NCBI GenBank assembly: GCA_944326425.1
Contig: CALVDX010000002.1
Coordinates: 1-64,000, forward strand
Direction: 5' to 3'
DNA from: Candidatus Gastranaerophilales bacterium
GTDB taxonomy: Bacteria; Cyanobacteriota; Vampirovibrionia; Gastranaerophilales; Gastranaerophilaceae
DNA: 64,000 bases
In this document: in pieces, positions 1-64,000 of the stretch
Position numbering within the stretch: the stretch's first letter is position 1
Layout: each line of letters opens with the position of its first letter
Notes under the pieces: model-generated
Databases searched by the model: none
What the model was told of the DNA's origin: nothing
What the model saw: the letters and a program-made list of their open reading frames with translations, nothing else
Position numbers and translations under genes: made by a program

Positions 1-99
1 GACCTGACTATACGCGTTAACGAACAGGACAAAGAAATCAAGGCGCTTAAGAAAGAAATAGCTGATTTAAGAAAAATTATCAGCAAATTACCTAAATAA
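1..99 (+). CDS. C-terminal end of an unidentified protein (partial)
   Basis: Reading frame 1 is open from the window edge to a TAA at 97-99 and gives 32 residues rich in Lys, Glu, Ile and Leu. The heptad-like pattern (EIKALKKEIADLRKII) suggests a C-terminal coiled coil. A hairpin and an intrinsic terminator follow directly, which supports a real gene end here. Nothing identifies the protein. Confidence 0.6.
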   Translation, partial: DLTIRVNEQDKEIKALKKEIADLRKIISKLPK

Positions 100-100
100 A

Positions 101-162
101 TAACCGTGCTGTGAACGGTTATGTGCTTTACAATTGCGGGTGGCAAAACCCGCTTTTTTTTT
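101..162 (+). terminator. Hairpin followed by intrinsic terminator
   Basis: A first hairpin pairs TAACCGT (101-107) with ACGGTTA (115-121). A second pairs GCGGGT (136-141) with ACCCGC (148-153) and is followed by nine T residues (154-162). The second is a classical intrinsic terminator for the gene ending at 99. Confidence 0.85.
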
Positions 163-355
163 AACATTCAAAAAATTAACCCCATTATTGGAGCTGGCTT
201 ATCTTCATTTATTTCTCTTTTATTTTCCAGTTTATTTAATAAATTATTTCTCACCTATTTACCCCTTTGTTAAGTTTGTAAACTTTTTGTAATTTTTTAG
301 CAATTTCAACATGTAAAAATACTTTATATAAATAAGAAAAAGAAGAGGAACGATT

Positions 356-628
356 ATGAGTTTAGAATTTGGACAACTTCTTCCATACCTTGGCGGTAAA
401 AATAATGTTCAAACCGGTTCAGTACAGGGTGTACCCGGCGGTGAACACGGCGGTCAGGGCAGAGCAGGAGGAACAGCAGCAACAGGCGGTATAGACGCAG
501 TCTGGGGCGGCGATCAGTATGGCAATATTAATGTTAATGCCGCAACAATGAACAGAATAAGCGCAATTAACGGAGAGCTCACGCCGGATGTATCAGGCAG
601 CGGTTTGAGACACCTTGCCTGGGCATAA
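356..628 (+). CDS. Small Gly-rich protein of unknown function (90 aa)
   Basis: This 90-residue protein has a Gly/Gln-rich middle (about residues 25-55), an Asn/Ala-rich stretch and no Cys. No signal peptide or membrane segment is visible. The start is supported by AGAGGAA about 6 nt upstream of the ATG and by a compact, T-rich promoter-like region before it. The gene stands alone between the terminator at 136-162 and the converging fliI end. I do not recognise the family; a structural or surface role would be guesswork. Confidence 0.6.
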   Translation: MSLEFGQLLPYLGGKNNVQTGSVQGVPGGEHGGQGRAGGTAATGGIDAVWGGDQYGNINVNAATMNRISAINGELTPDVSGSGLRHLAWA

Positions 629-677
629 TAAATTATTTTTGTTAATTTTATTTTTTTAGAAAATTAATTTAATTACT

Positions 678-864
678 ACAGTCTCTTAACGAAACAATGA
701 CAGGGCAAAATTTGTTTGAGCGCAGCGAGTTATTTTGCCTCGGGTTGAGTTTAGAGACTGTATTTGATTGCGTAGTTTTTCTTTCTTTGTCCAGATTTCT
801 TTCTTTTTTCATCGCAATACAAAAGAAAGAAATCTGGTGCGGGGTATGGGGGTGCATAGCCCCC
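678..864. repeat. Nested palindromic intergenic element
   Basis: Three inverted repeats lie side by side. The outer pair 678-690 / 749-761 matches over 13 bp with one mismatch and encloses GGCAAAAT/ATTTTGCC (704-711 / 732-739). A second is a perfect 17-bp stem, 791-807 with 821-837, with a 13-nt loop. A third pairs GGGGG (848-852) with CCCCC (860-864). The block lies between the converging ends of the small 356-628 gene and fliI, so part may work as a bidirectional terminator, but no clean U-tract follows. The short open frames across it look fortuitous. Confidence 0.6.
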
Positions 865-876
865 GATAATATTATC

Positions 877-2193
877 TTATTTCATTTCACTAAGTTTGAT
901 AAGATTGGCTATGGTAGTATCATAGTCAATCTTTTCGCCTGTTGACTGTTTTAAAAACTTATTTATCTCAGGCATCAATTTAATTGCACGATCGCATTCG
1001 GCATTTGCACCCCTTACATATGCCCCGATGGTTATTAAGTCCTCATTTTGCCTGTAAACAGCCATAAGGTTTCGCAGTTCACCCGCAGCACGTCTGTGTT
1101 CGGGGCTTGTAACCTCCGGCATTACACGGCTTATGGATTCTAAAACATCTACCGCCGGATAATGATTTTTATGCGCCATTGCGCGCGAAAGCACTATGTG
1201 TCCGTCAAGAATACTTCTTGCAGTATCAGATATCGGCTCGTTAAAGTCATCACCTTCTACAAGAACTGTATAAAGTCCGGTAATCGTGCCTTTATCGTTT
1301 GTTCCCGTTCTTTCAAGGAGTTTAGGCATAAGTGCAAACACTGAAGGGGTATAACCTCTTGTTGCAGGCGGCTCGCCGACTGCAAGTCCGACTTCACGCT
1401 GAGCCATTGCAATACGGGTTACACTATCAAGCATAAACAGAACATCCATCCCCTGATCCCTGAAATACTCGGCAATAGTCGTTGCGACAAATGCCGCTTT
1501 TATTTTTACAAGGGAGGGCTGTTCGGAAGTCGCAGCAACAACAATTGAACGTTTCATCCCCTCTTCGCCGAGAATATTTTCTATAAATTCCTTAACCTCT
1601 CTTCCGCGCTCGCCAATCAAAGCGATAACGTTTAAATCAGCACTTGTATTTTTAGCAAACATACCTATTGTCGTACTCTTACCAACGCCAGATCCTGCAA
1701 AAATTCCCATCCGCTGGCCTTTACCAACTGTTATAAACCCGTCAACAGAACGCACGCCTAAGGCAAGCGGCTGTGTAATCCGCGTTCTCCTAAGCGGATT
1801 AATCAATTCTGCTGTAGTAGAGCGAAAATCATTTATCTTAATTTTTCCAAGTGTATCAATCGGCCGCCCCAAACCGTCAAGGACTCTGCCTATTAACTGT
1901 TTCCCTACCCCAACCTGCATTGCGCTGCCTGTACTTTCAACAATTGACCCGGGGCGTACGCCCTCAACCGACCCGAGCGGCATCAGCAAAATTCTGTTTT
2001 CTCTAAAACCTACAACCTCCGCCCAGATAGGTTCTGCACCAAACGAAGAATAAATATAACACAAATCACCAATCGATGCTGCCGGACCGTCTGCTTCTAT
2101 AATAAGCCCGATTATCTCAACAACCCGCCCGATAAGTTTTTTTGTATTTGTAGAATTTATTATTTCAAGGTAACGCTCTTTATTAAATGTCAT
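877..2193 (-). CDS. fliI: Flagellum-specific ATP synthase FliI
   Basis: FliI is the hexameric ATPase of the flagellar type III export apparatus at the inner membrane; it helps unfold and deliver export substrates. The 438-residue length is normal. Residues 167-174 form the Walker A loop (GSGVGKST), GERGREV lies at 194-200, and the Walker B region ends in LFMLD near 252-256, followed by SVTR. These are typical of the FliI/FliN-associated F1-like ATPase family rather than of F1 beta. It is the last gene of the fliF-fliG-fliH-fliI operon and its start overlaps the fliH end by 11 bp, which suggests translational coupling with its regulator FliH. Confidence 0.96.
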   Translation of the reverse strand: MTFNKERYLEIINSTNTKKLIGRVVEIIGLIIEADGPAASIGDLCYIYSSFGAEPIWAEVVGFRENRILLMPLGSVEGVRPGSIVESTGSAMQVGVGKQLIGRVLDGLGRPIDTLGKIKINDFRSTTAELINPLRRTRITQPLALGVRSVDGFITVGKGQRMGIFAGSGVGKSTTIGMFAKNTSADLNVIALIGERGREVKEFIENILGEEGMKRSIVVAATSEQPSLVKIKAAFVATTIAEYFRDQGMDVLFMLDSVTRIAMAQREVGLAVGEPPATRGYTPSVFALMPKLLERTGTNDKGTITGLYTVLVEGDDFNEPISDTARSILDGHIVLSRAMAHKNHYPAVDVLESISRVMPEVTSPEHRRAAGELRNLMAVYRQNEDLITIGAYVRGANAECDRAIKLMPEINKFLKQSTGEKIDYDTTIANLIKLSEMK

Positions 2194-2950
2194 TTTTCAA
2201 CGCTTCCGCACGAAGTTTCTTTACAATCTCTTCTATTTTTGATGAAATCCGCGCATCAACCCGTGAAGAAATTGACTCAACAATAGTACCGTCATCAGAA
2301 AGCGCAGGATCTTCAACAATTTTTATATTTTTTACGTTAGGAATTTCATACTTAAACCGCTCGCTAAATGATGAAATCCGGCCGACAAGCTTCGGGTTAA
2401 CAATTATTGTAATATTTTCCTTATCAGGCAGCTGCATAACTGTTTCTGCCGTTATTTTATATAAAAGATTATCATCAATAGGTTTGCCGCAAACTTTAAG
2501 CGCAATTGCATTAATAAGTTCAACAATATCTTTTTCCGCCGATTTGATAATATCGTGTTTTAACTCAAAAGAACTTTGCGCAAGTGTATCAAGCGCTTTC
2601 AGTGCTTCTGCCGCGTCATTGTCAAATTTTTCAAGCCCGTCTTTCATCCCCTGTTCAAAACCGGCGTCATACCCTTCCTGTTTTATTTGTTCATACTCTT
2701 CTTCAGCACGCTTTCTTGCATCCTCAATTATATGTGTTGCTCTGGTTTCAGCCTGCTCAACCAATGTATTAGCTTTACTTTCCGCAGCAGCCATCATCTC
2801 TTTTTTCTTCAATTCGGTCTGCGCAATAATTGCCTTAACTTTAGCCTGCTGCTGTGTCACAGGAGTATCTTCAATAGGCAGCACGTATTCACCGCCCATA
2901 TGTACATTTGAACTCTTTATTCTGCTGTTTAATTTATTATCATTATTCAA
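2183..2950 (-). CDS. fliH: Flagellar assembly protein FliH
   Basis: FliH binds FliI, restrains its ATPase activity and tethers it to the export gate and the C-ring. The 255-residue product has a long charged, Ala/Glu/Lys-rich helical region at about 30-120, typical of the FliH/YscL/V-ATPase E-subunit stalk, and a conserved C-terminal half with the pattern NPKLVGRI and VEDPALSDDGTIVES. It overlaps fliG by 8 bp and fliI by 11 bp. FliH sequences diverge strongly, so operon position adds much of the confidence. Confidence 0.92.
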   Translation of the reverse strand: MNNDNKLNSRIKSSNVHMGGEYVLPIEDTPVTQQQAKVKAIIAQTELKKKEMMAAAESKANTLVEQAETRATHIIEDARKRAEEEYEQIKQEGYDAGFEQGMKDGLEKFDNDAAEALKALDTLAQSSFELKHDIIKSAEKDIVELINAIALKVCGKPIDDNLLYKITAETVMQLPDKENITIIVNPKLVGRISSFSERFKYEIPNVKNIKIVEDPALSDDGTIVESISSRVDARISSKIEEIVKKLRAEALKNDI

Positions 2951-3983
2951 TTAACTCATCCTCTACACTTGCACGGGTAATTGTGATTTCTCCGGAAACT
3001 TCAAGCGAACGTATAGTTGCAACGATTTTGGTTTGCGCCTCCTGTACATCTTTGGCGCGGACAGGGCCAAGGTACTCCATATCATCTTTAAGCATTTGTT
3101 GTGCACGCTCTGACATGTTTTTAAAGATTTTATCTTTAATTTCATCCTTAGTTCCTTTAAGTGCAAGCGAGAGCTCTTTGGAATCAACTTCTCTGAGTAC
3201 TTTTTGAATAGAGCGGTCATCGAGGATAACAATATCTTCAAATACAAACATAAGATCTTTAACTTCCTGTGCAAGTTCTTGATTTTCAATATCGAGCCAC
3301 TCCATGATATTCTTTTCTGTCGCTCTGTCGCAGCAGTTCAGAATATTTGCAAGAGATTCTACACCGCCTGCAGTAGAAAAATCCTGAACAAGAAGTGCCG
3401 AGAATTTACGCTGCACAATGTCTTCAATTACAGATAAGATTTCCGGATTAGTAGGAGTCATTTCGGCAATACGCATAGATACCGCCGCCTGAATATCCGG
3501 CGGCAAAAATGAGAGCACCTGCGCCGATAAATCCGGACGAATATAGGCCAGAATAAGCGCTAAAAGCTGGGGATTTTCAGAAGAAAATGTATTTGCCAAC
3601 TGGCTTGGGTCAGCATCATTAAGAAAGTGGAACGGATTTGTATTAATAAGTGAATTAACCCTGTCAAGCATTTTGCTTGCTTCTTCCGCACCATAAACAT
3701 TTTCTAATAACTGTTTAGCATACCCTACACCGCCCTGGGCAATATAGTTTTTTGCCTGAAAAACTATTTTGAATTCTTCTAATATTCCATTCAAAACATC
3801 GTCCGGAAGCTTACCCAGGTTAGCAATATCAAGCGTGATTTGTTCCAATAAATCTCTATCACCAATATTTTTAAGGATTTCAGAGGCAGTATTAGGGCCA
3901 AGAGCAATCAGAAGCGCCGCCACCTTCTGGCTCGGGCGTGTTATTTTCTGTTCCTTCTGTTTTTTTAAATCCTCTAATGACAT
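2943..3983 (-). CDS. fliG: Flagellar motor switch protein FliG
   Basis: FliG forms the top of the C-ring, binds FliF and contacts the stator to produce torque. The 346-residue length matches the family. The middle-domain EHPQ motif appears as ENPQ at 136-139, and the C-terminal domain keeps the charged torque helix (near VDSKELSLALKG, then EIKDKIFKNMS), where Lys, Asp and Glu face the stator. The gene starts 6 nt after fliF, in the usual fliF-fliG order. Confidence 0.96.
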   Translation of the reverse strand: MSLEDLKKQKEQKITRPSQKVAALLIALGPNTASEILKNIGDRDLLEQITLDIANLGKLPDDVLNGILEEFKIVFQAKNYIAQGGVGYAKQLLENVYGAEEASKMLDRVNSLINTNPFHFLNDADPSQLANTFSSENPQLLALILAYIRPDLSAQVLSFLPPDIQAAVSMRIAEMTPTNPEILSVIEDIVQRKFSALLVQDFSTAGGVESLANILNCCDRATEKNIMEWLDIENQELAQEVKDLMFVFEDIVILDDRSIQKVLREVDSKELSLALKGTKDEIKDKIFKNMSERAQQMLKDDMEYLGPVRAKDVQEAQTKIVATIRSLEVSGEITITRASVEDELIE

Positions 3984-3989
3984 CCGCTA

Positions 3990-5552
3990 TTAATCCTTTA
4001 AGTACGATGTTATTAATTTAGCGGCCTCTTCGGGAGACTGCATTACTATATCGTTAAGCTCGCTAATACGCGCTTCTTTCTGAGATTGGGTATAATTCTG
4101 CCTGAATTCTATTATCGGGTCTCTATCAGACATTTGATCTATGACATCCTCACCCGGCGCAACTGAAACAGATGTATTTATGCTTGAATGACCTGCCGGC
4201 ATTTTTATTTTTGTAAATTTATCCAATATACTCTTTAACATAATAAGAGCAACAAGCCCCAGCACAAATAATATAACTAACGGAAGAACATTATCTATAA
4301 TTGTTCCTACAACTTCTTCACGCTGGTACTTAGCACGGATGACTGATTGGCGTTCTTCTTCTGCAGCAAGGCCCTCAAACTGCAAGCCGGAAACAGTAAT
4401 CACATCTCCGCGTTCATAATCACAGCCGGAAGCAGATAGAACAAGATTTTCCAATTCCTTTTTCTCCGCATCAGTCAGAATTTTATTAACAGCAACTGCA
4501 ATAGTTAACCGTTTAATTGTCCCTGGAGCGTATACAACCTGCTTAATCTCTTTTGAAACACTGTAGTTAATTGAACTTTTTTCTTTTGAATAATTTAAAT
4601 TTTTAGGATTAGCAGTTACACCGTTTTGGACAGGAATTTGGTTTGGGTTTTCGTAAGTTTCAATTTCCGTCTGGGAACTTGTCATTACACCCTGATTTGT
4701 ATTTGCTACAGGAATATAACTCTCAATGGTAGATTTTGCAGAATTAAAATCAATATCCGCATTAACCTGTACAGAAACGTTTCCTGCACCGACTATCTTT
4801 TCCAGAACTTTTGCAATCTTGGCAGCAGTTTGATTTTCAAGGTTGGATTTAAAACTTTCCATATCCGTAGAATTTTTTGCAACTTCATCGGAAAGGCTCG
4901 CACCGTTTTGATCGGTAATAAATACCCTCTCAGGAGTAAGACGCGGAACGGAGAAGGCTACCAGATTTTTAATAGCTTTAACCTGTGTGGTTTTCAATCT
5001 GTACCCGGGTTCTAAAACAAGCATAACAGATGCGGAAGGCGCCTCATCTTTATCCTGAAAAATAGAACGTTCGGGCTCAGCAAGATGAACTTTAGCGTAT
5101 CTAATCCCCTTCATCTTTTCTATTGCACGCGTTAATTCCCCCTGATAAATCCGTTGCTTAGTTAATTTATTTTTAAAATCAGTTGAGCCCAACTGCATAT
5201 CATCAAGAAGTTCAAAGCCCGAGTCCTCACGTTGTATCATATCATTTTCAACAACAAAAACTCTCAATTCATCACGAACATTGGAGGGAACAAAAATCGT
5301 CCTTTTATCTTCTGACAGCTTATATGGATGCCCGTTCTTTTTTAAACCTTCTATTACACTTATAGCATTTGTTTCGCTTAAGTCTGAATACAAAACCGCC
5401 CAATCCGGCTCAAGAGCTTTGGACAAGAAAAACGATGCCGCAACCAGAGTAAGTACAACAATAACCAGCATTGCAAATTTCTGGGTACTGTCCAAGCCGT
5501 TCCATAAGCGTTTTACATCCGAAGCTAATAAGTTAAAATAATTGCCTTCCAT
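3990..5552 (-). CDS. fliF: Flagellar MS-ring protein FliF
   Basis: FliF builds the MS-ring in the inner membrane on which the rotor and export gate assemble. The 520-residue protein has a first membrane helix at about 26-43, a periplasmic ring-building region (SDLSETNAISVIEGLKK onward is the family's first conserved block) and a second membrane helix at about 417-438. The C-terminal tail ending in EEAAKLITSYLKD is the FliG-binding peptide. It is the first gene of the minus-strand operon. Its upstream region has no strong Shine-Dalgarno sequence: AAAGG lies about 14 nt from the ATG. Confidence 0.96.
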   Translation of the reverse strand: MEGNYFNLLASDVKRLWNGLDSTQKFAMLVIVVLTLVAASFFLSKALEPDWAVLYSDLSETNAISVIEGLKKNGHPYKLSEDKRTIFVPSNVRDELRVFVVENDMIQREDSGFELLDDMQLGSTDFKNKLTKQRIYQGELTRAIEKMKGIRYAKVHLAEPERSIFQDKDEAPSASVMLVLEPGYRLKTTQVKAIKNLVAFSVPRLTPERVFITDQNGASLSDEVAKNSTDMESFKSNLENQTAAKIAKVLEKIVGAGNVSVQVNADIDFNSAKSTIESYIPVANTNQGVMTSSQTEIETYENPNQIPVQNGVTANPKNLNYSKEKSSINYSVSKEIKQVVYAPGTIKRLTIAVAVNKILTDAEKKELENLVLSASGCDYERGDVITVSGLQFEGLAAEEERQSVIRAKYQREEVVGTIIDNVLPLVILFVLGLVALIMLKSILDKFTKIKMPAGHSSINTSVSVAPGEDVIDQMSDRDPIIEFRQNYTQSQKEARISELNDIVMQSPEEAAKLITSYLKD

Positions 5553-5639
5553 TTATATGTTTTTACCTTTTATTCCAAAATTTATAGAATACTCCCACAA
5601 TAATATAATAATAGCGTGGAATAAAAATCTTTTCAATTT

Positions 5640-5657
5640 TGTAAAGCTAACTTTACA
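5640..5657. promoter_or_regulatory. Palindrome between divergent fliF and sulP
   Basis: TGTAAAG (5640-5646) and CTTTACA (5651-5657) form a perfect 7-bp inverted repeat with a 4-bp spacer between the divergent fliF and SulP genes. It could be an operator. A -10-like TAAAAT at 5689-5694 precedes the SulP start by 8 nt. Confidence 0.35.
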
Positions 5658-5702
5658 GTATTTGAATTAGATTTTTCTTTATTTATTGTAAAATAAATAT
5701 TA

Positions 5703-7304
5703 ATGAAAGTATTAGATAAAATACGAGGTGACTTTTTAGGTGGAATCGTTTCTTCAATTGTTGCACTACCTCAGGCACTTGCTTTTGGGGTAGCAACCGG
5801 ATTAGGTGCCGGCGCAGGAGTTTGGAGCGCCATTATCTTATGTTTTATAGCAGGTATCCTTGGCGGAGTTCTTGTCTCCGGACCGACAGGCCCTGTAACT
5901 ATTGTTTTAACTTCAATGATTTTAACCCATTCATTAGAACTACAGACAATTGTAACAGTAATGGCTCTCGCCGCTATTTTTCAGTTCATTATAGGCTTAA
6001 CCCCGCTGCCCGGGATTGTTAAGTACGTTCCGTATCCGGTGATATCCGGATTTATGAACGGGGTCGGAACATTACTTATACTTTTACAGCTAAATCCGCT
6101 CATCGGACAGCCGATTGAAGCTTCACCGGTTGAAGGCTTGAAAAAATTATTTACATCACCGATAAATCACGATGCACTTATACTAGGCGGACTGACTTTA
6201 TTAATAGTATTTTTAACACCTAAAAAAATAAACAGAATTTTCCCGTCACAAATTATTGCACTTATTCTGGGCACTATAATATCAGTAAAAATGGGTGCTG
6301 ACGTTACAAGAATTTCGGAAATCTCGTTTAATTTTCCGGGGTTTATTACACCGGTACTTAACCCTAAAGTTATTCTTGACTGCGTTCCATACGCACTTGT
6401 ACTTGCTATTATTGCATCTTCAGAAAGTCTGCTGACAGGGCTTGTTGTAGATTCACTCACTAAAACAAAAACTCCGCCCAAAAGAATTTTAACCGCGCAG
6501 GGTATCGGAAACTTCTTCTGCGCAATTACAGGTTCCTTATTCGGCTCTGCCGCTACCATGCGCAGCGCTGCTGCAATTAATGTCGGTGCAGCAACAAGGT
6601 TAGTAACAGTTATTAACCCGCTTATCCTGCTTACCGTACTTATTTGCTTTGCAGATTTTGCAAAACAAATTCCTCTCTGCGTTCTTGCCGGAATTCTTAT
6701 AAAAATCGGGTACGACATTATTGATACAAAATTATTAAAAGTTATAAAATATGCCCCGAGAGACGATTTGTACGTTTTAGCGGTTGTATTCCTGCTGACA
6801 GTATTCTATAACCTGATTTTTGCAGTCGGTGCGGGTATTACACTTGCATCTCTTCTCTATGCAAAAAGGGTTGCTGATAAAACCTCGCTCGGGGTTAAAA
6901 CCGTTCAGGATGACGAAATTGATGAACTGGAAAAACAACTATTTAAAGTTTACAACTATCAAATCCGTGTTGTGCACATTGACGGACAATTCTTCTTTGG
7001 CTCCGCAACACAACTTGTCGCACAGTTTGAAGAGCAGCTTGGCACTAAATTCCTTATCCTTAACTATGAATCAGGCGCCCTCCTTGATATTTCCGCAATA
7101 TTTGCACTAGAAGACATAATCGTAAGGCTGCAGGGACAAAGAATCCGTATTATGCTGGTTGTTAAAAACGAAGAAGTCCGCGGGCAATTAAAAGATTTGA
7201 ACATTGTCGCGCAGGTCGGAGAAGAAAATGTGTTTTACAATGAGTATGACGCAGTCGACAGTGCAAAGCAGAGAATTAAAAACAAGTTTTTAGGGCAGGG
7301 GTAA
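5703..7304 (+). CDS. SulP (SLC26) family anion transporter with STAS domain
   Basis: SulP proteins move sulfate, bicarbonate or other inorganic anions across the inner membrane. The N-terminal ~400 residues are a chain of hydrophobic helices opening with the family block GGIVSSIVALPQALAFG and containing the VSGPTGP signature. A C-terminal STAS domain (about 415-525, with FFFGSATQL and LDISAIFALED) gives the usual architecture, and 533 residues is normal. There is no Shine-Dalgarno sequence. The stop codon TAA lies inside the first GGGGTAAA of the repeat that follows. The substrate cannot be told from sequence; bicarbonate or sulfate are the usual candidates. Confidence 0.93.
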   Translation: MKVLDKIRGDFLGGIVSSIVALPQALAFGVATGLGAGAGVWSAIILCFIAGILGGVLVSGPTGPVTIVLTSMILTHSLELQTIVTVMALAAIFQFIIGLTPLPGIVKYVPYPVISGFMNGVGTLLILLQLNPLIGQPIEASPVEGLKKLFTSPINHDALILGGLTLLIVFLTPKKINRIFPSQIIALILGTIISVKMGADVTRISEISFNFPGFITPVLNPKVILDCVPYALVLAIIASSESLLTGLVVDSLTKTKTPPKRILTAQGIGNFFCAITGSLFGSAATMRSAAAINVGAATRLVTVINPLILLTVLICFADFAKQIPLCVLAGILIKIGYDIIDTKLLKVIKYAPRDDLYVLAVVFLLTVFYNLIFAVGAGITLASLLYAKRVADKTSLGVKTVQDDEIDELEKQLFKVYNYQIRVVHIDGQFFFGSATQLVAQFEEQLGTKFLILNYESGALLDISAIFALEDIIVRLQGQRIRIMLVVKNEEVRGQLKDLNIVAQVGEENVFYNEYDAVDSAKQRIKNKFLGQG

Positions 7305-7385
7305 AGGGGTAAGTGTATCCGCCGCATTGAAATAATGACTACAAGTTTAGCACGGCGGGGCTGGAATAAGTGTATCGAGCGGTTT
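7298..7385. repeat. GGGGTAAA-headed intergenic repeat
   Basis: The end of the SulP gene runs into GGGGTAAAGGGGTAA, followed by TGTATCCGCCGCATTGAAATAATGACTACAAG in the same order as in the other copies of this family. The ACTACA anchor is at 7338. A second, degenerate half follows (GGGGCTGGAATAAGTGTATC). Confidence 0.7.
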
Positions 7386-7395
7386 CAATGCATTA

Positions 7396-7424
7396 TTGTA
7401 CGTGTTCTCGTTTTGTGCTACTCT
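7396..7424 (+). promoter_or_regulatory. Promoter of the PadR gene, predicted leaderless
   Basis: TTGTAC (7396-7401) is separated by exactly 17 bp from TACTCT (7419-7424), and TGC directly precedes the -10 (extended -10). The ATG follows 6 nt later, so transcription would begin at or next to the start codon. Confidence 0.7.
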
Positions 7425-7430
7425 TAACTT

Positions 7431-7937
7431 ATGATTGAACTCCTGATTTTATACTTATTAAACAAATATCAGCTCACGATGTACGGCACTCAGAAAAAGA
7501 TTGCGGAAGATTTTGCAATCTACACAAAACCAGGCATCGGTACAATTAAACCGGCACTGGTCAGGCTTGAAGAAAAGGGATTCATCACATCAAGACGTTC
7601 TATTTCAAACGGAGGCAGGGTCTCCGTATATTATACAATCACCCCCGCAGGGATAGAGGAATTAAAACGGCTTATCGTTGCCCGAACATCAGATAACCCC
7701 GTTAAATTCCTGAACACCGCACGAATTAAACTAATCTGCGCATCTCTGCTCACCCCGCAGGAACAGGTTAAACTCATTGATCAGCTTAAACTGAAGGCTG
7801 AAACTCTCTATAACAAAACAGCAGGCAAAATAGAAAGTGCCGATTTTTATTACAAAATGGTTACAGACAACCAGCTGCAGGAGTACAAGAACTTTATGTC
7901 GCTTTTAGAAGGTATGAGAAATGGCTGCACTGGTTAG
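7431..7937 (+). CDS. PadR-family transcriptional regulator
   Basis: This 168-residue protein has the PadR winged-helix pattern: an N-terminal helix (ELLILYLLNKYQLTMYG), a recognition region with GTIKPALVRLEEKGFI, and a wing ending in YYTITPAGIEELKRL. The C-terminal half is a helical dimerisation region with no visible ligand motif. The start has no Shine-Dalgarno sequence but sits 6 nt after an extended -10. Its last 17 bp overlap the next gene, so the two are probably expressed together; whether PadR regulates that gene is unknown. Confidence 0.85.
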   Translation: MIELLILYLLNKYQLTMYGTQKKIAEDFAIYTKPGIGTIKPALVRLEEKGFITSRRSISNGGRVSVYYTITPAGIEELKRLIVARTSDNPVKFLNTARIKLICASLLTPQEQVKLIDQLKLKAETLYNKTAGKIESADFYYKMVTDNQLQEYKNFMSLLEGMRNGCTG

Positions 7938-9192
7938 TGATGTAGTTGAAGGTTCTATCGCGGAAGAACTCGGAATATCATCAGGCGATGAGATTCTCTC
8001 CATTGACGGAACAAAACTCCGCGACATGATTGATTACAAATTTCTTACCGCGTCGGAAGAATTAACCCTTGAAATAAAAAAAACAAACGGTGAAATTGAA
8101 GAAATAGAACTTGAAAAGGATTTTGAGGACGATTTGGGTATTATCTTTGAAAGCGCGGTTTTTGATAAAATCAAGCCCTGCTTAAACCACTGTATTTTTT
8201 GTTTCGTTGACCAACAGCCCAAAGGGCTCAGAAAAACACTCTACATAAAAGATGATGATTACAGGTTATCATATCTGCAGGGAACTTATGTTACATTAAC
8301 AAACCTCACAGACGAGGACAAAAAACGAATAAAATCGATGAGTCTCGGCCCGTTTTATATTTCCGTGCACACAACCAATCCCGAATTACGGGTTAAAATG
8401 CTGCGAAACCCGAACGCCGCAAAGATTATGGAAGAATTAAACTGGTTTAAAAAGAACCATATCCCATTCCATGCACAAATTGTACTCTGCCCCGGCTTTA
8501 ACGATGGGGAAGAGCTTGACCGCACGCTCAAAGACCTTACTTCCCTTAAAAGTGCGTTACTATCGGTTGCCATCGTTCCTGTAGGAATTACGAATTTCAG
8601 GGAAGGAAATATTTTAAAAGAAGTAACAAAAGAAAAAGCAATTGAAACAATAGAAATCGCAAACAAATACAAGAAAGTCTGCTGCTCCGATGAATTCTTC
8701 TTAAAAGCGGGGTTTGATATTCCGCCGGCAAAGTATTACGGAAAATATCCGCAATTATCAGACGGTGTCGGCTCTTTAAGGCTTTTGCTGGAGGATTTTA
8801 AGAAGTGCAAACTGCCAAAATCAATAAAATCCCCGCTTAAGCTTATCTTTGCCTCGTCAACAGCAGCGTATACCGCTGTTAAACAAATTGCAGACAGGTT
8901 TAACAAAGTAAAAAACCTAGAATGTATAACCCTGCCCGTAAAATCCGAGTACTGGGGGAAAAATATTACGGTTGCGGGATTAATCACCTCTGACGACCTT
9001 ATTAACACTGTTAAAGACACCGATGCCGATTTTGTCGTGATACCATCAGTTATGCTAAAACCATACAGTGAGGACTTTTTAGACGGCAATAATCTTGACT
9101 ATGTAAAAGCAAAAACAAAAAAAGAATTTCTTGTTATTAATAACAGTTACTCTTTTAAAGAAGTTGCGGACTTTGTAAATTCTTTTTCATAA
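7921..9192 (+). CDS. PDZ / radical-SAM-like / DUF512 protein
   Basis: The 423-residue protein begins with a PDZ-like segment (about 5-70, GSIAEELGISSGDEILSIDG) followed by a CxxxCxxC cluster at Cys87, Cys91 and Cys94, the spacing that binds the radical-SAM 4Fe-4S cluster. The C-terminal half matches the DUF512 pattern. This architecture is the conserved family modelled as TIGR03279, common in cyanobacteria and Firmicutes; its reaction is not established. AAGG lies 8 nt before the ATG, supporting this start inside the PadR gene end. Confidence 0.88.
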   Translation: MAALVSDVVEGSIAEELGISSGDEILSIDGTKLRDMIDYKFLTASEELTLEIKKTNGEIEEIELEKDFEDDLGIIFESAVFDKIKPCLNHCIFCFVDQQPKGLRKTLYIKDDDYRLSYLQGTYVTLTNLTDEDKKRIKSMSLGPFYISVHTTNPELRVKMLRNPNAAKIMEELNWFKKNHIPFHAQIVLCPGFNDGEELDRTLKDLTSLKSALLSVAIVPVGITNFREGNILKEVTKEKAIETIEIANKYKKVCCSDEFFLKAGFDIPPAKYYGKYPQLSDGVGSLRLLLEDFKKCKLPKSIKSPLKLIFASSTAAYTAVKQIADRFNKVKNLECITLPVKSEYWGKNITVAGLITSDDLINTVKDTDADFVVIPSVMLKPYSEDFLDGNNLDYVKAKTKKEFLVINNSYSFKEVADFVNSFS

Positions 9193-9195
9193 TTA

Positions 9196-9218
9196 ACTAA
9201 AAAACAGCAATTTTTAGT
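9196..9218 (+). terminator. Possible weak terminator hairpin
   Basis: ACTAAAAA (9196-9203) and TTTTTAGT (9211-9218) form an AT-only-rich 8-bp stem just after the DUF512 gene, followed by a loosely T-rich stretch. It is weak on energetic grounds. Confidence 0.35.
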
Positions 9219-9240
9219 CTTTGCATGTTTTTATAAATAT

Positions 9241-10167
9241 ATGGGAATTAATGAGACAAATTTTAACCCGTTCAATCCGGGCAGTTACTACAGCGGTCAA
9301 TCAGGCAGCGCTGCAGGATTTTCATCTGCCTTTAATCCGTTTAACCCAGTTGGCGAAAGCCCGTCGGGCTGTTATCCCTCTACATTTGGTTATACATCTT
9401 CGGGGGCGATTCAAGAGACGGACAGCTTTATCCGCACAACCACCAAACAGCCGGTTAAAGAGCTTTACGGTATTGATAAATTCAACGCAATGAGTGAAGC
9501 AGAACGCGCGCTTATTGAGATTTCACCGGATACAAGAAAACAGATTGATGAAGTTCTTACAATGACAAATACCATAGAAAAAGAACTCAAAAACAGATAC
9601 CCGAAGGGTGTAAACCTCGTCGGACTCGGTCGTTCACCGTCACTGCTGATGGAAATATTCAAAGCAAAAGGGTACGACACAAAAACCTGCGCACTCTCCA
9701 ACCTTACAGGCGGCGAGTATGATATAAGCGGCAAATACAGCTACTTAAAACAATTGGATCCGAACGACGTAAAAGCGTATAATGAATACTTAAAAGAACT
9801 GGGGCTTACACCGGAAAAAATCAAAGCAAGCCCTAAACCAACCGTTTTTGTAGACTATACGAGAACGGGGAACTCGCTGAGAAGCTTTGCTGAACTTCTG
9901 AAACGCCCTGAAATCGGCATCGGAAATCTGGATAATGTTGCCTTCCTAAGTCTCAATAAAGACCTGATGCCCAACCAGACGATGGCGGATAAAGCCCTGA
10001 TTGACAAATTCTGGGAAAAACTGGGGATAAAAAACTTCTCCTTCACCCCGCGTGTAAATATTTCAGAGATAGGCAGAGCCGGAGAAATCGTACACAACTT
10101 TAAACCCGCAGATAGCGCTGTAAAATTCCTGCTGCAGGCTGTAAAAGTTATTAAAGGCAGAGTATAG
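9241..10167 (+). CDS. Unknown protein with phosphoribosyltransferase-like motif
   Basis: The 308-residue protein has a low-complexity N-terminus with the motif NPFNP twice (about 7-11 and 35-39). From about residue 80 it looks folded. The stretch TVFVDYTRTGNSLRSF resembles the PRPP-binding loop of type I phosphoribosyltransferases (two hydrophobic strands, Asp, then TxTG), and the earlier VNLVGLGRSPSLLMEIF resembles their first loop. The usual second acidic residue of the DD/DE pair is Tyr here. A PRTase-like fold is an inference and the substrate is unknown. There is no Shine-Dalgarno sequence before the ATG. The last 105 bp overlap a doubtful ORF on the other strand. Confidence 0.7.
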   Translation: MGINETNFNPFNPGSYYSGQSGSAAGFSSAFNPFNPVGESPSGCYPSTFGYTSSGAIQETDSFIRTTTKQPVKELYGIDKFNAMSEAERALIEISPDTRKQIDEVLTMTNTIEKELKNRYPKGVNLVGLGRSPSLLMEIFKAKGYDTKTCALSNLTGGEYDISGKYSYLKQLDPNDVKAYNEYLKELGLTPEKIKASPKPTVFVDYTRTGNSLRSFAELLKRPEIGIGNLDNVAFLSLNKDLMPNQTMADKALIDKFWEKLGIKNFSFTPRVNISEIGRAGEIVHNFKPADSAVKFLLQAVKVIKGRV

Positions 10168-10305
10168 AACTACAATAAACCAACCATTATTAGCCCTTGC
10201 CTGATAAGAATATTTTGATATCACAACAGTTGATTCAGCCTTTTTCCTGCATTCTTCTCCGGTAATAGAAATCAAACAGGCAGGATTACACTCCCTACAG
10301 GTCAT
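10063..10305 (-). CDS. Doubtful small Cys-containing ORF (80 aa)
   Basis: The ATG at 10305 has GGAG 9 nt upstream and the N-terminus shows a Cys cluster (MTCRECNPACLISITGEEC). However, 105 bp overlap the 3' end of the convergent gene at 9241-10167, and the C-terminal half lies entirely in that overlap. It may be a small real gene, a truncated one, or chance. The rest of the 10168-10420 interval shows nothing else recognisable. Confidence 0.25.
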   Translation of the reverse strand: MTCRECNPACLISITGEECRKKAESTVVISKYSYQARANNGWFIVVLYSAFNNFYSLQQEFYSAICGFKVVYDFSGSAYL

Positions 10306-10420
10306 TGTTTAGCACTCCGGGAAAGAATCGGGTGTATTTTAAATTGCAGCCATTAGAATTGCATTGTATCCAGTAAAAACACAAATGTAATATCTATTAA
10401 TTGTACTAATAAACAGAATC

Positions 10421-10445
10421 AAAAAAAGCCGGAGAAATCTCCGGC
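10421..10445 (-). terminator. Intrinsic terminator of the lipase-like gene
   Basis: Read on the minus strand, GCCGGAGA pairs with TCTCCGGC around a 2-nt loop (10428-10445), followed by seven T (10427-10421). It lies 35 bp after the lipase-like stop codon. Confidence 0.9.
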
Positions 10446-10480
10446 AACTATTACATAAAACAAACAAAAGGAGTAATGAC

Positions 10481-11560
10481 CTACTTATACACATCCATAT
10501 AAAAATCCAAGGCTTTATCTAATTCCTCTTTATTCATATCCGTAAGTTTTTTATTGGGGTCAAATCCCGCATCATCAGGCAATGAACGCCAGTGTCCCTC
10601 GACACGCGTTCCGTCCATCCTGCGGTATTCCTTGATATAAATCTTGCCGCCGTAAGATACAGGCTTAACCTCAGGAGGCGTTTGGTTAAAAGAATCCACA
10701 AATTGATAAAACTTGTCTCGATACGTATGCTTGTCCATATATGTATTGTATTTATCAACAACTCTTTTCGCTTCCGGTTTCAACTTCTCCGGCATACCCA
10801 TTAATTCTTCGATATACAAGTCCAACGCCTCATCAATTTTAGGATGTAAATCTTTCAAGGGTAACATCTTTTTCATGCTTTTACTTATTTCTGCTTTTAT
10901 TGGTTGTATTTCTTCCCAGTATTCAAGCTCCTCTTTTTTTATTTCCTTTTGATGAGTAACCGGTTTCTGGTTTTTGAAAACATGATCCCCAAAGATTATT
11001 GGACTCCATATGGGATTTTTAGTTTCCAATTCATAGCATTTGCCGACAATATTTTGAGCGTTGCCGCTTGGGAAAAAATCTAATTTGTTGACATAGTTTA
11101 TGATATTCTCAGATTTTGGTTTCTCCCCTTCTCTGATTACAAAATTTCCTACACCTCTGGCGTTGAATGTCACTGTTGGCGCACCGGTTTTTGCTTCTGT
11201 ATATTGTGCAATACTGCCGCCTAATGAGTCACCTGTCAGATATATTGTATAATTTTTATACCTTTCTTTGCATTGTTCATATAGTTCAACTCCTTGTATA
11301 AACTGGTCAGGTGTCTTGCTTTCTGTTATAAGATCTGCATCATTACCAAGATCCTTAATGCTATGCGTCCCGCCAAAAGCAATAACAATATTATTATCCT
11401 TTTTTAGAATAAAAGCTGAAAATCCCGTTTCAGGGTCTTCTACAGGAACTTCCGCATGGGTATATCCTGCAGGAAGATCATAACCTTTTTCTCCGTATAC
11501 TGCATTTGAGCAGGCTTGTAATTCATTATGAAATTTTATATCCGTTTTAAAATTGTACAT
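10481..11560 (-). CDS. Lipase class 3-like alpha/beta hydrolase
   Basis: The 359-residue protein carries the nucleophile elbow GDSLG at 110-114 with Ser112, preceded by a hydrophobic strand (YTIYLT) and earlier by the strand-turn IVIAFGGT, which resembles the oxyanion-loop region of class 3 lipases. No signal peptide is visible, so it may act in the cytoplasm or leave by another route. The C-terminal part is charged and helical, without recognised domains. AAAGGAAC about 9 nt before the ATG supports the start. It is flanked by a strong terminator and is divergent from the membrane protein at 11618. The substrate is unknown. Confidence 0.75.
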   Translation of the reverse strand: MYNFKTDIKFHNELQACSNAVYGEKGYDLPAGYTHAEVPVEDPETGFSAFILKKDNNIVIAFGGTHSIKDLGNDADLITESKTPDQFIQGVELYEQCKERYKNYTIYLTGDSLGGSIAQYTEAKTGAPTVTFNARGVGNFVIREGEKPKSENIINYVNKLDFFPSGNAQNIVGKCYELETKNPIWSPIIFGDHVFKNQKPVTHQKEIKKEELEYWEEIQPIKAEISKSMKKMLPLKDLHPKIDEALDLYIEELMGMPEKLKPEAKRVVDKYNTYMDKHTYRDKFYQFVDSFNQTPPEVKPVSYGGKIYIKEYRRMDGTRVEGHWRSLPDDAGFDPNKKLTDMNKEELDKALDFYMDVYK

Positions 11561-11582
11561 GTTTATTTGTTCCTTTCTTTAA

Positions 11583-11611
11583 TTGTAAAATTTATAAAAA
11601 TATGTTACTAT
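11583..11611 (+). promoter_or_regulatory. Promoter of the membrane protein gene, predicted leaderless
   Basis: TTGTAA (11583-11588), a 17-bp spacer and TACTAT (11606-11611) with TGT just upstream form an extended -10 promoter. The ATG at 11618 follows after 6 nt. Confidence 0.7.
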
Positions 11612-11617
11612 TTTTAT

Positions 11618-12217
11618 ATGAGTATTAACTTAACCAAACTATCCCAAAAACCAAGTATCAAATACCTGATGTTACAAGGTTCGGTTTTATTGACCTCCAT
11701 AGCTGCGGGGCTGGTGACCTATTTAGGGTTTTTGTTTATACCGGAAACTACAGCCTGGAGCTTATTTTCTTACCTTCTTACCGCCTGGGTCCTTATATTT
11801 CCATTCGGTATATTATATGCTTTTTTAGGATTTATAATCTCGGTAATTATAAGGCGTGATAAGTGGTTGTATAGTTTACCCGTGGCATTTATAACCCTTA
11901 GTATTTGTGCGTTTTTTTGCTCCGTATATCAATACATGTACGTTAGTATTGATATACAGGGAGACGCGATGGGTTCACCTTTCTTTTGGTTAAATTTTGG
12001 TTTCATCTCTTTACCAGCTTTTCTCGTCTTTTTTTTTACAATAGTTTTACCGGTATATTTGATATTATTAATATTCGATTTTATATTAAAGCCGTCATCA
12101 GACTCACCTCCTTTACCTGGTAGAGACAGGCTCCGGTTATACATTAAATTATTCGGGGCGGGATTATTCATCTTAATTTGTCTGGTGTACGTTTCTATGG
12201 TTTTTTACATACTATAG
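11618..12217 (+). CDS. Multi-pass membrane protein of unknown function (199 aa)
   Basis: At least four long hydrophobic segments are visible (about 17-38, 45-72, 80-100, 118-150) plus a last one near the C-terminus, with short charged loops. I chose 11618 rather than the upstream ATG at 11528 because the longer form would overlap the divergent lipase-like gene, and because an extended -10 box ends 6 nt before 11618. No family is recognised; a small inner-membrane protein is all that can be said. Confidence 0.6.
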   Translation: MSINLTKLSQKPSIKYLMLQGSVLLTSIAAGLVTYLGFLFIPETTAWSLFSYLLTAWVLIFPFGILYAFLGFIISVIIRRDKWLYSLPVAFITLSICAFFCSVYQYMYVSIDIQGDAMGSPFFWLNFGFISLPAFLVFFFTIVLPVYLILLIFDFILKPSSDSPPLPGRDRLRLYIKLFGAGLFILICLVYVSMVFYIL

Positions 12218-12575
12218 GGTAAGCCCCGGATTAAGTAATCCCGATTTTTAAGTGCTGCAGCATCCCAAAATCAATAAAACAATACTACCAAATTTTTCAA
12301 AATAACCCCAAGAAATGTTACGAAAACTTTACATCTTATCTAGAACCCACTCTGCACAATGGATAGATACCGAAAAAATAGCCTCAAACCTAAATATATT
12401 CTGCTCAAATTTAATTCAAATCGCTGTATCTTTCTTATAATAAGTATTGCATACAATAAATTTTAAAATTAAGGAATCAAAAAACACCTGATTTATGTAT
12501 TAAATACAATATTAATATACACAATATAAAACAACTCTTCAGATAAAGCCTTAACGCGAGTAAGGCTGATTTATT
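12218..12575. other. Non-coding gap between membrane protein and tyrS terminator
   Basis: About 360 bp of AT-rich sequence without a convincing gene. The only structure I see is a hairpin pairing AGCCTTA (12547-12553) with TAAGGCT (12561-12567), followed by a short T-rich stretch, possibly a weak plus-strand terminator. Confidence 0.5.
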
Positions 12576-12612
12576 AAAAAAAGCCGTGCGGGATTAGGTA
12601 GCTCCGCACGGC
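12576..12612 (-). terminator. Intrinsic terminator of tyrS
   Basis: On the minus strand GCCGTGCGG (12612-12604) pairs with CCGCACGGC (12591-12583), followed by a run of seven T (12582-12576). It lies about 40 bp after the tyrS stop. Confidence 0.92.
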
Positions 12613-12652
12613 TTCTATTCTTCACTAATTTACAAATCCCTGCTTGCAGCTT

Positions 12653-13879
12653 CTATTTTGTCACAAGTTTTGCAAACTTTCTTTTACCTGCCTGTAAAAC
12701 CGCCCCTGAAAGATTTTCCAGAATAAGCCCCATATCAGAAACCTTTTCGCCGTCAAGTTTTACACCGCCGCCCTGAACAAGACGTTTTGCCTCGCCCTTT
12801 GATGCCGTAAAGCCTAATTCCACAAGCAAATCAAGCAGCAGCTTGCCGTTTTCAACCTCAACCGTCTGAATATCATCAGGAATACCCTTGTTTGAAACAA
12901 CATTAATAAAATCAGCCTGTGCGGCGTCCGCGCCGTCATTTCCGTGATATTCCGCAGTGATTGTATGTGCGAGTTTCATTTTTAAATCACGCGGATTTAT
13001 ACTTGAAGATGCAATTTGTTCATCCATTTTATTAAGTTCGTCCGCCGAAACATCCGTCAGTAATGAATAATAACGGGTTATCATATTATCCGGTATAGAC
13101 ATAAGTTTGCCGAACATATCTTTTGCGCTGTCAGTAAGCGAAATACAGTGTTCCGGATAAGTTTTCGACATCTTCACAACCCCGTCCGTACCCTCCAGCA
13201 ACGGAAGCAGGCATACCAATTGCGGATATTTTTTACCGTAAGCAGTCTGAATATCACGCCCCAAAAGCGTATTAAATCTCTGGTCTGTACCGCCAAGTTC
13301 TATATCTGCGTCAATCTCAACAGAATCATAAGCCTGCATAAGCGGGTAGAAAAATTCCACTATAGAAATAGGTTTGCCCTCCGCATAGCGCTTTGCAAAA
13401 TCATCTCTTGTCATCATTTGCGCAACCGTTACTTTAGAAGAAAGTTTAAGCAAATCCGTAAAGCTCATCTTATGAAGCCAATCAGCGTTATTAACAACTT
13501 CCGCCTCAGAGACATCAAGAACTCTTGACATTTGTTCAAAATACGTTTCGGCATTCTTTTCAACCTCTTCTTTACTTAGCGCGGGGCGGGTTTCGGATTT
13601 TCCTGACGGGTCGCCGACCATTGCAGTTGCGCCGCCAACCAGCAGCACAATTTTATGCCCGAGTTTTTGAAACTCTCTTAACTTTCTCATAACAACCGTA
13701 TGCCCGAGATGTAAATCAGGACGCGTAGGATCCATACCGAGTTTTATTCTGAGCGGTTTTCCCGTATCATGCGAATACTGAAACTTCGCCGCCAACTCTT
13801 CAATCCCGCCCGGGAGAATTTCGCTGTTGCGGGCAATCATCTTTGCCTGTTCTATAAATTCTTCTCTTATCTCTGTCAT
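12653..13879 (-). CDS. tyrS: Tyrosyl-tRNA synthetase
   Basis: TyrS charges tRNA-Tyr with tyrosine. The 408-residue class I synthetase shows the HIGH-type motif as HLGH at 57-60, the KMSKS motif as KMSKT at 236-240, and the tyrosine pocket region with ADIELGGTDQRFN. A C-terminal S4-like RNA-binding domain (about 345-408, SKGEAKRLVQGGGVKLDG) completes the bacterial architecture. AAAGGA lies 10 nt before the ATG. It begins 18 nt after the efflux pump gene on the same strand, so it probably shares that transcript. Confidence 0.96.
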   Translation of the reverse strand: MTEIREEFIEQAKMIARNSEILPGGIEELAAKFQYSHDTGKPLRIKLGMDPTRPDLHLGHTVVMRKLREFQKLGHKIVLLVGGATAMVGDPSGKSETRPALSKEEVEKNAETYFEQMSRVLDVSEAEVVNNADWLHKMSFTDLLKLSSKVTVAQMMTRDDFAKRYAEGKPISIVEFFYPLMQAYDSVEIDADIELGGTDQRFNTLLGRDIQTAYGKKYPQLVCLLPLLEGTDGVVKMSKTYPEHCISLTDSAKDMFGKLMSIPDNMITRYYSLLTDVSADELNKMDEQIASSSINPRDLKMKLAHTITAEYHGNDGADAAQADFINVVSNKGIPDDIQTVEVENGKLLLDLLVELGFTASKGEAKRLVQGGGVKLDGEKVSDMGLILENLSGAVLQAGKRKFAKLVTK

Positions 13880-13897
13880 ACTTATATTTTCCTTTCA

Positions 13898-15445
13898 TTA
13901 TTTTTTAAAAGTTTTAACAAGAAAAACCAATGGTATTATTATAATACAAGCAACCGCATAAATCCTGAAACTGTCAATAAACGCCCATAATGTTGATTGC
14001 TGTATCATTTCGTTATATAAAAGGTTTTGTCCCAGATATGACGCGGTATGCGGATCAACGTTTGTCATAAACATAGACGAATAAGCCTGCAGTTTTTGGT
14101 TAAATATATCATTAAGCGGGTGAAGTTTCCCGACAAGCATATACTGGTGGATTTGTGAAAATCTTGAAATCATAGTTGAAACAATAGACGTACCGATTGC
14201 ACCGCCTATAATCTTAAGTAAGTTCTGCAATCCGCTTGCGTTAGTCATTTGTTCGTTAGAAATAGTCATTACAGACAAAGAAATAATCGGCACCATCGCA
14301 AACCCCATTCCTAAACCAAAAATAAAGTTCGGAACTTCAACGTTAAGCGATGATATTTCAAGGTTAAGAAACCCTAAAATCCACCCCGCAATTCCCATCA
14401 GGGCAAGCCCAAAGGCTACAAGCCACCTGTTATCTACTTTATTTGCAAGTTGACCGCAAAAGACAAGCGCAATCAATGCACCCAACCCGCGGGGCATCAT
14501 GGTTATACCGCTTAAAAACGCATCATAACCCATCATAGACTGCAAAAACTGCGGCAGAATTGCCATTGAAGCAAGCATAACCCCCTGCATAACAACCTGT
14601 ACAAATGTTCCGATAAAATAGTTTTTATCTTTCAATACCGACAAATCAACCAGCGGATGCTTATTTTTTATTTGAGAAATTACAAAAGCAATTAAAGCAA
14701 TTACCGATATAATTGAAAGTCTTGTAATAAGTTTGGATCCGAACCAATCAAGGTCGTTCCCTTTGTCAAGCACTACCTGCAGAGTTACAAGCCACAAGAA
14801 CAGGAAAAAGAACCCCAGAAAATCAGTTTTTACCCCGGGCTGTCTGCGTGCGTACGGCGGATCTTCAATAAGCTGTTTTGCCAATATCAGAGAAACAATA
14901 CCTATCGGAATGTTAATAAAATAAATATACGGCCAAGACCAGTTGATAGTAAGCCATCCGCCTACTATAGGACCTATTATAGGCGCAATAACTACAACCA
15001 GCCCGAACATTGCCATAGCTTTACCGCGAACCTGCGGCTCAAAGTTTTCCAAAAGACAAGCCTGCGCAATAGGCAGCAGCCCGCCGCCGCCTATCCCCTG
15101 CAAAATTCGTGAAAATATCATCATTTCATTGGAAGTTGATATCCCACATAAAAACGATGCACATGAAAATATTGCAATTGAGAGCATAAAAAAGTTTTTA
15201 CGCCCCATAACCTTAGAGAACCAGCCAACCATCGGAATTACAATACCGCTGGCAACAAGATAACTGGTCAATATCCACATTGACTCCTGACGGCTTATTG
15301 AAAAAGAGCCCGCCATATACGGCAGCGCAACGTTTGCAATAGTTTCATCCAACACAAACATAAATGCAGCACCCATTAAGGGAATTGAGGCTAACCACGG
15401 ATTAATCCTAGGTTTCCACTCCTCGGCTGCAATTTCATCACTCAT
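13898..15445 (-). CDS. DHA2 (EmrB/QacA) family MFS efflux transporter
   Basis: A 14-helix drug:proton antiporter of the major facilitator superfamily. The 515-residue chain shows the DHA2 opening with FVLDETIANVALP, the GWFSKVMGRKN loop 2-3 motif, and the motif C-like stretch (GPIVGGWL). The start at 15445 is preferred: GAGG sits 8 nt upstream of it, whereas the ATG two codons earlier is too close to that site and longer forms run into a repeat array. EmrB-type pumps usually work with an EmrA adaptor and an outer-membrane channel; neither gene is nearby. The substrate is unknown. Confidence 0.92.
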   Translation of the reverse strand: MSDEIAAEEWKPRINPWLASIPLMGAAFMFVLDETIANVALPYMAGSFSISRQESMWILTSYLVASGIVIPMVGWFSKVMGRKNFFMLSIAIFSCASFLCGISTSNEMMIFSRILQGIGGGGLLPIAQACLLENFEPQVRGKAMAMFGLVVVIAPIIGPIVGGWLTINWSWPYIYFINIPIGIVSLILAKQLIEDPPYARRQPGVKTDFLGFFFLFLWLVTLQVVLDKGNDLDWFGSKLITRLSIISVIALIAFVISQIKNKHPLVDLSVLKDKNYFIGTFVQVVMQGVMLASMAILPQFLQSMMGYDAFLSGITMMPRGLGALIALVFCGQLANKVDNRWLVAFGLALMGIAGWILGFLNLEISSLNVEVPNFIFGLGMGFAMVPIISLSVMTISNEQMTNASGLQNLLKIIGGAIGTSIVSTMISRFSQIHQYMLVGKLHPLNDIFNQKLQAYSSMFMTNVDPHTASYLGQNLLYNEMIQQSTLWAFIDSFRIYAVACIIIIPLVFLVKTFKK

Positions 15446-15494
15446 GTTCATATCCTCTTTTTTACTGACCCGATTATAATACCCCAAATACAAA

Positions 15495-15762
15495 AGGGGG
15501 TAAAGGGGGGTAAATGATTCTGTCATGTCGGGATAAAAACTACAGGCTTAATGAGGGGGGGGTAAATGTACTTTACATTTGAATAATAACTACAAGCTTG
15601 ATGCAGAGGGAGGGGTAAATGTTACTTTACGCCTCAATAAAAACTACAGGCTGAATGCATGGGAGGGGTAAATATTTCTCCTACATTGAAATAATGACTA
15701 CAAGCCTGATACAGGGGGGATGTATCCGCCACGTTCCAATAGTAACCACAAGCCTTACAAAG
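15495..15762. repeat. Tandem array of five GGGGTAAA-headed ~50-bp units
   Basis: Five diverged units are arranged head to tail. The ACTACA anchor recurs at 15539, 15589, 15643 and 15697, with ACCACA at 15745, so the periods are 50, 54, 54 and 48 bp. Four of the units read roughly as a G-run plus TAAATG, a variable CT-rich part, AATAATGACTACAAGC, then TGATGCAG; the fifth has lost the TAAA. Single or paired units of the same family occur at 7298, 25019, 50504 and 54003, always between genes. No open frame runs through the array. Confidence 0.85.
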
Positions 15763-15777
15763 AGAGCAAAACATAGG

Positions 15778-15795
15778 GGTTATAAATTCATAACC
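15778..15795. promoter_or_regulatory. Palindrome upstream of the HepT-like gene
   Basis: GGTTAT (15778-15783) and ATAACC (15790-15795) form a 6-bp inverted repeat about 65 bp before the HEPN start, near a TATAAAA-type -10 region. It could be an operator for autoregulation, as is common in toxin-antitoxin loci, but this is inference. Confidence 0.3.
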
Positions 15796-15860
15796 GGTAT
15801 TTCAAAAATATAAAATTTAAGTTATTATAAGTAGTATAAAAATTAAGAGGATACAAATTA

Positions 15861-16268
15861 ATGCTTGACATTTCTAACCTTGAAAATGCTTATCAGACCT
15901 TAAAGACTTGTTACAACGATTTCTTATTAAATCAAAATTCACCGCTTGCAGAATACATTGCAGACTCCTGTGTAAAGAGATTTGAATACACTCTGGAAAC
16001 CGCATGGAAATTAGCAAAGAAAATATTTATACAAAAATACGGCAAAACAGAACAGGAACTTACGGTTAATAATATTTTCCGCTTTATGCAGGGGTACGGA
16101 TATACAATCAACTGGGAAAATTGGCGCAAATATTATCAGAAGAGAAACGACACAGCACACGAATATAATCTTGTTAAGTCAAGGGAACTTCTTGAACTAG
16201 TCCCGAACTTAATAGAAGATACCGAATTTTTCATAAATAAGTTAAAAGAGGATGCAAATGCCAATTAA
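15861..16268 (+). CDS. HEPN (HepT/HI0074-type) toxin-like protein
   Basis: The 135-residue all-helical protein belongs to the HI0074/HepT group paired with minimal nucleotidyltransferases. It carries the R-x4-H-x-Y motif as RNDTAHEY with Arg95, His100 and Tyr102. In characterised HepT-MntA pairs these residues make an RNase, and the partner silences it by adding AMP to the Tyr. AAGAGG about 10 nt upstream supports the start. It overlaps the MNT gene by 11 bp. Close paralogues lie at 63563 and, more distantly, at 61532. Toxicity here is inferred from the family. Confidence 0.88.
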   Translation: MLDISNLENAYQTLKTCYNDFLLNQNSPLAEYIADSCVKRFEYTLETAWKLAKKIFIQKYGKTEQELTVNNIFRFMQGYGYTINWENWRKYYQKRNDTAHEYNLVKSRELLELVPNLIEDTEFFINKLKEDANAN

Positions 16269-16554
16269 AGGAGTGACGCAAGAGGAAGAACAAATAATAA
16301 AATCTATCCTTGCACCTTACAAAGATGATTATGAATTTTATTATTACGGCTCAAGGGTAAAAGGAAATTTCCGCCCGCTTTCTGACCTTGATATTTTAGT
16401 AAAAAGTAAGTCTGAAATTAAGATACAAGTAATAGAGGCTTTAAGAAATTCTTTTGATGAAAGTTATTTACCTTATGTCGTTAACCTTTCTTATAATATT
16501 GATGAAACTTTTTACAACCTTATAAAAGCAGATCTGGTAAAAGCAATTGATTAA
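16258..16554 (+). CDS. Minimal nucleotidyltransferase (MntA/HI0073-type) antitoxin-like
   Basis: The 98-residue protein has the nucleotidyltransferase signature GS-x10-DxD, with Gly31-Ser32 and Asp43/Asp45. I chose the ATG at 16258 because AAGAGG lies 6 nt upstream; the ATG two codons earlier is too close. In known pairs this enzyme adds AMP to the HEPN partner. It overlaps the HEPN gene by 11 bp. Confidence 0.87.
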   Translation: MPIKGVTQEEEQIIKSILAPYKDDYEFYYYGSRVKGNFRPLSDLDILVKSKSEIKIQVIEALRNSFDESYLPYVVNLSYNIDETFYNLIKADLVKAID

Positions 16555-16570
16555 TAAAATATCCGGTTTG

Positions 16571-16579
16571 TGCTAAAAT
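16571..16579 (+). promoter_or_regulatory. Extended -10 of rimO, predicted leaderless
   Basis: TGC (16571-16573) followed by TAAAAT (16574-16579) forms an extended -10, and the rimO ATG follows 6 nt later. No good -35 is visible at 17 bp, which extended -10 promoters tolerate. Confidence 0.6.
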
Positions 16580-16585
16580 CAATTT

Positions 16586-17893
16586 ATGACAAAAATAGCA
16601 ATAATCAGCCACGGATGTGCAAAAAACTTAATCGACAGCGAACTTATTTTCGGGCTGCTTGCAGAAAACGGGTATGAAGTTTCGCTTGATGACAGCAATG
16701 CCGATATTGTAATTATCAACACCTGTTCGTTTATTTGCGATGCTGAACGCGAATCTGTAAAAAGTATATTAGAACAAATTGAATACGGTAAAAATGTTAT
16801 TGTAACCGGCTGCTTGTCACAAAAACATGCCGGCGAACTTAAAACAGCAATCCCTGAAATTAAAGCCGTTGTCGGTACAACCGATTTCACAAAACTTCCC
16901 GACATAATAGCAAAAATTTCAAAAGGAGAGGAATATATTGAAGATGTAAATACTAATCCGGATTATATTTACCCCGAGAATATCCAACGTCAGCAAATCA
17001 CTATGGGCGCGAGTTCTTATTTAAAAATTGCGGAAGGCTGTAATTATAACTGCGGCTACTGTATAATTCCGCATCTTCGGGGCAAATACCATTCCAGAAA
17101 CATACAAAACATCATCGCGGAAGCTAAAGAGCTTGTAAGCAAAGGCGTAACGGAAATAATACTGATTGCGCAGGATACGTCTTATTATGGTGTTGATATT
17201 TATAACAAGCCCTCTCTTGCGCACCTCCTGGAAGAATTGAATAAAATTGAAGGATTAAGCTGGATACGTATAATGTACACCCATCCGGCAATGATTAATG
17301 ATGAACTTCTTGAAACAATCGCAAAACTGGATAAAGTCGTTAAGTACATAGACATTCCACTACAGCACTCGCATCCGGATATGTTAAAACAGATGAACAG
17401 ACCCATTATGGATTACAGAGAACTTGTCCAACATATGAGAGATAAAATTCCCGGAGTTGCAGTACGTACGGCATTTATTACCGGATATCCGGGAGAAACC
17501 GAAGAAGAGTTTGAACATCTTTACAACTTCATTAAAGATGTCAAATTTGACCGCCTTGGAGTTTTCCGGTATTCACGGGAAAAAGGAACGCCATCTTATT
17601 CAATGAAGCCGCGCATCAGCGCAAAAACAGCAAGAGAGCGTCAGAAAAAACTTATGCAGCTGCAGCAGGAAATTTCACTTGAAAGAAATAAAAGTTTTAT
17701 AGGAAAAACCTTGCCCTGTATAATAGAAGGATTTTCCGATAATGGTTATGTAATTGCAAGAACACAGTATGATGCACCTGAGGTCGACGGTGTAGTTAAT
17801 ATTAAAACTGAAGATGCTGTTGTTCCGGGCGATATTGAGAATGTAAAAATCACCGGAGCAGATGTTTATGATTTATCGGGTACAATAATATAA
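16586..17893 (+). CDS. rimO: Ribosomal protein S12 methylthiotransferase RimO
   Basis: RimO is a radical-SAM enzyme that methylthiolates an aspartate of ribosomal protein S12. The 435-residue chain has the N-terminal MTTase cluster cysteines at Cys11, Cys47 and Cys76, the radical-SAM CxxxCxxC at Cys152, Cys156 and Cys159, and a C-terminal TRAM-like region. GCAKNLIDSE at the N-terminus and CIIPHLRGKYHSR after the cluster point to RimO rather than MiaB. There is no Shine-Dalgarno sequence; an extended -10 ends 6 nt before the ATG. Confidence 0.94.
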   Translation: MTKIAIISHGCAKNLIDSELIFGLLAENGYEVSLDDSNADIVIINTCSFICDAERESVKSILEQIEYGKNVIVTGCLSQKHAGELKTAIPEIKAVVGTTDFTKLPDIIAKISKGEEYIEDVNTNPDYIYPENIQRQQITMGASSYLKIAEGCNYNCGYCIIPHLRGKYHSRNIQNIIAEAKELVSKGVTEIILIAQDTSYYGVDIYNKPSLAHLLEELNKIEGLSWIRIMYTHPAMINDELLETIAKLDKVVKYIDIPLQHSHPDMLKQMNRPIMDYRELVQHMRDKIPGVAVRTAFITGYPGETEEEFEHLYNFIKDVKFDRLGVFRYSREKGTPSYSMKPRISAKTARERQKKLMQLQQEISLERNKSFIGKTLPCIIEGFSDNGYVIARTQYDAPEVDGVVNIKTEDAVVPGDIENVKITGADVYDLSGTII

Positions 17894-17945
17894 AAAATGA
17901 ACTTTTTAGATTTTAAGTCGTTATAAAAGTACAGAGGTAATAAAA

Positions 17946-18293
17946 ATGACGAAAAAGTGTGACAAATACGAAGCCTTATTTACTTTTGCAACGGATGAAG
18001 AATTCCAAAAACATCTTTTGGAGTGTGAGGATTGCCGGCGCGAGCATGAGAAAATGAATCGGGTTTCCGAACTTATAACAGAAGTGAAACCTCAGTTTGC
18101 AGAACGCAAAGATAAATATATTCATATAAAAATAGCTTGCATTCTATGCATGGTATTATTTGCCGGAGTAACATTCCAAACTGCAGACAGCAGGTACAGA
18201 ATTGTTGAACAAATCGTGTACGGCGAACAACTGACACCTGAAGATTTAGGATTTCCGACGGATAGTTACGGTTTAATAATGGTGGATGAATAG
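17946..18293 (+). CDS. Anti-sigma factor-like protein with zinc-binding motif
   Basis: The 115-residue protein carries H-x3-C-x2-C (HLLECEDC) near residues 26-33, the zinc-binding anti-sigma (ZAS) signature, and one membrane helix at about 61-80. The short C-terminal part would be periplasmic. GAGG 8 nt upstream supports the start. It overlaps the ECF sigma gene by 8 bp. The order anti-sigma then sigma is less usual than the reverse. I infer that it holds the sigma factor at the membrane. Confidence 0.75.
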   Translation: MTKKCDKYEALFTFATDEEFQKHLLECEDCRREHEKMNRVSELITEVKPQFAERKDKYIHIKIACILCMVLFAGVTFQTADSRYRIVEQIVYGEQLTPEDLGFPTDSYGLIMVDE

Positions 18294-18798
18294 ATTAATG
18301 GATTTTTCAAAAATAATTAAAGAACACGGTTCTGCTGTCAGAAAAGTAATTAAGTCAGTAACTAATGAGCAGAACGAAGATCTGGAACAAGAAGTGTACT
18401 TAAGAGTTTACAATAACTCTGATAAATATCAGGCAACCGGCAGTTTTAAAAGCTGGATTTGCACTATAGCACGCAATATATCAAAAGATTACATAAAGTC
18501 TGCAAAATACCGGCTTGAACAACCTGTCAATGACGATGAAAATAACATCATTAACTCAATAAAAGATAAAAAAAACAATCCTGAGAATGAATTTACGTCT
18601 AAACTCAGGCAGAAAAAGATTATCAATGCAATAAACAATCTTAAACCAAAATTTAAAGAAATCGTAATTCTTGCAGAAATCGAAGGATTGAGCTATGAAG
18701 ATATTTCCAAAAAACTTAAAATTCCTCTTGGTACAGTAAAGTCCAGATTATACAATGCAAAAAAACAACTGGCAGAAGAACTTTCAGATTTATTATAG
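18286..18798 (+). CDS. ECF-type RNA polymerase sigma factor
   Basis: The 170-residue protein shows region 2 (EDLEQEVYLRVYNNSDKY, then FKSWICTIARNISKDYIKS) and region 4 (LKPKFKEIVILAEIEGLSYEDIS, then GTVKSRLYNAKKQL), with the spacing of group 4 sigma factors. The start could be 18286, overlapping the anti-sigma stop, or the ATG at 18298; neither has an ideal Shine-Dalgarno site, which fits translational coupling. The downstream periplasmic CpxP-like gene is a plausible target or sensor. Confidence 0.9.
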   Translation: MNRLMDFSKIIKEHGSAVRKVIKSVTNEQNEDLEQEVYLRVYNNSDKYQATGSFKSWICTIARNISKDYIKSAKYRLEQPVNDDENNIINSIKDKKNNPENEFTSKLRQKKIINAINNLKPKFKEIVILAEIEGLSYEDISKKLKIPLGTVKSRLYNAKKQLAEELSDLL

Positions 18799-18810
18799 GG
18801 AGATTTCAAA

Positions 18811-19350
18811 ATGAACAAGTATCTACTGACATTCATTTTATCAACAGCAGTATTAACTCAGGCAGCACTGGCAACCCCGGAGGCCGACCCGAAAATTCAA
18901 CATCCGGCAAACAGACCTGAAATTTCTAAAATGGCAAAACCTCCAAAAATGAAAAAACATAAGAATGAACTTAACGAAAGGCTTAAACTCACAGAAGAAC
19001 AAAAACAAAAAGCCGGGGAGCTTCGCGCTGCCTCGCAGGAAAAAATGAAGCCGCTTATGACAGAACTGATTCAAAAACAACAGCAAAGAAACCAGCTGGA
19101 AAACAGTGACGGCAATGACAAAGAAATCCAGACACTTAACAATGAAATCAGAAATATCAGACAGGAATTACACAATATAATTATTCAAAACGAACGGGAT
19201 TTCATGCAAATACTTACCCCCGAACAGCTTGATGAATTCAATAAAATGCGCGAAGAACGCAAACAAATTATTCATCAAAAAAGGATGCTGCAAAAAGGGC
19301 AGCTACATATTAATAATACACAAATACAAATACACAATCCTCAAAAATAA
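18811..19350 (+). CDS. Periplasmic Spy/CpxP-like (LTXXQ) protein
   Basis: A signal peptide (about 1-21, ending TQAALA) is followed by a charged, helical chain with LTEEQ and LTPEQ, the paired LTxxQ motifs of the Spy/CpxP/ZraP family. Such proteins act as periplasmic chaperones or metal/stress sensors. AGGGAG 8 nt upstream supports the start, 12 nt after the sigma gene, so the three genes look like one operon. The tail is Gln/His/Asn-rich. The stimulus is unknown. Confidence 0.8.
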   Translation: MNKYLLTFILSTAVLTQAALATPEADPKIQHPANRPEISKMAKPPKMKKHKNELNERLKLTEEQKQKAGELRAASQEKMKPLMTELIQKQQQRNQLENSDGNDKEIQTLNNEIRNIRQELHNIIIQNERDFMQILTPEQLDEFNKMREERKQIIHQKRMLQKGQLHINNTQIQIHNPQK

Positions 19351-19409
19351 TAAAATCACAAATCATCCAAATTATTGCCGATAATTGCAGCAATAACAGA
19401 AAAATATTG

Positions 19410-19415
19410 TATAAT
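19410..19415 (+). promoter_or_regulatory. -10 box of the Xer gene, predicted leaderless
   Basis: TATAAT at 19410-19415 is followed 6 nt later by the ATG at 19422. TTGCAG (19385-19390) could be a -35 with a long 19-bp spacer. Confidence 0.6.
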
Positions 19416-19421
19416 TGTTTT

Positions 19422-20279
19422 ATGCTCCAAACAATATCAATGTATCTTGAATATCTCGAACTGGAAAAAGGACTTTCAATCAACAGCGTTGATGCCTACA
19501 GGCGTGATTTAACAGGATTTGCAGAAACACTCGCAGAAAATAATATCAATAATATTTCAAGACAAAGTGTAAACAGGTATATAAGAAGTTTAAAAGAAAA
19601 TCATTATGCAATAACAAGTATAATCAGAAAAATAGCTTCAATACGGGGATTTTTCAAATGGGCATACGCAACAGGACTGACAGAAACCAATCCTGCACTT
19701 GCAATTGAACAGCCTAAACTTCCTAAAAAACTTCCTAAAGTACTTAATATAACCGAAATAGAAACGTTATTAAAAGAAAATTTAACACTCACGGAACATC
19801 TTATAATGGAACTTTTATACAGCTGCGGGTTTAGGGTTTCAGAACTTGTTAATTTAAAACCAAATGATATAGATATACATTCAAAATATATAAGATGTTT
19901 AGGAAAAGGCTCTAAAGAAAGGATTGTTCCGATAGGAGAAAGCGCAAAAACAATAATAGAAGAATATTTCCCATACAGAGAACTGCTTATCTCAAAGTTT
20001 AATCTTCAAACAAAACGGCTTCTTCTTTCTGATACAGGTCATGAGTTAACAAGACAGGATATATACAAATTTATAAGAAAACAAGGTGAAAAAATCCACA
20101 AACACATAAGCCCGCATACATTAAGGCATACGTTTGCAACACATTTGATTGAAAACGGCGCAGACTTAAGAATTGTACAGGAACTGTTAGGTCATAGCAA
20201 TGTCTCAACCACTCAATTATATACGCATATCAGTAAAAAACGGCTTAAAGAAGTTTATTTTGCAATAAACAGCAACTAA
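19422..20279 (+). CDS. Xer-type tyrosine recombinase
   Basis: The 285-residue protein has an N-terminal SAM-like core-binding domain (YLEYLELEKGLSINSVDAYRRDL) and a catalytic domain with the residues of XerC/XerD: Arg in YSCGFRVSEL, Lys near CLGKGSKERIVPIG, HTLRH, and the C-terminal HSNVSTTQLYTHI bearing the nucleophile Tyr. The length fits a chromosome-dimer resolution recombinase. I place the start at 19422 because TATAAT lies 6 nt upstream and the residues before it do not fit the family. XerC and XerD cannot be separated by eye. Confidence 0.9.
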   Translation: MLQTISMYLEYLELEKGLSINSVDAYRRDLTGFAETLAENNINNISRQSVNRYIRSLKENHYAITSIIRKIASIRGFFKWAYATGLTETNPALAIEQPKLPKKLPKVLNITEIETLLKENLTLTEHLIMELLYSCGFRVSELVNLKPNDIDIHSKYIRCLGKGSKERIVPIGESAKTIIEEYFPYRELLISKFNLQTKRLLLSDTGHELTRQDIYKFIRKQGEKIHKHISPHTLRHTFATHLIENGADLRIVQELLGHSNVSTTQLYTHISKKRLKEVYFAINSN

Positions 20280-20280
20280 G

Positions 20281-20300
20281 AAGGGGCATTTCTGCCCCTT
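20281..20300 (+). terminator. Terminator after the Xer gene
   Basis: AAGGGGCA (20281-20288) pairs perfectly with TGCCCCTT (20293-20300) around a 4-nt loop and is followed by TAATTTTC. It begins 2 bp after the stop codon. Confidence 0.75.
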
Positions 20301-20348
20301 TAATTTTCGGACACCTCCTGCCCGTTCGACGCCTTTTGTAATCAATCT

Positions 20349-20645
20349 CTATTCTTTATCGGCATCATCCATGGCTTGAAGCTGTTTTGATTTAATATTA
20401 TGGATTACCGCATCAACGAGTAATTCATAAGAAGAAGTTTTCTCAATATTAGGAAACTCTTCTTTAAGTTGTTGTCTGACCATCGCTTCCAGCCTTTGTT
20501 CGTCAGAAATTGTTTTAATCTCTTCTTCTTTAAGAGATTCAAGAAAATCTTTATCAGTTAAGCGTTGTTTTTTTGTAAATCCCAACCAGGCAAATTTTGG
20601 TGATAGTTTCTGGAGTTTTTCTTTAATTTTCAGGTTTTCAAACAT
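20349..20645 (-). CDS. Small charged helical protein of unknown function (98 aa)
   Basis: The protein is rich in Lys, Glu and Gln and predicted mostly helical, with no signal peptide or Cys. The ATG at 20645 has GAGG 5 nt upstream, better than a GTG five codons earlier. TATAAT (minus strand, 20680-20675) lies about 30 bp upstream. It is convergent with the Xer gene. No family is recognised. Confidence 0.6.
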   Translation of the reverse strand: MFENLKIKEKLQKLSPKFAWLGFTKKQRLTDKDFLESLKEEEIKTISDEQRLEAMVRQQLKEEFPNIEKTSSYELLVDAVIHNIKSKQLQAMDDADKE

Positions 20646-20760
20646 ACTAACCTCATTCACTTAACTTTCATTCTATTATACTATGTTAAAGAATACTGAA
20701 AATATTAATTGACCTATTTTAAAAATCTTTTTACAAAAATTTACAAAGCAAGCCGAGCAG

Positions 20761-21247
20761 AGGCACGACCGAAGGGAGAGACGCAGCACGCGTCAACGAA
20801 ATGTTGAATTTCGTTGCAAGTGCAAGCGGTGCCGTTTAATGCGAGGCGCAGAAAGAACGAGCGGAGCGACCGCTTTGCAGAGGGTGAAAGCGGCAGCATA
20901 CCCGTTTAATGCAAAGTGGTCAAGACAGGCTGAAGGGCAAAGCGGGAGTCTTTGCCCGTAATGCCGTTTAATGCGAGTGAGCAAGACAGCAAGCCGAGCA
21001 GAGCGGCTGCTTTGCAGAGGGTGAAAGCGGCAGCATACCCGTTTAATGCAAAGCAGCCAAGAAGGCACGACCGAAGGGAGAGGCGCAACACGCGTCAACG
21101 AAATGTTGAATTTCGTTGCAAGTGCAAGCGGTGCCGTTTAATGCGAGGCGCAGAAAGAACGTGCGGAGCGACCGCTTTGCAGAGGGTGAAAGCGACAGCG
21201 TACCCGTTTATCGCAAAACGGTCAAGACAGGCTGAAGGGAAAAGCGG
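20761..21247. repeat. Complex palindromic repeat block
   Basis: A 185-bp unit at 20761-20945 recurs nearly unchanged at 21063-21247, an offset of 302 bp. Between them lies a third copy of the inner module at about 21001-21060. Each module is a hairpin: GGCTGCTTTGCA pairs with TGCAAAGCAGCC in the middle copy, and inside it GGGT pairs with ACCC. The other copies keep the stem by paired changes (GACCGC with GTGGTC or ACGGTC). AACGAAAT/ATTTCGTT occurs in both long units, and GGGCAAAG/CTTTGCCC at 20935-20957 links this block to other copies in the window. Open frames here are chance. Confidence 0.85.
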
Positions 21248-21295
21248 AAGAATTACCACCCCTGCCCTATAAATCTATAAGAAAAATAATAAAAG

Positions 21296-21321
21296 AAACC
21301 CCTCCATAAAGAAAGGGGTTT
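21296..21321 (-). terminator. Terminator of rpsA
   Basis: On the minus strand AAACCCCT and AGGGGTTT (21321-21314 with 21303-21296) form a stem followed by CTTTTATTATTTTT. It lies about 20 bp after the rpsA stop. Confidence 0.75.
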
Positions 21322-21343
21322 TAACATGTGAAAAGATTAAGAA

Positions 21344-22393
21344 TTATTCTGCTAAATCAAGTGAAATTCTTCTGTCTTTGGAATTAAACTTGATAATTTT
21401 AACTTTTATACTATCACCGACTTTAAATTCTTTTCCTGTTTTCTTTTGGCCGGCTTCAATACAATTTTGCGGCAAGAGTGCTTCTACGCCTTTTTTTACT
21501 TCAACAAAAGCACCGAAATTTTTAATTCTGGTTATTAACCCTTCTGTTTCCATGCCTTCTTGCAGCTCCTGAGCAGCACCGGCCCACGGATCCGGTTCTA
21601 AGTTCTTAAGACTCAGACTTATACGGTTTTTCTTAGTATCAATATCTATAATTTCTGCATCAATAACCTGACCGACAGACAATAAATCTGACGGGTGTTC
21701 AACCCACTTCCAGGATAATTGTGATAACGGCAGCAAGCAATCGAGCCCGCCAACATTAACAAATACACCAAAGTCCGTTAAGCGTACCACTTCGCCTTTA
21801 ACAATCTGTCCTACTTCAACCTGGGATAGAACATTTTTTCTGTTTTCTTCAATTGAAGATTCAAAAACTTTCTTATTTGATAAAATAAGATTATTTTGTT
21901 TTTTATCAACAGTAAGTAATTTCAATTCAAGCTTATCTCCGACTTTAACCGGAGGATTGCCGGTATAAATCTGTCCTTGCGGCACAAACCCTTGCAGGCC
22001 GCTGATATCAACAATAACACCGCCTTTCACTACTTGAATAACAGGGGCTGCAATCGTTTCATCGTTTTGTTTTGCTTTTTCAAGTTCCAGCCAAATGTAT
22101 GCCATATGAACGCGTTTATAGGATAAAGTAAATTGCCCGTCATCATCTGCATCCTGGATTATTAAAAATTCGTATTCTTCGCCCTTCTTTAATACCTCCT
22201 CAGGCGAGGTTCCCTTTTGTGCCCCTATCTCATATAAAGGTACAACGGCCATATTTTTTGCCCCGATATCAACACTAACTCCGGTTGTATCATAACCATA
22301 AACAGTACCTTTTACTATTTCACCTTTTTTAAATGTGTAATCGTATTTTCCCAGTAAAGCTTCAAAATCCATATCTGCTGCGTTATTTGGCAT
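21344..22393 (-). CDS. rpsA: 30S ribosomal protein S1
   Basis: S1 helps the ribosome bind mRNA. The 349-residue protein contains S1-type OB domains: GEIVKGTVYGYDTTGVSVDIG (first, about 23-95), a diverged second (about 110-175, GGVIVDISGLQGFVP), a third (about 193-262, VGQIVKGEVVRLTDFGVFV) and a fourth (about 280-349, MEAEGL-type start with NFGAFVEV). This short form resembles cyanobacterial S1 more than the six-domain proteobacterial one. AAAGGA 7 nt upstream supports the start. Confidence 0.92.
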   Translation of the reverse strand: MPNNAADMDFEALLGKYDYTFKKGEIVKGTVYGYDTTGVSVDIGAKNMAVVPLYEIGAQKGTSPEEVLKKGEEYEFLIIQDADDDGQFTLSYKRVHMAYIWLELEKAKQNDETIAAPVIQVVKGGVIVDISGLQGFVPQGQIYTGNPPVKVGDKLELKLLTVDKKQNNLILSNKKVFESSIEENRKNVLSQVEVGQIVKGEVVRLTDFGVFVNVGGLDCLLPLSQLSWKWVEHPSDLLSVGQVIDAEIIDIDTKKNRISLSLKNLEPDPWAGAAQELQEGMETEGLITRIKNFGAFVEVKKGVEALLPQNCIEAGQKKTGKEFKVGDSIKVKIIKFNSKDRRISLDLAE

Positions 22394-22557
22394 TTAAAGA
22401 TCCTTTCGTTGATTGATGATTATGTCTCTTTATCATGTATTATACCATTTTTTTCAAAAATTTCCAGTGTAACCCCTGTTTTTTATTGATTACAGGTAAA
22501 AAATCATACGTATGTATTACATTTGATATTTGATTTGAGATATAATAATAAATAACT

Positions 22558-23592
22558 ATGGAAGATATTAATAGTATAAAATACCAAATAGAGCAAAAAG
22601 AAATAGATACTTTAAGCCCGTATGCAACAAAAAGCCGTTTTACAGCCGGCAGGAAAACTCCGCTTGAAACCCCGTATCCGATTAGAACGGAATTTCAACG
22701 CGACAGAGACAGAATTCTGCATTCAAAATCCTTCCGCAGACTGAAACACAAAACGCAGGTATTTTTAGCGCCGTTTAATGACCATTTTAGAACACGGCTC
22801 ACACATACTCTTGAAGTATCACAGATTGCAAGAACAATATCAAGAGCTCTAAACCTTAATGAAGATTTAACCGAGGCTATATCTTTGGGGCACGACCTTG
22901 GACATACCCCGTTCGGGCATTGCGGAGAAAAGGTATTAGACCGGCTTGTAAAAGGCGGATTTGACCACAATGTACAGAGTGTAAGGGTTGTAGAAGTCCT
23001 TGAAAATATGAACCTTTGCCGTGAAACAGTCGAAGGTATTTTAACCCACTCCTGGGGACTCTCCCCAAAAACTCCGGAAGCAAAAGTGGTACAATTTGCA
23101 GATAAAATTGCTTATATCAACCATGACATAGAGGACTCTGTTAGAGCCGGTATTATAGCAGAAGATGACCTGCCGGCAGATTGTATAAAATATTTTTCAT
23201 CAAACAAATCAAAACGACTTGGCAGAATGATTATGGATATAATTAATTCTTCTTATAACAAACCGGAAGTTACTATGAGTGAAGAAGGCTGGCATTATGT
23301 GACAAAATTAAGAACATGGATGTTTGATAATATCTATATAGATTCTCCGGCAAAAACAGAAGAATCAAAAGCCAGCAGAATTATTGAAGAACTGTGGAAA
23401 TATTATAATCATATCGCTAAGGAGTACTGTCCCGGTGAAAATACCGAACGTATAGTTGTAGATTATATCTCAGGAATGACCGACCAGTATGCAATTGAAA
23501 GATTTAAAGAAATCTTCATTCCGAAACCGTTGTTTAACCCTGTTCATGATGATACCTTCATAAAAATGCTGCAGTCAAGAACACAGGAATAA
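22558..23592 (+). CDS. dgt: Deoxyguanosinetriphosphate triphosphohydrolase-like protein
   Basis: An HD-domain dNTPase that removes triphosphate from dGTP or related dNTPs. Key metal ligands are visible: His83 (LTHTLE), the His112-Asp113 pair in GHDLGHTPFGH, and His116. KSFRRLKHKTQVF is the family's N-terminal signature. The 344-residue length fits the short dNTPase form. TATAAT at 22541-22546 lies 11 nt before the ATG and there is no Shine-Dalgarno sequence, so the leader would be only a few nucleotides long. Confidence 0.92.
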   Translation: MEDINSIKYQIEQKEIDTLSPYATKSRFTAGRKTPLETPYPIRTEFQRDRDRILHSKSFRRLKHKTQVFLAPFNDHFRTRLTHTLEVSQIARTISRALNLNEDLTEAISLGHDLGHTPFGHCGEKVLDRLVKGGFDHNVQSVRVVEVLENMNLCRETVEGILTHSWGLSPKTPEAKVVQFADKIAYINHDIEDSVRAGIIAEDDLPADCIKYFSSNKSKRLGRMIMDIINSSYNKPEVTMSEEGWHYVTKLRTWMFDNIYIDSPAKTEESKASRIIEELWKYYNHIAKEYCPGENTERIVVDYISGMTDQYAIERFKEIFIPKPLFNPVHDDTFIKMLQSRTQE

Positions 23593-23600
23593 AAGCCGCA

Positions 23601-24953
23601 CTACTCATTATCTTGCAAAAGTTCACCATCGTCATTTGTTTCGGGCGGAAGTTTTTCAATAATAAGTTTAGTGACTCTGGCACCATCCACTTCGCTTACA
23701 GTAAACTTTAACCCGTTAAATTCAACTGTATCACCAACAACCGCTATTCGCCCAAGCAATTTTACTACCAGACCGGCAATGGTTTCTATATCTTCTTCAT
23801 CAAATTTATCTTCATCGAGTTCAAAAAACTCTGCAATTTCATCTGTACGCATCATACCATTTGCAACGTACTTATTTTCACCAATTTGTTTAATATTAAG
23901 TTCTTCCTCATCAAACTCATCCTGGACCTCGCCGATAATTTCCTCAAGCACATCTTCTAATGTAATAATCCCTGATGTTCCGCCAAACTCATCCACCACA
24001 ATTGCCAGTTGCGCCCTGCGTTTACGAAATTCAATAATAAGATTATCAAGTGTCATTGTCTCCGGCACAAGAAGAATAGGTCTTAAAAGATTATCTATTG
24101 AATACGGTTTCCCTGATACAGAGAGAGAGTAAACATCCTTAACGTGTATAAAGCCGATAATTTTGTCCATGGAATCCTTATAAACCGGATATCTTGTATA
24201 CTGGCTTTCAAACATCGTTTTCTTTAATTCTTCAAAAGATATATCATAAGGAAGGCAAACTATATCTGTTCTCGGTATCATTACCTGTTTTGCAGTCAAA
24301 TCCGAAAACTTAAACATATTATGGATAAATTCTGCTTCTGTTTCATTTAAAACACCCTGATCAAGACTTGCATCAACTATTAAATCAAGTTCTTCGGTCG
24401 TATGCGCAAGCTGGGTTGAAGAAGCGTCACAAACGTGGAAGAGTTTTAAAATTGCATTGCCCGATACCGTTAAAACCCACACAAAAGGTTTGAACACAAC
24501 CATTATTATGTGCATCGGCTTTGTAACAGCAAGCGCAATTTTTTCAGGAAACTGAATAGACATACACTTTGGCAGCTGCTCTCCAAGCACTACGTGAAAC
24601 ATAGTAACAAGAATAAAAGAAATTGGAACTGCGATTGCGTGAGCTGTAACTGTATGATTAATATACGGTACAAAAGAAACAAGCGGCTCAATAAGTCTTA
24701 CTGCAGTAGCCTCACCAACCCAGCCAAGCCCTATACTTGCAACAGTAACACCGAGCTGCGCCGCAGCAAGCATTGCGTTTACATCATCAAGGGTTTTTAA
24801 CGCTAACTTTGCAATCTTATTCCCCTCATTAGAAAGCTGTTCAAGTCTCGTTTTTCTTACTTTAACAAGCGAAAACTCCGCTGCCACAAAAAATGCATTA
24901 ACAAAAAGTAAAAACAGAATTACAAATATATTTAATATTATACTCTGGTCCAT
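23601..24953 (-). CDS. CNNM/CorC (hemolysin C-like) membrane protein
   Basis: The family is linked to Mg2+/Co2+ homeostasis. The 450-residue protein has a CNNM membrane domain (about 1-190; the first helix ends FVNAFFVAAEFSLVKVRKTRL), two CBS domains (about 205-330, with AKQVMIPRTDIV and LAIVVDEFGGTSGIITLEDVLEEIIGE) and a C-terminal CorC_HlyC domain (about 345-440). I start at ATG 24953; the longer frame begins with TTG and adds 19 unlikely residues. No Shine-Dalgarno sequence is visible. It converges on the dGTPase gene with an 8-bp gap. Confidence 0.9.
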   Translation of the reverse strand: MDQSIILNIFVILFLLFVNAFFVAAEFSLVKVRKTRLEQLSNEGNKIAKLALKTLDDVNAMLAAAQLGVTVASIGLGWVGEATAVRLIEPLVSFVPYINHTVTAHAIAVPISFILVTMFHVVLGEQLPKCMSIQFPEKIALAVTKPMHIIMVVFKPFVWVLTVSGNAILKLFHVCDASSTQLAHTTEELDLIVDASLDQGVLNETEAEFIHNMFKFSDLTAKQVMIPRTDIVCLPYDISFEELKKTMFESQYTRYPVYKDSMDKIIGFIHVKDVYSLSVSGKPYSIDNLLRPILLVPETMTLDNLIIEFRKRRAQLAIVVDEFGGTSGIITLEDVLEEIIGEVQDEFDEEELNIKQIGENKYVANGMMRTDEIAEFFELDEDKFDEEDIETIAGLVVKLLGRIAVVGDTVEFNGLKFTVSEVDGARVTKLIIEKLPPETNDDGELLQDNE

Positions 24954-25018
24954 GTATATAAGTTTTAAAACCTTGTCTCTATTTTTTAATTCTATACTAT
25001 ATTTGAACAAATTGCAAC

Positions 25019-25135
25019 GGGGGGGGGTAGGGGTAAATGATTTTTATGCCGGGCGAAGGACTACTAGACTAGCGAAGGCAAGGCGCCGCGTTAGGCGAAG
25101 GAGTACAAGCTTAGCGCAGGTAGAGGTAAAGGGGT
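25019..25135. repeat. Degenerate GGGGTAAA-headed repeat pair
   Basis: A run of nine G with TAGGGGTAAATG is followed by GGCGAAGGACTAC, then GGCGAAGGAGTACAAGCTTAGCGCAGG and a second GGTAAAGGGGTAAA. These are altered members of the family at 15495-15762. They lie just upstream of the CorC-like gene. Confidence 0.6.
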
Positions 25136-25254
25136 AAAGAAACATCTCTTCTCCTTGACGGGAGAAGGTGCACTGTATTGTCTGTCAATTATCTTAATCA
25201 CCCTCTGCGGAGTGAACCATCAATGTAAGTGAAACAGCTGCAGAGCGGGCATTC

Positions 25255-25330
25255 TCTTGTTCGGCGGTGTTAAACGGCATTACGGGCAAAAACTCACGTT
25301 TTGCCCTCCAGCCTCTGCCGCCTCACACTG
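25255..25330. repeat. Palindromic GGGCAAAA element
   Basis: GGGCAAAA (25284-25291) pairs with TTTTGCCC (25299-25306) around ACTCACG. Outer arms GGCGG (about 25263) and CCGCC enclose it. Compared with the copies at 27699 and 51698 (GGGCAAAG/CTTTGCCC), both sides of one base pair have changed. Confidence 0.7.
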
Positions 25331-25415
25331 TCCGAGGTACAAAGTACCGAGTTTGCCCGCTTTATGTTGAACTGTACAATTGATGCGTGAACGCAGCACA
25401 GGGGGACGGTTTTGC

Positions 25416-25439
25416 GTCACTTTTGCCGCCAAAAGTGAC
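25416..25439. repeat. 9-bp palindrome in the gap before yajQ terminator
   Basis: GTCACTTTT (25416-25424) pairs with AAAAGTGAC (25431-25439) around GCCGCC. It belongs to a GC-rich stretch (about 25320-25480) of which I recognise no gene; the open frame on the minus strand there follows repeat DNA. Confidence 0.5.
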
Positions 25440-25578
25440 CCTGTCTGGAAGACCCGCCGGAGGCGATGAAGGGTTAATATATTCTTACCAGTCATAGGCC
25501 GGGCTTTAGCACGACAAAACAAACTAAAACCTTAATTCCTCTCCCCGTGGCAAGGGGGACATAAAAATACTAAATAAC

Positions 25579-25607
25579 AATCGCCGCCGGTTAATCCGGC
25601 GGCGATT
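25579..25607 (-). terminator. Terminator of yajQ
   Basis: AATCGCCGCCGG (25579-25590) pairs perfectly with CCGGCGGCGATT (25596-25607). On the minus strand it follows the yajQ stop within 5 bp and runs into GTTATTTAG. Confidence 0.85.
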
Positions 25608-25611
25608 CAAC

Positions 25612-26112
25612 TTATCTATAATTTGTAAACTGGAGCGGATAATTATATTTATCCTCATTTCCCCTCAGAAGTTTTATTACCTCCTGCAAATCGTCTTTAC
25701 TTTTTCCGCTTACACGCACCTGCTCGCCCTGAATTGATGCCTGAACTTTAAGTTTACTATCCTTTATATCCGCAACAATTTTCTTTGCAAGCTCCTGTGT
25801 CAAACCTTTTTTCAGGTTAAATACCTGTCTTACGTTCCCGCCGAGGGCATTTTCAACCGGCTGCGGGTCTAAAAGCTTTATACTCAACCCGCGTTTAACA
25901 AGTTTTGATTGAAGAATATCAAAGATATTCTTTAACTTCATATCATCACTTGTTGTAATTGTTATTGTCTTATCACCTTCCAGAACGACATCGGAGTTTG
26001 AGTTTTTCAAATCAAACCTTGATGAAATATCGCGTTTAACCTGATCAACCGCGTTAACCAATTCCTGTTTATCAAATTCCGAAACAATATCAAAACTGCT
26101 GTCTTTTGCCAT
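25612..26112 (-). CDS. yajQ: YajQ family nucleotide-binding protein
   Basis: The 166-residue protein matches YajQ/DUF520 along its length: MAKDSSFDIVSEFDKQELVNA at the start (family signature SFDIVSE), then SRFDLKNSNS and the ending YPLQFTNYR. YajQ has two ferredoxin-like repeats; some members bind cyclic di-GMP or GTP and act as regulators. AAAGGAG 9 nt upstream supports the start. It stands alone between a repeat region and a terminator. Confidence 0.94.
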   Translation of the reverse strand: MAKDSSFDIVSEFDKQELVNAVDQVKRDISSRFDLKNSNSDVVLEGDKTITITTSDDMKLKNIFDILQSKLVKRGLSIKLLDPQPVENALGGNVRQVFNLKKGLTQELAKKIVADIKDSKLKVQASIQGEQVRVSGKSKDDLQEVIKLLRGNEDKYNYPLQFTNYR

Positions 26113-26307
26113 AATCCAAAACTCCTTTTACCTAAACTGTGAATGACATTTTAGCATAAATTGCCGGCGGGGTAAAGAGCCGCCGCAATCAAGCAAGCGG
26201 GCTAAACACTTTGCTGGAGCATTAAACACCACTCCGGCAGCATTTATACCATTTAAAAACCGACTAAAGCGTTTTGTTACAAAACTCCGCGGAAGGAAAT
26301 GATATAA

Positions 26308-26341
26308 AAAAATAACGGAGATAGTCATCCCCGTTATTTTT
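26308..26341 (-). terminator. Terminator after the YD-repeat gene
   Basis: AAAAATAACGG (26308-26318) and CCGTTATTTTT (26331-26341) form an 11-bp stem with a 12-nt loop. On the minus strand it lies about 40 bp after the stop and its own right arm gives the T-tract. Confidence 0.8.
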
Positions 26342-26382
26342 CCTATTGCAGCGCTGCAACTGCCTAATTTGTCATGCAACAC

Positions 26383-27411
26383 CTATCGTTTTGTGCCGTC
26401 AGGGTTGTACTCTTGTTGGCTAACCTGATTGACTGCTTCATCATACTCAAAAACTGTATAATAATTTACGCTGCCGTCGGAGTTATAGGATATGTCCCGC
26501 GTTCTGTTTCCGTTCGCATATTCATAATCATCGAAGTACCGCACACTGCCGTCGGAGTTATAGGATATTGCCCGCGTTCTGTTTCCGGCGCCGTCATATT
26601 CAAAATCATAGAAACAATCCACGCTGCTGTCGGAGTTATAGGATATTTCCCGCGTTCTGTTTCCGTTCGCATATTCATAATCATCGAAGTACCGCACACT
26701 GCCGTCAGAGTTATAGTATATTTCCCGCGTTCTGTTTCCGGCGCCGTCATATTCAAAATCATAGAAACAATCCACGCTGCCGTCGGAGTTATAGTATATG
26801 TCCCGCGTTACGTTGCCGGTCTCATCAAGGATTCTGGAAATCCTGCCGTTTTTAGTGTACTCTATTGTTGTTCCATCAGGCTGGAGTACTGATTTACCCG
26901 CATTTTTCTTGTCAGAAATTGAGTATTTCATCAATTCTTGCTGTGAAAGTTTTGCCGGAGGTGTCTTTGCCGATGGCGGCGTAACTGCAGGGGGCGGAGT
27001 TGTTGGCTTTGGAGGTACTGTCGGGTCTGTTTCCTGCACCGGTGCTGCAGGGGGTGTTCCCTGTGCGGGCGCTGCCGGTGGTGTACCTTGCGCTGGGGCC
27101 GCGCCGCCCGCTTTCTTAAATCCCATCGCCGTATATATCTTATCGATTTGTTCTTTCGTTAGATTTATCACATCGCCAACTTTAATAATATAGCTGTTTC
27201 GCCAGCCTGAACTTGTTTTATCATTCCCGCCGGAATACAATTGTTCGCCTTCTGCTTTCTCTTCTGATTGGATTTCATCAAAAACGCTAAGTACATTATT
27301 CCAGTTTACCTTGCTTGCGTCGCCTTCATATCCCGCCTCTTTGGCTTTGTCCAAAAATATGTACGTTAAGCCTCTGTCTCCGTTCTTTACCGTATAGCTA
27401 AAATCTGTCAT
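26383..27411 (-). CDS. YD-like repeat protein with LysM-like start
   Basis: The 342-residue protein has three parts. Residues 1-90 look globular, with SYTVKNGDRGLTYIF at the start reminiscent of LysM. Residues 100-155 form a Pro/Ala-rich linker with PAQGTPPAA repeated. Residues 170-342 carry five to six repeats with the core YNSDGSV and ENGNRTR-like ends, similar to YD/RHS repeats. Two types of repeat alternate (26 and 25 residues), making a 51-residue, 153-bp higher-order unit. AAAGG lies 11 nt before the ATG. No signal peptide is visible. Its promoter lies in the 27459-27915 module that also precedes the gene at 50882-51394. Confidence 0.8.
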   Translation of the reverse strand: MTDFSYTVKNGDRGLTYIFLDKAKEAGYEGDASKVNWNNVLSVFDEIQSEEKAEGEQLYSGGNDKTSSGWRNSYIIKVGDVINLTKEQIDKIYTAMGFKKAGGAAPAQGTPPAAPAQGTPPAAPVQETDPTVPPKPTTPPPAVTPPSAKTPPAKLSQQELMKYSISDKKNAGKSVLQPDGTTIEYTKNGRISRILDETGNVTRDIYYNSDGSVDCFYDFEYDGAGNRTREIYYNSDGSVRYFDDYEYANGNRTREISYNSDSSVDCFYDFEYDGAGNRTRAISYNSDGSVRYFDDYEYANGNRTRDISYNSDGSVNYYTVFEYDEAVNQVSQQEYNPDGTKR

Positions 27412-27500
27412 CTTGTTTACTGCCTTTCATATTTTTTTAGTACTACTTGTAATACTTCTTACGGCAGCTTTTTTCAAAACTTTAGCCCACCCCACCACAT

Positions 27501-27525
27501 CATATCATATCATATCATATCATAT
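27501..27525 (-). repeat. Five copies of a 5-bp tandem repeat (CATAT)
   Basis: CATAT is repeated five times without error. On the minus strand it reads ATATG and begins about 6 bp downstream of the predicted -10, at the expected transcription start. Confidence 0.85.
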
Positions 27526-27530
27526 AGGGG

Positions 27531-27559
27531 ATTATATCAAGGTTTCAGACCCATGTAAA
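27531..27559 (-). promoter_or_regulatory. Promoter of the YD-repeat gene
   Basis: On the minus strand TTTACA (27559-27554), 17 bp, and TATAAT (27536-27531) match a sigma-70 promoter. The predicted leader is about 115 nt long and begins in the ATATG repeat. Confidence 0.7.
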
Positions 27560-27960
27560 TTCATCTTTACATTTCGTTACATTGGAACATTTGTTAAGTT
27601 TTTGTTACAATCCCCCCTCGCCCCACGCACACTGTCCGGTTAAACTCAATTTGTCACCCTGAACTTGGTTCTTGCTCACTCGCGTTAAACGAGTCTACGG
27701 GCAAAGGCTCACGCTTTGCCCTCCGCTCTCTGCTCGTTCGCGCTTCAGCATCTTACCAACATAGCGTTATACTTGATTTTTGGTATGATCCTGAACAGCT
27801 TGAAAATCGGACTAAAACAAACTGTCTACAAAAACACATAACTAACGATTTTCTACGCTTTCAGGATGACAGTACGCAAGGCGCAGGGAATAATTGTTGT
27901 TGTCGGACGACCTATTACTGGACGGATTTTCAGCACGGCGATGTTTCCAATATACCAATA

Positions 27961-27987
27961 AAAAAGGGCTCTTGCGAGCCCCTTTTT
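27961..27987 (-). terminator. Terminator of rpmE
   Basis: GGGCTC (27966-27971) pairs with GAGCCC (27976-27981) around TTGC; flanking A5 and T5 extend it and provide the T-tract on the minus strand, about 10 bp after the rpmE stop. Confidence 0.85.
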
Positions 27988-27997
27988 GTTAAAATAT

Positions 27998-28198
27998 CTA
28001 CTTTGTGCCGTAGCGTTTTTTAAATCTTTCAACACGTCCTTCAGAGTCAAGGATTTTTTGTTGACCGGTGTAGAACGGGTGGCAGTTAGAACAAATTTCA
28101 ACAGTGATATTATCTAATACAGAACCTGTTTCAATTTCGTTACCGCAAACGCACTTAACAACAGTTTTTTTATAATCAGGGTGAATACCTTTTTTCAT
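27998..28198 (-). CDS. rpmE: 50S ribosomal protein L31
   Basis: The 66-residue protein begins [11 protein letters not shown] and ends HPFYTGQQK...[10 protein letters not shown], diagnostic of L31. It is the zinc-binding type, with Cys in KCVCG and a CSNC pair. Confidence 0.97.
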
Positions 28199-28314
28199 TG
28201 TGTACCTGCTTTCCTTTCAAGATTCCAAACTTGATAATTATATTTCGACCAACATTATTTTAGCGCGAAGCGAAATTAAAAGCAAGTAAATGTAAATTCC
28301 TGTAAACAAGCGTT

Positions 28315-30072
28315 TTATGAAACCCGTCTGACCAATTCCAGCGCATCTTCGCACTCAGGGAAAATATCAAGCAGTTTTTCCGCCTGAGCAAGCGCGTCAT
28401 CCTGATTATTCAGTTTCTCATAACACTTTGCGGAATTTAAAAGCAAAATTGTATTCTTCGGGTTTTTATTAAGCAAATTCAAAAATATATTATTTGCACT
28501 TTCATATTCGCCCAATTCAAAATAAGTCAACCCTAAAAGGTTCATTGTATCATCATTAACCTTTAATTCAAGAGCTTTAATAAGATAATTTTTAGCACAA
28601 TCATAATCCTTTAAAGCAAAGAATACTCTGCCGGCAACAAACAAAATATACTCATGGTCGCCTGCTGTATGCAGAGCGTCTAAAATAAGAGTTTTAGCGG
28701 CTTCCAAATCATTAAGAGCCAGCTTATTGAGTGCTGTAAAGGTTTTTACTATTGAGTTTGGATCAATATTCATAGCCTTTTTGTAATACTCATCCGCCTT
28801 CTGGTAATCTGCAATTGAATACAAATAATTAGCATATTCAAACACGATATCCAGATCATTTGGTGCAAGTGATATTGCCGTATTAAACTCATCCTCTGCC
28901 CAGTCAAAAAGCCGTTTACCAAGGTATATAACACCTAAATCCTTATGAGCCTTTGCAGCATTCGGGTTCATTTTAATAACTTTTTTCAGAATTTTTTCTG
29001 CCGTATCAGTATCACAAAGCTGAGTAGAAAGAATTGCATACTGGTAAAAAACTTCTGCATTCACCTTATTTTTAAGAATTATTTTATCGTAAATATCTTT
29101 TGCCTTTCTGAGTTCGCCGGTTTCAATATAAAGAGCCGCGAGTTTTTGCGCCGGCATAATAAACTGGGGATTAACCATAACAATACCCTCCAACAGCTTA
29201 ATTGCCGTTTCAAAATCTCTTTTAGCCTCATAGCAGAGTACCATATTATACCGGTAATTTGTTTTCTCAGGATGCGCAAGCGCAAGTTTTTTATAAATTT
29301 CTATAGCTTCATCCGGTTTCGGTATTTTCATCAGCGACAAAGCCCATGCGACAAGAAAAGATTCTGATTCTTCTATTGTGCAGGCCTTTTCAAAATATTC
29401 ACACGCCTTCTCGTGCTGATTTAAGATTTGATAAACAGACCCGACATTATAATTAGCAAGAGCATCCTCCGGATTTACATTAAGGGCTTCAAGATATACT
29501 TCAAGAGCTTTATCGTTATGTCCCATAGTAAGGTAACAAGTTCCGAGACTGTTTATTACCTGCGGATTATTATTAGAAAACCTGCGTGCTTGCTGCAAAA
29601 AGAGTATCGCGTTATCGAACTCCTTTTGGGCCATATATGCAGTACCGGTTAAATACGGGAAAATATATTCTTCTGGTTCAATTTCAGCACCTTTTTGCGC
29701 GCATTCCATAAGTTTGGAGAATTTATTCTGCTTCATATAAACCATTGCTAAGCTTTTATACCCTTCTGCGTAATCCGGACGAAGTTCCAACACTTTTTTA
29801 AAAGCGGCTTCCGACGCAGAATAATCCTCAAGCTCATCATAGCAGCTGCCCAAATAATACCAGGAAGTCGCATCCTCCGGGTTATACTTTACAACATCCT
29901 CAAAATTAACTTTGGCTTCAAGGTATCTGTTAAGATTGATATTGCAAAGTCCGAGCAGTTTTTTATACTCAAAGTTATTCGGCTCATTATTTATAATTTC
30001 TATTATCGCCGCTTTTGCATCATCAAATTTATCGGCTGATATTAAATCATTTATCTCTTCTAAAGTTTTCAT
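28315..30072 (-). CDS. Large TPR-repeat protein
   Basis: Nearly the whole chain is built of 34-residue tetratricopeptide repeats; clear ones include ATSWYYLGSCYDELEDYSA, ALANYNVGSVYQILNQHEKA and DTMNLLGLTYFELGEYESA, about sixteen in all. No signal peptide or catalytic domain is present. I start at ATG 30072; a TTG seven codons earlier is the alternative. It is the last gene of a three-gene minus operon after the HEAT-like and SLOG proteins. It is probably a scaffold, but the partner is unknown. Confidence 0.88.
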   Translation of the reverse strand: MKTLEEINDLISADKFDDAKAAIIEIINNEPNNFEYKKLLGLCNINLNRYLEAKVNFEDVVKYNPEDATSWYYLGSCYDELEDYSASEAAFKKVLELRPDYAEGYKSLAMVYMKQNKFSKLMECAQKGAEIEPEEYIFPYLTGTAYMAQKEFDNAILFLQQARRFSNNNPQVINSLGTCYLTMGHNDKALEVYLEALNVNPEDALANYNVGSVYQILNQHEKACEYFEKACTIEESESFLVAWALSLMKIPKPDEAIEIYKKLALAHPEKTNYRYNMVLCYEAKRDFETAIKLLEGIVMVNPQFIMPAQKLAALYIETGELRKAKDIYDKIILKNKVNAEVFYQYAILSTQLCDTDTAEKILKKVIKMNPNAAKAHKDLGVIYLGKRLFDWAEDEFNTAISLAPNDLDIVFEYANYLYSIADYQKADEYYKKAMNIDPNSIVKTFTALNKLALNDLEAAKTLILDALHTAGDHEYILFVAGRVFFALKDYDCAKNYLIKALELKVNDDTMNLLGLTYFELGEYESANNIFLNLLNKNPKNTILLLNSAKCYEKLNNQDDALAQAEKLLDIFPECEDALELVRRVS

Positions 30073-30121
30073 AATATCTGTATTATTATTCAAACACAGC
30101 CGGATATCAAGTATTTACGAA

Positions 30122-31288
30122 TTATAGAGCTTCCGCAACAGACTTTATATTTTGATTTGTTATATGCGCAAGTCCGGCAGATTTTAAATTTTCATCCAAA
30201 AACCCGAGTTTTTTTATACGTTCCATAGCTTTTAAAATCACCGTCTGATTTTCACTATCAAGCAGTGATTTCAGGGTCTGAACATCTTCAATATAATCTA
30301 TCACAAATACGACAAAAGGACTTGCGTCATACGCCTCCTCTAAAATTCCGCTATTCAAGCGGCCGTATGGTATTCTTGCAAGAATTGAGTGAATTTTAGC
30401 CACTTCCTCTTTTGTATTTTTATCTAAATCAAATAAGTACTCGTCATTATCCGATATTTCCGCAAAAAGCTGTTTTGCCATTATCAAAACAACCGAAGCA
30501 AAGCTTTCCCCGGAGTCAGTAAGTTTATCAAGGACTTCTGCCAGATTCAAATCAAACACAGTATCCAGCGGTATCAGTTCACTTAATCCGGAAAGTATAT
30601 GACACAGAGCAAGTGCCGCCATTTCTGAATGTTTACCGTTTATGCTTTCAGCAAAAGGCTCCAGAGTATTAATTTCTAAAGCAATATACTCAGGAATAGA
30701 TGATTTTTGCATTACATCATATAAACGCTCAACTAATGACACATCACCCCAGCGTGCGATAAGTTTTACACCGCTGTATGCTTCATAATCGTCATTAGAA
30801 CCAAGTTTTGCAAGCCCGAGATTAAAAGTTTGTTCATCATTGAGCTTTTTAAGTGCATCAATAGAATTAAGCGACAAGTATTCATTTTCTGAAAAAATAT
30901 AATTTCTGAGCGTATCAGCCGCCGCACTGTCTGGATTTTGGACAAAATACTTTGCTGCATAACACTTCTCATCGTCGCCGCCCGAGATTAAAAGTTCAAG
31001 CATTTTTACGGCGGCATTTTGAGCATCATATCTGGAAAGAAGCGATACAATAACATCTTCATAATATGGTGAATAATATGGCAGAAACTGATAAAGGTTT
31101 TGATAATTAGTTTCATTACAGGCATCAAAAATACGCTTAGCAACATTCTGTTTAATAAAACCAAACATATAATCATCCCGTGCAACAAGTTCTTTAAAAA
31201 GCTGCAAATCCGGTTTTTCAACCAGTTGTTTTGCAACGGGTTCATATTCTGCCGGATTTTTCCCGGTAAGTTTTTTTAAGAGTTCCAT
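30122..31288 (-). CDS. HEAT-like helical repeat protein (388 aa)
   Basis: The 388-residue protein is wholly helical, with paired helices that look like HEAT/armadillo repeats (for example SLNSIDALKKLNDEQ and VILKAMERIKKLGF). No membrane segment or enzyme motif is seen. It begins 3 nt after the SLOG gene, with GGA 7 nt before the ATG, so the two are translationally linked. The family is not recognised. Confidence 0.7.
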   Translation of the reverse strand: MELLKKLTGKNPAEYEPVAKQLVEKPDLQLFKELVARDDYMFGFIKQNVAKRIFDACNETNYQNLYQFLPYYSPYYEDVIVSLLSRYDAQNAAVKMLELLISGGDDEKCYAAKYFVQNPDSAAADTLRNYIFSENEYLSLNSIDALKKLNDEQTFNLGLAKLGSNDDYEAYSGVKLIARWGDVSLVERLYDVMQKSSIPEYIALEINTLEPFAESINGKHSEMAALALCHILSGLSELIPLDTVFDLNLAEVLDKLTDSGESFASVVLIMAKQLFAEISDNDEYLFDLDKNTKEEVAKIHSILARIPYGRLNSGILEEAYDASPFVVFVIDYIEDVQTLKSLLDSENQTVILKAMERIKKLGFLDENLKSAGLAHITNQNIKSVAEAL

Positions 31289-31291
31289 AAA

Positions 31292-31873
31292 TTAATCCAG
31301 ATAGAAAACTGTTACAACTTTGTGACCTTCTTCAGCATACTCAACTGCAGTATGAAGAGTTTTGGAAGTATGTGAAAGAAAACAGATTAACTGGTTGCAA
31401 TCATCGATAATTTCTCTGTTACAAACTCTTGATGCATCGGCAAGAGTCATCATAGCCCTGTCAGCATGCTCAACAATATTCGGAACACCGATTAATTGAT
31501 CCTGCACGTCACTCGGCTGCTGCCCGATTGTTTGCGGAAGAATAACTTTTAATTTATCGGGGTTTGACTTCATCGCTCCGCGGATTGCCGCAGCATTTGT
31601 ACCGCAGGACCCGCCTGAAGTAATAATTGTATTTCCTTGCTGTACAAGTGCGGTAGTAAGCGTTTCAATCATCTGCTGGTGAGTAATAGCAAGGTTTCTT
31701 GAACCTATTATCGCAATTCTTTTTGCAGGCTGCTTAATCGTTGCAAGTTCCATCGCAAGTTCATCCACCGTATCAGGTGAGGCATGCGCCACGTCCATAT
31801 CATCTATAGGCACCATAATTGATGACTGTTGTTGTTTTTCATCTTCATCAGCAAAATTCTTAATTTCTGTCAT
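31292..31873 (-). CDS. SLOG/DprA-like Rossmann protein
   Basis: The 193-residue protein starts with an unstructured ~50 residues and continues with IAIIGSRNLAITHQQMIE, then TIITSGGSCGTNAAAIRGA. These match the GSR and SGG...G..A.A motifs of the SLOG superfamily (DprA, LOG), which bind nucleotides or nucleic acid. It is shorter than DprA and lacks the DprA winged helix, so a natural-transformation role is doubtful. AAGG 11 nt upstream supports the start. It heads the operon with the HEAT-like and TPR genes. Confidence 0.78.
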   Translation of the reverse strand: MTEIKNFADEDEKQQQSSIMVPIDDMDVAHASPDTVDELAMELATIKQPAKRIAIIGSRNLAITHQQMIETLTTALVQQGNTIITSGGSCGTNAAAIRGAMKSNPDKLKVILPQTIGQQPSDVQDQLIGVPNIVEHADRAMMTLADASRVCNREIIDDCNQLICFLSHTSKTLHTAVEYAEEGHKVVTVFYLD

Positions 31874-31961
31874 TTTTTCTACCGCCTTCTAATTGCAAAA
31901 AATATTTATTTTGAGTATGCTGAACTATACTAGCATAAAAACATAATTTTGGGAATAGGGA

Positions 31962-34454
31962 ATGGAAAACATTTTAAACAATCTTAATCAGGAACAACTG
32001 GAAGCAGTCAAAACAATAAACGGATCTCTACTTATTCTGGCCGGAGCAGGCAGCGGCAAAACAAGGGTTTTGACATCACGTATTGCTTATATGATTAAAA
32101 ACGGGATACGTGCACGGGAAATTCTGGCGGTTACTTTTACAAACAAAGCGGCAAAAGAAATGCGTGCAAGACTATCTTCGATTCTTGGTGAAGAAACAGT
32201 AAGAAATATGTGGGTAGGCACCTTTCACAGCATTTGCGGAAGAATACTCAGACAGGACATTGAAAACTACAAATTCCAATCAGGCAGATTTCTTGATAAA
32301 AATTTTTCAATCTATGATGAACAGGATTCGCTCGCTATAATCAAGCAGTGTATTAAAAAGCTAAACCTTGATGATAAACTTTACCAGCCAAAACTTGTTA
32401 AGGCAGTTATTTCAAACGCTAAGAACAAAATGGAGGACGCATACAATTTTGCAACCTTTGCACGGGATTTTAAAACCCAGAGAATAGCACAAATCTATGA
32501 AATGTATGAAAACACTCTTACAAACAATAATTCCATAGACTTTGACGATATGCTTATGCTCGCGGTTAAACTGCTTGAACAAAACGGAGAAGTCCGCAAA
32601 AAGTATTACAACAAATTTAAACATATTCTGGTGGATGAGTTTCAGGACACCAACCAGGCGCAATATCAATTAGTAAGAGCATTGTATACAAACAATCTTG
32701 AAGAAATTCCGCCGGAACGCTCGCTCTGCGTTGTAGGCGATGTCGACCAATCTATTTACAGCTGGCGCGGTGCGGATTTTAAAATTATTCTTAATTTCCA
32801 AAAGGATTTTAAAGACACAAAAATTATTAAACTTGAACAGAATTACCGCTCAACCGCAAATATCCTTGCGGCAGCAAACGCGGTTATTGAGAATAACGAG
32901 GAACGCGTTGATAAAGTTCTCTACTCTCAAAAGGGCGACGGTGAAAAAATTACACTGTACGAAGCAGAGGATGAAACAGATGAAGCAACCTACATTGCAT
33001 CAACAATAAAAAGTACGTCTGAGGACTATAATAAGTTTGCCGTACTATACCGCACAAACGCTCAATCACGAGCGATTGAAGAAGCAATGATTGCCGCAGG
33101 TATCCCTTATAGAATTTACGGCGGACTTAAGTTCTATGACAGAAAAGAGATCAAGGATGCTGTAGCCTACTTAAAACTAATCTATAACCCCGACGATTCG
33201 CAGAGTTTCAGGCGGATTGTAAATGTCCCGAAACGTTCAATCGGGGAAACAACTCTAAAACATCTGCAGGACTTTGCGGACAAAAATGAAATAAGTCTCT
33301 ATCAAGCCGTAAAACGTCTTGACGAAATACCGGAAATCAAGACAGGAACAGGAACAAAGTTAAAGGATTTCGTTAAACTTATAGACAAATTCAAAGAAGA
33401 ACAGCCTAATTATCAATTATACGAGTTTATAGGACTTGTACTTGAAAGAAGCGGATATATAAGAGAGCTGCAATCGCAGAACACACCGGAGGATGAGGCA
33501 AGAATTGAAAACCTGCAGGAATTTGTAAACGTAGCCAATGACTTTGAGCCGGAAGATATTAATAACACGTTCGGCGAATTTCTGGCACAAATTTCTCTGG
33601 TTTCAGACCTTGACGGATTAGACGAGATTGCAAACAACGTAACACTTATGACACTGCACTCATCGAAAGGTCTGGAGTTCCCGATTGTATTTCTTGCAGG
33701 GATGGATGAAGGGATTTTCCCATCGCAGCGTACGTTTAATTCTGCCTCTGAAATTGAGGAAGAACGCAGGCTTATGTACGTAGGGGTTACAAGGGCGGAA
33801 GAGAAACTTTATCTTCTGGATGCAAAACGGCGTCAAATGTGGGGTGAATATAAATACTACAATCCGAGCAGATTTTTAGAAGAAATCCCCGGTAAACTCC
33901 TTGATGTACAACAGTCAAATGCAGGCTTTGTAACAAGAACTTTCAAGAGCGCGGTTGACAAGATTAAAACAGGAAAATCAACTTTTGACAGTGACGGATA
34001 CGTTAAGCCTGTAAGCGGCTTTGGCAGTAATTTTACAGCCCCCGGAACAAAGAGAATACCTGATAACACAAGCAAAAATACTGTTTCATACGCAAAACGA
34101 CCGCAGACTTCACCGGCCAGAGCCATTCTTGTTAAATCACAAAAGAATATTGAAAAAAATAAAGAACGGGCAGATAAATTCTTTGAGGACAATGCAATAA
34201 AACGCATGCTTGAAGAAAAAAGGAAAAATGAAAAAATTCAGGAAGAACTTGCACATCAAAAGGAACAGGAAATATCCTCGGGACACGTTGAATACTACTT
34301 TAACGAAGGGGAGCGGGTTTTTCACGAAAAACTCGGGATAGGTCATATCGTTGAGGTTATCCAGGTCGGCTCAAGCACAATGTACACAATAGACTTTGGC
34401 GCAAAAGGCAAAAAAGCCATGGATGCAAGTTATGCAAGACTAAAAAAATTTTAA
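31962..34454 (+). CDS. pcrA: UvrD/PcrA-type DNA helicase
   Basis: A superfamily 1A 3'-5' DNA helicase for repair and recombination-intermediate processing. The 830-residue chain has Walker A GAGSGKT at 28-34, TFTNKAAKEM, motif II DEFQDTN near 226, motif III QSIYSWRGAD, LEQNYRST, HSSKGLEF and VTRAEEKL. The C-terminal tail ends in a Tudor-like piece (GERVFHEKLGIGHIVEV) as in PcrA. PcrA/UvrD fits better than Rep. Confidence 0.94.
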   Translation: MENILNNLNQEQLEAVKTINGSLLILAGAGSGKTRVLTSRIAYMIKNGIRAREILAVTFTNKAAKEMRARLSSILGEETVRNMWVGTFHSICGRILRQDIENYKFQSGRFLDKNFSIYDEQDSLAIIKQCIKKLNLDDKLYQPKLVKAVISNAKNKMEDAYNFATFARDFKTQRIAQIYEMYENTLTNNNSIDFDDMLMLAVKLLEQNGEVRKKYYNKFKHILVDEFQDTNQAQYQLVRALYTNNLEEIPPERSLCVVGDVDQSIYSWRGADFKIILNFQKDFKDTKIIKLEQNYRSTANILAAANAVIENNEERVDKVLYSQKGDGEKITLYEAEDETDEATYIASTIKSTSEDYNKFAVLYRTNAQSRAIEEAMIAAGIPYRIYGGLKFYDRKEIKDAVAYLKLIYNPDDSQSFRRIVNVPKRSIGETTLKHLQDFADKNEISLYQAVKRLDEIPEIKTGTGTKLKDFVKLIDKFKEEQPNYQLYEFIGLVLERSGYIRELQSQNTPEDEARIENLQEFVNVANDFEPEDINNTFGEFLAQISLVSDLDGLDEIANNVTLMTLHSSKGLEFPIVFLAGMDEGIFPSQRTFNSASEIEEERRLMYVGVTRAEEKLYLLDAKRRQMWGEYKYYNPSRFLEEIPGKLLDVQQSNAGFVTRTFKSAVDKIKTGKSTFDSDGYVKPVSGFGSNFTAPGTKRIPDNTSKNTVSYAKRPQTSPARAILVKSQKNIEKNKERADKFFEDNAIKRMLEEKRKNEKIQEELAHQKEQEISSGHVEYYFNEGERVFHEKLGIGHIVEVIQVGSSTMYTIDFGAKGKKAMDASYARLKKF

Positions 34455-34477
34455 AAAATAACGGGAGATAAGAATAG

Positions 34478-35329
34478 ATGGATTTTAATTCAAAACTAAT
34501 TGATACTGTAAGCAAATTTTTTCTTACGCACAAGGTATTAATTTTTAGTATTATAGTTAACGTTATTATTGCCTATATTGCAATAAAAGCACTGGACTTA
34601 TTATACGCAAAAGCGCAGGAAAAACTCAAAAACCATAAAAATGAAGCACCTATTTTAAGGATTGTACCGGTGTGCATCAAGGTTTTAAAAATCTTAATCC
34701 TGTTTTTAATCATAGCAGCGTTTTTGCAGTCAAACGGTTACTCGGTAACTTCACTCCTTGCAGGTTTCGGTATTATTGGTATGGCAGTAGGTTTTGCGGC
34801 AAAAGAAACTATTGCAAACGTTTTCGGCTCATTTGCGGTTATCTGGGATAAAGTTTATAAGGTCGGCGACTTTATCAGATTTAACGGAATGGAAGGAACC
34901 GTTATGGATATTAACTTCCGCTCCACAAAACTCGTTACAATGGATAACTACATTATCAATATCCCGAATAATATAATGGCGGACTCCGCGGTAACAAACA
35001 TAACAACCATAAAAGCACGCAGGATAGATATGCTTGTGGGGATTGAATATTCTACATCCAACGAAAAAATTGCACGCGCCGTAGAAATTCTAAGGGCTGT
35101 AGCGATTGATAACCCGCAGGTTGAGGATGACCCGCTCGCATTTGTAAGTTCACTGGATGACAGCCAGATTACGCTGAGATTATATGTAAATACCAGAACT
35201 CGGATATGGGCAGAATACTGTCTTATAAAAGATGCTGTTATACGAGAAATTATAAGAAGATACAGGGAAGAAGGGATAGAATTTGCCTTCCCGTCACAAA
35301 CGGTATACGTTCAAAAAAATGAAAATTAA
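34478..35329 (+). CDS. MscS-family mechanosensitive channel
   Basis: The 283-residue protein has three membrane helices in the first ~130 residues. The third is followed by GFAAKETIANVFGSFAVI, the pore-lining signature, and then the beta domain with VGDFIRFNGMEGTVMDINFRST. It opens under membrane tension to release solutes during osmotic downshock. GGGAG about 11 nt upstream supports the start. The rlmH gene begins inside its last 11 bp. Confidence 0.92.
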   Translation: MDFNSKLIDTVSKFFLTHKVLIFSIIVNVIIAYIAIKALDLLYAKAQEKLKNHKNEAPILRIVPVCIKVLKILILFLIIAAFLQSNGYSVTSLLAGFGIIGMAVGFAAKETIANVFGSFAVIWDKVYKVGDFIRFNGMEGTVMDINFRSTKLVTMDNYIINIPNNIMADSAVTNITTIKARRIDMLVGIEYSTSNEKIARAVEILRAVAIDNPQVEDDPLAFVSSLDDSQITLRLYVNTRTRIWAEYCLIKDAVIREIIRRYREEGIEFAFPSQTVYVQKNEN

Positions 35330-35789
35330 AATAATCGCACCGGGGAAACTGAAAGAAAGTTATATAAAAGAGGGTACGGCTGAATTTCTAAAACGTGTTC
35401 AGCCGTATTGTCCCGTTGAGGTTGTTGAAATAAAACCCGAACAGATTTATGATGAGAGCTTGATTGAAAAATCACTTGATATTGAGGCAGAGAGAATACT
35501 AAACTGTATAAAACCGGAGAGTTATGTAATCACTTTGGAAATTAACGGCAAACAGCTATCCTCGGAAGAGTTTGCCGCAAAAATCAATGATATAAACCAC
35601 TCCGGCACCGGAGAACTCGTTTTTGTAATCGGTTCATCCCACGGGCTGTCGGATAAAGTATCACAAAGAGCGGATTTTAAACTGAGCTTTTCAAAAATGA
35701 CATTCCTGCATGAGTTTGCAAGGCTGATACTTGCAGAACAGATTTACCGCGCGTTTAAGATTATTAAAAACGAGGCGTACCATAAATAA
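35319..35789 (+). CDS. rlmH: 23S rRNA pseudouridine-1915 N3-methyltransferase RlmH
   Basis: RlmH is a SPOUT methyltransferase acting on the 70S ribosome. The 156-residue protein starts MKIKIIAPGKLKE and contains FVIGSSHGLSDKV and FLHEFARLILAEQIYRAF with a C-terminal YHK, which are family hallmarks. Start 35319 was chosen over a longer frame because it matches the family N-terminus. Confidence 0.95.
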   Translation: MKIKIIAPGKLKESYIKEGTAEFLKRVQPYCPVEVVEIKPEQIYDESLIEKSLDIEAERILNCIKPESYVITLEINGKQLSSEEFAAKINDINHSGTGELVFVIGSSHGLSDKVSQRADFKLSFSKMTFLHEFARLILAEQIYRAFKIIKNEAYHK

Positions 35790-35896
35790 TCTTTTGAGCG
35801 GAGAAAGCTGGTTCATTCACCGCTCCGTTCACCTCCCCGAATAAATAGCAAGACCGAGTAATGTATAAAAATTGTAAAAGCATAATAATTAATATT

Positions 35897-36607
35897 ATGA
35901 AAAAAATCTTACTGCTAATTATACTGGCAGCACTGCCCTGTCTTGCTTATGAAGTATTTCAGTCGGAAAGCCTGCCCGAACAAAAGTTCCGTACACCGGA
36001 CGAACACCTGCTGTTTGTAATAGATTTTTCCCAGAGTATGGAGGAAAAATTGAACGGAGAATCAAAAGCAGAAATGGTACAATCAGTAATGGAAAAATAT
36101 CTGCCGGAAATCCCGTCAAATATCCCAGTAGGTTTACGGATATACGGTCACAAATGCGGATTTACGGCATATCATGCCTGCAAGGCCTCAGAACTTGCCG
36201 TTCCGGTATCTTATAACTCATTTAACAGCATTTTGCACAAGCTCGGTGAACTTTCCCCGCGCGGAATGACACCGATTACATACTCATTAAAACAAGCGGT
36301 TGCCGGTGATTTTGGAGATTTTAGCGGAACAAAACACATTGTACTCCTCACCGACGGCGGCGAAAACTGTGACGAAAGCCCATGTAAATACGCAATAGAA
36401 CTATCAAGGCTCCGTCCTGATTTTTTAATTGATGTAATTGCTTTTAATATCGGCGACAAAGATGATTTAGAACAGCTTGAATGTACGGCAGTGGTCACAA
36501 AAGGCAGTTTTTATCAGGCTGATACAAAAGCAGAACTAATGGATATTCTTGGAAATATCATCGATAAACAAAAACACGTTGAAGCGAAAATCTGTCCTGT
36601 TCAATGA
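35897..36607 (+). CDS. Exported VWA-domain protein
   Basis: A signal peptide (about 1-17, MKKILLLIILAALPCLA) precedes a von Willebrand factor A domain. Metal-site (MIDAS) residues are visible: DFSQS at 43-47 (DxSxS), Thr125 in GMTP and Asp153 in LTDGG. The signal peptide suggests the protein is periplasmic or surface-located. Several Cys (near HKCGF, HACKA and ENCDESPC) may form disulfides. ATG 35897 is chosen because the signal peptide begins there. VWA proteins bind protein partners; the partner is unknown. Confidence 0.82.
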   Translation: MKKILLLIILAALPCLAYEVFQSESLPEQKFRTPDEHLLFVIDFSQSMEEKLNGESKAEMVQSVMEKYLPEIPSNIPVGLRIYGHKCGFTAYHACKASELAVPVSYNSFNSILHKLGELSPRGMTPITYSLKQAVAGDFGDFSGTKHIVLLTDGGENCDESPCKYAIELSRLRPDFLIDVIAFNIGDKDDLEQLECTAVVTKGSFYQADTKAELMDILGNIIDKQKHVEAKICPVQ

Positions 36608-36769
36608 TGCGTTTTCCGGCACAGCTTCAATATTATAAAATAGCATATCTGTCATAGTTTATATTAAGAATTGTTACGCCGCCTGCCGTTAAAAAGGCAA
36701 TTAATACAATGTTTATGTTTTTATTTACATGTAGTTATTTTTAAGAAATTTGGAAGGTTAGGTTAAGCA

Positions 36770-37777
36770 ATGAGTACAGTAAATACCCCTCAGATTATTA
36801 CAACACCAACTGTTGCACAAACAGTACAAACAACCGCAGTTGAACAGCCAAAACCTGTTACAACAGTAGATGATATAGTAATTCCGGAGCCCGAAAAAAA
36901 AGAAGGGAAATCAAATCTTCTTGCAGCATCGCTGACAGGACTTGCATTGATTGGTATCGGCGGATATTTACTGCACAATCTCAAAAAAGGTAAAGGTATT
37001 CCTGAAAAAACAATTGAAATGTTCAAGAAAGAAGGAAACGTGTTTGAGCGCGGCATAGCCAAAACAAAAGACGGCACACTGTTCTCCGGTAAACTTACCC
37101 AGAAAACAGCAAATGGAGATAAAATCGAACGCTATTACGTTAACGGCAGACTGCAAAGAGCAACAAAAAATGTTGACGACAAAGGTTTCTATGACCCGAC
37201 CAAAGCAGTAAACTATGATAAAACATACCAGTATACCCCTGAAGGCAAACTGACAAATATTACAAGAACAACCGGTGTTAACGGGGAAGCTATAACAACA
37301 GAAATTACACGTCCTGTTATTCAAAAATCAGATGATTTTGCAGCGCAAGGCGGAAAAGTCGTTGACGGAAAGGCCTTCAAAGCTGACGACACTCCATATA
37401 CGGGAATTATTGTAGAACAAAACGGAACAGACAGACTGTTAAAAGAATACAAGGACGGAAAACTTGTATCTGAACGGCTTAACACAACTCTCAAAGACCG
37501 TGTAACAAAACCTGACGGAGAACACTACCTAAGAAACGAAGCAGAACTTGACGAAATAGCAAAACAAGCGGAAGAAGCAGCGAAAAAAGCGCAGGAGGCT
37601 GCTGAAAAAGCCGCCAGAGAGGCTGAACAAAGAGCGCAAGAAGAGGCCGCACGAAAAGCCGCAGAAGAGGCTGACAAAAATAAAGGCGGTCTATTCAGCA
37701 AAATAAAAAATTTCTTCAAAAAATCTCCTAAAAAACCCCAAGAACCCGAAGAACTCAGCAGCAGGATAACAATTTAA
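36770..37777 (+). CDS. Single-pass membrane protein with MORN/YwqK-like repeats
   Basis: The 335-residue protein has a Thr/Val/Pro-rich N-terminus, one membrane helix at about 49-68 (LLAASLTGLALIGIGGYLL), a middle with repeats such as GTLFSGKLTQKTANG and YKDGKLVSE that resemble MORN/YwqK-type strands, and an Ala/Glu/Lys-rich coiled coil near 250-300 ending in a basic tail. GGAAGG precedes the ATG at a loose distance. I do not recognise a described family; the topology suggests an anchored helical arm. Confidence 0.7.
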   Translation: MSTVNTPQIITTPTVAQTVQTTAVEQPKPVTTVDDIVIPEPEKKEGKSNLLAASLTGLALIGIGGYLLHNLKKGKGIPEKTIEMFKKEGNVFERGIAKTKDGTLFSGKLTQKTANGDKIERYYVNGRLQRATKNVDDKGFYDPTKAVNYDKTYQYTPEGKLTNITRTTGVNGEAITTEITRPVIQKSDDFAAQGGKVVDGKAFKADDTPYTGIIVEQNGTDRLLKEYKDGKLVSERLNTTLKDRVTKPDGEHYLRNEAELDEIAKQAEEAAKKAQEAAEKAAREAEQRAQEEAARKAAEEADKNKGGLFSKIKNFFKKSPKKPQEPEELSSRITI

Positions 37778-37786
37778 ATACATAAC

Positions 37787-37819
37787 AAACGGCGCCGACA
37801 CTAATTGCCGGCGCCGTTT
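37787..37819. terminator. Bidirectional terminator
   Basis: AAACGGCGCCG (37787-37797) and CGGCGCCGTTT (37809-37819) form a perfect 11-bp stem with short T/A tracts on both sides, between the converging genes at 36770 and 37841. Confidence 0.85.
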
Positions 37820-37840
37820 TAACAACATTTTTAAATAAAG

Positions 37841-38158
37841 TTACTTTTTATACTTTTTGAAAGCATCTATAGAGTTTTTCAGGTTGGTAACATCCTGATT
37901 AACTTGCTGCTGTTTTGCTTCGCGGGCTTTTTGCCGTTCAGCTTGTTTTGCCTTGTATTCAGCTTCTCTGGCTGCACGTTCTTTTTCAGCCGCTTCCTGC
38001 TTAGCCTGAAGTTCTCTTTCTTTGTCCGCAACCGGTTTTGCTAATTCATTAGCTTTTTGATTAATCCATCTCTCAGTAAAAGTAGAATTATCCGCTGCAA
38101 CGGCCGCTGTAGTAGCTACAACACAAAGAGCGAATACTGCTGTTAAAAATTTTTTCAT
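37841..38158 (-). CDS. Exported coiled-coil protein (105 aa)
   Basis: A signal peptide (about 1-21, ending AAVAA) is followed by a highly charged Ala/Glu/Lys/Gln coiled coil over residues 35-90. GGAGG 9 nt upstream supports the start. The composition resembles small periplasmic structural proteins. No family is recognised. Confidence 0.75.
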   Translation of the reverse strand: MKKFLTAVFALCVVATTAAVAADNSTFTERWINQKANELAKPVADKERELQAKQEAAEKERAAREAEYKAKQAERQKAREAKQQQVNQDVTNLKNSIDAFKKYKK

Positions 38159-38223
38159 TAATACAACCCTCCTTTATTTACCATCGTGGTAACATTTTAA
38201 AATGTATTTTTTTATTTTTCAAG

Positions 38224-38229
38224 TATAAT
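38224..38229 (+). promoter_or_regulatory. -10 box of the WecG-like gene, predicted leaderless
   Basis: TATAAT at 38224-38229 is followed exactly 6 nt later by the ATG at 38236. No clear -35 or Shine-Dalgarno sequence is seen. Confidence 0.6.
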
Positions 38230-38235
38230 TTAAAT

Positions 38236-38958
38236 ATGAAAACTGCAAAACTATTTGAGTATGACATAGCGGATGTGACGCAAAAAGAAGCTTTGGACAA
38301 TGCTTTAAGGTTTATTGAAGGCAACCGCCCTGCGCAAATTGTCACTATAAATCCTGAAATGGTTAATCTTAGTTTTAAAAATAAAGAATTTTCAAATATT
38401 TTAAAAGAAGCCGATATGTTAATACCGGACGGTATTGGTATTAAAATAGCCATGAGCATTTTAGGAAACCGTATTAACAGGATTGCAGGAATTGATTTTG
38501 CGTATAAATTACTCTTAGACTGTGAAAAAAGCGGTATACCGGTTGCAATGATTGGTACCGGCGAAGAAATTCTAAATAAGGCAGTCGAAAATATAAAAAA
38601 TAATATGCCTGATTTGAGAATAGTCTATACACATAACGGATTTTTTGATAATCCGGAGGAAATATATAAAGCATTACAAGCAGCCGCACCAAAACTTGTA
38701 TTAGCAGCACTGGGCTCCCCAAAACAGGAATTTTTTATACATAATGCAAAAAAATATTTAAAGAACGGACTATTAATAGGTATAGGCGGCAGTTTTGACG
38801 TGTGGTCCGGAGAAGTAAAGCGCGCACCGGTCATTTTTCAAAAACTCGGGCTTGAATGGCTTTACAGGGTAACAACCCAGCCTAAACGAATAAAAAGGAT
38901 ATTTCCGGCACTGCCTGTCTTTTTCCTGAAAGTTATAAGAAAAAAAATTGGAGTATAA
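38236..38958 (+). CDS. WecG/TagA/CpsF-family glycosyltransferase
   Basis: This family (GT26) adds an acetamido sugar to a lipid-linked carrier during surface polymer synthesis. The 240-residue length is usual. Conserved blocks are IVTINPEMVNL, LIPDGIGI, ALGSPKQEFFI and IGIGGSFDVWSGEVKRAP followed by GLEWLYR. It precedes the half-transketolase gene by 4 nt, and no other polymer genes lie nearby, so the product it serves is unknown. Confidence 0.92.
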   Translation: MKTAKLFEYDIADVTQKEALDNALRFIEGNRPAQIVTINPEMVNLSFKNKEFSNILKEADMLIPDGIGIKIAMSILGNRINRIAGIDFAYKLLLDCEKSGIPVAMIGTGEEILNKAVENIKNNMPDLRIVYTHNGFFDNPEEIYKALQAAAPKLVLAALGSPKQEFFIHNAKKYLKNGLLIGIGGSFDVWSGEVKRAPVIFQKLGLEWLYRVTTQPKRIKRIFPALPVFFLKVIRKKIGV

Positions 38959-38962
38959 TACA

Positions 38963-39790
38963 ATGCTTGATAATCAAACACTTAATCAGCTTAAAGATTT
39001 CGCAAAAAAAGTAAGACAGGATATAGTAACTGCTGTTTACTGTGCTAAATCAGGACATCCGGGCGGCGCACTCTCCGGCGCGGATATTTTGACTGTGCTT
39101 TATAACCTTTCACTAAATATTCCGGCAGAATGGGAAAAGTCCGACATGTACACAGCGCGCGACCGTTTTATTTTATCAAAAGGACACGCCTCCGCTCTTT
39201 TATATTCAGTCCTTGCCGAACGGGGCTTTTTTGACAGGGAACTATTAAAAACTTTCAGAAAAATTGGCTCAAATCTTCAGGGGCATCCCTCTAAAGGGTA
39301 TTTGCCAGGGATAGAAGTTTCTACCGGCTCTCTGGGGCAAGGACTCGGAATGGGTGTCGGCATGGCATTAGGGCTCAAACTCAACAACAATCCGGCTAAT
39401 GTAGTTGTTTATTTAGGAGATGGAGAACTTCAGGAAGGCTCAGTATGGGAAGCTTTCATGCAAGCGGCTCACAGAAAGCTTAATAATTTAATTGCAATTA
39501 TTGACAGGAACGGCCTGCAAATTGACGGCGCAACAGAAAACGTTACTGCGCTGAATCCACTTGACGATAAATTAAAAGCCTTCGGCTGGGAAACAGAAAT
39601 TATCGACGGACATAATTTTCAACAAATCTATGACTCGGTTGAAAAAGCAAAAAAAGCTTCAAAACCGTTTGCAATAATAGCAAATACCATCAAGGGAAAA
39701 GGTGTATCATTTATGGAAAATCAGGCTCAATGGCACGGCAAGGCGCCTAATGACGAAGAATACCGGAAAGCAATGGAAGAATTAAATTAA
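38963..39790 (+). CDS. Transketolase N-terminal subunit
   Basis: The 275-residue protein corresponds to the thiamine-diphosphate-binding half of transketolase: SGHPGGALSGADIL, LSKGHASALLYS, GSLGQGLGMGVGMALG and the ThDP motif GDGELQEGSVWEA ending NLIAIIDRN. Split transketolases encode a separate C-terminal half, usually next door; it is absent here, and a homocitrate-synthase-like gene follows instead. GGAG 9 nt upstream supports ATG 38963. Confidence 0.92.
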   Translation: MLDNQTLNQLKDFAKKVRQDIVTAVYCAKSGHPGGALSGADILTVLYNLSLNIPAEWEKSDMYTARDRFILSKGHASALLYSVLAERGFFDRELLKTFRKIGSNLQGHPSKGYLPGIEVSTGSLGQGLGMGVGMALGLKLNNNPANVVVYLGDGELQEGSVWEAFMQAAHRKLNNLIAIIDRNGLQIDGATENVTALNPLDDKLKAFGWETEIIDGHNFQQIYDSVEKAKKASKPFAIIANTIKGKGVSFMENQAQWHGKAPNDEEYRKAMEELN

Positions 39791-39859
39791 ACTAAATACA
39801 GGCTCTAAAACCAATTGCCGCATAAGGGAAATTAATAAAACTAGTTTAAGGAGTAAATT

Positions 39860-41164
39860 ATGGCAAAAATTTATATACTGGATGTTACAAACAGAGACGG
39901 TGTCCAAACTTCAAGACTCGGACTTGCTAAACTTCAAAAAACAATCATTAACCTAATGCTTGATGATCTGGGGGTTAACCAATCAGAATTCGGGTTTCCG
40001 ACAACAAAACACGAATTGAACTATCTTAATGCAAATCTTGAACTTGTCGAAAGGAAAGCAATTACAAAAACAAAACTCAGCGGCTGGATGAGAGCAATAT
40101 CCGCTGATGTAGAGGATTCTTTTAGAAATGTTCCTAAGTTGAAATACTGTAATCTTTCCCAATCCACATCAAAACAAATGATTGAAGGAAAATACGGCGG
40201 TAAAAAAACATACAGTGATATAATTAAGCTTACCTGTGATGCTGTAGAATGCGCAAAATCAAAAGGGGCAGAAATAATAGGTGTAAATGCAGAAGATGCT
40301 TCAAGAAGCGAACTTGAATTTCTTATTAAGTATGCCCAGGAAGCAAAACGCTGCGGCGCAGACCGCTTCAGATATTGTGATACTCTCGGTTACGAAGATC
40401 CTTCAACCACCTATGACAGGATATTCAAAATTGCAAAAGAAACACAAATGCCTATAGAACTGCATTACCATAATGATTTAGGAATGGGAGTTGCCTGTTC
40501 TGTTATGGGGGCAAAAGCAGCGGTCGACGCCGGAGTCGACGCGTACATAAATACTGCAATCAACGGACTGGGCGAGCGGGCCGGCAATGCAGACCTGGTA
40601 TCCTGTATTTTGGCTATCCTTAAATCTGCCGGTTTTAGTAAAAAGTACCAGCTTGATGAACAAATTGATCTTTCAAAAGCCTGGAAACTTGCTAAATATA
40701 CTTCTTATGCATTTGGAGTTCCTATACCGATTAACCAGCCGGCAGTCGGCGACAATGCATTTGCCCATGAATCCGGTATACACGCTGACGGCGCACTCAA
40801 AGACCGCAGGAACTACGAACTTTATGATTATGAAGAGCTTGGCCGCGGGGAACCTGAAATCATTGAAACAGGCCGGATGATTACAACCGGAGAATACGGC
40901 GGTATAAAAGGTTTCCGGAACGTATACAACAAACTTGAACTTCGCTTTCAGGATGAACACGAGGCCAGAAATATTCTTGAGCTTGTACGTTATGCAAACG
41001 TACATACCCAAAAACCTCTTACAGATAGTGAATTACGTTTTATTTACTTCTTCCCGGATATTGCGGCTAAAGTAATGACAGTAACACCATACTTTGAACC
41101 CGCAGGAGCTCTTAAGAAGCGTATAGAAAGCTCTCACTACACAAAGTCAAATATGATTGTCTAA
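39860..41164 (+). CDS. Homocitrate/isopropylmalate synthase-family protein
   Basis: A DRE-TIM metallolyase of 434 residues. The N-terminal motif is DVTNRDGVQTSR, where DRTLRDG is usual; the metal-binding HxH appears in ELHYHNDLGMG, and AFAHESGIHADG is the C-terminal domain signature of LeuA/homocitrate synthase. Substrates would be acetyl-CoA and a 2-oxo acid, but the exact reaction cannot be read off. AAGGAG 6 nt upstream supports the start. No leu, nif or lysine genes are adjacent. Confidence 0.87.
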   Translation: MAKIYILDVTNRDGVQTSRLGLAKLQKTIINLMLDDLGVNQSEFGFPTTKHELNYLNANLELVERKAITKTKLSGWMRAISADVEDSFRNVPKLKYCNLSQSTSKQMIEGKYGGKKTYSDIIKLTCDAVECAKSKGAEIIGVNAEDASRSELEFLIKYAQEAKRCGADRFRYCDTLGYEDPSTTYDRIFKIAKETQMPIELHYHNDLGMGVACSVMGAKAAVDAGVDAYINTAINGLGERAGNADLVSCILAILKSAGFSKKYQLDEQIDLSKAWKLAKYTSYAFGVPIPINQPAVGDNAFAHESGIHADGALKDRRNYELYDYEELGRGEPEIIETGRMITTGEYGGIKGFRNVYNKLELRFQDEHEARNILELVRYANVHTQKPLTDSELRFIYFFPDIAAKVMTVTPYFEPAGALKKRIESSHYTKSNMIV

Positions 41165-41184
41165 TTTGGGATTATACAAAGCGT

Positions 41185-41214
41185 AAAAAGTTCTGCATTA
41201 AAGCAGAACTTTTT
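41185..41214. terminator. Bidirectional terminator
   Basis: AAAAAGTTCTGC (41185-41196) pairs perfectly with GCAGAACTTTTT (41203-41214), between converging genes. Confidence 0.92.
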
Positions 41215-41215
41215 A

Positions 41216-41533
41216 CTATCTGAAAGATTTCATCAATCTGTAAATGATTTGTATTTCTTCAATTGTAAGATTGATAAGATTAGCCTTAATATAATCAATC
41301 ATATCATTAGTCGACATACCGTGATGTTCAAAATCAAACAAATCCGGCAAAGATATTTCTAAAGCCTTTGCTAAATCTAATAATGATTTTGACGGGAAAT
41401 TGTCCCCGCACTCAATGTGACTTAAACTTCTTTGATCAATGTTGGCTTTTTCAGCAAGAACCTGCTGAGACATCTTTTTCATTTTTCTTAGTTCTTTGAT
41501 TCTTAATCCAAGTAATTTTTTAATATCGTTCAT
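41216..41533 (-). CDS. XRE-family HTH regulator
   Basis: The 105-residue protein has a lambda-repressor-like helix-turn-helix at about 10-65 (LRIKELRKMKKMSQQVLAEKANIDQRSLSHIECG). A helical C-terminal tail probably serves dimerisation. A strong AGGAGG 4 nt upstream sets the start. It stands alone; no target is evident. Confidence 0.87.
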   Translation of the reverse strand: MNDIKKLLGLRIKELRKMKKMSQQVLAEKANIDQRSLSHIECGDNFPSKSLLDLAKALEISLPDLFDFEHHGMSTNDMIDYIKANLINLTIEEIQIIYRLMKSFR

Positions 41534-41691
41534 TTCTCCTCCTAGTTATCAGGATAGACTATAATGTAAATTTTTGTAACGCAATAAAAAGAGAAAAATC
41601 ATAAAATTTAGCCATTTTACAGGATAAATAGAGTATTATAATATATTATAGATAATACACACACTAATCAGCCTCAAGCGTTAACATGCAT

Positions 41692-42390
41692 TTATATATT
41701 ACTGTTATATACTTTTATTTTGTAACTTTCTAAAAAGTTAATTACTTTAAATACCGCAAGTAAAACAATTAGAATTATAAAAAAGAAAACAAACAAATTT
41801 GAAAAACATTTTGAGGCATATAATATTACAACAAATACAACCAACTCTAAAACTGAAACTGCAGTAAAACGGGCAAGCTTGTTTGCTGAATATCCCGCTG
41901 CTAACCTGCCAAAAGCAAACAATATCCTTTGATTAAACCCTTTAGTAATATATTCAAGCTCTATTCCTGCAATAAAAGTAAAAAAGAACATTAGAAACAA
42001 TAATGAAGTAAATATGGCAAGAATAATAAAATACAACATATCCGTTTTTATAAGAGCGCAAAAAACAAATTCTAAAGTGACGGCAAACAAGTTTGTCAAT
42101 ATAAACAGCAGATAATATCCGGTAAGTAAAAATCCTTCTTTTAACGTCCGCAGAGAAAATACAGGATAAGTAATACCTGTTAACAGGCTAATCAAATGAT
42201 TTATTCTAAAAGAGTTAATAAGAAAAAAAACAAGCACACCTATAATAATTAACATTCCAAACCTCAACCAGGACGGCGGAAAAGAGAGGTATATTATACG
42301 CGCACAAAGTATTAAAGCAGAACAAATGACAGCAAATATAAAATTTTCTCGCCTAAAAATATCTGCTGCCATTTGTTTAAAATTCTGCAT
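41692..42390 (-). CDS. Multi-pass membrane protein of unknown function (232 aa)
   Basis: At least five hydrophobic segments are present (about 16-60, 80-110, 115-150, 175-220). The ATG at 42390 has AAGG 8 nt upstream and is preferred over the ATG at 42405, which directly follows the alaS stop codon. It is probably expressed from the alaS transcript. It resembles generic membrane proteins with Phe/Ile/Leu-rich helices; no family is recognised. Confidence 0.65.
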   Translation of the reverse strand: MQNFKQMAADIFRRENFIFAVICSALILCARIIYLSFPPSWLRFGMLIIIGVLVFFLINSFRINHLISLLTGITYPVFSLRTLKEGFLLTGYYLLFILTNLFAVTLEFVFCALIKTDMLYFIILAIFTSLLFLMFFFTFIAGIELEYITKGFNQRILFAFGRLAAGYSANKLARFTAVSVLELVVFVVILYASKCFSNLFVFFFIILIVLLAVFKVINFLESYKIKVYNSNI

Positions 42391-42407
42391 TAACACGCCC
42401 TTCATTA

Positions 42408-45020
42408 TTATTTACAGGAAACAGCCAGTAAAGAAGATTCAATATTTTCAAGAACATTATCAATATTGGAATAATCTTTAATACCGCCCTGAGCCATATT
42501 AGGTCTGCCGCCGCCGTTCGCGCCGCTTGCTCTTGATATTTCTCCTGCAATTTTACCGGCATTGACCCCTGATTTCACAAATCCGTCTGTTACCTTTACA
42601 AAGACTAATCTGTTATTTACAAGAATTATAATGCTCTCACCCAGTTTTGAAGCCATAAATTCAGCACCTGCCTTAATGGCATCAGCATCAGTTATTTCCG
42701 TTTTGGAAATAAATAACTTACCGCCGTTTATATCCTTGGCTCTTGTTATAAAGGCAGCAAACTTATTACGCGCATTTTCTTCCTTGAGTTCGTGGATTTG
42801 TTTTTGAAGCTCTTTATTTTCTTCAGTAAGCTTGTCAACCCTTGCTTCCACCTCATCATAATGAACTTTAAATTTCGCGGAAAGCTTATCAATTTCATTA
42901 GCTTTGGAATTTAAGTAGTTAAAAGCAGCAGAAGAAACAACCGCTTCAATCCGTCTTACGCCTGCAGAAATTGCGCTTTCAGAAATAATCTTTATAAGCC
43001 TCAAATCTCCGGTATTAGAAGCGTGTGTGCCGCCGCAAAACTCTTTTGAAATACATCCGGATTTGTCATCGCCGATTGAAACAACTCTTACCTTTTCGTC
43101 ATATTTTTCACCAAAAAGTGCAGTTGCCCCGGTTAATTTTGCCTCTTCTATGTCCATAACCTGCGTTGTAAGCGGAAGCTGCTCCAGAATCCATTCATTA
43201 ATTATATTCTCTGTCTGGGTGATTTCAGAAGGAGTCATAGCCCTTGAGAGATTAAAGTCAAATCTCATACGGTTTTCTTCTACCTGAGAGCCTGCCTGCT
43301 TAACTTCATTTCCAACGACTTTAATCAAGGCAGCCTGCAAAAGGTGCGCTGATGTATGGTGAACTTTAATCTGGTTGCGGCGCGGCAGATCAATTGCAGC
43401 ATGAACCTTTTCTCCTATCGTAACCTCGCCATTTAAAAGCTTGCAGCGATGAACAAAGAGTTTATTTACTTTAAAAGTTGTAATAACTTCAAGTTTCAGA
43501 TTGTCATTTTCAATAATACCGCTGTCGCCTATCTGCCCGCCGGATTCCGCATAAAAAGGCGTTGTATCAAGAACAACATCAACAAATCCGTCACCTTCAA
43601 CTGTTGCAAGGATTTCGGCATCGGCTTCATATTTTTCATAACCGACAAAATCTGTTGATCCGACTTCATTTTCAATCTTTGCATACTTAATATCACCGGT
43701 TACACTAATCTTTTGAGCTGCAGCCTTTGCACGGTCTTTCTGTTCCTGCATAGCTTTTAAAAAGCCGTCAACAGACACATTTAAACCGTTTTCTGCAGCG
43801 ATTTCTTTTGTTAACTCAAAAGGAAAACCATAAGTATCATAAAGTTTGAAGGCACTTTCACCGTCGATATCTTTTTTGTTTGTAATAAACTCATCAAGGA
43901 GCTTATACCCTCTATCAAGTGTTTTTGCAAATCGTTCTTCTTCTTTTTTAATTGTTTCAATAATCTTATTCTTATTTTTTATTAAGTCAGGATAAGCGCC
44001 GCCATAATTGTCAACAACCACATCAACAAGTTTGTAGAGGAACGGCAAATCCATCCCGAGAATTTTGCCATGTCTTAATGCACGTCTTAAAATCATTCTT
44101 AAAACATAGCTTCTGCCCTCGTTACCCGGAATTACTCCATCTGAGATTAAGAAAGTAACACATCTTGCATGGTCAGTAATGATACGGAGCGAAATATCTG
44201 TCTTTTCCGATTTTTTATACGGAACTCCGGACATTTCCGAAACTTTATCTAAAATAGGCTTTAACAAATCAGTCTCAAAGGTTGAAGTAACCCCCTGACA
44301 GACCATAGCAATCCTTTCCAGACCCATACCGGTATCAACATTTTTACTTTCAAGCGGGGACTGGTTGCCCTCTTCGTCCTGATAAAGCTCTGTAAATACC
44401 AGATTCCAAATCTCAACCCAACGGTCACACTCGCAGGTATCAATACCGCAATCAGGTGAACACTTAAACTGCTCGCCTAAGTCGTAGTGGATTTCGGAAC
44501 ACGGACCGCAGGAACCGGATGCACCCGGAGGCCCCCAGAAGTTATCTTTTTTACCTTTGCGTTTAATTCTTTCCGCAGGAACTCCTACACTACGCCAGAT
44601 TTCATAAGCCTCATCGTCTGTTTCAAAAATTGTTATCCAGAGCCTGTTCTTATCAAGTTTTAAAACATTAGTAACAAAATCCCATGCCCATGGAATAACT
44701 TCCTTTTTATAGTAATCACCAAATGAAAAATTTCCGAGCATCTCAAAGAAAGTATGATGGCGCGGGGTTCTGCCGACATTTTCTATATCAGAGTCTTTAC
44801 CGCCCGCTCTTGCGCATTTCTGGCAGGATGCTGCACGCGGTGGATTGTACGGTGATTTTACAATTCCCAAAAATATTGGTAAAAACTGAAGCATACCTGC
44901 TGTTGTTAACAGTACGGTAGGGTTATCCGGCACAAGACTGGAGCTTTCCACAATTGTATGCCGGTGTTTTTCTTTGAAAAAATTTAAATATAAATCCCTT
45001 ATTTCATTACCTTTTAACAT
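42408..45020 (-). CDS. alaS: Alanyl-tRNA synthetase
   Basis: AlaS charges tRNA-Ala. The 870-residue class II enzyme has the aminoacylation domain (PRHHTFFEMLGNFSFGDYYK, motif 2 region), the editing domain with HHTSAHLLQAAL and CGGTHASNTGD (zinc ligands), and a C-terminal C-Ala domain with GGGRPNMAQGG. GAGGG 6 nt upstream supports the start. A structured region with an intrinsic terminator lies upstream at 45098-45175. Confidence 0.97.
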   Translation of the reverse strand: MLKGNEIRDLYLNFFKEKHRHTIVESSSLVPDNPTVLLTTAGMLQFLPIFLGIVKSPYNPPRAASCQKCARAGGKDSDIENVGRTPRHHTFFEMLGNFSFGDYYKKEVIPWAWDFVTNVLKLDKNRLWITIFETDDEAYEIWRSVGVPAERIKRKGKKDNFWGPPGASGSCGPCSEIHYDLGEQFKCSPDCGIDTCECDRWVEIWNLVFTELYQDEEGNQSPLESKNVDTGMGLERIAMVCQGVTSTFETDLLKPILDKVSEMSGVPYKKSEKTDISLRIITDHARCVTFLISDGVIPGNEGRSYVLRMILRRALRHGKILGMDLPFLYKLVDVVVDNYGGAYPDLIKNKNKIIETIKKEEERFAKTLDRGYKLLDEFITNKKDIDGESAFKLYDTYGFPFELTKEIAAENGLNVSVDGFLKAMQEQKDRAKAAAQKISVTGDIKYAKIENEVGSTDFVGYEKYEADAEILATVEGDGFVDVVLDTTPFYAESGGQIGDSGIIENDNLKLEVITTFKVNKLFVHRCKLLNGEVTIGEKVHAAIDLPRRNQIKVHHTSAHLLQAALIKVVGNEVKQAGSQVEENRMRFDFNLSRAMTPSEITQTENIINEWILEQLPLTTQVMDIEEAKLTGATALFGEKYDEKVRVVSIGDDKSGCISKEFCGGTHASNTGDLRLIKIISESAISAGVRRIEAVVSSAAFNYLNSKANEIDKLSAKFKVHYDEVEARVDKLTEENKELQKQIHELKEENARNKFAAFITRAKDINGGKLFISKTEITDADAIKAGAEFMASKLGESIIILVNNRLVFVKVTDGFVKSGVNAGKIAGEISRASGANGGGRPNMAQGGIKDYSNIDNVLENIESSLLAVSCK

Positions 45021-45097
45021 AACATTCCCTCAATAACTAATCTTATAATATTATAATTCAAAGATACCAAAAATATACATCCATTGAATTATAAAAA

Positions 45098-45175
45098 TGC
45101 GCAGGTAGAGAGACCTGCGCAAAGAGAGGAGTAGCGTCCTCCCGGATTAAGAATAGCGGCAGTTGTGCTAACCGC
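45098..45175 (-). ncRNA. Three-hairpin structured RNA ending in a terminator, upstream of alaS
   Basis: On the minus strand three hairpins follow one another: GCG-GTT with AAC-CGC (45175-45156, with bulge), GAGGA/TCCTC (45141-45126), and a perfect 9-bp stem TGCGCAGGT/ACCTGCGCA (45121-45098) followed by TTTTTAT. This could be a small RNA or an attenuated leader of alaS, whose start is 78 bp further. I find no T-box sequence. The rest of 45021-45349 is AT-rich and contains TATAAT (45311-45316) for the next gene. Confidence 0.6.
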
Positions 45176-45349
45176 ATGCGTTTTCTTATAAATAATTCCC
45201 CCGGTTTTGTCTAAATTTTTTCTTTTCTACCTTATTATTTCACAAAGCACTAAATTATTCATATTTTATGCACACATTACGAAGTATTTATAAGTATATT
45301 ATTAATATATTATAATTGCAAGAATTATTTTTTATGAAACTGTAACCCT

Positions 45350-45691
45350 ATGACTCTTAAGAAATCGCTAACTTTAAACGGAAACTCCTGGCAGTTGTAT
45401 TTGAACAAGCCAATATCAAAGCTAGCCGGAATAAGCAGTAATGACTTTACGGTTCTTCTTACAGTCGAAAAGAATATCCTTTATGTTAAGAAGATAACAG
45501 GCAGCGAAATGAGCAAGTACAACAATCTGCTTGTTAAGAAGCTAATTAAACGCGGCTCCGGTTACGGATTGAATTTACCCTTGCCTATTTTAGAACTGCT
45601 TGAAGTTAACCCTGAAACCGATACATTAGATCTGGATATAGACAATAACAGATTGGTTATAAGGAAGAGTTTGAGCCGGTTTGACGGATAA
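45350..45691 (+). CDS. Tandem AbrB/SpoVT-like DNA-binding protein
   Basis: The 113-residue protein contains two swapped-hairpin AbrB-like units: residues 1-48 (LTLNGNSWQLYLNKPISKLAGIS) and 58-105 (KKLIKRGSGYGLNLPLPILELLEV, then DTLDLDIDNNRLVIRK). A single chain with both units may dimerise internally. No Shine-Dalgarno sequence is visible; TATAAT lies at 45311-45316. The last 35 bp overlap the convergent DUF4186 gene. Confidence 0.72.
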   Translation: MTLKKSLTLNGNSWQLYLNKPISKLAGISSNDFTVLLTVEKNILYVKKITGSEMSKYNNLLVKKLIKRGSGYGLNLPLPILELLEVNPETDTLDLDIDNNRLVIRKSLSRFDG

Positions 45692-46019
45692 TCCACTCCA
45701 TAATAATACTTACCAGATACTCCTGCTCTGACTTAGAAAGTGATACCCCTTCAGGTATTTTATGCCATTTTGCAATACATCCGCGGCAGCAAGCTGCTGT
45801 AGCATGCTGGGCGATAAATACCGGATGCCCGCGCATAGGAGTTTGTTTCCCGTCATTAGGTATATATGCAGGCGCAATACGTTTTGCAATAAAATCACGG
45901 GCATGCGACTCTATAACATTAAAACCTTTTGAATGTATATACTCAACATCTTTTGGTGTTAACTTAAACTTTGAACGAAACTTCGATTTTGAAAGATTGT
46001 TAAACAAATTATCGTACAT
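45657..46019 (-). CDS. DUF4186 family protein
   Basis: The 120-residue protein matches the DUF4186 family pattern closely, with DGKQTPMRGHPVFIAQHATAACCRGCI-type core (positions about 57-80), where HAT, CC and the following Cys look conserved. The function is not known. The Cys and His residues suggest metal binding, but this is inference. Confidence 0.85.
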   Translation of the reverse strand: MYDNLFNNLSKSKFRSKFKLTPKDVEYIHSKGFNVIESHARDFIAKRIAPAYIPNDGKQTPMRGHPVFIAQHATAACCRGCIAKWHKIPEGVSLSKSEQEYLVSIIMEWIIRQTGSNSSL

Positions 46020-46061
46020 ATCTTTAACAACAGATATTATACTGCATAAAAAAATACAACA

Positions 46062-46081
46062 GCGGCGTTTATTTACGCCGC
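46062..46081 (-). terminator. Terminator of the Skp-like gene
   Basis: GCGGCGT (46062-46068) pairs with ACGCCGC (46075-46081); on the minus strand TGTTGTATTTTTTT follows. It lies about 12 bp after the stop. Confidence 0.82.
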
Positions 46082-46092
46082 CTTAAGATAAA

Positions 46093-46524
46093 TTATTTTA
46101 CCGATGCCGAGACCTCGCTTGTTATATCATCCCCGCCGTACAAAACTACACTCTTTGCAAATACATAATCGTACTTTTTCTCCTGCGCCTTTTTCTTTAT
46201 CTGCTCGCGTATTTTAGCTTCAATTGCCCCGACTTTCGCATTATACTCGTGCTCTAATGCTGATTTTTTTGCATTAAACTCTTTTGTATATTTTTCTTCT
46301 ATTGCCGCAATTTTTTGCAAATCAGTCTCTTTGGCAACCTCCATACGTGCATTTGCCACGATTTTATTGAGTTCTTCAAGTTTTGTATCGTACTCGCGTT
46401 TAAGCTGTTTAACCTGCTGGGAATTATTTACAACAGCCTGCAAATCAACAACCCCGATCCCCTCTGCAAATGCCATGTTTGAAAACATTAAGATAAATGC
46501 CGTTAAAAACAAAATTTTTCTCAT
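46093..46524 (-). CDS. Skp/OmpH-family periplasmic chaperone-like protein
   Basis: A signal peptide (1-20, ending NMAFA) is followed by GIGVVDLQAVVNNSQQVK, the N-terminal strand of Skp, then a long charged coiled coil and a C-terminal beta segment (YDYVFAKSVVLYGGDDIT). Skp holds unfolded outer-membrane proteins in the periplasm. GAGGT 7 nt upstream supports the start. It implies an outer membrane. Confidence 0.9.
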   Translation of the reverse strand: MRKILFLTAFILMFSNMAFAEGIGVVDLQAVVNNSQQVKQLKREYDTKLEELNKIVANARMEVAKETDLQKIAAIEEKYTKEFNAKKSALEHEYNAKVGAIEAKIREQIKKKAQEKKYDYVFAKSVVLYGGDDITSEVSASVK

Positions 46525-46585
46525 AATAAATACCTCATCAAAAATCTACTCTGATAAGATACTCCTATTTATAAAAAATTTAATC

Positions 46586-46615
46586 GCCCTACAGGGTAAA
46601 AAAAACAGGTAGGGC
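46586..46615. other. Hairpin in the gap between skp-like and DUF47 genes
   Basis: GCCCTAC (46586-46592) pairs with GTAGGGC (46609-46615) with a 16-nt loop. The gap 46525-46842 otherwise holds promoters: TATAAT at 46798-46803 is the best -10 for the DUF47 gene. Confidence 0.4.
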
Positions 46616-46842
46616 AATCCTTCCTGTTAAGATTTTACACTAGCCGAAATATAAATAGCAATTTCATTATACAACATTATTTTGGAAATTACAAATTTTG
46701 TAACAATTTATTTTTATGTATTTTGTATATAACGCAAAGCAGTAAAGGGCTGGCAAGTTTTTCTATTTACGTTAATAATTGTTACAAACCTCTTTTTTAT
46801 AATTTTTTTTTAAGTAACATGTTCTTGGAAAGGATGTTGGAA

Positions 46843-47484
46843 ATGGTTAAATTAGGTATATTAGAAAAACTGCTTCCGCCGGATAATAAAGTTTTTTTTG
46901 ATTGTTTTATTGAAGCGGCAAATATTTGTAAAAAAAGCGCTATTTTGTATAATGAAGCTCTCATCCATGGTATAGATGAAGAGCTTTTACTTCAAATGAA
47001 GTTCCAGAAACACAAAGGGAAAGATAAAGAAAGAGAAGTTATTACAATGCTTAATAATACCTTTATCACCCCGATTGACCGTGAAGATATACAGTTATTA
47101 ACTATTTCTATAAGAAAAATTAATAAAAAAATCTGTAAAGCTTTTATGAATTACAATTTGTATAAAATAACAAAGCCGACAGAAGAAATGTTCCAGCAGG
47201 GGAAAGTAATCATAAAAGCCACAACAGAACTTGTACACTGCGTAAGCCTGTTAAAGAAACTCCACAAAATTCAGGCTATAACAGATTCAAGAAACACAAT
47301 GAAAGAAATTGAAACACTCGGGGATGATGTAATGTATCGCGGAACAGAGGAACTTTTCTCCGGAAAATTTGACCCGATTACAGTTATCAAATACCGCGAC
47401 ATATATAAGGATCTTGAAGATGCACTTGATAAGTGTACTTCCGTCGCAGATATTGTACTTAATATAGCAGCAAAGAACAGTTAA
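46843..47484 (+). CDS. DUF47 (PhoU-like) protein
   Basis: The 213-residue helical protein matches DUF47, a PhoU-related partner of PiT phosphate permeases (HGIDEEL, TFITPIDREDIQLL and VIKYRDIYKDLEDALDKC). ATG 46843 is preferred because AAGGA lies about 8 nt upstream; longer starts add a non-homologous N-terminus. The PiT gene begins 2 nt after its stop. Confidence 0.9.
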   Translation: MVKLGILEKLLPPDNKVFFDCFIEAANICKKSAILYNEALIHGIDEELLLQMKFQKHKGKDKEREVITMLNNTFITPIDREDIQLLTISIRKINKKICKAFMNYNLYKITKPTEEMFQQGKVIIKATTELVHCVSLLKKLHKIQAITDSRNTMKEIETLGDDVMYRGTEELFSGKFDPITVIKYRDIYKDLEDALDKCTSVADIVLNIAAKNS

Positions 47485-47486
47485 TT

Positions 47487-48566
47487 ATGACACACTTAAT
47501 TTTATTTTTAGTAATAATTATTGCCGTAGCTCTTGTATTTGAATTTATTAATGGTTTTCATGACTCGGCAAACGCAATCTCAATGGCCGTTTCAACCAAA
47601 GCTTTAAGCCCGCGTTACGCAATCTTATATGCCGCGTTCTTTAACTTCGCGGGAGCTCTTTGCGGAACACACGTTGCAAAGACAATCGGGGTCGGCATGG
47701 TTGCACACGATGCAATAACCCAGCTTACAATTCTGTGCGCACTCTTAGGCGCCATAATCTGGGGGCTTATAACCTGGTGGGCAGGGATTCCGTCCTCTTC
47801 CTCACATGCCCTAATCGGTGGGCTGCTCGGGGCTTCGGTTGTACATGCTTATTTTAAATTAGACCAGCAGTACGATTTGATTTTCAGATTCAGAACAATG
47901 CATCTTGAACATCCGGCTCTTGATGTTATAAACGGTCAAAACGTGCTTAATAAAGTCCTTATTCCGATGGTTACATCTCCGCTTTTAGGATTTATCATCG
48001 GTTTTTTAGTAATTGCGACACTCATTTTCTTATTCTGGAGAATTAAACCCGAATACCTGAACAGGACATTCAAAAAACTACAACTTATATCCTGCGGGTT
48101 TCTGGCATTCTCCCACGGCTCAAACGATGCACAAAAAACAATGGGTATTATAACTCTTGCACTTATTACCTTCGGGATGATTAAGGGCGATGATTTCCAT
48201 ATTCCTATCTGGGTTATAAGTATTTGTGCACTTACACTTGCATTAGGAACGATGGCAGGCGGCTGGAGAATTATTAAAACAATGTCCTCTAAAATTGTCA
48301 AAATTAAACCTATCCACGGGTTTGCGGTAGAAATTTCCGCCTCCGGAATTATTTTGGCATGCTCACATCTCGGAATTCCGGTTAGTACAACACACATTAT
48401 TTCAACAGCAATTATGGGTGTAGGAGCGATGACTAAAGCGAGTGCTGTAAAATGGGGTATTGTTAAAAATATTGTTTCAGCCTGGGTGCTTACAATTCCT
48501 ATTTGTATGATTTTATCTGGGTTAATTTACATGATGCTCATGCATACACCGCTGTCTGATTTATAA
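47487..48566 (+). CDS. PiT-family inorganic phosphate transporter
   Basis: PiT carries metal-phosphate into the cell with protons. The 359-residue protein has the duplicated signature GFHDSANAIS near the N-terminus and SHGSNDAQKTMGII in the middle, with about ten membrane helices. Its pairing with DUF47 is the usual bacterial arrangement, and DUF47 probably modulates it. It converges on the next gene with a 3-bp gap. Confidence 0.94.
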   Translation: MTHLILFLVIIIAVALVFEFINGFHDSANAISMAVSTKALSPRYAILYAAFFNFAGALCGTHVAKTIGVGMVAHDAITQLTILCALLGAIIWGLITWWAGIPSSSSHALIGGLLGASVVHAYFKLDQQYDLIFRFRTMHLEHPALDVINGQNVLNKVLIPMVTSPLLGFIIGFLVIATLIFLFWRIKPEYLNRTFKKLQLISCGFLAFSHGSNDAQKTMGIITLALITFGMIKGDDFHIPIWVISICALTLALGTMAGGWRIIKTMSSKIVKIKPIHGFAVEISASGIILACSHLGIPVSTTHIISTAIMGVGAMTKASAVKWGIVKNIVSAWVLTIPICMILSGLIYMMLMHTPLSDL

Positions 48567-48569
48567 TAT

Positions 48570-49475
48570 TTATTCTTCTGAAAAAATATATCCGCCGCGA
48601 AAGATTGGAAGGTTCTTAAACTTACCGTTTCCGGGAACAGTTCCGTCTAAACCTTTAATACCCCACATGCCCAGCGTGTAATATGCAAAATGCTTACCTT
48701 CAAGAACAATATTTTGATATTCGGGACTCGGTTTCACCAGTACCCTTGTCGGATAATTCTGATCCCTTATCCCCGCACCGTCTCTTGTTCTAAATACAAT
48801 CCAATTATCATCTGAGGGATAGTACACATTATCTGGATTCTTCAGCCAATTTTCCAAAATATTATACTCTATGCTCAAATGCTTCTCTTCCGTGCTCATT
48901 TTGGGTGTCCATTTAGCGGAATAATCCGTTTTATCAATTTTACTGTCTTTTAACCATCCAACTAACTTTTCAGGCGTATCAAGGAGAAGCGGAGACTTGT
49001 TTGCCTCAAATATAACCAGAGATGACGGGGATTTTTTTGTACCTATAATCCTTCCGTCCTTCAAATACTTAAACCCTAACGGCTCATAATTACTGATTTT
49101 ATCCTGCGGAAAAACAACCTCTCCTTTTTTGTTATAAATAACCATCTCCGCATCGTTATCCTGAACGGTTTTAGCCTTTATCAACTGGATAAAATTCCCG
49201 TCAGAGATAGTTATAAGCGGATACCCGAGAACAAGATAAGACCGGTCATTCAAACGTTTGCCCGTTTTATCCGTTATATAATAATTATTAGTTTTATCTC
49301 TTACCACAATAAAATCCGACGAATAATATTCAATTGAAAGTTCAGGGAACGAAAGGAGCTTATTTCCCTGCAAATCATAAACCGCAAGCCTGCGCCAATT
49401 GTTATCCGCAGTATTTGCAAAGACAGACGCAGTAATAAAAAATAATACAAAAATAAAAATAAATAACTTCTTCAT
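48570..49475 (-). CDS. Exported protein of unknown function (301 aa)
   Basis: A signal peptide (about 1-20, MKKLFIFIFVLFFITASVFA) is followed by a chain rich in short beta-type repeats (YDLQGNKLLSFPEL, YITDKTGKRLN, IYNKKGEVVFPQ), perhaps a WG-repeat-like or propeller fold. I choose ATG 49475: TATAAT (minus strand, 49487-49482) ends 6 nt upstream and the signal peptide starts there. No family is recognised. Confidence 0.72.
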   Translation of the reverse strand: MKKLFIFIFVLFFITASVFANTADNNWRRLAVYDLQGNKLLSFPELSIEYYSSDFIVVRDKTNNYYITDKTGKRLNDRSYLVLGYPLITISDGNFIQLIKAKTVQDNDAEMVIYNKKGEVVFPQDKISNYEPLGFKYLKDGRIIGTKKSPSSLVIFEANKSPLLLDTPEKLVGWLKDSKIDKTDYSAKWTPKMSTEEKHLSIEYNILENWLKNPDNVYYPSDDNWIVFRTRDGAGIRDQNYPTRVLVKPSPEYQNIVLEGKHFAYYTLGMWGIKGLDGTVPGNGKFKNLPIFRGGYIFSEE

Positions 49476-49481
49476 ATAGGA

Positions 49482-49487
49482 ATTATA
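49482..49487 (-). promoter_or_regulatory. -10 box of the exported protein gene, predicted leaderless
   Basis: TATAAT on the minus strand (49487-49482) ends exactly 6 nt before the ATG at 49475. There is no Shine-Dalgarno sequence. Confidence 0.6.
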
Positions 49488-49643
49488 TAGGATTTTCTTA
49501 ATAAAACCACTTTGTGAATTTTGATTAACAAATTTTTCACCGGAACGCCCACATCCGCGCAACGCACCACATTGAATCCACCCACATTTATCCCCCCCCC
49601 GCCTAATATCCAACATACAAATTATTTGATAAATTAAAACCTG

Positions 49644-49652
49644 TGTTAATAT
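49644..49652 (+). promoter_or_regulatory. Extended -10 of the ABC permease gene, predicted leaderless
   Basis: TGT (49644-49646) plus TAATAT (49647-49652) is an extended -10; the second ATG of the gene (49659) follows after 6 nt. The first ATG (49653) would touch the -10 box, so it cannot be the start if this promoter is used. Confidence 0.6.
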
Positions 49653-49658
49653 ATGAAT

Positions 49659-50504
49659 ATGAACAAGAAGTTTTTTTCGGGTTTCATATCACACATAATA
49701 CTGATAGCGGTTTCAATTCTTTCGATTTTCCCGTTCATCTGGCTTGTATCAACATCTCTAAAGGGTATAAACGAAAACATATTTGCATACCCGCCGGTGC
49801 TTATACCGACAGATTTTACCCTCTCCAACTATACCGGTGTATGGGGAAAAGTCGATTTTATGCGGTACTTTTATAACTCAACAGCTGTAGCCGGCTTGAC
49901 CGTTATATTTAACCTGATATTCTCATCGCTTGCGGGATACCCGCTTGCACGGATGAAATTTGCGGGCAAAAAAGTTATATTTTTCGGAATCCTTGCCACG
50001 ATAATGGTACCGTTTCAGGCAATAATGGTGCCTGTTTATTTAATCACCGTTAAACTCGGGCTTACAGACGGTGTCAGTATCCTTAACGGATATATCGGGC
50101 TTGTAATGCCGTTTGCAGTATCGGCATTCGGAATATTTCTCATGCGGCAGGCATTTATTAAAATCCCGGTTGAGCTTGAAGAATCCGCTATTGTCGACGG
50201 CTGCAACGTTTTTCAGGTGCTGTGGAAAGTAGTCCTGCCAATGGTTAAACCGACGCTTGCAGTACTTGCAGTGTTTACGTTTATAGGCTCATGGGGTGAA
50301 TTTTTATGGCCGAGCATCCTTTTAACCAAAGAAAGTATGTTCACCCTGCCGGTAGGAATTAACAACCTGCAGGGAATGTTCAGTTCCAACTGGCGCTACG
50401 TTGCGGCAGGTTCAATCCTCTCTACAATCCCGATTATTGTATTCTTCCTTGCTATGCAAAAGTATTTCATAAACGGAGAAAACGACGGCGCCCTCAAAGG
50501 CTAG
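49659..50504 (+). CDS. Carbohydrate ABC transporter permease (MalG-type)
   Basis: The 281-residue membrane protein has six helices and the EAA loop (EESAIVDGCNVFQVLWKVVLP) that docks on the ATPase. It resembles MalG/UgpE-type sugar permeases. The partner permease, the binding protein and the ATPase are not in the neighbourhood, so it is an orphan here. Start 49659 follows the leaderless-promoter logic. Its stop is directly followed by a GGGGTAAA repeat. Confidence 0.9.
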   Translation: MNKKFFSGFISHIILIAVSILSIFPFIWLVSTSLKGINENIFAYPPVLIPTDFTLSNYTGVWGKVDFMRYFYNSTAVAGLTVIFNLIFSSLAGYPLARMKFAGKKVIFFGILATIMVPFQAIMVPVYLITVKLGLTDGVSILNGYIGLVMPFAVSAFGIFLMRQAFIKIPVELEESAIVDGCNVFQVLWKVVLPMVKPTLAVLAVFTFIGSWGEFLWPSILLTKESMFTLPVGINNLQGMFSSNWRYVAAGSILSTIPIIVFFLAMQKYFINGENDGALKG

Positions 50505-50680
50505 GGGTAAAGGGGTAAATGTTTCTGCCATGTTGGAATAGTAACTACAAACTTGGCGTGAGGAATGTATCTGCCGCGCAGGAATAAGGACTACAAGCTT
50601 AGCGGGAGTAAATGTATAAACTAAAGGCAAAATGAAAGCAACAGTGGTATAAATGTATCTGTCGCGCTGATTAAAAGCCT
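50504..50680. repeat. GGGGTAAA-headed repeat, two to three units
   Basis: Starting at the last base of the ABC permease stop codon, GGGGTAAA occurs twice, then TGTTTCTGCCATGTTGGAAT and ACTACA (50544). A second unit has ACTACA at 50590 and a third is degenerate. The family is that of 15495-15762. Confidence 0.75.
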
Positions 50681-50765
50681 ATAAGACTCCATTGTACTAT
50701 ATAAAAACGAAAGTTTATTAGAACAATTGCACCAATACCACCAAAAACCAAAATAAAAACAGAAA

Positions 50766-50803
50766 CTTAAAACCGTGTTTTAAAATTAAAACACGGTTTT
50801 AAG
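50766..50803. terminator. Long perfect terminator-like hairpin
   Basis: An 18-bp perfect inverted repeat (50766-50783 with 50786-50803) has a 2-nt centre and lies between convergent genes. It is AT-rich at both ends and can end transcription from either side. Confidence 0.85.
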
Positions 50804-50881
50804 AGATTACTGGAAATATTAAATAAGTCATATTAGCACGAATATTTTTCCATGCACTTGTATCCCATCAGATTTTTAAAA

Positions 50882-51394
50882 TCACTGCTTATTCTTATCG
50901 GAATCTATAATTTTCTTTATATCATCCTTAAACTGCTGCAGATCAGCCGGGTTTTCTATTAAATATTTAAGAAGAGCCTTATCAGAAGCTTCCTCAGCTT
51001 TATCGAGAAGAGCCTGAAGATTGCCGGCGTTATCATCAATTTCATCCACAATCTGTTTCAGACTATCAGTCTTAGCATCGGAATTTTGTTTTACTAACTT
51101 TGCCAGTGATTTTAGGGAGTCAGCATTCGGGAATACAATCCCCAGAGTACCGGTCGGAAATAATTTTTTTACTGCAGAATCTTGCTTTTCAGCCGACGCC
51201 GGAGTACCTGATTCTCTCACAAAGCCGTCTCCAACATTTCCCCAGTTTGCATTGTTGTTCAATCCGCTCTGTAATTCAATGTTTCGTTTACGGCATTCCG
51301 CCTCCAGTCTGTCCGCTGACATACTGTCTACAATTTGTGGGCTGAGACCGGCTTTTATCAACTCCTGTCTCATCATTTCTACTTGTCCGCTCAT
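50882..51394 (-). CDS. Helical protein of unknown function (170 aa)
   Basis: The protein is predicted mostly helical: residues 1-45 include a SAP-like pattern (MRQELIKAGLSPQIVDSMS, then LEAECRKRNIELQ), and the C-terminal half is Asp/Lys/Leu-rich. No signal peptide. AAAGGA 10 nt upstream supports the start. Its promoter lies in the second copy of the 460-bp module. No family is recognised; the SAP-like reading is weak. Confidence 0.65.
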   Translation of the reverse strand: MSGQVEMMRQELIKAGLSPQIVDSMSADRLEAECRKRNIELQSGLNNNANWGNVGDGFVRESGTPASAEKQDSAVKKLFPTGTLGIVFPNADSLKSLAKLVKQNSDAKTDSLKQIVDEIDDNAGNLQALLDKAEEASDKALLKYLIENPADLQQFKDDIKKIIDSDKNKQ

Positions 51395-51455
51395 ACACTA
51401 TCCGTCCTTTCTTTTTTCTTGTATTTTTACTTCATAGTTTTGCAGATAGTATTTA

Positions 51456-51923
51456 TTACGGCACCTTGTTTCAAAACTTTAGCCCACCTCACCACATCAT
51501 ATCATATCATATAATATCATATAGTGGATTATAACAAGGTTTTAGCCTTTTTAAAATTCATCTTTACATTTCGTTACATCGGAATATTTGTTAAGATTTC
51601 GTTACAATCCCCTCCCTCGCCCCACGCACACTGTCCGGTTAAACTCAATTTGTCACCCTGAACTTGGTTCTTGCTCACTCGCGTTAAACGAGTCTACGGG
51701 CAAAGGCTCACGCTTTGCCCTCCGCTCTCTGCTCGTTCGCGCTTCAGGGTCTTACCAACATGGCGCTATACTTGATTTCTGATAAGATCCTGAACAGCTT
51801 GAAAACCAGACTTAAAAACAAACGCTCACAAATAACACATAAACTAACGATTTTCTACGCTTTCAGGATGACAGTACGCAAGGCGTGGAAATAATTGTTA
51901 TTGTCGGACTAAAGTCCGACCTA
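51456..51923. repeat. ~460-bp duplicated promoter module, copy 2
   Basis: This matches 27459-27915 along its length. The CATAT tract (51498-51522) has five units with one changed to AATAT. The minus-strand TATAAT (51533-51528) is kept, but the -35 is weaker. The palindrome GGGCAAAG/CTTTGCCC lies at 51698-51720. Confidence 0.9.
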
Positions 51924-52110
51924 TAATGCCTTCTTATCCCACTCCTGCGGGCGGATTTTCGGTAGGGCGCCGTGTGAGCGTAAGCGAACCCAGCCCGTTA
52001 GGTGGAGGAAAGCTGAGAACTTTCCTCCACCCCGAATAATCCAAGACGGAGGGCAGAATTTCTTGGCGAACGACAGTGAGCTTAGAAATTCGTGCGGGGG
52101 TTGATTTGTT
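51903..52110. repeat. Cluster of palindromes between the repeat and rpsB
   Basis: GTCGGACT/AGTCCGAC (51903-51910 with 51913-51920), GGTGGAGGAAAG/CTTTCCTCCACC (52001-52012 with 52020-52031) and AATTTCT/AGAAATT (52057-52063 with 52084-52090) follow one another. The stretch is GC-rich compared with its surroundings and encodes nothing recognisable. Confidence 0.6.
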
Positions 52111-52152
52111 CACAAAACTTCACAATACCCCTCAAATTAAGCCGGGACATGA

Positions 52153-52181
52153 TTGTATTAAAAATATGTTTGTTTTACAAT
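52153..52181 (+). promoter_or_regulatory. rpsB promoter
   Basis: TTGTAT (52153-52158), 17 bp, TACAAT (52176-52181) is a good sigma-70 promoter. The start site would be near 52188. Confidence 0.75.
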
Positions 52182-52182
52182 A

Positions 52183-52282
52183 ATTGTGATTACACTGGCT
52201 TGATAGGTTCGCCCTAGTCCCCAAAATAAGGATGAAGCATTGTAATCCGTAGTACAATACACAAGTTATAAGGAGAAACACG
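52183..52282 (+). promoter_or_regulatory. Structured 5' leader of rpsB
   Basis: From the predicted start, GATTAC (52188-52193) can pair with GTAATC (52242-52247); inside it GATAGG and CCTAGTC (with bulges) close on a TTCG loop at 52208-52211. Flanking ATTGT/ACAAT could extend the stem but lies partly before the start site. Such leaders often serve S2 autoregulation in other bacteria; that use here is inferred. Confidence 0.55.
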
Positions 52283-53041
52283 ATGCCGGTAGCATCAATT
52301 ATTGAACTTTTAGAAGCAGGCGTTCACTTCGGACACCAAACACAATTCTGGAACCCCAAAATGAAACCGTATATTTACGGTGCAAGAAACGGAATTTATA
52401 TTCTTGATTTAAGAAAAACTTCCGATTTATTAGACTCAGCATACGAATTAGTCAGAGACTATGCTGCAAAGAATAAAAACATTCTGTTCGTAGGCACAAA
52501 AAAACAAGCCGCTGACGTTGTTGCAGAAGAAGCAAAACGTTCAGGTGCATACTACGTTAACAGAAGATGGCTCGGCGGTATGTTAACAAACTTTGAAACC
52601 ATCCGCGGCAGAATAAACAAATTAAGAGAACTTGAAGAGTTTATTGAAAGCGGTCATGCTGAAAAATTACCCAAAAAAGAACAAGCACAGCTTAACAGAC
52701 AACTCCAAAAACTCAGCAAAACTTTAGGCGGTATCAAAGAAATGAGAGGTCTGCCTGATTTGATTTTTGTTGTAGACCAAAAGAGAGAAGATATTGCCAT
52801 CGCAGAAGCAAACAAATTGAATATTCCGGTTATTTGTCTTGCTGATACCAACGCTGACCCGTCAGGTATTAACTACATTATTCCGGGTAATGACGATGCA
52901 ATCCGCTCTATTAAGCTTATTGTTTCAAAACTCGCTGATGCAGTTCTTGAAGGCAAACAGCTTAAAGAAAACAATGCTAACACCAAGGCAAAATTAGAAT
53001 CAATCAAGCCGGAAGATGCAGGCGTTGAAGTTACTGTATAA
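52283..53041 (+). CDS. rpsB: 30S ribosomal protein S2
   Basis: The 252-residue protein matches S2 throughout ([75 protein letters not shown]). AAGGAG 7 nt upstream supports the start. tsf follows in the standard order. Confidence 0.98.
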
Positions 53042-53051
53042 AATATAACTT

Positions 53052-53116
53052 ACGGGATGGGGTAAGGGAAATGCCAAGTTAACACAGATACGGCTGTAAA
53101 CCACGCCTTATCCCGT
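53052..53116 (+). promoter_or_regulatory. rpsB-tsf intergenic hairpin
   Basis: ACGGGAT (53052-53058) pairs with ATCCCGT (53110-53116), extended by AAGG/CCTT after a bulge and followed by four T. It may reduce tsf transcription, acting as a partial terminator, or protect the transcript. Confidence 0.5.
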
Positions 53117-53136
53117 TTTAAATAAGGAGAAAATAA

Positions 53137-54000
53137 ATGAATATCACAGCTACAATGGTTAAAGAACTCCGTGACAAAACCGGTGCAGGTATGATGGATG
53201 CTAAAAAAGCACTTGTTGAAGTTGACGGCGATATGGAAAAAGCAGCAGAACTTTTAAGACAAAAAGGTATCGCATCTGCCGATAAAAAAATGGGCAGAAT
53301 CGCTGCAGAAGGCAGAGTAGGGTCTTATGTTAACGATTCCTGCGGTGCTATGATTGAAATCAACTGCGAAACAGACTTCGTTGCAAAGAATGCTGAATTT
53401 ATCGAACTTACTAACGGTTTAGCACAATTAGTTGCAGAATCAAATCCTGCTGATGTTGATGCATTACTTAACACAACATGCCCGAAATGCGGAAAATTAA
53501 TCAGCGATGTTCTTAAAGAAAAAATCGCTTCTATCGGTGAAAAAATCACAGTAAGACGCTTTGTCCGCTACGAAGGTAACGTTGCAACTTATATCCACAA
53601 CGGCAAAATCGGTGTTCTTTTAGAAACAGATAAAGCAGACGCTGAACTTACAAAAGATATTTGCTTACACATCGCATCTTCCGCTCCGGAATTTGTTTCA
53701 AGAGCAAATATACCCGCTTCTGTTATTGAAGAAGAAACCAGAATTGAAATGGGTAAAGAAGACCTTGCCAATAAACCTGAACAAATCAGAGCAAAAATTG
53801 TTGAAGGCAGAGTCAACAAATTAATGTCTCATAGATGCCTTCTTGAACAACCGTTTGTTAAAAACCCTGATATGACCATTGAACAATTAATCAGCGGTAA
53901 ACTTAACATCGTTAAATTCGATAGATTTGTTCTCGGTGAAGGGCTTGAAAAACGCAGCGATAACTTTGCTGATGAAGTTATGAGCCAATTAAACGGTTAA
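53137..54000 (+). CDS. tsf: Elongation factor Ts
   Basis: EF-Ts recycles EF-Tu-GDP. The 287-residue protein begins with VKELRDKTGAGMMDAKKAL and contains NCETDFVAKN. An unusual CPKCGK segment near residues 113-118 adds a Cys pair in the middle domain. AAGGAG precedes the ATG. The stop is followed 4 nt later by a G-rich repeat. Confidence 0.97.
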   Translation: MNITATMVKELRDKTGAGMMDAKKALVEVDGDMEKAAELLRQKGIASADKKMGRIAAEGRVGSYVNDSCGAMIEINCETDFVAKNAEFIELTNGLAQLVAESNPADVDALLNTTCPKCGKLISDVLKEKIASIGEKITVRRFVRYEGNVATYIHNGKIGVLLETDKADAELTKDICLHIASSAPEFVSRANIPASVIEEETRIEMGKEDLANKPEQIRAKIVEGRVNKLMSHRCLLEQPFVKNPDMTIEQLISGKLNIVKFDRFVLGEGLEKRSDNFADEVMSQLNG

Positions 54001-54002
54001 AA

Positions 54003-54125
54003 AAGGGGGGGGGAAATATCCTTCTCCGCGTTGGAAGAACGACTACGGGTCGGGCGAAAAGGAGGAATGCTGTTTCTCCATGCCGGAAGAACGATTACAA
54101 GCCGGACGGCAGAGGGATGAAATCC
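54003..54125. repeat. GGGG-headed repeat, two units
   Basis: A G-run with GAAATATCCTTCTCCGCGTTGG is followed by ACTACG (54042), then TGTTTCTCCATGCCGG and ATTACA (54094). Spacing is 52 bp, as in the array at 15495. Confidence 0.65.
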
Positions 54126-54143
54126 CTATAACCAAAATATTTA

Positions 54144-54179
54144 AAGAGGCGGCGGAACAAATGTTCCGCCGCCTCTTTC
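54144..54179. terminator. Bidirectional terminator after tsf
   Basis: A perfect 16-bp stem (54144-54159 with 54164-54179) around AAAT ends one bp before the stop of the convergent gene and follows the tsf repeat. Confidence 0.93.
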
Positions 54180-55454
54180 TTAATTGATAATCCCGGGCTC
54201 CAGTTTAGATCCGGTAATCCATTCCCTGAACTTAAACTGAAGCTTTGGCAGCCCGAACGCCAACAGTGCGGATGTAATTATTACATTACCGAGTATATTT
54301 GCAGTTTTTACCCCCTTTGCTTTTTTAGCAAATTTTTCTACACTGTTCACAAGTTCTGCATCTGCTGCACCGTTTTCTGCCATCTTAATAAAATTTTGAA
54401 TACTGTTTCTAAACTGCCCCAGAGCTCTAAAATCAACATAGGCACGCGGATCACGGATTTGATTATTCAGCATTTTTACTTTTCCAAATTCATTTGCATA
54501 CTTTGTAAACATGGAATCAGGCTTATTATCTACGAATTCTATTAAATCTTTCGGATTTACACTTGCCGGCAATTCAAACTGCTTATTTCTCACTGCTGAC
54601 AAAAACTCTTTATCAGCAAGAAGTTTCACATCCAAATCCATATTTGTTTTGAGCGCCTTCTCCGTCAGGAAGTTAGATGCCTTCTCCAATTGTTTCGGGA
54701 AAAGATAGTTAAGATACATCATGCCAGCCATTCGGAAAGCAATATCATAAGCCTCATTACGTTTCCTTGCTGTTGCAACCCTGCCCGCAGCATAACCGCC
54801 ATCAATCATAATAAGCTTTTGCAAGTTTGTCAACTCTGCAAGTGAGCCGATATTCATTCCTTTAAAAGCAGGAGACTGCTGTTTATCATTGCCGGTATTA
54901 TTGTTTGATAGAATAGGTTGTTTTTTCTCAAACTTATCACCGTATTGCTGGTTGTGCTTCTTCTTAGAATAAGCTGTCCATTTAAAAATCATCTTAGGAA
55001 TAATCCAACCCATAAGTGCTACCGGAATAATTGTCTGTGCAAGGAATTTGCCCGCAAGGCATCTGCGGTATTTATCAGCATTTTTAAGCGCCTTTTCTAA
55101 CTCCGCTACTTCTTTAGGTGCTTTATCCTTAAATTTTTCAATATTGTATTTTAGTCCCTGAAACTCTTCTTCCTTATATAATTTGCTGCTGATTTCAGGG
55201 TTAAAACCGCATTTTTTAATAACCAAGTCAGCAATTTTTCCTATTAACGGAACTCCGCCCAGCCAAACCGCAGATACAGCATATTCGTCCACCAAACGTT
55301 CTCTTGTGCCAAGATATGCAATATATTTATCAGACCTGTTTTGATAATATGTCATTCCAGCCTTGACAGGGATTTCTATCCCGCAGTCACGTACTATTAG
55401 CGGGTAAATTGATGAGTTATTGCCGATTGCAGATATTATATTTACTAATGACAT
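54180..55454 (-). CDS. Unknown membrane-associated protein with FKG motif (424 aa)
   Basis: The protein has hydrophobic stretches near residues 54-70, 133-155 and 385-402, interrupted by long charged helices. Near residue 187 it has SPAFKG, similar to SFKG in the product of 62087-62707. ATG 55454 has GAGG 9 nt upstream and is preferred over one 11 codons earlier. It is probably lineage-specific; no function can be given. Confidence 0.72.
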   Translation of the reverse strand: MSLVNIISAIGNNSSIYPLIVRDCGIEIPVKAGMTYYQNRSDKYIAYLGTRERLVDEYAVSAVWLGGVPLIGKIADLVIKKCGFNPEISSKLYKEEEFQGLKYNIEKFKDKAPKEVAELEKALKNADKYRRCLAGKFLAQTIIPVALMGWIIPKMIFKWTAYSKKKHNQQYGDKFEKKQPILSNNNTGNDKQQSPAFKGMNIGSLAELTNLQKLIMIDGGYAAGRVATARKRNEAYDIAFRMAGMMYLNYLFPKQLEKASNFLTEKALKTNMDLDVKLLADKEFLSAVRNKQFELPASVNPKDLIEFVDNKPDSMFTKYANEFGKVKMLNNQIRDPRAYVDFRALGQFRNSIQNFIKMAENGAADAELVNSVEKFAKKAKGVKTANILGNVIITSALLAFGLPKLQFKFREWITGSKLEPGIIN

Positions 55455-55490
55455 TTTTCTTTTCCTCTTTTCGCTGCTACCATACATTTG

Positions 55491-55508
55491 AACCGTTCAA
55501 ACACGGTT
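55491..55508. other. Small inverted repeat
   Basis: AACCGT (55491-55496) pairs with ACGGTT (55503-55508), between the 54180 gene and a small acidic ORF. It is possibly an operator. Confidence 0.3.
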
Positions 55509-55538
55509 GGGGCATCGGTGCTAACGAAAAAAGTATTT

Positions 55539-55634
55539 ATGAAAACATTACAAAACAAAAACCTTCCATCATTAGCGCCTAGCCCAGATGATGGTGATGA
55601 TGATGAAATCTGTTTTGATTTTTTGTTTTCATAA
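55539..55634 (+). CDS. Possible small acidic peptide (31 aa)
   Basis: ATG at 55539 opens a frame to TAA at 55632-55634. The peptide is Lys/Leu/Pro-rich first, then has an acidic run (PDDGDDDE) followed by ICFDFLFS. There is no convincing Shine-Dalgarno sequence. It may be a real small gene or chance; the composition is unlike the surrounding intergenic DNA. Confidence 0.3.
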   Translation: MKTLQNKNLPSLAPSPDDGDDDEICFDFLFS

Positions 55635-55727
55635 TTCTAATACACATCCTTTTTTATTTTTGACGTAATTCACGCCCGTTGGATAAGAATAGTTTTACAT
55701 AAACAATTCTTTTTGACAAGTAGGTGC

Positions 55728-55774
55728 GGGGTAAAGGGGTAAAGGGGTAAAGGGGTAAAGGGGTAAAGGGGGGG
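55728..55774. repeat. GGGGTAAA x5 microsatellite
   Basis: Five perfect copies of the 8-bp GGGGTAAA are followed by GGGGGGG. It looks like an expanded head of the dispersed repeat family. Four or more G4 runs could form a G-quadruplex on the plus strand. Confidence 0.9.
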
Positions 55775-55876
55775 AGACAAAATAGTTTTTTTATCGCTCT
55801 GCAGCCCGAGGCTCACATCTAAAACACAATTGACACACTCTGCATTTCATTGTCTAATATAGACTGGAGGGAAAGT

Positions 55877-56353
55877 ATGTCAATTGAAAAAGTACGGGAG
55901 TATTTAAAACAATTCGGGCGTGATAACGATATAATCGAACTTGGGCAATCCAGTGCAACCGTAGAACTTGCAGCACGGGCACTCGGAGTAGAACCGGCAA
56001 GAATAGCCAAAACTCTTACGTTTAAAAGCCCTGACTTTGTCATTATGATAGTAGCAGCGGGCGATGCCAGAGTTGATAACAAAAAATTTAAAGCAACTTT
56101 CGGAATAAAAGCAAAAATGCTCTCGCCTGATGAAGTAATCGAAGCCACCGGCCATGCAATTGGCGGAGTTTGCCCGTTCGGAATAGAAAACAAAAATGTT
56201 AAAATATATCTCGATAAATCGCTTGAACGTTTTGAAACCGTCTATCCTGCATGCGGAAGCGGAAATTCAGCAATAAAACTTACCCTGCCGGAACTGGTCA
56301 AACTGTCCCAGTCTGTTGATTGGATTGATGTTTGTTCCTTTTTATCCCTTTAA
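55877..56353 (+). CDS. YbaK/ProX-type aminoacyl-tRNA deacylase
   Basis: The 158-residue protein shows the YbaK/EbsC fold signature: ARALGVEPARIAKTLTFK, the conserved Lys in this stretch, VDNKKFKATFG, and GHAIGGVCPFG. It probably hydrolyses mischarged tRNA. GGAGG at 55864-55868 supports ATG 55877. Confidence 0.9.
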   Translation: MSIEKVREYLKQFGRDNDIIELGQSSATVELAARALGVEPARIAKTLTFKSPDFVIMIVAAGDARVDNKKFKATFGIKAKMLSPDEVIEATGHAIGGVCPFGIENKNVKIYLDKSLERFETVYPACGSGNSAIKLTLPELVKLSQSVDWIDVCSFLSL

Positions 56354-56388
56354 TCCTAATTATCAGCAGGTTACAGAATGTTAATAAT

Positions 56389-56417
56389 TTGACACAAACC
56401 GTTTTTTATTGTGTAAT
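56389..56417 (+). promoter_or_regulatory. smc promoter
   Basis: TTGACA (56389-56394), 17 bp, TGTAAT (56412-56417) is a strong sigma-70-like promoter 45 bp before the smc start. Confidence 0.78.
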
Positions 56418-56462
56418 TAAAATTGGCAGGATAGCTTTTCAGCCTGCATTTTGGGAAGGATT

Positions 56463-59400
56463 ATGTATATAAAGCAACTGGAAATCGACAATTTTAAGTC
56501 GTTTGCCAATAAGATAGAAATCCCGCTGTTAAAAGGGTTCACAACAATTTCAGGCCCCAACGGTTCAGGGAAAAGTAATATAATAGACAGTGTTTTATTT
56601 GCTCTCGGGTTATCTACCTCCCGTACACTTCGTGCTGAAAAACTTTTCCACCTCATATCCACATACACAAAGAAAAATGAAGCCTTTGTTAAAGTAACTT
56701 TTGCCGAAAATGATGAAGGCGCAGAGTTTTCGGTTGCAAGAAAAATCAAAAAGTCCTCCCAAGGATATAACAGCATTTACTACCTTGATGACAAAATCGT
56801 AACCCTTTCCGATATCCACATGAAGCTGGAAAAATTTAATATTACCCCTAATAGTTACAACGTTATGATGCAGGGCGATGTAACAAGTATTACAAACTGT
56901 TCTCCGGGTGAACGCCGCAAAATTATTGATGAAATTGCAGGGGTTGCAGATTTCGACCGCCGGATAGAACAGGCAACCGGCGAATTAGAAACCGTAGAAC
57001 AGCGTGTTGAGCGTGCAATGCTGATACTTACAGAGGTCAATGCAAGGATTGAAGAACTCAAAGAACAGCGTGAAATTGCTCTTAAATACCAGAAACTAAA
57101 AGAAGATAAAACAAAACTGGAAAGCCAGGTCACAACCGTTAAATTCTTTGATATAAGAAAGAGCCTTGAAAAAGCACACGAAAATATTCTTGAATTCACT
57201 AAGAAGAAAAAAGAAGAAGAAGTTCAAATGAAAGATTTGGACGAACGGTTAAGACTCATTAACGAAGAATATCAAAAAATTTGTGAACTTGTACGCGAAA
57301 AAGGCGAGGCTCACCAGATTGAAATTAAGAAAAAAGCAGAAGAACTTAAAGGGGACATTTCGCGCAAAGAATCTGCAATAGTTTATGCCGATAAACAGAT
57401 TCAGGACGGGTTAAAAGCTATAGAAAATTTCAAGAACGGGATTGAAACCCAGGAAAAGAAAATCAAAGACACAAAACTCCAAATAAAACTTAAGGAAGAT
57501 GAGATTCTTGGCATACAGGAAAATATTGATAAGCGCAAAGCTGAGTTAAAGAAGATTCTTGAAGATATGACCGGACTTGACCAAACCGCAGAACAGCATA
57601 TCGAAAAAAGAAATAATTTAAGAAAAGAACTTGAAGCCCTAAAAGATAAGGAAACCGCCATTATTCAGAAGCAGGCGCCGCTTGAAGCTGAATTAAGCGC
57701 CTTAAGACGTCTCTTAAACGACTCAAAAGAACAGCTTGAAAAATTAACCGCGTTTAAAAAAGACTATTCATCAAATAAAGACAAAAACGCACTTATGATA
57801 GAACAATTAGGCAAGGATATGGAGGATTTGAAGCTTGCCCAGAGCGGCGGAATGAGGGACTTAGACCAGACTAAAAACGAAATCGAAGATTTGGAATTTA
57901 ACATCAAAGCCGCTGAAACAAAGATTTATAAATTGGAATTAAGCAAACAGTCTGCGCGGGAATCGAATGCATCAATTGCGGTTGACACTATTATGGATGC
58001 AAAAATTCAGGGTGTTCACGCTCCGCTTATGCAGCTCGGGAAAGTCGATAAGGAATATGCAACAGCTCTTGAAGTAGCTGTAGGCGGCAGAATGGCGCAT
58101 ATTGTTGTTGATGACCCGCACGTTGCCTCTGTTTGTATCGAGCTTCTCAATTCCTCAGGCAAAGGCCGTGCAACATTTATTCCGCTCACTAAAATTGTAA
58201 AAGCCCCTTCAAGCCTTCATCTTCCTAAAGAAAAAGGTGTCATTGATTTTGCAATAAATCTGATTGATTTTGATGACGAGTACCTCAATGCGTTTTATTA
58301 CGCAGTAGGCGATACTCTGGTTGTAGAAGATCAGTCCACGGCGCACAAGCTCATGGGCAAATACCGAATGGTAACACTTGCCGGTGAAATATTTGAGAAA
58401 TCAGGCTCTATCACAGGCGGTTCACTCCAAAAATCAAGACTCAAATTCTCCCAAAACGACGATGAAGAATTGAGCACTTTTAAAGCCCGTCTTGAAGAAA
58501 TGAAATCAAAGTATAAATCATTAATTTCAAAACGGCAGGAAATTGAAACAAGGCTTGATAAAATCCGCTCCGAGTATTCTGCAACCATGAATGAGTACAA
58601 CAAAGCGCAGCTTGAATTAAAATCAATGAACAAGGATTTTGACACAAATCAAGCTTCTATCGATGAAAAAACTCAGATTATAAAGGATACAGAGCCTAAA
58701 ATTGCCCAAATTTCCGCTAAACTCGATAAGATGGAAGAAGAACTCGTTTCAATTTCCGAACAAACAACTGCAAAAAATACGGAAATAGAAGATGTTGAAA
58801 AATTAATGAATAACGAAGAGCTTAAAAAACTCAAAGAACAAACGGAAGCTGTAGAATTTGAGATTAAGCGGTTAAATACAAGCCTTATGGGTGCAAACAA
58901 TGACATCCTGTCTGCAAATCAAATGATAGCATTCATTGAAACCACAATCCAAACCCAGAAAGACAATATCCAGCGCACTACAGAGAATAACGCGGCGCTT
59001 GAAAACGATAAGAAAACTTTCCAATCAGAAATTGATGGAATCAAAGAACAGCTTGAAAAACTTGAAGAACAAATAAAAGAAATCAATGAAAAACTCGGCG
59101 AACTTATCAAACAGCGCGATGAAATCAATACACAACTTATTGATTTAAACACTCAAAAACAGGTTAAAGCTTCGGACATAGAAAAAACAGCAGAGCAGAT
59201 TGAATCCTTTAAAGCCCGCAGAAGAGAATTAGAGCCGATGTTTGACGCTGTAAGAAAAGAACTTGAAGATGCAGGAGTTGAAATTAATGCCCTTGAACCT
59301 ACAGAAATGAGTATTGAGGAAATTAATACCCAAATCCAGAAACTGCAAAAGAAAATGGATGACCTTGGTGCAGTTAACATGCGCGCAGTTGAAGAATATG

Positions 59401-59957
59401 ATAATATGACAACCCGTCAGGAAGAGCTCCACGGGCAGGTTGAAACACTTTCCAGCGAACGAAAACAAATCCTTGAACGTATGCAGGGATATGAAGATTT
59501 GAAAAAAGAAACCTTCCTAAAAACATACAACCACATTAACGAGAATTTTAAAGAAGTGTTCCATCAATTATCAGACGGAGAAGGAACATTAATTCTGGAA
59601 AATATGGAAAATCCGTTTGCCGGCGGATTAACAATAGAAGCGCAGCCAAGGGATAAAAAGAAACAAAGACTTGAAGGCATGTCCGGCGGGGAGAAATCAT
59701 TAACCGCATTGGCGTTTGTATTTGCAATTCAGCGGTATATGCCGGCTCCGTTCTATGCATTTGATGAAGTTGATGCCAATCTGGACGGTATCAACGTTGA
59801 AAAATTAGCACACATTGTACAGCAGCAAGCAAAAGATACGCAATTTATAGTAGTTTCTCACAGGAAACCTATGATAGAATCAGCTAATAGAACAATTGGT
59901 GTTACTCAAAAAGAAAAAGGTATTTCTAAAGTGACGGGAGTCAAATTGAGAGACTAG
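56463..59957 (+). CDS. smc: Chromosome segregation protein SMC
   Basis: SMC is the ATPase that condenses and aligns chromosome arms. The 1164-residue chain has Walker A GPNGSGKSN at 31-39, two long coiled coils around a hinge (about 505-650), and a C-terminal LEGMSGGEKSL signature and Walker B FYAFDEVDANLD. I begin at MYIKQLEIDNFKSF (56463), the family N-terminus. The scpA gene begins 1 nt after the stop. Confidence 0.97.
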   Translation: MYIKQLEIDNFKSFANKIEIPLLKGFTTISGPNGSGKSNIIDSVLFALGLSTSRTLRAEKLFHLISTYTKKNEAFVKVTFAENDEGAEFSVARKIKKSSQGYNSIYYLDDKIVTLSDIHMKLEKFNITPNSYNVMMQGDVTSITNCSPGERRKIIDEIAGVADFDRRIEQATGELETVEQRVERAMLILTEVNARIEELKEQREIALKYQKLKEDKTKLESQVTTVKFFDIRKSLEKAHENILEFTKKKKEEEVQMKDLDERLRLINEEYQKICELVREKGEAHQIEIKKKAEELKGDISRKESAIVYADKQIQDGLKAIENFKNGIETQEKKIKDTKLQIKLKEDEILGIQENIDKRKAELKKILEDMTGLDQTAEQHIEKRNNLRKELEALKDKETAIIQKQAPLEAELSALRRLLNDSKEQLEKLTAFKKDYSSNKDKNALMIEQLGKDMEDLKLAQSGGMRDLDQTKNEIEDLEFNIKAAETKIYKLELSKQSARESNASIAVDTIMDAKIQGVHAPLMQLGKVDKEYATALEVAVGGRMAHIVVDDPHVASVCIELLNSSGKGRATFIPLTKIVKAPSSLHLPKEKGVIDFAINLIDFDDEYLNAFYYAVGDTLVVEDQSTAHKLMGKYRMVTLAGEIFEKSGSITGGSLQKSRLKFSQNDDEELSTFKARLEEMKSKYKSLISKRQEIETRLDKIRSEYSATMNEYNKAQLELKSMNKDFDTNQASIDEKTQIIKDTEPKIAQISAKLDKMEEELVSISEQTTAKNTEIEDVEKLMNNEELKKLKEQTEAVEFEIKRLNTSLMGANNDILSANQMIAFIETTIQTQKDNIQRTTENNAALENDKKTFQSEIDGIKEQLEKLEEQIKEINEKLGELIKQRDEINTQLIDLNTQKQVKASDIEKTAEQIESFKARRRELEPMFDAVRKELEDAGVEINALEPTEMSIEEINTQIQKLQKKMDDLGAVNMRAVEEYDNMTTRQEELHGQVETLSSERKQILERMQGYEDLKKETFLKTYNHINENFKEVFHQLSDGEGTLILENMENPFAGGLTIEAQPRDKKKQRLEGMSGGEKSLTALAFVFAIQRYMPAPFYAFDEVDANLDGINVEKLAHIVQQQAKDTQFIVVSHRKPMIESANRTIGVTQKEKGISKVTGVKLRD

Positions 59958-59958
59958 T

Positions 59959-60759
59959 ATGATAAACGAGTATGAACACTACAAAATAGACTTACCGCAA
60001 AATCCCGATAACGAAATTGACGGGATAGAAATCCTTGTTGCAATGGCAAAACAAGGGAAAATTGACCCGTGGAATATTGATATTATTGATGTAACGGATA
60101 AATACCTCACCCACTTGTTCCAATCAAAGTCCCAAAACCTCAGACTTACAGGAAGAACACTTTTATTTGCATCAATACTGCTCAAATTAAAATCTAATAT
60201 TCTTGAAGGGCTTGATGTCGCAAGCTTTGAAGAGCCCGAGCATTATGACCTTGATTATGACGATGACTCACAGCTTGATTATGAACAGGATTACATTCCT
60301 ACAAACAACGTTGTATCAATAGACGAAGTTCTCCAGCGCAGAACGAGTGTAAGACTAAACAGAAACCGCGTCGTAACCCTCCGCGATTTAATTCGCCAGT
60401 TAGAGTTTTACGAAATGCTTGATAAAAAGCAAAAACTCAAAAACGCTCACGAACGCGCAAAACGCAGAGTTAGAAACTACTCGCGGCTTTCCCCTGAAGA
60501 TATTGTAAACTTAGCACACGATGAATACATCGAACAAGGTGTAGAACGGCTTAAAGCAAATCTTGGAGAGATTTTAGGCCGTCAGGACAAAATAGAATTA
60601 AACGAACTCACACTGCTTGGCATGGACAGAATAAGCGCTTACATTTCGCTTTTATTCTTAACCGTAGACAGCGATTATGATCTTGTTCAGGATGAGTTCT
60701 ACTCTGATTTATACGTGGTGAAAGGAAATTCAAATGGAAGAACTGAAATCACGGATTGA
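59959..60759 (+). CDS. scpA: Segregation and condensation protein A
   Basis: ScpA is the kleisin that bridges SMC heads. The 266-residue protein contains PWNIDIIDVTDKYL and LLFASILLKLKSNIL at the N-terminus and a C-terminal winged helix (ELTLLGMDRISAYISLLFL). Its length and position between smc and scpB confirm it. Confidence 0.95.
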   Translation: MINEYEHYKIDLPQNPDNEIDGIEILVAMAKQGKIDPWNIDIIDVTDKYLTHLFQSKSQNLRLTGRTLLFASILLKLKSNILEGLDVASFEEPEHYDLDYDDDSQLDYEQDYIPTNNVVSIDEVLQRRTSVRLNRNRVVTLRDLIRQLEFYEMLDKKQKLKNAHERAKRRVRNYSRLSPEDIVNLAHDEYIEQGVERLKANLGEILGRQDKIELNELTLLGMDRISAYISLLFLTVDSDYDLVQDEFYSDLYVVKGNSNGRTEITD

Positions 60760-61243
60760 AGCAGTACTGTTTATAACCGCGCGCGTGGTACAGATCGAAG
60801 AAATCGCGGAAATATTAAACGAAGAGCCTGAAAAAGTTGAAGAAGCGCTTCTTGAATTGATTATGGATTATTCTTCCCGCGAAGGCGCACTTGAAATTGA
60901 CGACGAAAACGGCTATATCTTACAGGTTAAGACCGAACACCTTGATATTGTTGAAAAACTTTGTCCGGTCGAACTTAAACCTGCTGTATTAAAAACTTTA
61001 ACAGTAATTGCGTTAAAAGAGCCCATCCGGCAGACTGATTTAAAAGAACTGCGCGGCGGCGACTGCTACGAACACGTTAAAGAACTTGTTGAAAAAGGTT
61101 TAATCTCCAAAACAAGAGACAAAAACGGACGTTCATTCAATATTAAAACGACCCCGAAATTTGCCGAGTATTTTAAACTCAAAGGCGACATAAGAGCACT
61201 TGTAAAAACCCTGAATATTGATAACGGCGGAGTCAAAGACTAA
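60734..61243 (+). CDS. scpB: Segregation and condensation protein B
   Basis: ScpB binds the kleisin ScpA. The 169-residue protein has two winged helices (EAVLFITARVVQIEEIAEIL, then ALKEPIRQTDLKELRG). AAAGGA 7 nt upstream and a 26-bp overlap with scpA indicate translational coupling. The stop overlaps the convergent MNT gene by 4 bp. Confidence 0.95.
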   Translation: MEELKSRIEAVLFITARVVQIEEIAEILNEEPEKVEEALLELIMDYSSREGALEIDDENGYILQVKTEHLDIVEKLCPVELKPAVLKTLTVIALKEPIRQTDLKELRGGDCYEHVKELVEKGLISKTRDKNGRSFNIKTTPKFAEYFKLKGDIRALVKTLNIDNGGVKD

Positions 61244-61539
61244 GGGTAAATAACAATATAATTTTTCTTTATTTCCTTTTGGAAGGCTTCAGGGATTTTA
61301 TCAAATTCCAGTATATCAATCAGGAACGGAATATTACTATTATTAAGCAGTGCTTTTAATTCCGCTAATGTACACTTTTTATCCCCGAAGGTTTTTACCG
61401 CTAAATCCAAATCGCTGCCGTCATGCGCATCCCCGCCAAGCCTGCTGCCATAAGCCCAAATCACAGCATCAGGGCAATATTGCATAAAAATCGCCATTAG
61501 CATGTCAAGATGTTCTTGTTTAATAAATAAATTATTCAT
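61240..61539 (-). CDS. Minimal nucleotidyltransferase (MNT)
   Basis: The 99-residue protein has GS-x10-DxD with Gly31-Ser32 and Asp43/Asp45 (GSRLGGDAHDGSDLD). ATG 61539 is chosen; a TTG two codons earlier is the alternative. It overlaps the HEPN stop by 8 bp and is its probable AMP-adding partner. Confidence 0.88.
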   Translation of the reverse strand: MNNLFIKQEHLDMLMAIFMQYCPDAVIWAYGSRLGGDAHDGSDLDLAVKTFGDKKCTLAELKALLNNSNIPFLIDILEFDKIPEAFQKEIKKNYIVIYP

Positions 61540-61939
61540 TTTCAATGACTTTCTTTAAAGATTTTACATCCGCAATAAAATCATCAATCAAGGTCAAAGT
61601 CTCTTCTGCAAAAGCTCTGCCATAATCATGCGCCGTACTGTTACGGCACCGGAACCAGCGGTCAACAGTTTTTTCATCTATTAATGAATACTTTAAAGCA
61701 TACCTGAATAAATCCTTAAACGAAAGGGTATCAACCATTTTTTTTGAGGCAAAATACGGAACAAGCTTTTTCCTTAACAGTCTGCCGCTCTGTTCTAATG
61801 TAATTTCAAACCCCTTAACCAGAGAATTTCTGTAAACTTCATAATCAATAGAATCCGGTTGAGCGGTCTTAATTAATTCGTATGATTTTTCAAGTGTTTC
61901 AAGATGACGGGAAAGGTATTCTGTATTAATAGACGTCAT
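61532..61939 (-). CDS. HEPN (HI0074-type) protein
   Basis: The 135-residue helical protein has R-x4-H-x-Y with Arg99, His104 and Tyr106 (RNSTAHDY). It is more distant from the products of 15861 and 63563 than those two are from each other. AGGGGAA upstream supports the start. It forms an MNT-HEPN pair with the next gene. Confidence 0.87.
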   Translation of the reverse strand: MTSINTEYLSRHLETLEKSYELIKTAQPDSIDYEVYRNSLVKGFEITLEQSGRLLRKKLVPYFASKKMVDTLSFKDLFRYALKYSLIDEKTVDRWFRCRNSTAHDYGRAFAEETLTLIDDFIADVKSLKKVIENE

Positions 61940-62086
61940 TTTATTTCCCCTGTTAGTCCCATAGTATCATAAATAATCGTTATGGGAAAGCGGACTACAA
62001 ACCGCCCGAAAAATACTTTATTTTACACTTTCAATATGACAAAAGGTTTTAACTGTATAAACTCTTCCAATAACAATAATTTTATA

Positions 62087-62707
62087 TTATGCAACCGCAT
62101 CCAGTTGTTTTAGGTCATATTTTTCTTTAAGGTCTTTTTTCCAGCCGTCGCTCAGTTCAATACAAAATGCACCGGCAGCGCCCAGAATAGCCGCATTTAC
62201 TCCTGATGTAATATATTTTATTACTTTATCATTTGATGCCATATCACCAAACCATGTATCAGGTTTCAATTTTAATGCTTTCGCTATCTTAGGTCCGGCA
62301 AGCACGCCAAGAGCTGTAACACCAATAAACGTTGCCCACTCCGCAATCTCACGATTATTCTCTTTCCTTTTGTATTCTTTCCTGTAGTCAGCAATTTTTT
62401 TCGGTGAACCTTCATAAACCTTTGCTTCTGATAAAGTTCCGTCTTTTAGGATACTTACATACTCTTTAGGGTCAGCTTTAGCCGTCTCTGCTTTTGCATT
62501 TGTCTGTTCTGATTGTGCTGCTATCTGTGTTTTATCTTCATTACCTTTAAAACTTACATTATTCCCGCCGTAATAGTACGGATTTTGATAGTTCCATAAC
62601 GACATATTCCACTGATAGGGATTTTGATACCCCATCATTGAATAATTCATCATAGGATAACTGTAATTATCCATTGACATCATGTTATAATAACTGTTCC
62701 AGTCCAT
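62087..62707 (-). CDS. Unknown protein with Tyr/Met/Asn-rich N-terminus and FKG motif (206 aa)
   Basis: Residues 1-50 are dominated by Tyr, Met, Asn, Gln and Trp in short repeats (YQNPYQW and YQNPYY), then SFKGNED follows near 53-59, then a charged stretch. Two hydrophobic segments at about 126-144 and 170-184 suggest membrane contact. AGGG 6 nt upstream supports the start. No family is recognised. Confidence 0.7.
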   Translation of the reverse strand: MDWNSYYNMMSMDNYSYPMMNYSMMGYQNPYQWNMSLWNYQNPYYYGGNNVSFKGNEDKTQIAAQSEQTNAKAETAKADPKEYVSILKDGTLSEAKVYEGSPKKIADYRKEYKRKENNREIAEWATFIGVTALGVLAGPKIAKALKLKPDTWFGDMASNDKVIKYITSGVNAAILGAAGAFCIELSDGWKKDLKEKYDLKQLDAVA

Positions 62708-62821
62708 AATTAACCCTACCTTTATTAATACTTACTAACCTGAAAAATGAATGTGTGTATATTAATAAAGTTTTTTTAGAGCCAAGAATTGCCAATCCTA
62801 AAAAAGCATGTTTACATTTCT

Positions 62822-63361
62822 TTACATATTTTTATACATATTGGTGCATAATGCTTCAAAAAGCTGCATCGTTGAGGATTTCGGGAATTTTTTTATAAAA
62901 TTAATTACAGCGTTTTCAGGAACTTTAAATGTTGAAACAAGCATTTTATTAAACTCGTCTACCGCTTCCTGAGAACCTTCTTTTTCTACTTTCTTAAAAG
63001 CTTCTCTGATTTTAAACAATTCTTTGTTATCAAGAAATACTCCGCCGCAGTTATAGCATTCATCAATCATAACTTCTTTTCTGATGTCGTTATAGTGTCT
63101 GACCATTTTTGTTCCGCATACAGGACACATACGGGGTTCTGAAGCATCAACTTCTTCAAACTTTTTACCTTTTATACTTTCTAAAATAGGAGTAATATCT
63201 TCCTGCGCCTCGTCAAATTTTTCCAATTCACGATTATCAAAATATATCCCGCCGCAGCCTTCAGTACAAACATCAATATTTATTCCTAAATCAGGAAAAT
63301 GTACCTTTGTCATTGCATTGCGGCATGCAGGACAGTTAATTATATCAAGATTATCAGCCAT
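62822..63361 (-). CDS. Zinc-ribbon (zf-TFIIB-type) protein
   Basis: Two zinc-ribbon units are seen: Cys10/Cys13 with Cys32/Cys36, and Cys79/Cys82 with Cys102/Cys105. Each is followed by GG(I/V)(Y/F)(F/L)DN(R/K)EL, the PF13453 pattern. The C-terminal ~60 residues are helical. The role of the family is unclear. AAGGAG 6 nt upstream supports the start. Confidence 0.85.
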   Translation of the reverse strand: MADNLDIINCPACRNAMTKVHFPDLGINIDVCTEGCGGIYFDNRELEKFDEAQEDITPILESIKGKKFEEVDASEPRMCPVCGTKMVRHYNDIRKEVMIDECYNCGGVFLDNKELFKIREAFKKVEKEGSQEAVDEFNKMLVSTFKVPENAVINFIKKFPKSSTMQLFEALCTNMYKNM

Positions 63362-63443
63362 ATTTTTCTCCTTTTTATTATGACTTTAGCACAGAGTGCA
63401 GAAATAGGCATCATTTATATGGATTAGAAGAAATAGGAGAAAT

Positions 63444-63471
63444 AAAAAACGGGGCAGCTGCGCTGCCCCGT
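63444..63471 (-). terminator. Terminator of the porin-like remnant
   Basis: ACGGGGCAGC (63449-63458) pairs with GCTGCCCCGT (63462-63471) around TGC; on the minus strand six T follow (63449-63444). No intact gene on that strand ends here, only the remnant at 63479. Confidence 0.85.
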
Positions 63472-63478
63472 AACTTAA

Positions 63479-63560
63479 TTAAAATGTATACCTGATACCA
63501 ACAGTACCCTGTTTCACAAAGTCAAACATGACAGAACCGGCTTTGTATGCTAATATTTTG
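63479..63560 (-). pseudogene. C-terminal remnant of an outer-membrane beta-barrel protein
   Basis: The minus strand encodes a peptide ending GSVMFDFVKQGTVGIRYTF before the stop. Alternating residues and a terminal Phe are the classic last strand of an outer-membrane barrel protein. The frame stays open further upstream, but that part lies antisense to the HEPN gene and does not look barrel-like. So the rest of the gene seems lost, while its terminator remains. Confidence 0.55.
63528..63556 (+). promoter_or_regulatory. Promoter of the third HEPN gene, predicted leaderless
   Basis: ATGACA (63528-63533), 17 bp, TAATAT (63551-63556) with TGC directly before it form an extended -10 promoter. The ATG at 63563 follows after 6 nt. 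The -35 lies inside the porin remnant. Confidence 0.65.
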
Positions 63561-63562
63561 CT

Positions 63563-63982
63563 ATGAATAACAAACTTGATTTGACCAATATTAAAAATGC
63601 AATTGCAACGCTTGAAGAAGCAATCAATTATTACAACACAGATGTTGAACCACCAATAAAAAATATGTATGCAGATTCTTGTATACAAAGGTTTGAATAT
63701 ACTTATGAATTATCCTGGAAAATAATGAAAAAATATCTGAAATTATTTTTTAACAAAACAGAACAAGAGCTTACTGTAAAAAATATTTTCAGATACATGC
63801 AGGGGTACGGATTAATTGAAGATTGGACAAAATGGGTAGAATATAACGATGCCAGAAACAATACTTCGCACGAATACAATCTTAATAAAGCCCAATTTGT
63901 ACTCAGCGTTTTACAATCTTTTTTAGGAGATGTTAAGCGTTTTGTTCTTTGTTTGGAGAGTGCAATAAATGAAAACAATTAA
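63563..63982 (+). CDS. HEPN (HepT/HI0074-type) toxin-like protein
   Basis: The 139-residue protein shares long identical stretches with the product of 15861-16268 (KTEQELTV.NIFR.MQGYG). The R-x4-H-x-Y motif is RNNTSHEY with Arg98, His103 and Tyr105. It overlaps the MNT start by 14 bp. No Shine-Dalgarno sequence; the start follows an extended -10 by 6 nt. Confidence 0.87.
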   Translation: MNNKLDLTNIKNAIATLEEAINYYNTDVEPPIKNMYADSCIQRFEYTYELSWKIMKKYLKLFFNKTEQELTVKNIFRYMQGYGLIEDWTKWVEYNDARNNTSHEYNLNKAQFVLSVLQSFLGDVKRFVLCLESAINENN

Positions 63983-64000
63983 AGGTATGACTCCGGAAGA
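63969..64000 (+). CDS. Start of an MNT gene (partial at window edge)
   Basis: ATG 63969 opens MKTIKGMTPE, which matches the beginning of the MNT product at 16258 (MPIKGVTQEE). GGAGAG is 8 nt upstream. Position after a HEPN gene supports the call. The catalytic motif lies beyond the window. Confidence 0.75.
   Translation, partial: MKTIKGMTPE

Follow-up and report, generated by a model that had tools for sequence, protein, structure and literature searches.

RpaB and its kinase NblS are light and redox regulators of cyanobacteria. The RpaB box, HLR1, has the consensus KTTACAWW-N2-KTTACAWW (PMC13421787), and activating HLR1 boxes lie at positions -45 to -66 (PMC11633204). RpaB and NblS were noted in 2013 in the dark, non-photosynthetic Melainabacteria, where another function was thought possible (PMC3787301), and the hmwA promoters of Haemophilus influenzae contain 7-bp tandem repeats, the number of which sets the mRNA level (PMC2424069). 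RpaB/HLR1, sigma28 promoters and repeat-containing promoters are each already known; our literature search found no description of the promoter module reported here (module P) or of any RpaB regulon in Melainabacteria. We examined a window of 64,000 nucleotides (the whole stretch of DNA that was analysed) and the assembly to which it belongs, a Candidatus Gastranaerophilales MAG (2.01 Mb, 40 contigs, estimated completeness 99.99%). We consider it probable that P is a compound promoter cassette that defines a regulon of exported proteins under the control of RpaB and sigma28, a reading supported at the sequence level by the box, the promoter motifs, their fixed spacings, the downstream genes and the regulators encoded. 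Genome-wide counts come from searches for patterns, with the reversed patterns as controls.

BLASTN of the two places aligned window positions 27450-27908 with 51447-51909 at 423/465 identities (91%) and 8 gaps, and past the end of the match no similarity of coding sequence was found between both places. The preliminary description had reported a full-length match of 27459-27915 with 51456-51923, which agrees with this 91% identity over 465 bp, and it had correctly placed both copies directly 5' of minus-strand ORFs (26383-27411 and 50882-51394), each with a TATAAT (27531-27536 and 51528-51533). ORF 1 (342 aa, minus strand, 26383-27411), presumably driven by copy 1, combines RHS/YD-type repeats with DUF2963, and a protein search of the named genomes recovered no relative of it. 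ORF 2 (170 aa, minus strand, 50882-51394), presumably driven by copy 2, had no Pfam match or known domain; G006, G004 and its own genome (L019) contain paralogues of it. The downstream genes, described as unrelated, are so at these two places, but some genes behind P copies are akin to one another (L001/L009, L002/L019).

A search of the 501-bp stretch against the whole assembly returned 42 matches, which were split on the query, read in gene direction, into two units that occur independently: P (310-470) and R (about 126-290). P is the gene-proximal part (~165 bp, window about 27450-27611), and the genome carries it 11 times; R, the gene-distal part (~300 bp, about 27612-27908), has ~30 copies, most of them without P. 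The two were joined at three loci, always with R on the upstream side of P, and two of these loci are in the window; therefore, the preliminary description had two of three P+R composites before it. The single duplication event that it proposed gives way to a module family that spans a taxonomic family and of which the two places are 2 of 11 genomic copies, while its view of a cassette copied without its gene holds, P being a promoter module ahead of unrelated genes. The combination box-N28/29-TATAAT was found twice in the window and in 0/100 shuffles, so chance is excluded.

R (27612-27908 at copy 1 and 51612-51909 adjoining copy 2, no strand assigned) is a dispersed, intergenic, imperfect palindrome (TGTCACCCTGAACTTG ... 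CAGGATGACA) with nested hairpins, which lies outside the promoter. It accounts for the palindromic element previously assigned to the module: this element is present in both places, but it belongs to a separate repeat outside the regulatory unit, and P does not need R. A mobile structure of its own, also considered earlier, was not seen in P, since the aligned copies have no terminal inverted repeats at the P edges, but R-type elements do have them. At L015, L016, L017, L020 and L021 we observed a MITE-like element of ~300 bp with imperfect terminal inverted repeats of ~26 bp (GGGATTTATATCACAGTTTACACTAAA) and the R palindrome inside.

The plan of P was taken from all genomic copies in gene direction and from 65 modules aligned on the -10 box: WWTGTAAM-N2-WWTGTAAM; N6; TTTnnA; a 17-bp spacer with GNCTGAAACC; TATAAT; NCCC; a pentamer array; a G-rich tract; a second promoter; RBS; ATG. 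The first promoter is TTTAMA-N17-TATAAT and the ATG lies about 95-190 nt past TATAAT. Copies lying mostly away from gene starts would have contradicted the preliminary description; all 11 genomic copies precede an ORF with an RBS, and so do nearly all of the 70 modules inspected in the genus and family, those at contig ends excepted. P modules are often found at contig ends, so some assembly neighbourhoods may be incomplete. Position-wise conservation in the 65 modules was concentrated on the box, TTTnnA, GNCTGAAACC, TATAAT and CCCC, and the discriminator after the -10 had C in 56-87% of modules at -6 to -3.

Copy 1 follows this plan on the minus strand with -35 TTTACA at 27554-27559, 17 bp from the -10 TATAAT (27531-27536), GNCTGAAACC at 27541-27550, the conserved CCCC discriminator adjoining the -10 (27527-27530), an array of 5.4 ATATG units at the predicted transcription start (27500-27526) and the G-rich tract ATGTGGTGGGGTGGG after the array (27485-27499). 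In copy 2, also on the minus strand, the promoter is TTTTAA-N17-TATAAT (51528-51556, -10 at 51528-51533), GNCTGAAACC lies at 51538-51547, and the array (51497-51523) consists of ~5 ATATG units, of which one is mutated. The preliminary description had one promoter per copy; we found two, the RpaB-box/TATAAT promoter and, behind the pentamer array, one of sigma28 type or, in other modules, of a third type. Among the 70 modules, the second promoter was TAAAGTTT-N11-GCCG in 31 (by regular expression), GCAATT ... CTTTA in 22, and was not recognised in 17; in both window copies it is TAAAGTTT-N11-GCCG.

The spacer element GNCTGAAACC was observed in all P modules and is conserved as strongly as TATAAT, with up to 1.95 bits per position. 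Its distance to the RpaB box (17 nt) equals that of the sigma28 -35 in the stand-alone sigma28 promoters (class A, see below), so it may act as a -35 for a different sigma factor or as the site of a second activator. We discarded a TyrR-like palindrome, TGTAAA-N6-TTTACA, since its second half coincides with the -35 and many copies have not kept that half.

The arrays of the 70 modules had from 2 to 13.4 units (mean 4.3), of ATATG type in 53 and TAGGA type in 12, and the pattern of array plus G-tract was confined to P modules (reversed control 0). Two substitutions and exactly one 5-bp unit separate the near-identical orthologues L006 and L073, and L008 has 13 units vs 2-3 in L069; close relatives thus differ by whole-unit steps, as is the case for phase-variable simple-repeat promoters. 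It could instead be that array and G-rich tract form a structured 5' leader, a hairpin or a protein-binding repeat, that controls the fate of the mRNA, and that the variation in repeat number is incidental. We regard this as rather unlikely: with CCCC in the transcript, the leader has a better fold than shuffled sequences (z -3.8 and -4.9), but the expected start leaves CCCC untranscribed and without it the leader reaches only z -2.7. Co-variation of CCCC with the G-tract was weak (24/5000 permutations reach the observed value) and became weaker in a thinned module set, and the count of perfect pairs was not above permutation (690/5000). The 5-nt period resembles the repeated triplets that TRAP binds; the leader had no match in Rfam at gathering score. 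An RNA hairpin of CCCC, array and GGGG was rejected as a candidate, since its energy is attractive but the co-variation weak.

The box of copy 1, TTTACATT-TC-GTTACATT (27566-27583, plus strand), is a candidate HLR1/RpaB box that matches the consensus with zero mismatches; relative to the start that TATAAT predicts, it is centred at about -50 and spans -59 to -42. When P is read in gene direction the HLR1 consensus is on the opposite strand. The candidate box of copy 2, TGTAACGAAATGTAAA (51563-51578, minus strand), has one mismatch to the 18-bp consensus. Exact HLR1 occurred four times in the window vs 0.02 expected, and the box core was found 81 times genome-wide vs 12 in reversed controls. 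The genome encodes an RpaB orthologue, which scored 357 bits against the NCBIfam equivalog NF045944 (cut-off 330 bits), and its recognition helix, DTRVVDVHISRLRSKLE, is identical in the RpaB of Prochlorococcus and Synechococcus and differs from those of the three other OmpR-type regulators of the genome. This protein has 99% identity to a Candidatus Gastranaerophilales MAG protein, 80-93% to other Gastranaerophilales and ~70% to Prochlorococcus RpaB. With four complete OmpR-type regulators encoded, the orthologue included, RpaB has alternatives, and WalR and its kin read similar TGTWAH repeats; the regulon could thus be real and its box be read by another member of the OmpR family, RpaA-like or PhoB-like. 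This is unlikely, because every specified position of HLR1 is matched with a 10-bp period and, among these four regulators, the cyanobacterial RpaB recognition helix is found only in L128. RpaB remains the regulator that we propose.

The sequence TAAAGTTT-N11-GCCG, the textbook one for sigma28, is exact in both window copies and has at least 30 exact sites in the genome; in copy 1 it reads TAAAGTTT-N11-GCCGTAAG (27458-27484, minus strand, among the exact sites listed) and in copy 2 it lies at 51455-51481 on the same strand. A FliA/WhiG sigma factor is encoded (TIGR02479, 233.7 against a cut-off of 189.6) and was above the cut-off in 53/59 relatives. By inspection of 74 box sites, we distinguished three promoter contexts. 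In class A, the box lies 5' of a sigma28 promoter, at 17 nt in 17 sites and at 18 nt in 4; the pattern box-N17/18-TAAAGWTT was found 22 times in the genome and in 36/59 relatives, with 0 in reversed controls. Class B is module P itself, with the box 28-29 nt 5' of TATAAT, and in class C the box is usually 16-18 nt 5' of G(C/A)AATT-N~17-ACTTTATA. The genome also has FlhA and eight flagellin-domain genes; the box was found upstream of two flagellin genes, neither of which has a clear sigma28 promoter beside it. A second FlhA-family match (G000:C1:111507-112520) covers only the C-terminal half and lies in a 493-aa frame.

The third promoter type, box-N16/18-G(C/A)AATT-N~17-ACTTTATA, was observed alone (window 62787-62830; L255, L265, L272, L300 and others) and, in some P modules, in the place of the second promoter. 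At the window site, a further perfect HLR1 box (62811-62828, plus strand) stands before GGCAATT ... ACTTTAT and an ORF of 206 aa (62087-62707). Class C proteins (L265, L268, L289, L304) frequently bear, close to the N-terminus, a short F-x-G/A motif (SFKG, AFEG, SFTG), which might be a sorting signal. The idea that a GCAATT-type second promoter indicates a genome without FliA failed, as G013 has FliA.

Box-N28/29-TATAAT was present in 27/156 genomes, with ~85 matches vs 2 in the control, and these genomes all belong to one family (27/94 inside vs 0/62 outside). The non-fixed spacer was more alike within a genome (identity 0.78) than between genomes (0.68), a difference of 0.102 compared with 0.026 as the largest of 2000 permutations, and 33/67 modules had their nearest neighbour in the same genome vs 6.5 expected. 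The orthologues L003 and L074 have 96% identity in the leader but only 68% in the promoter spacer, a pattern that fits replacement with a breakpoint at the array. As judged from these alignments, P has been dispersed or homogenised, and its array changes by whole units between species. G072 has twelve box-TATAAT modules and its congeners G012 and G100 none matching the pattern, which may reflect a recent burst or a loss. That 460 bp were simply copied by R or by recombination, with P as passenger DNA of no shared regulatory meaning, is highly improbable and largely refuted, for although R is a repeat of ~30 copies, mostly without P and joined to it at three loci, most P copies lack R and yet all precede genes, conservation is restricted to promoter elements, and P is family-wide with strict spacing. 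Co-regulation of the genes behind P, which had been put forward for the two proteins of the window, now appears very likely.

The proteins behind P fall into ~45 unrelated groups. In a check of hydrophobic segments in 63 of them, one had a pilin-type N-terminus and most had no Sec-like signal; cysteine was rare (0.57%) in proteins downstream of P. A library scan of 62 proteins revealed EF-hand, LysM or YD/RHS repeats in a few, and a calcium-binding type III effector family gave weak hits. Because most lack Sec signals, cysteine is low and they would be co-regulated with sigma28 promoters and flagellins, we infer that the small target proteins are probably substrates of flagellar export or otherwise exported; export by the flagellar machinery is plausible. 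A divergent N-terminal domain (GxGIxxAI...SxW...YxGG...V.xG) seems to be common to L001, L009, L107, L127, L075, L322, L295, L305 and L108; for it, a model of low confidence (pLDDT 63.5) gave beta-alpha-alpha-beta-alpha, possibly a LysM-like fold.

In the mechanism that we propose, phosphorylated RpaB would bind HLR1 at about -50 and activate the TATAAT promoter of the housekeeping sigma factor, and a FliA-type sigma factor would serve the second promoter downstream, so that a gene would be switched on both with the RpaB signal and with the late flagellar genes. Stand-alone sigma28 promoters would also be activated by an RpaB box 17-18 nt 5' of the -35. The first transcript would carry the array at its beginning, and the sigma28 transcript would skip it; the array length, changing by whole units, may tune the output of the first promoter. 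Duplication or gene conversion would spread the cassette within a genome and keep its copies alike. More tentatively, and with some doubt, a self-spreading cassette might pull unrelated genes into one exported RpaB repertoire, in which a hypermutable array at the start site makes the expression of each member adjustable, i.e. a contingency system at promoter level for a whole regulon. An HLR1-type switch before dozens of unrelated, probably exported proteins suggests a role of RpaB in lightless organisms, and the boxes before sigma28 promoters, flagellin genes and the cassette promoter offer a testable answer as to what RpaB does without light. If true, the RpaB-HLR1 pair would be older than the control of photosynthesis or be used outside of it. 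The findings also delineate a regulon of uncharacterised, probably exported proteins in a common animal-gut lineage and point to a variable promoter based on repeats.

Compared with REP/MITE-type repeats, R is likewise an intergenic imperfect palindrome of ~30 copies, some of them in an element with ~26-bp TIRs, but R lies outside the promoter and P has no inverted repeats. With hmwA, P shares a short tandem repeat of variable copy number in the promoter or leader of a probably exposed protein; it differs in its 5-bp units at the predicted start, repeated before many genes in a family-wide architecture. As in class 3 flagellar promoters (sigma28/FliA), we found the consensus TAAAGTTT-N11-GCCGATAA and an encoded FliA-family sigma factor, whereas here a response-regulator box is added at a fixed 17-18 nt, the sigma28 promoter of P is the second of a tandem, and most targets are not flagellar structural proteins. 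Finally, the RpaB/HLR1 promoters of cyanobacteria (e.g. the PSI genes of Synechocystis) have the same 18-bp box ~50 bp 5' of a sigma70-type start, which in P is a predicted one, and an orthologous regulator with an identical recognition helix; in contrast, the host here is non-photosynthetic, the targets comprise flagellar genes as well as hypothetical proteins that are probably exported, and the box is coupled to sigma28 promoters and forms part of a multi-copy cassette with a repeat array.
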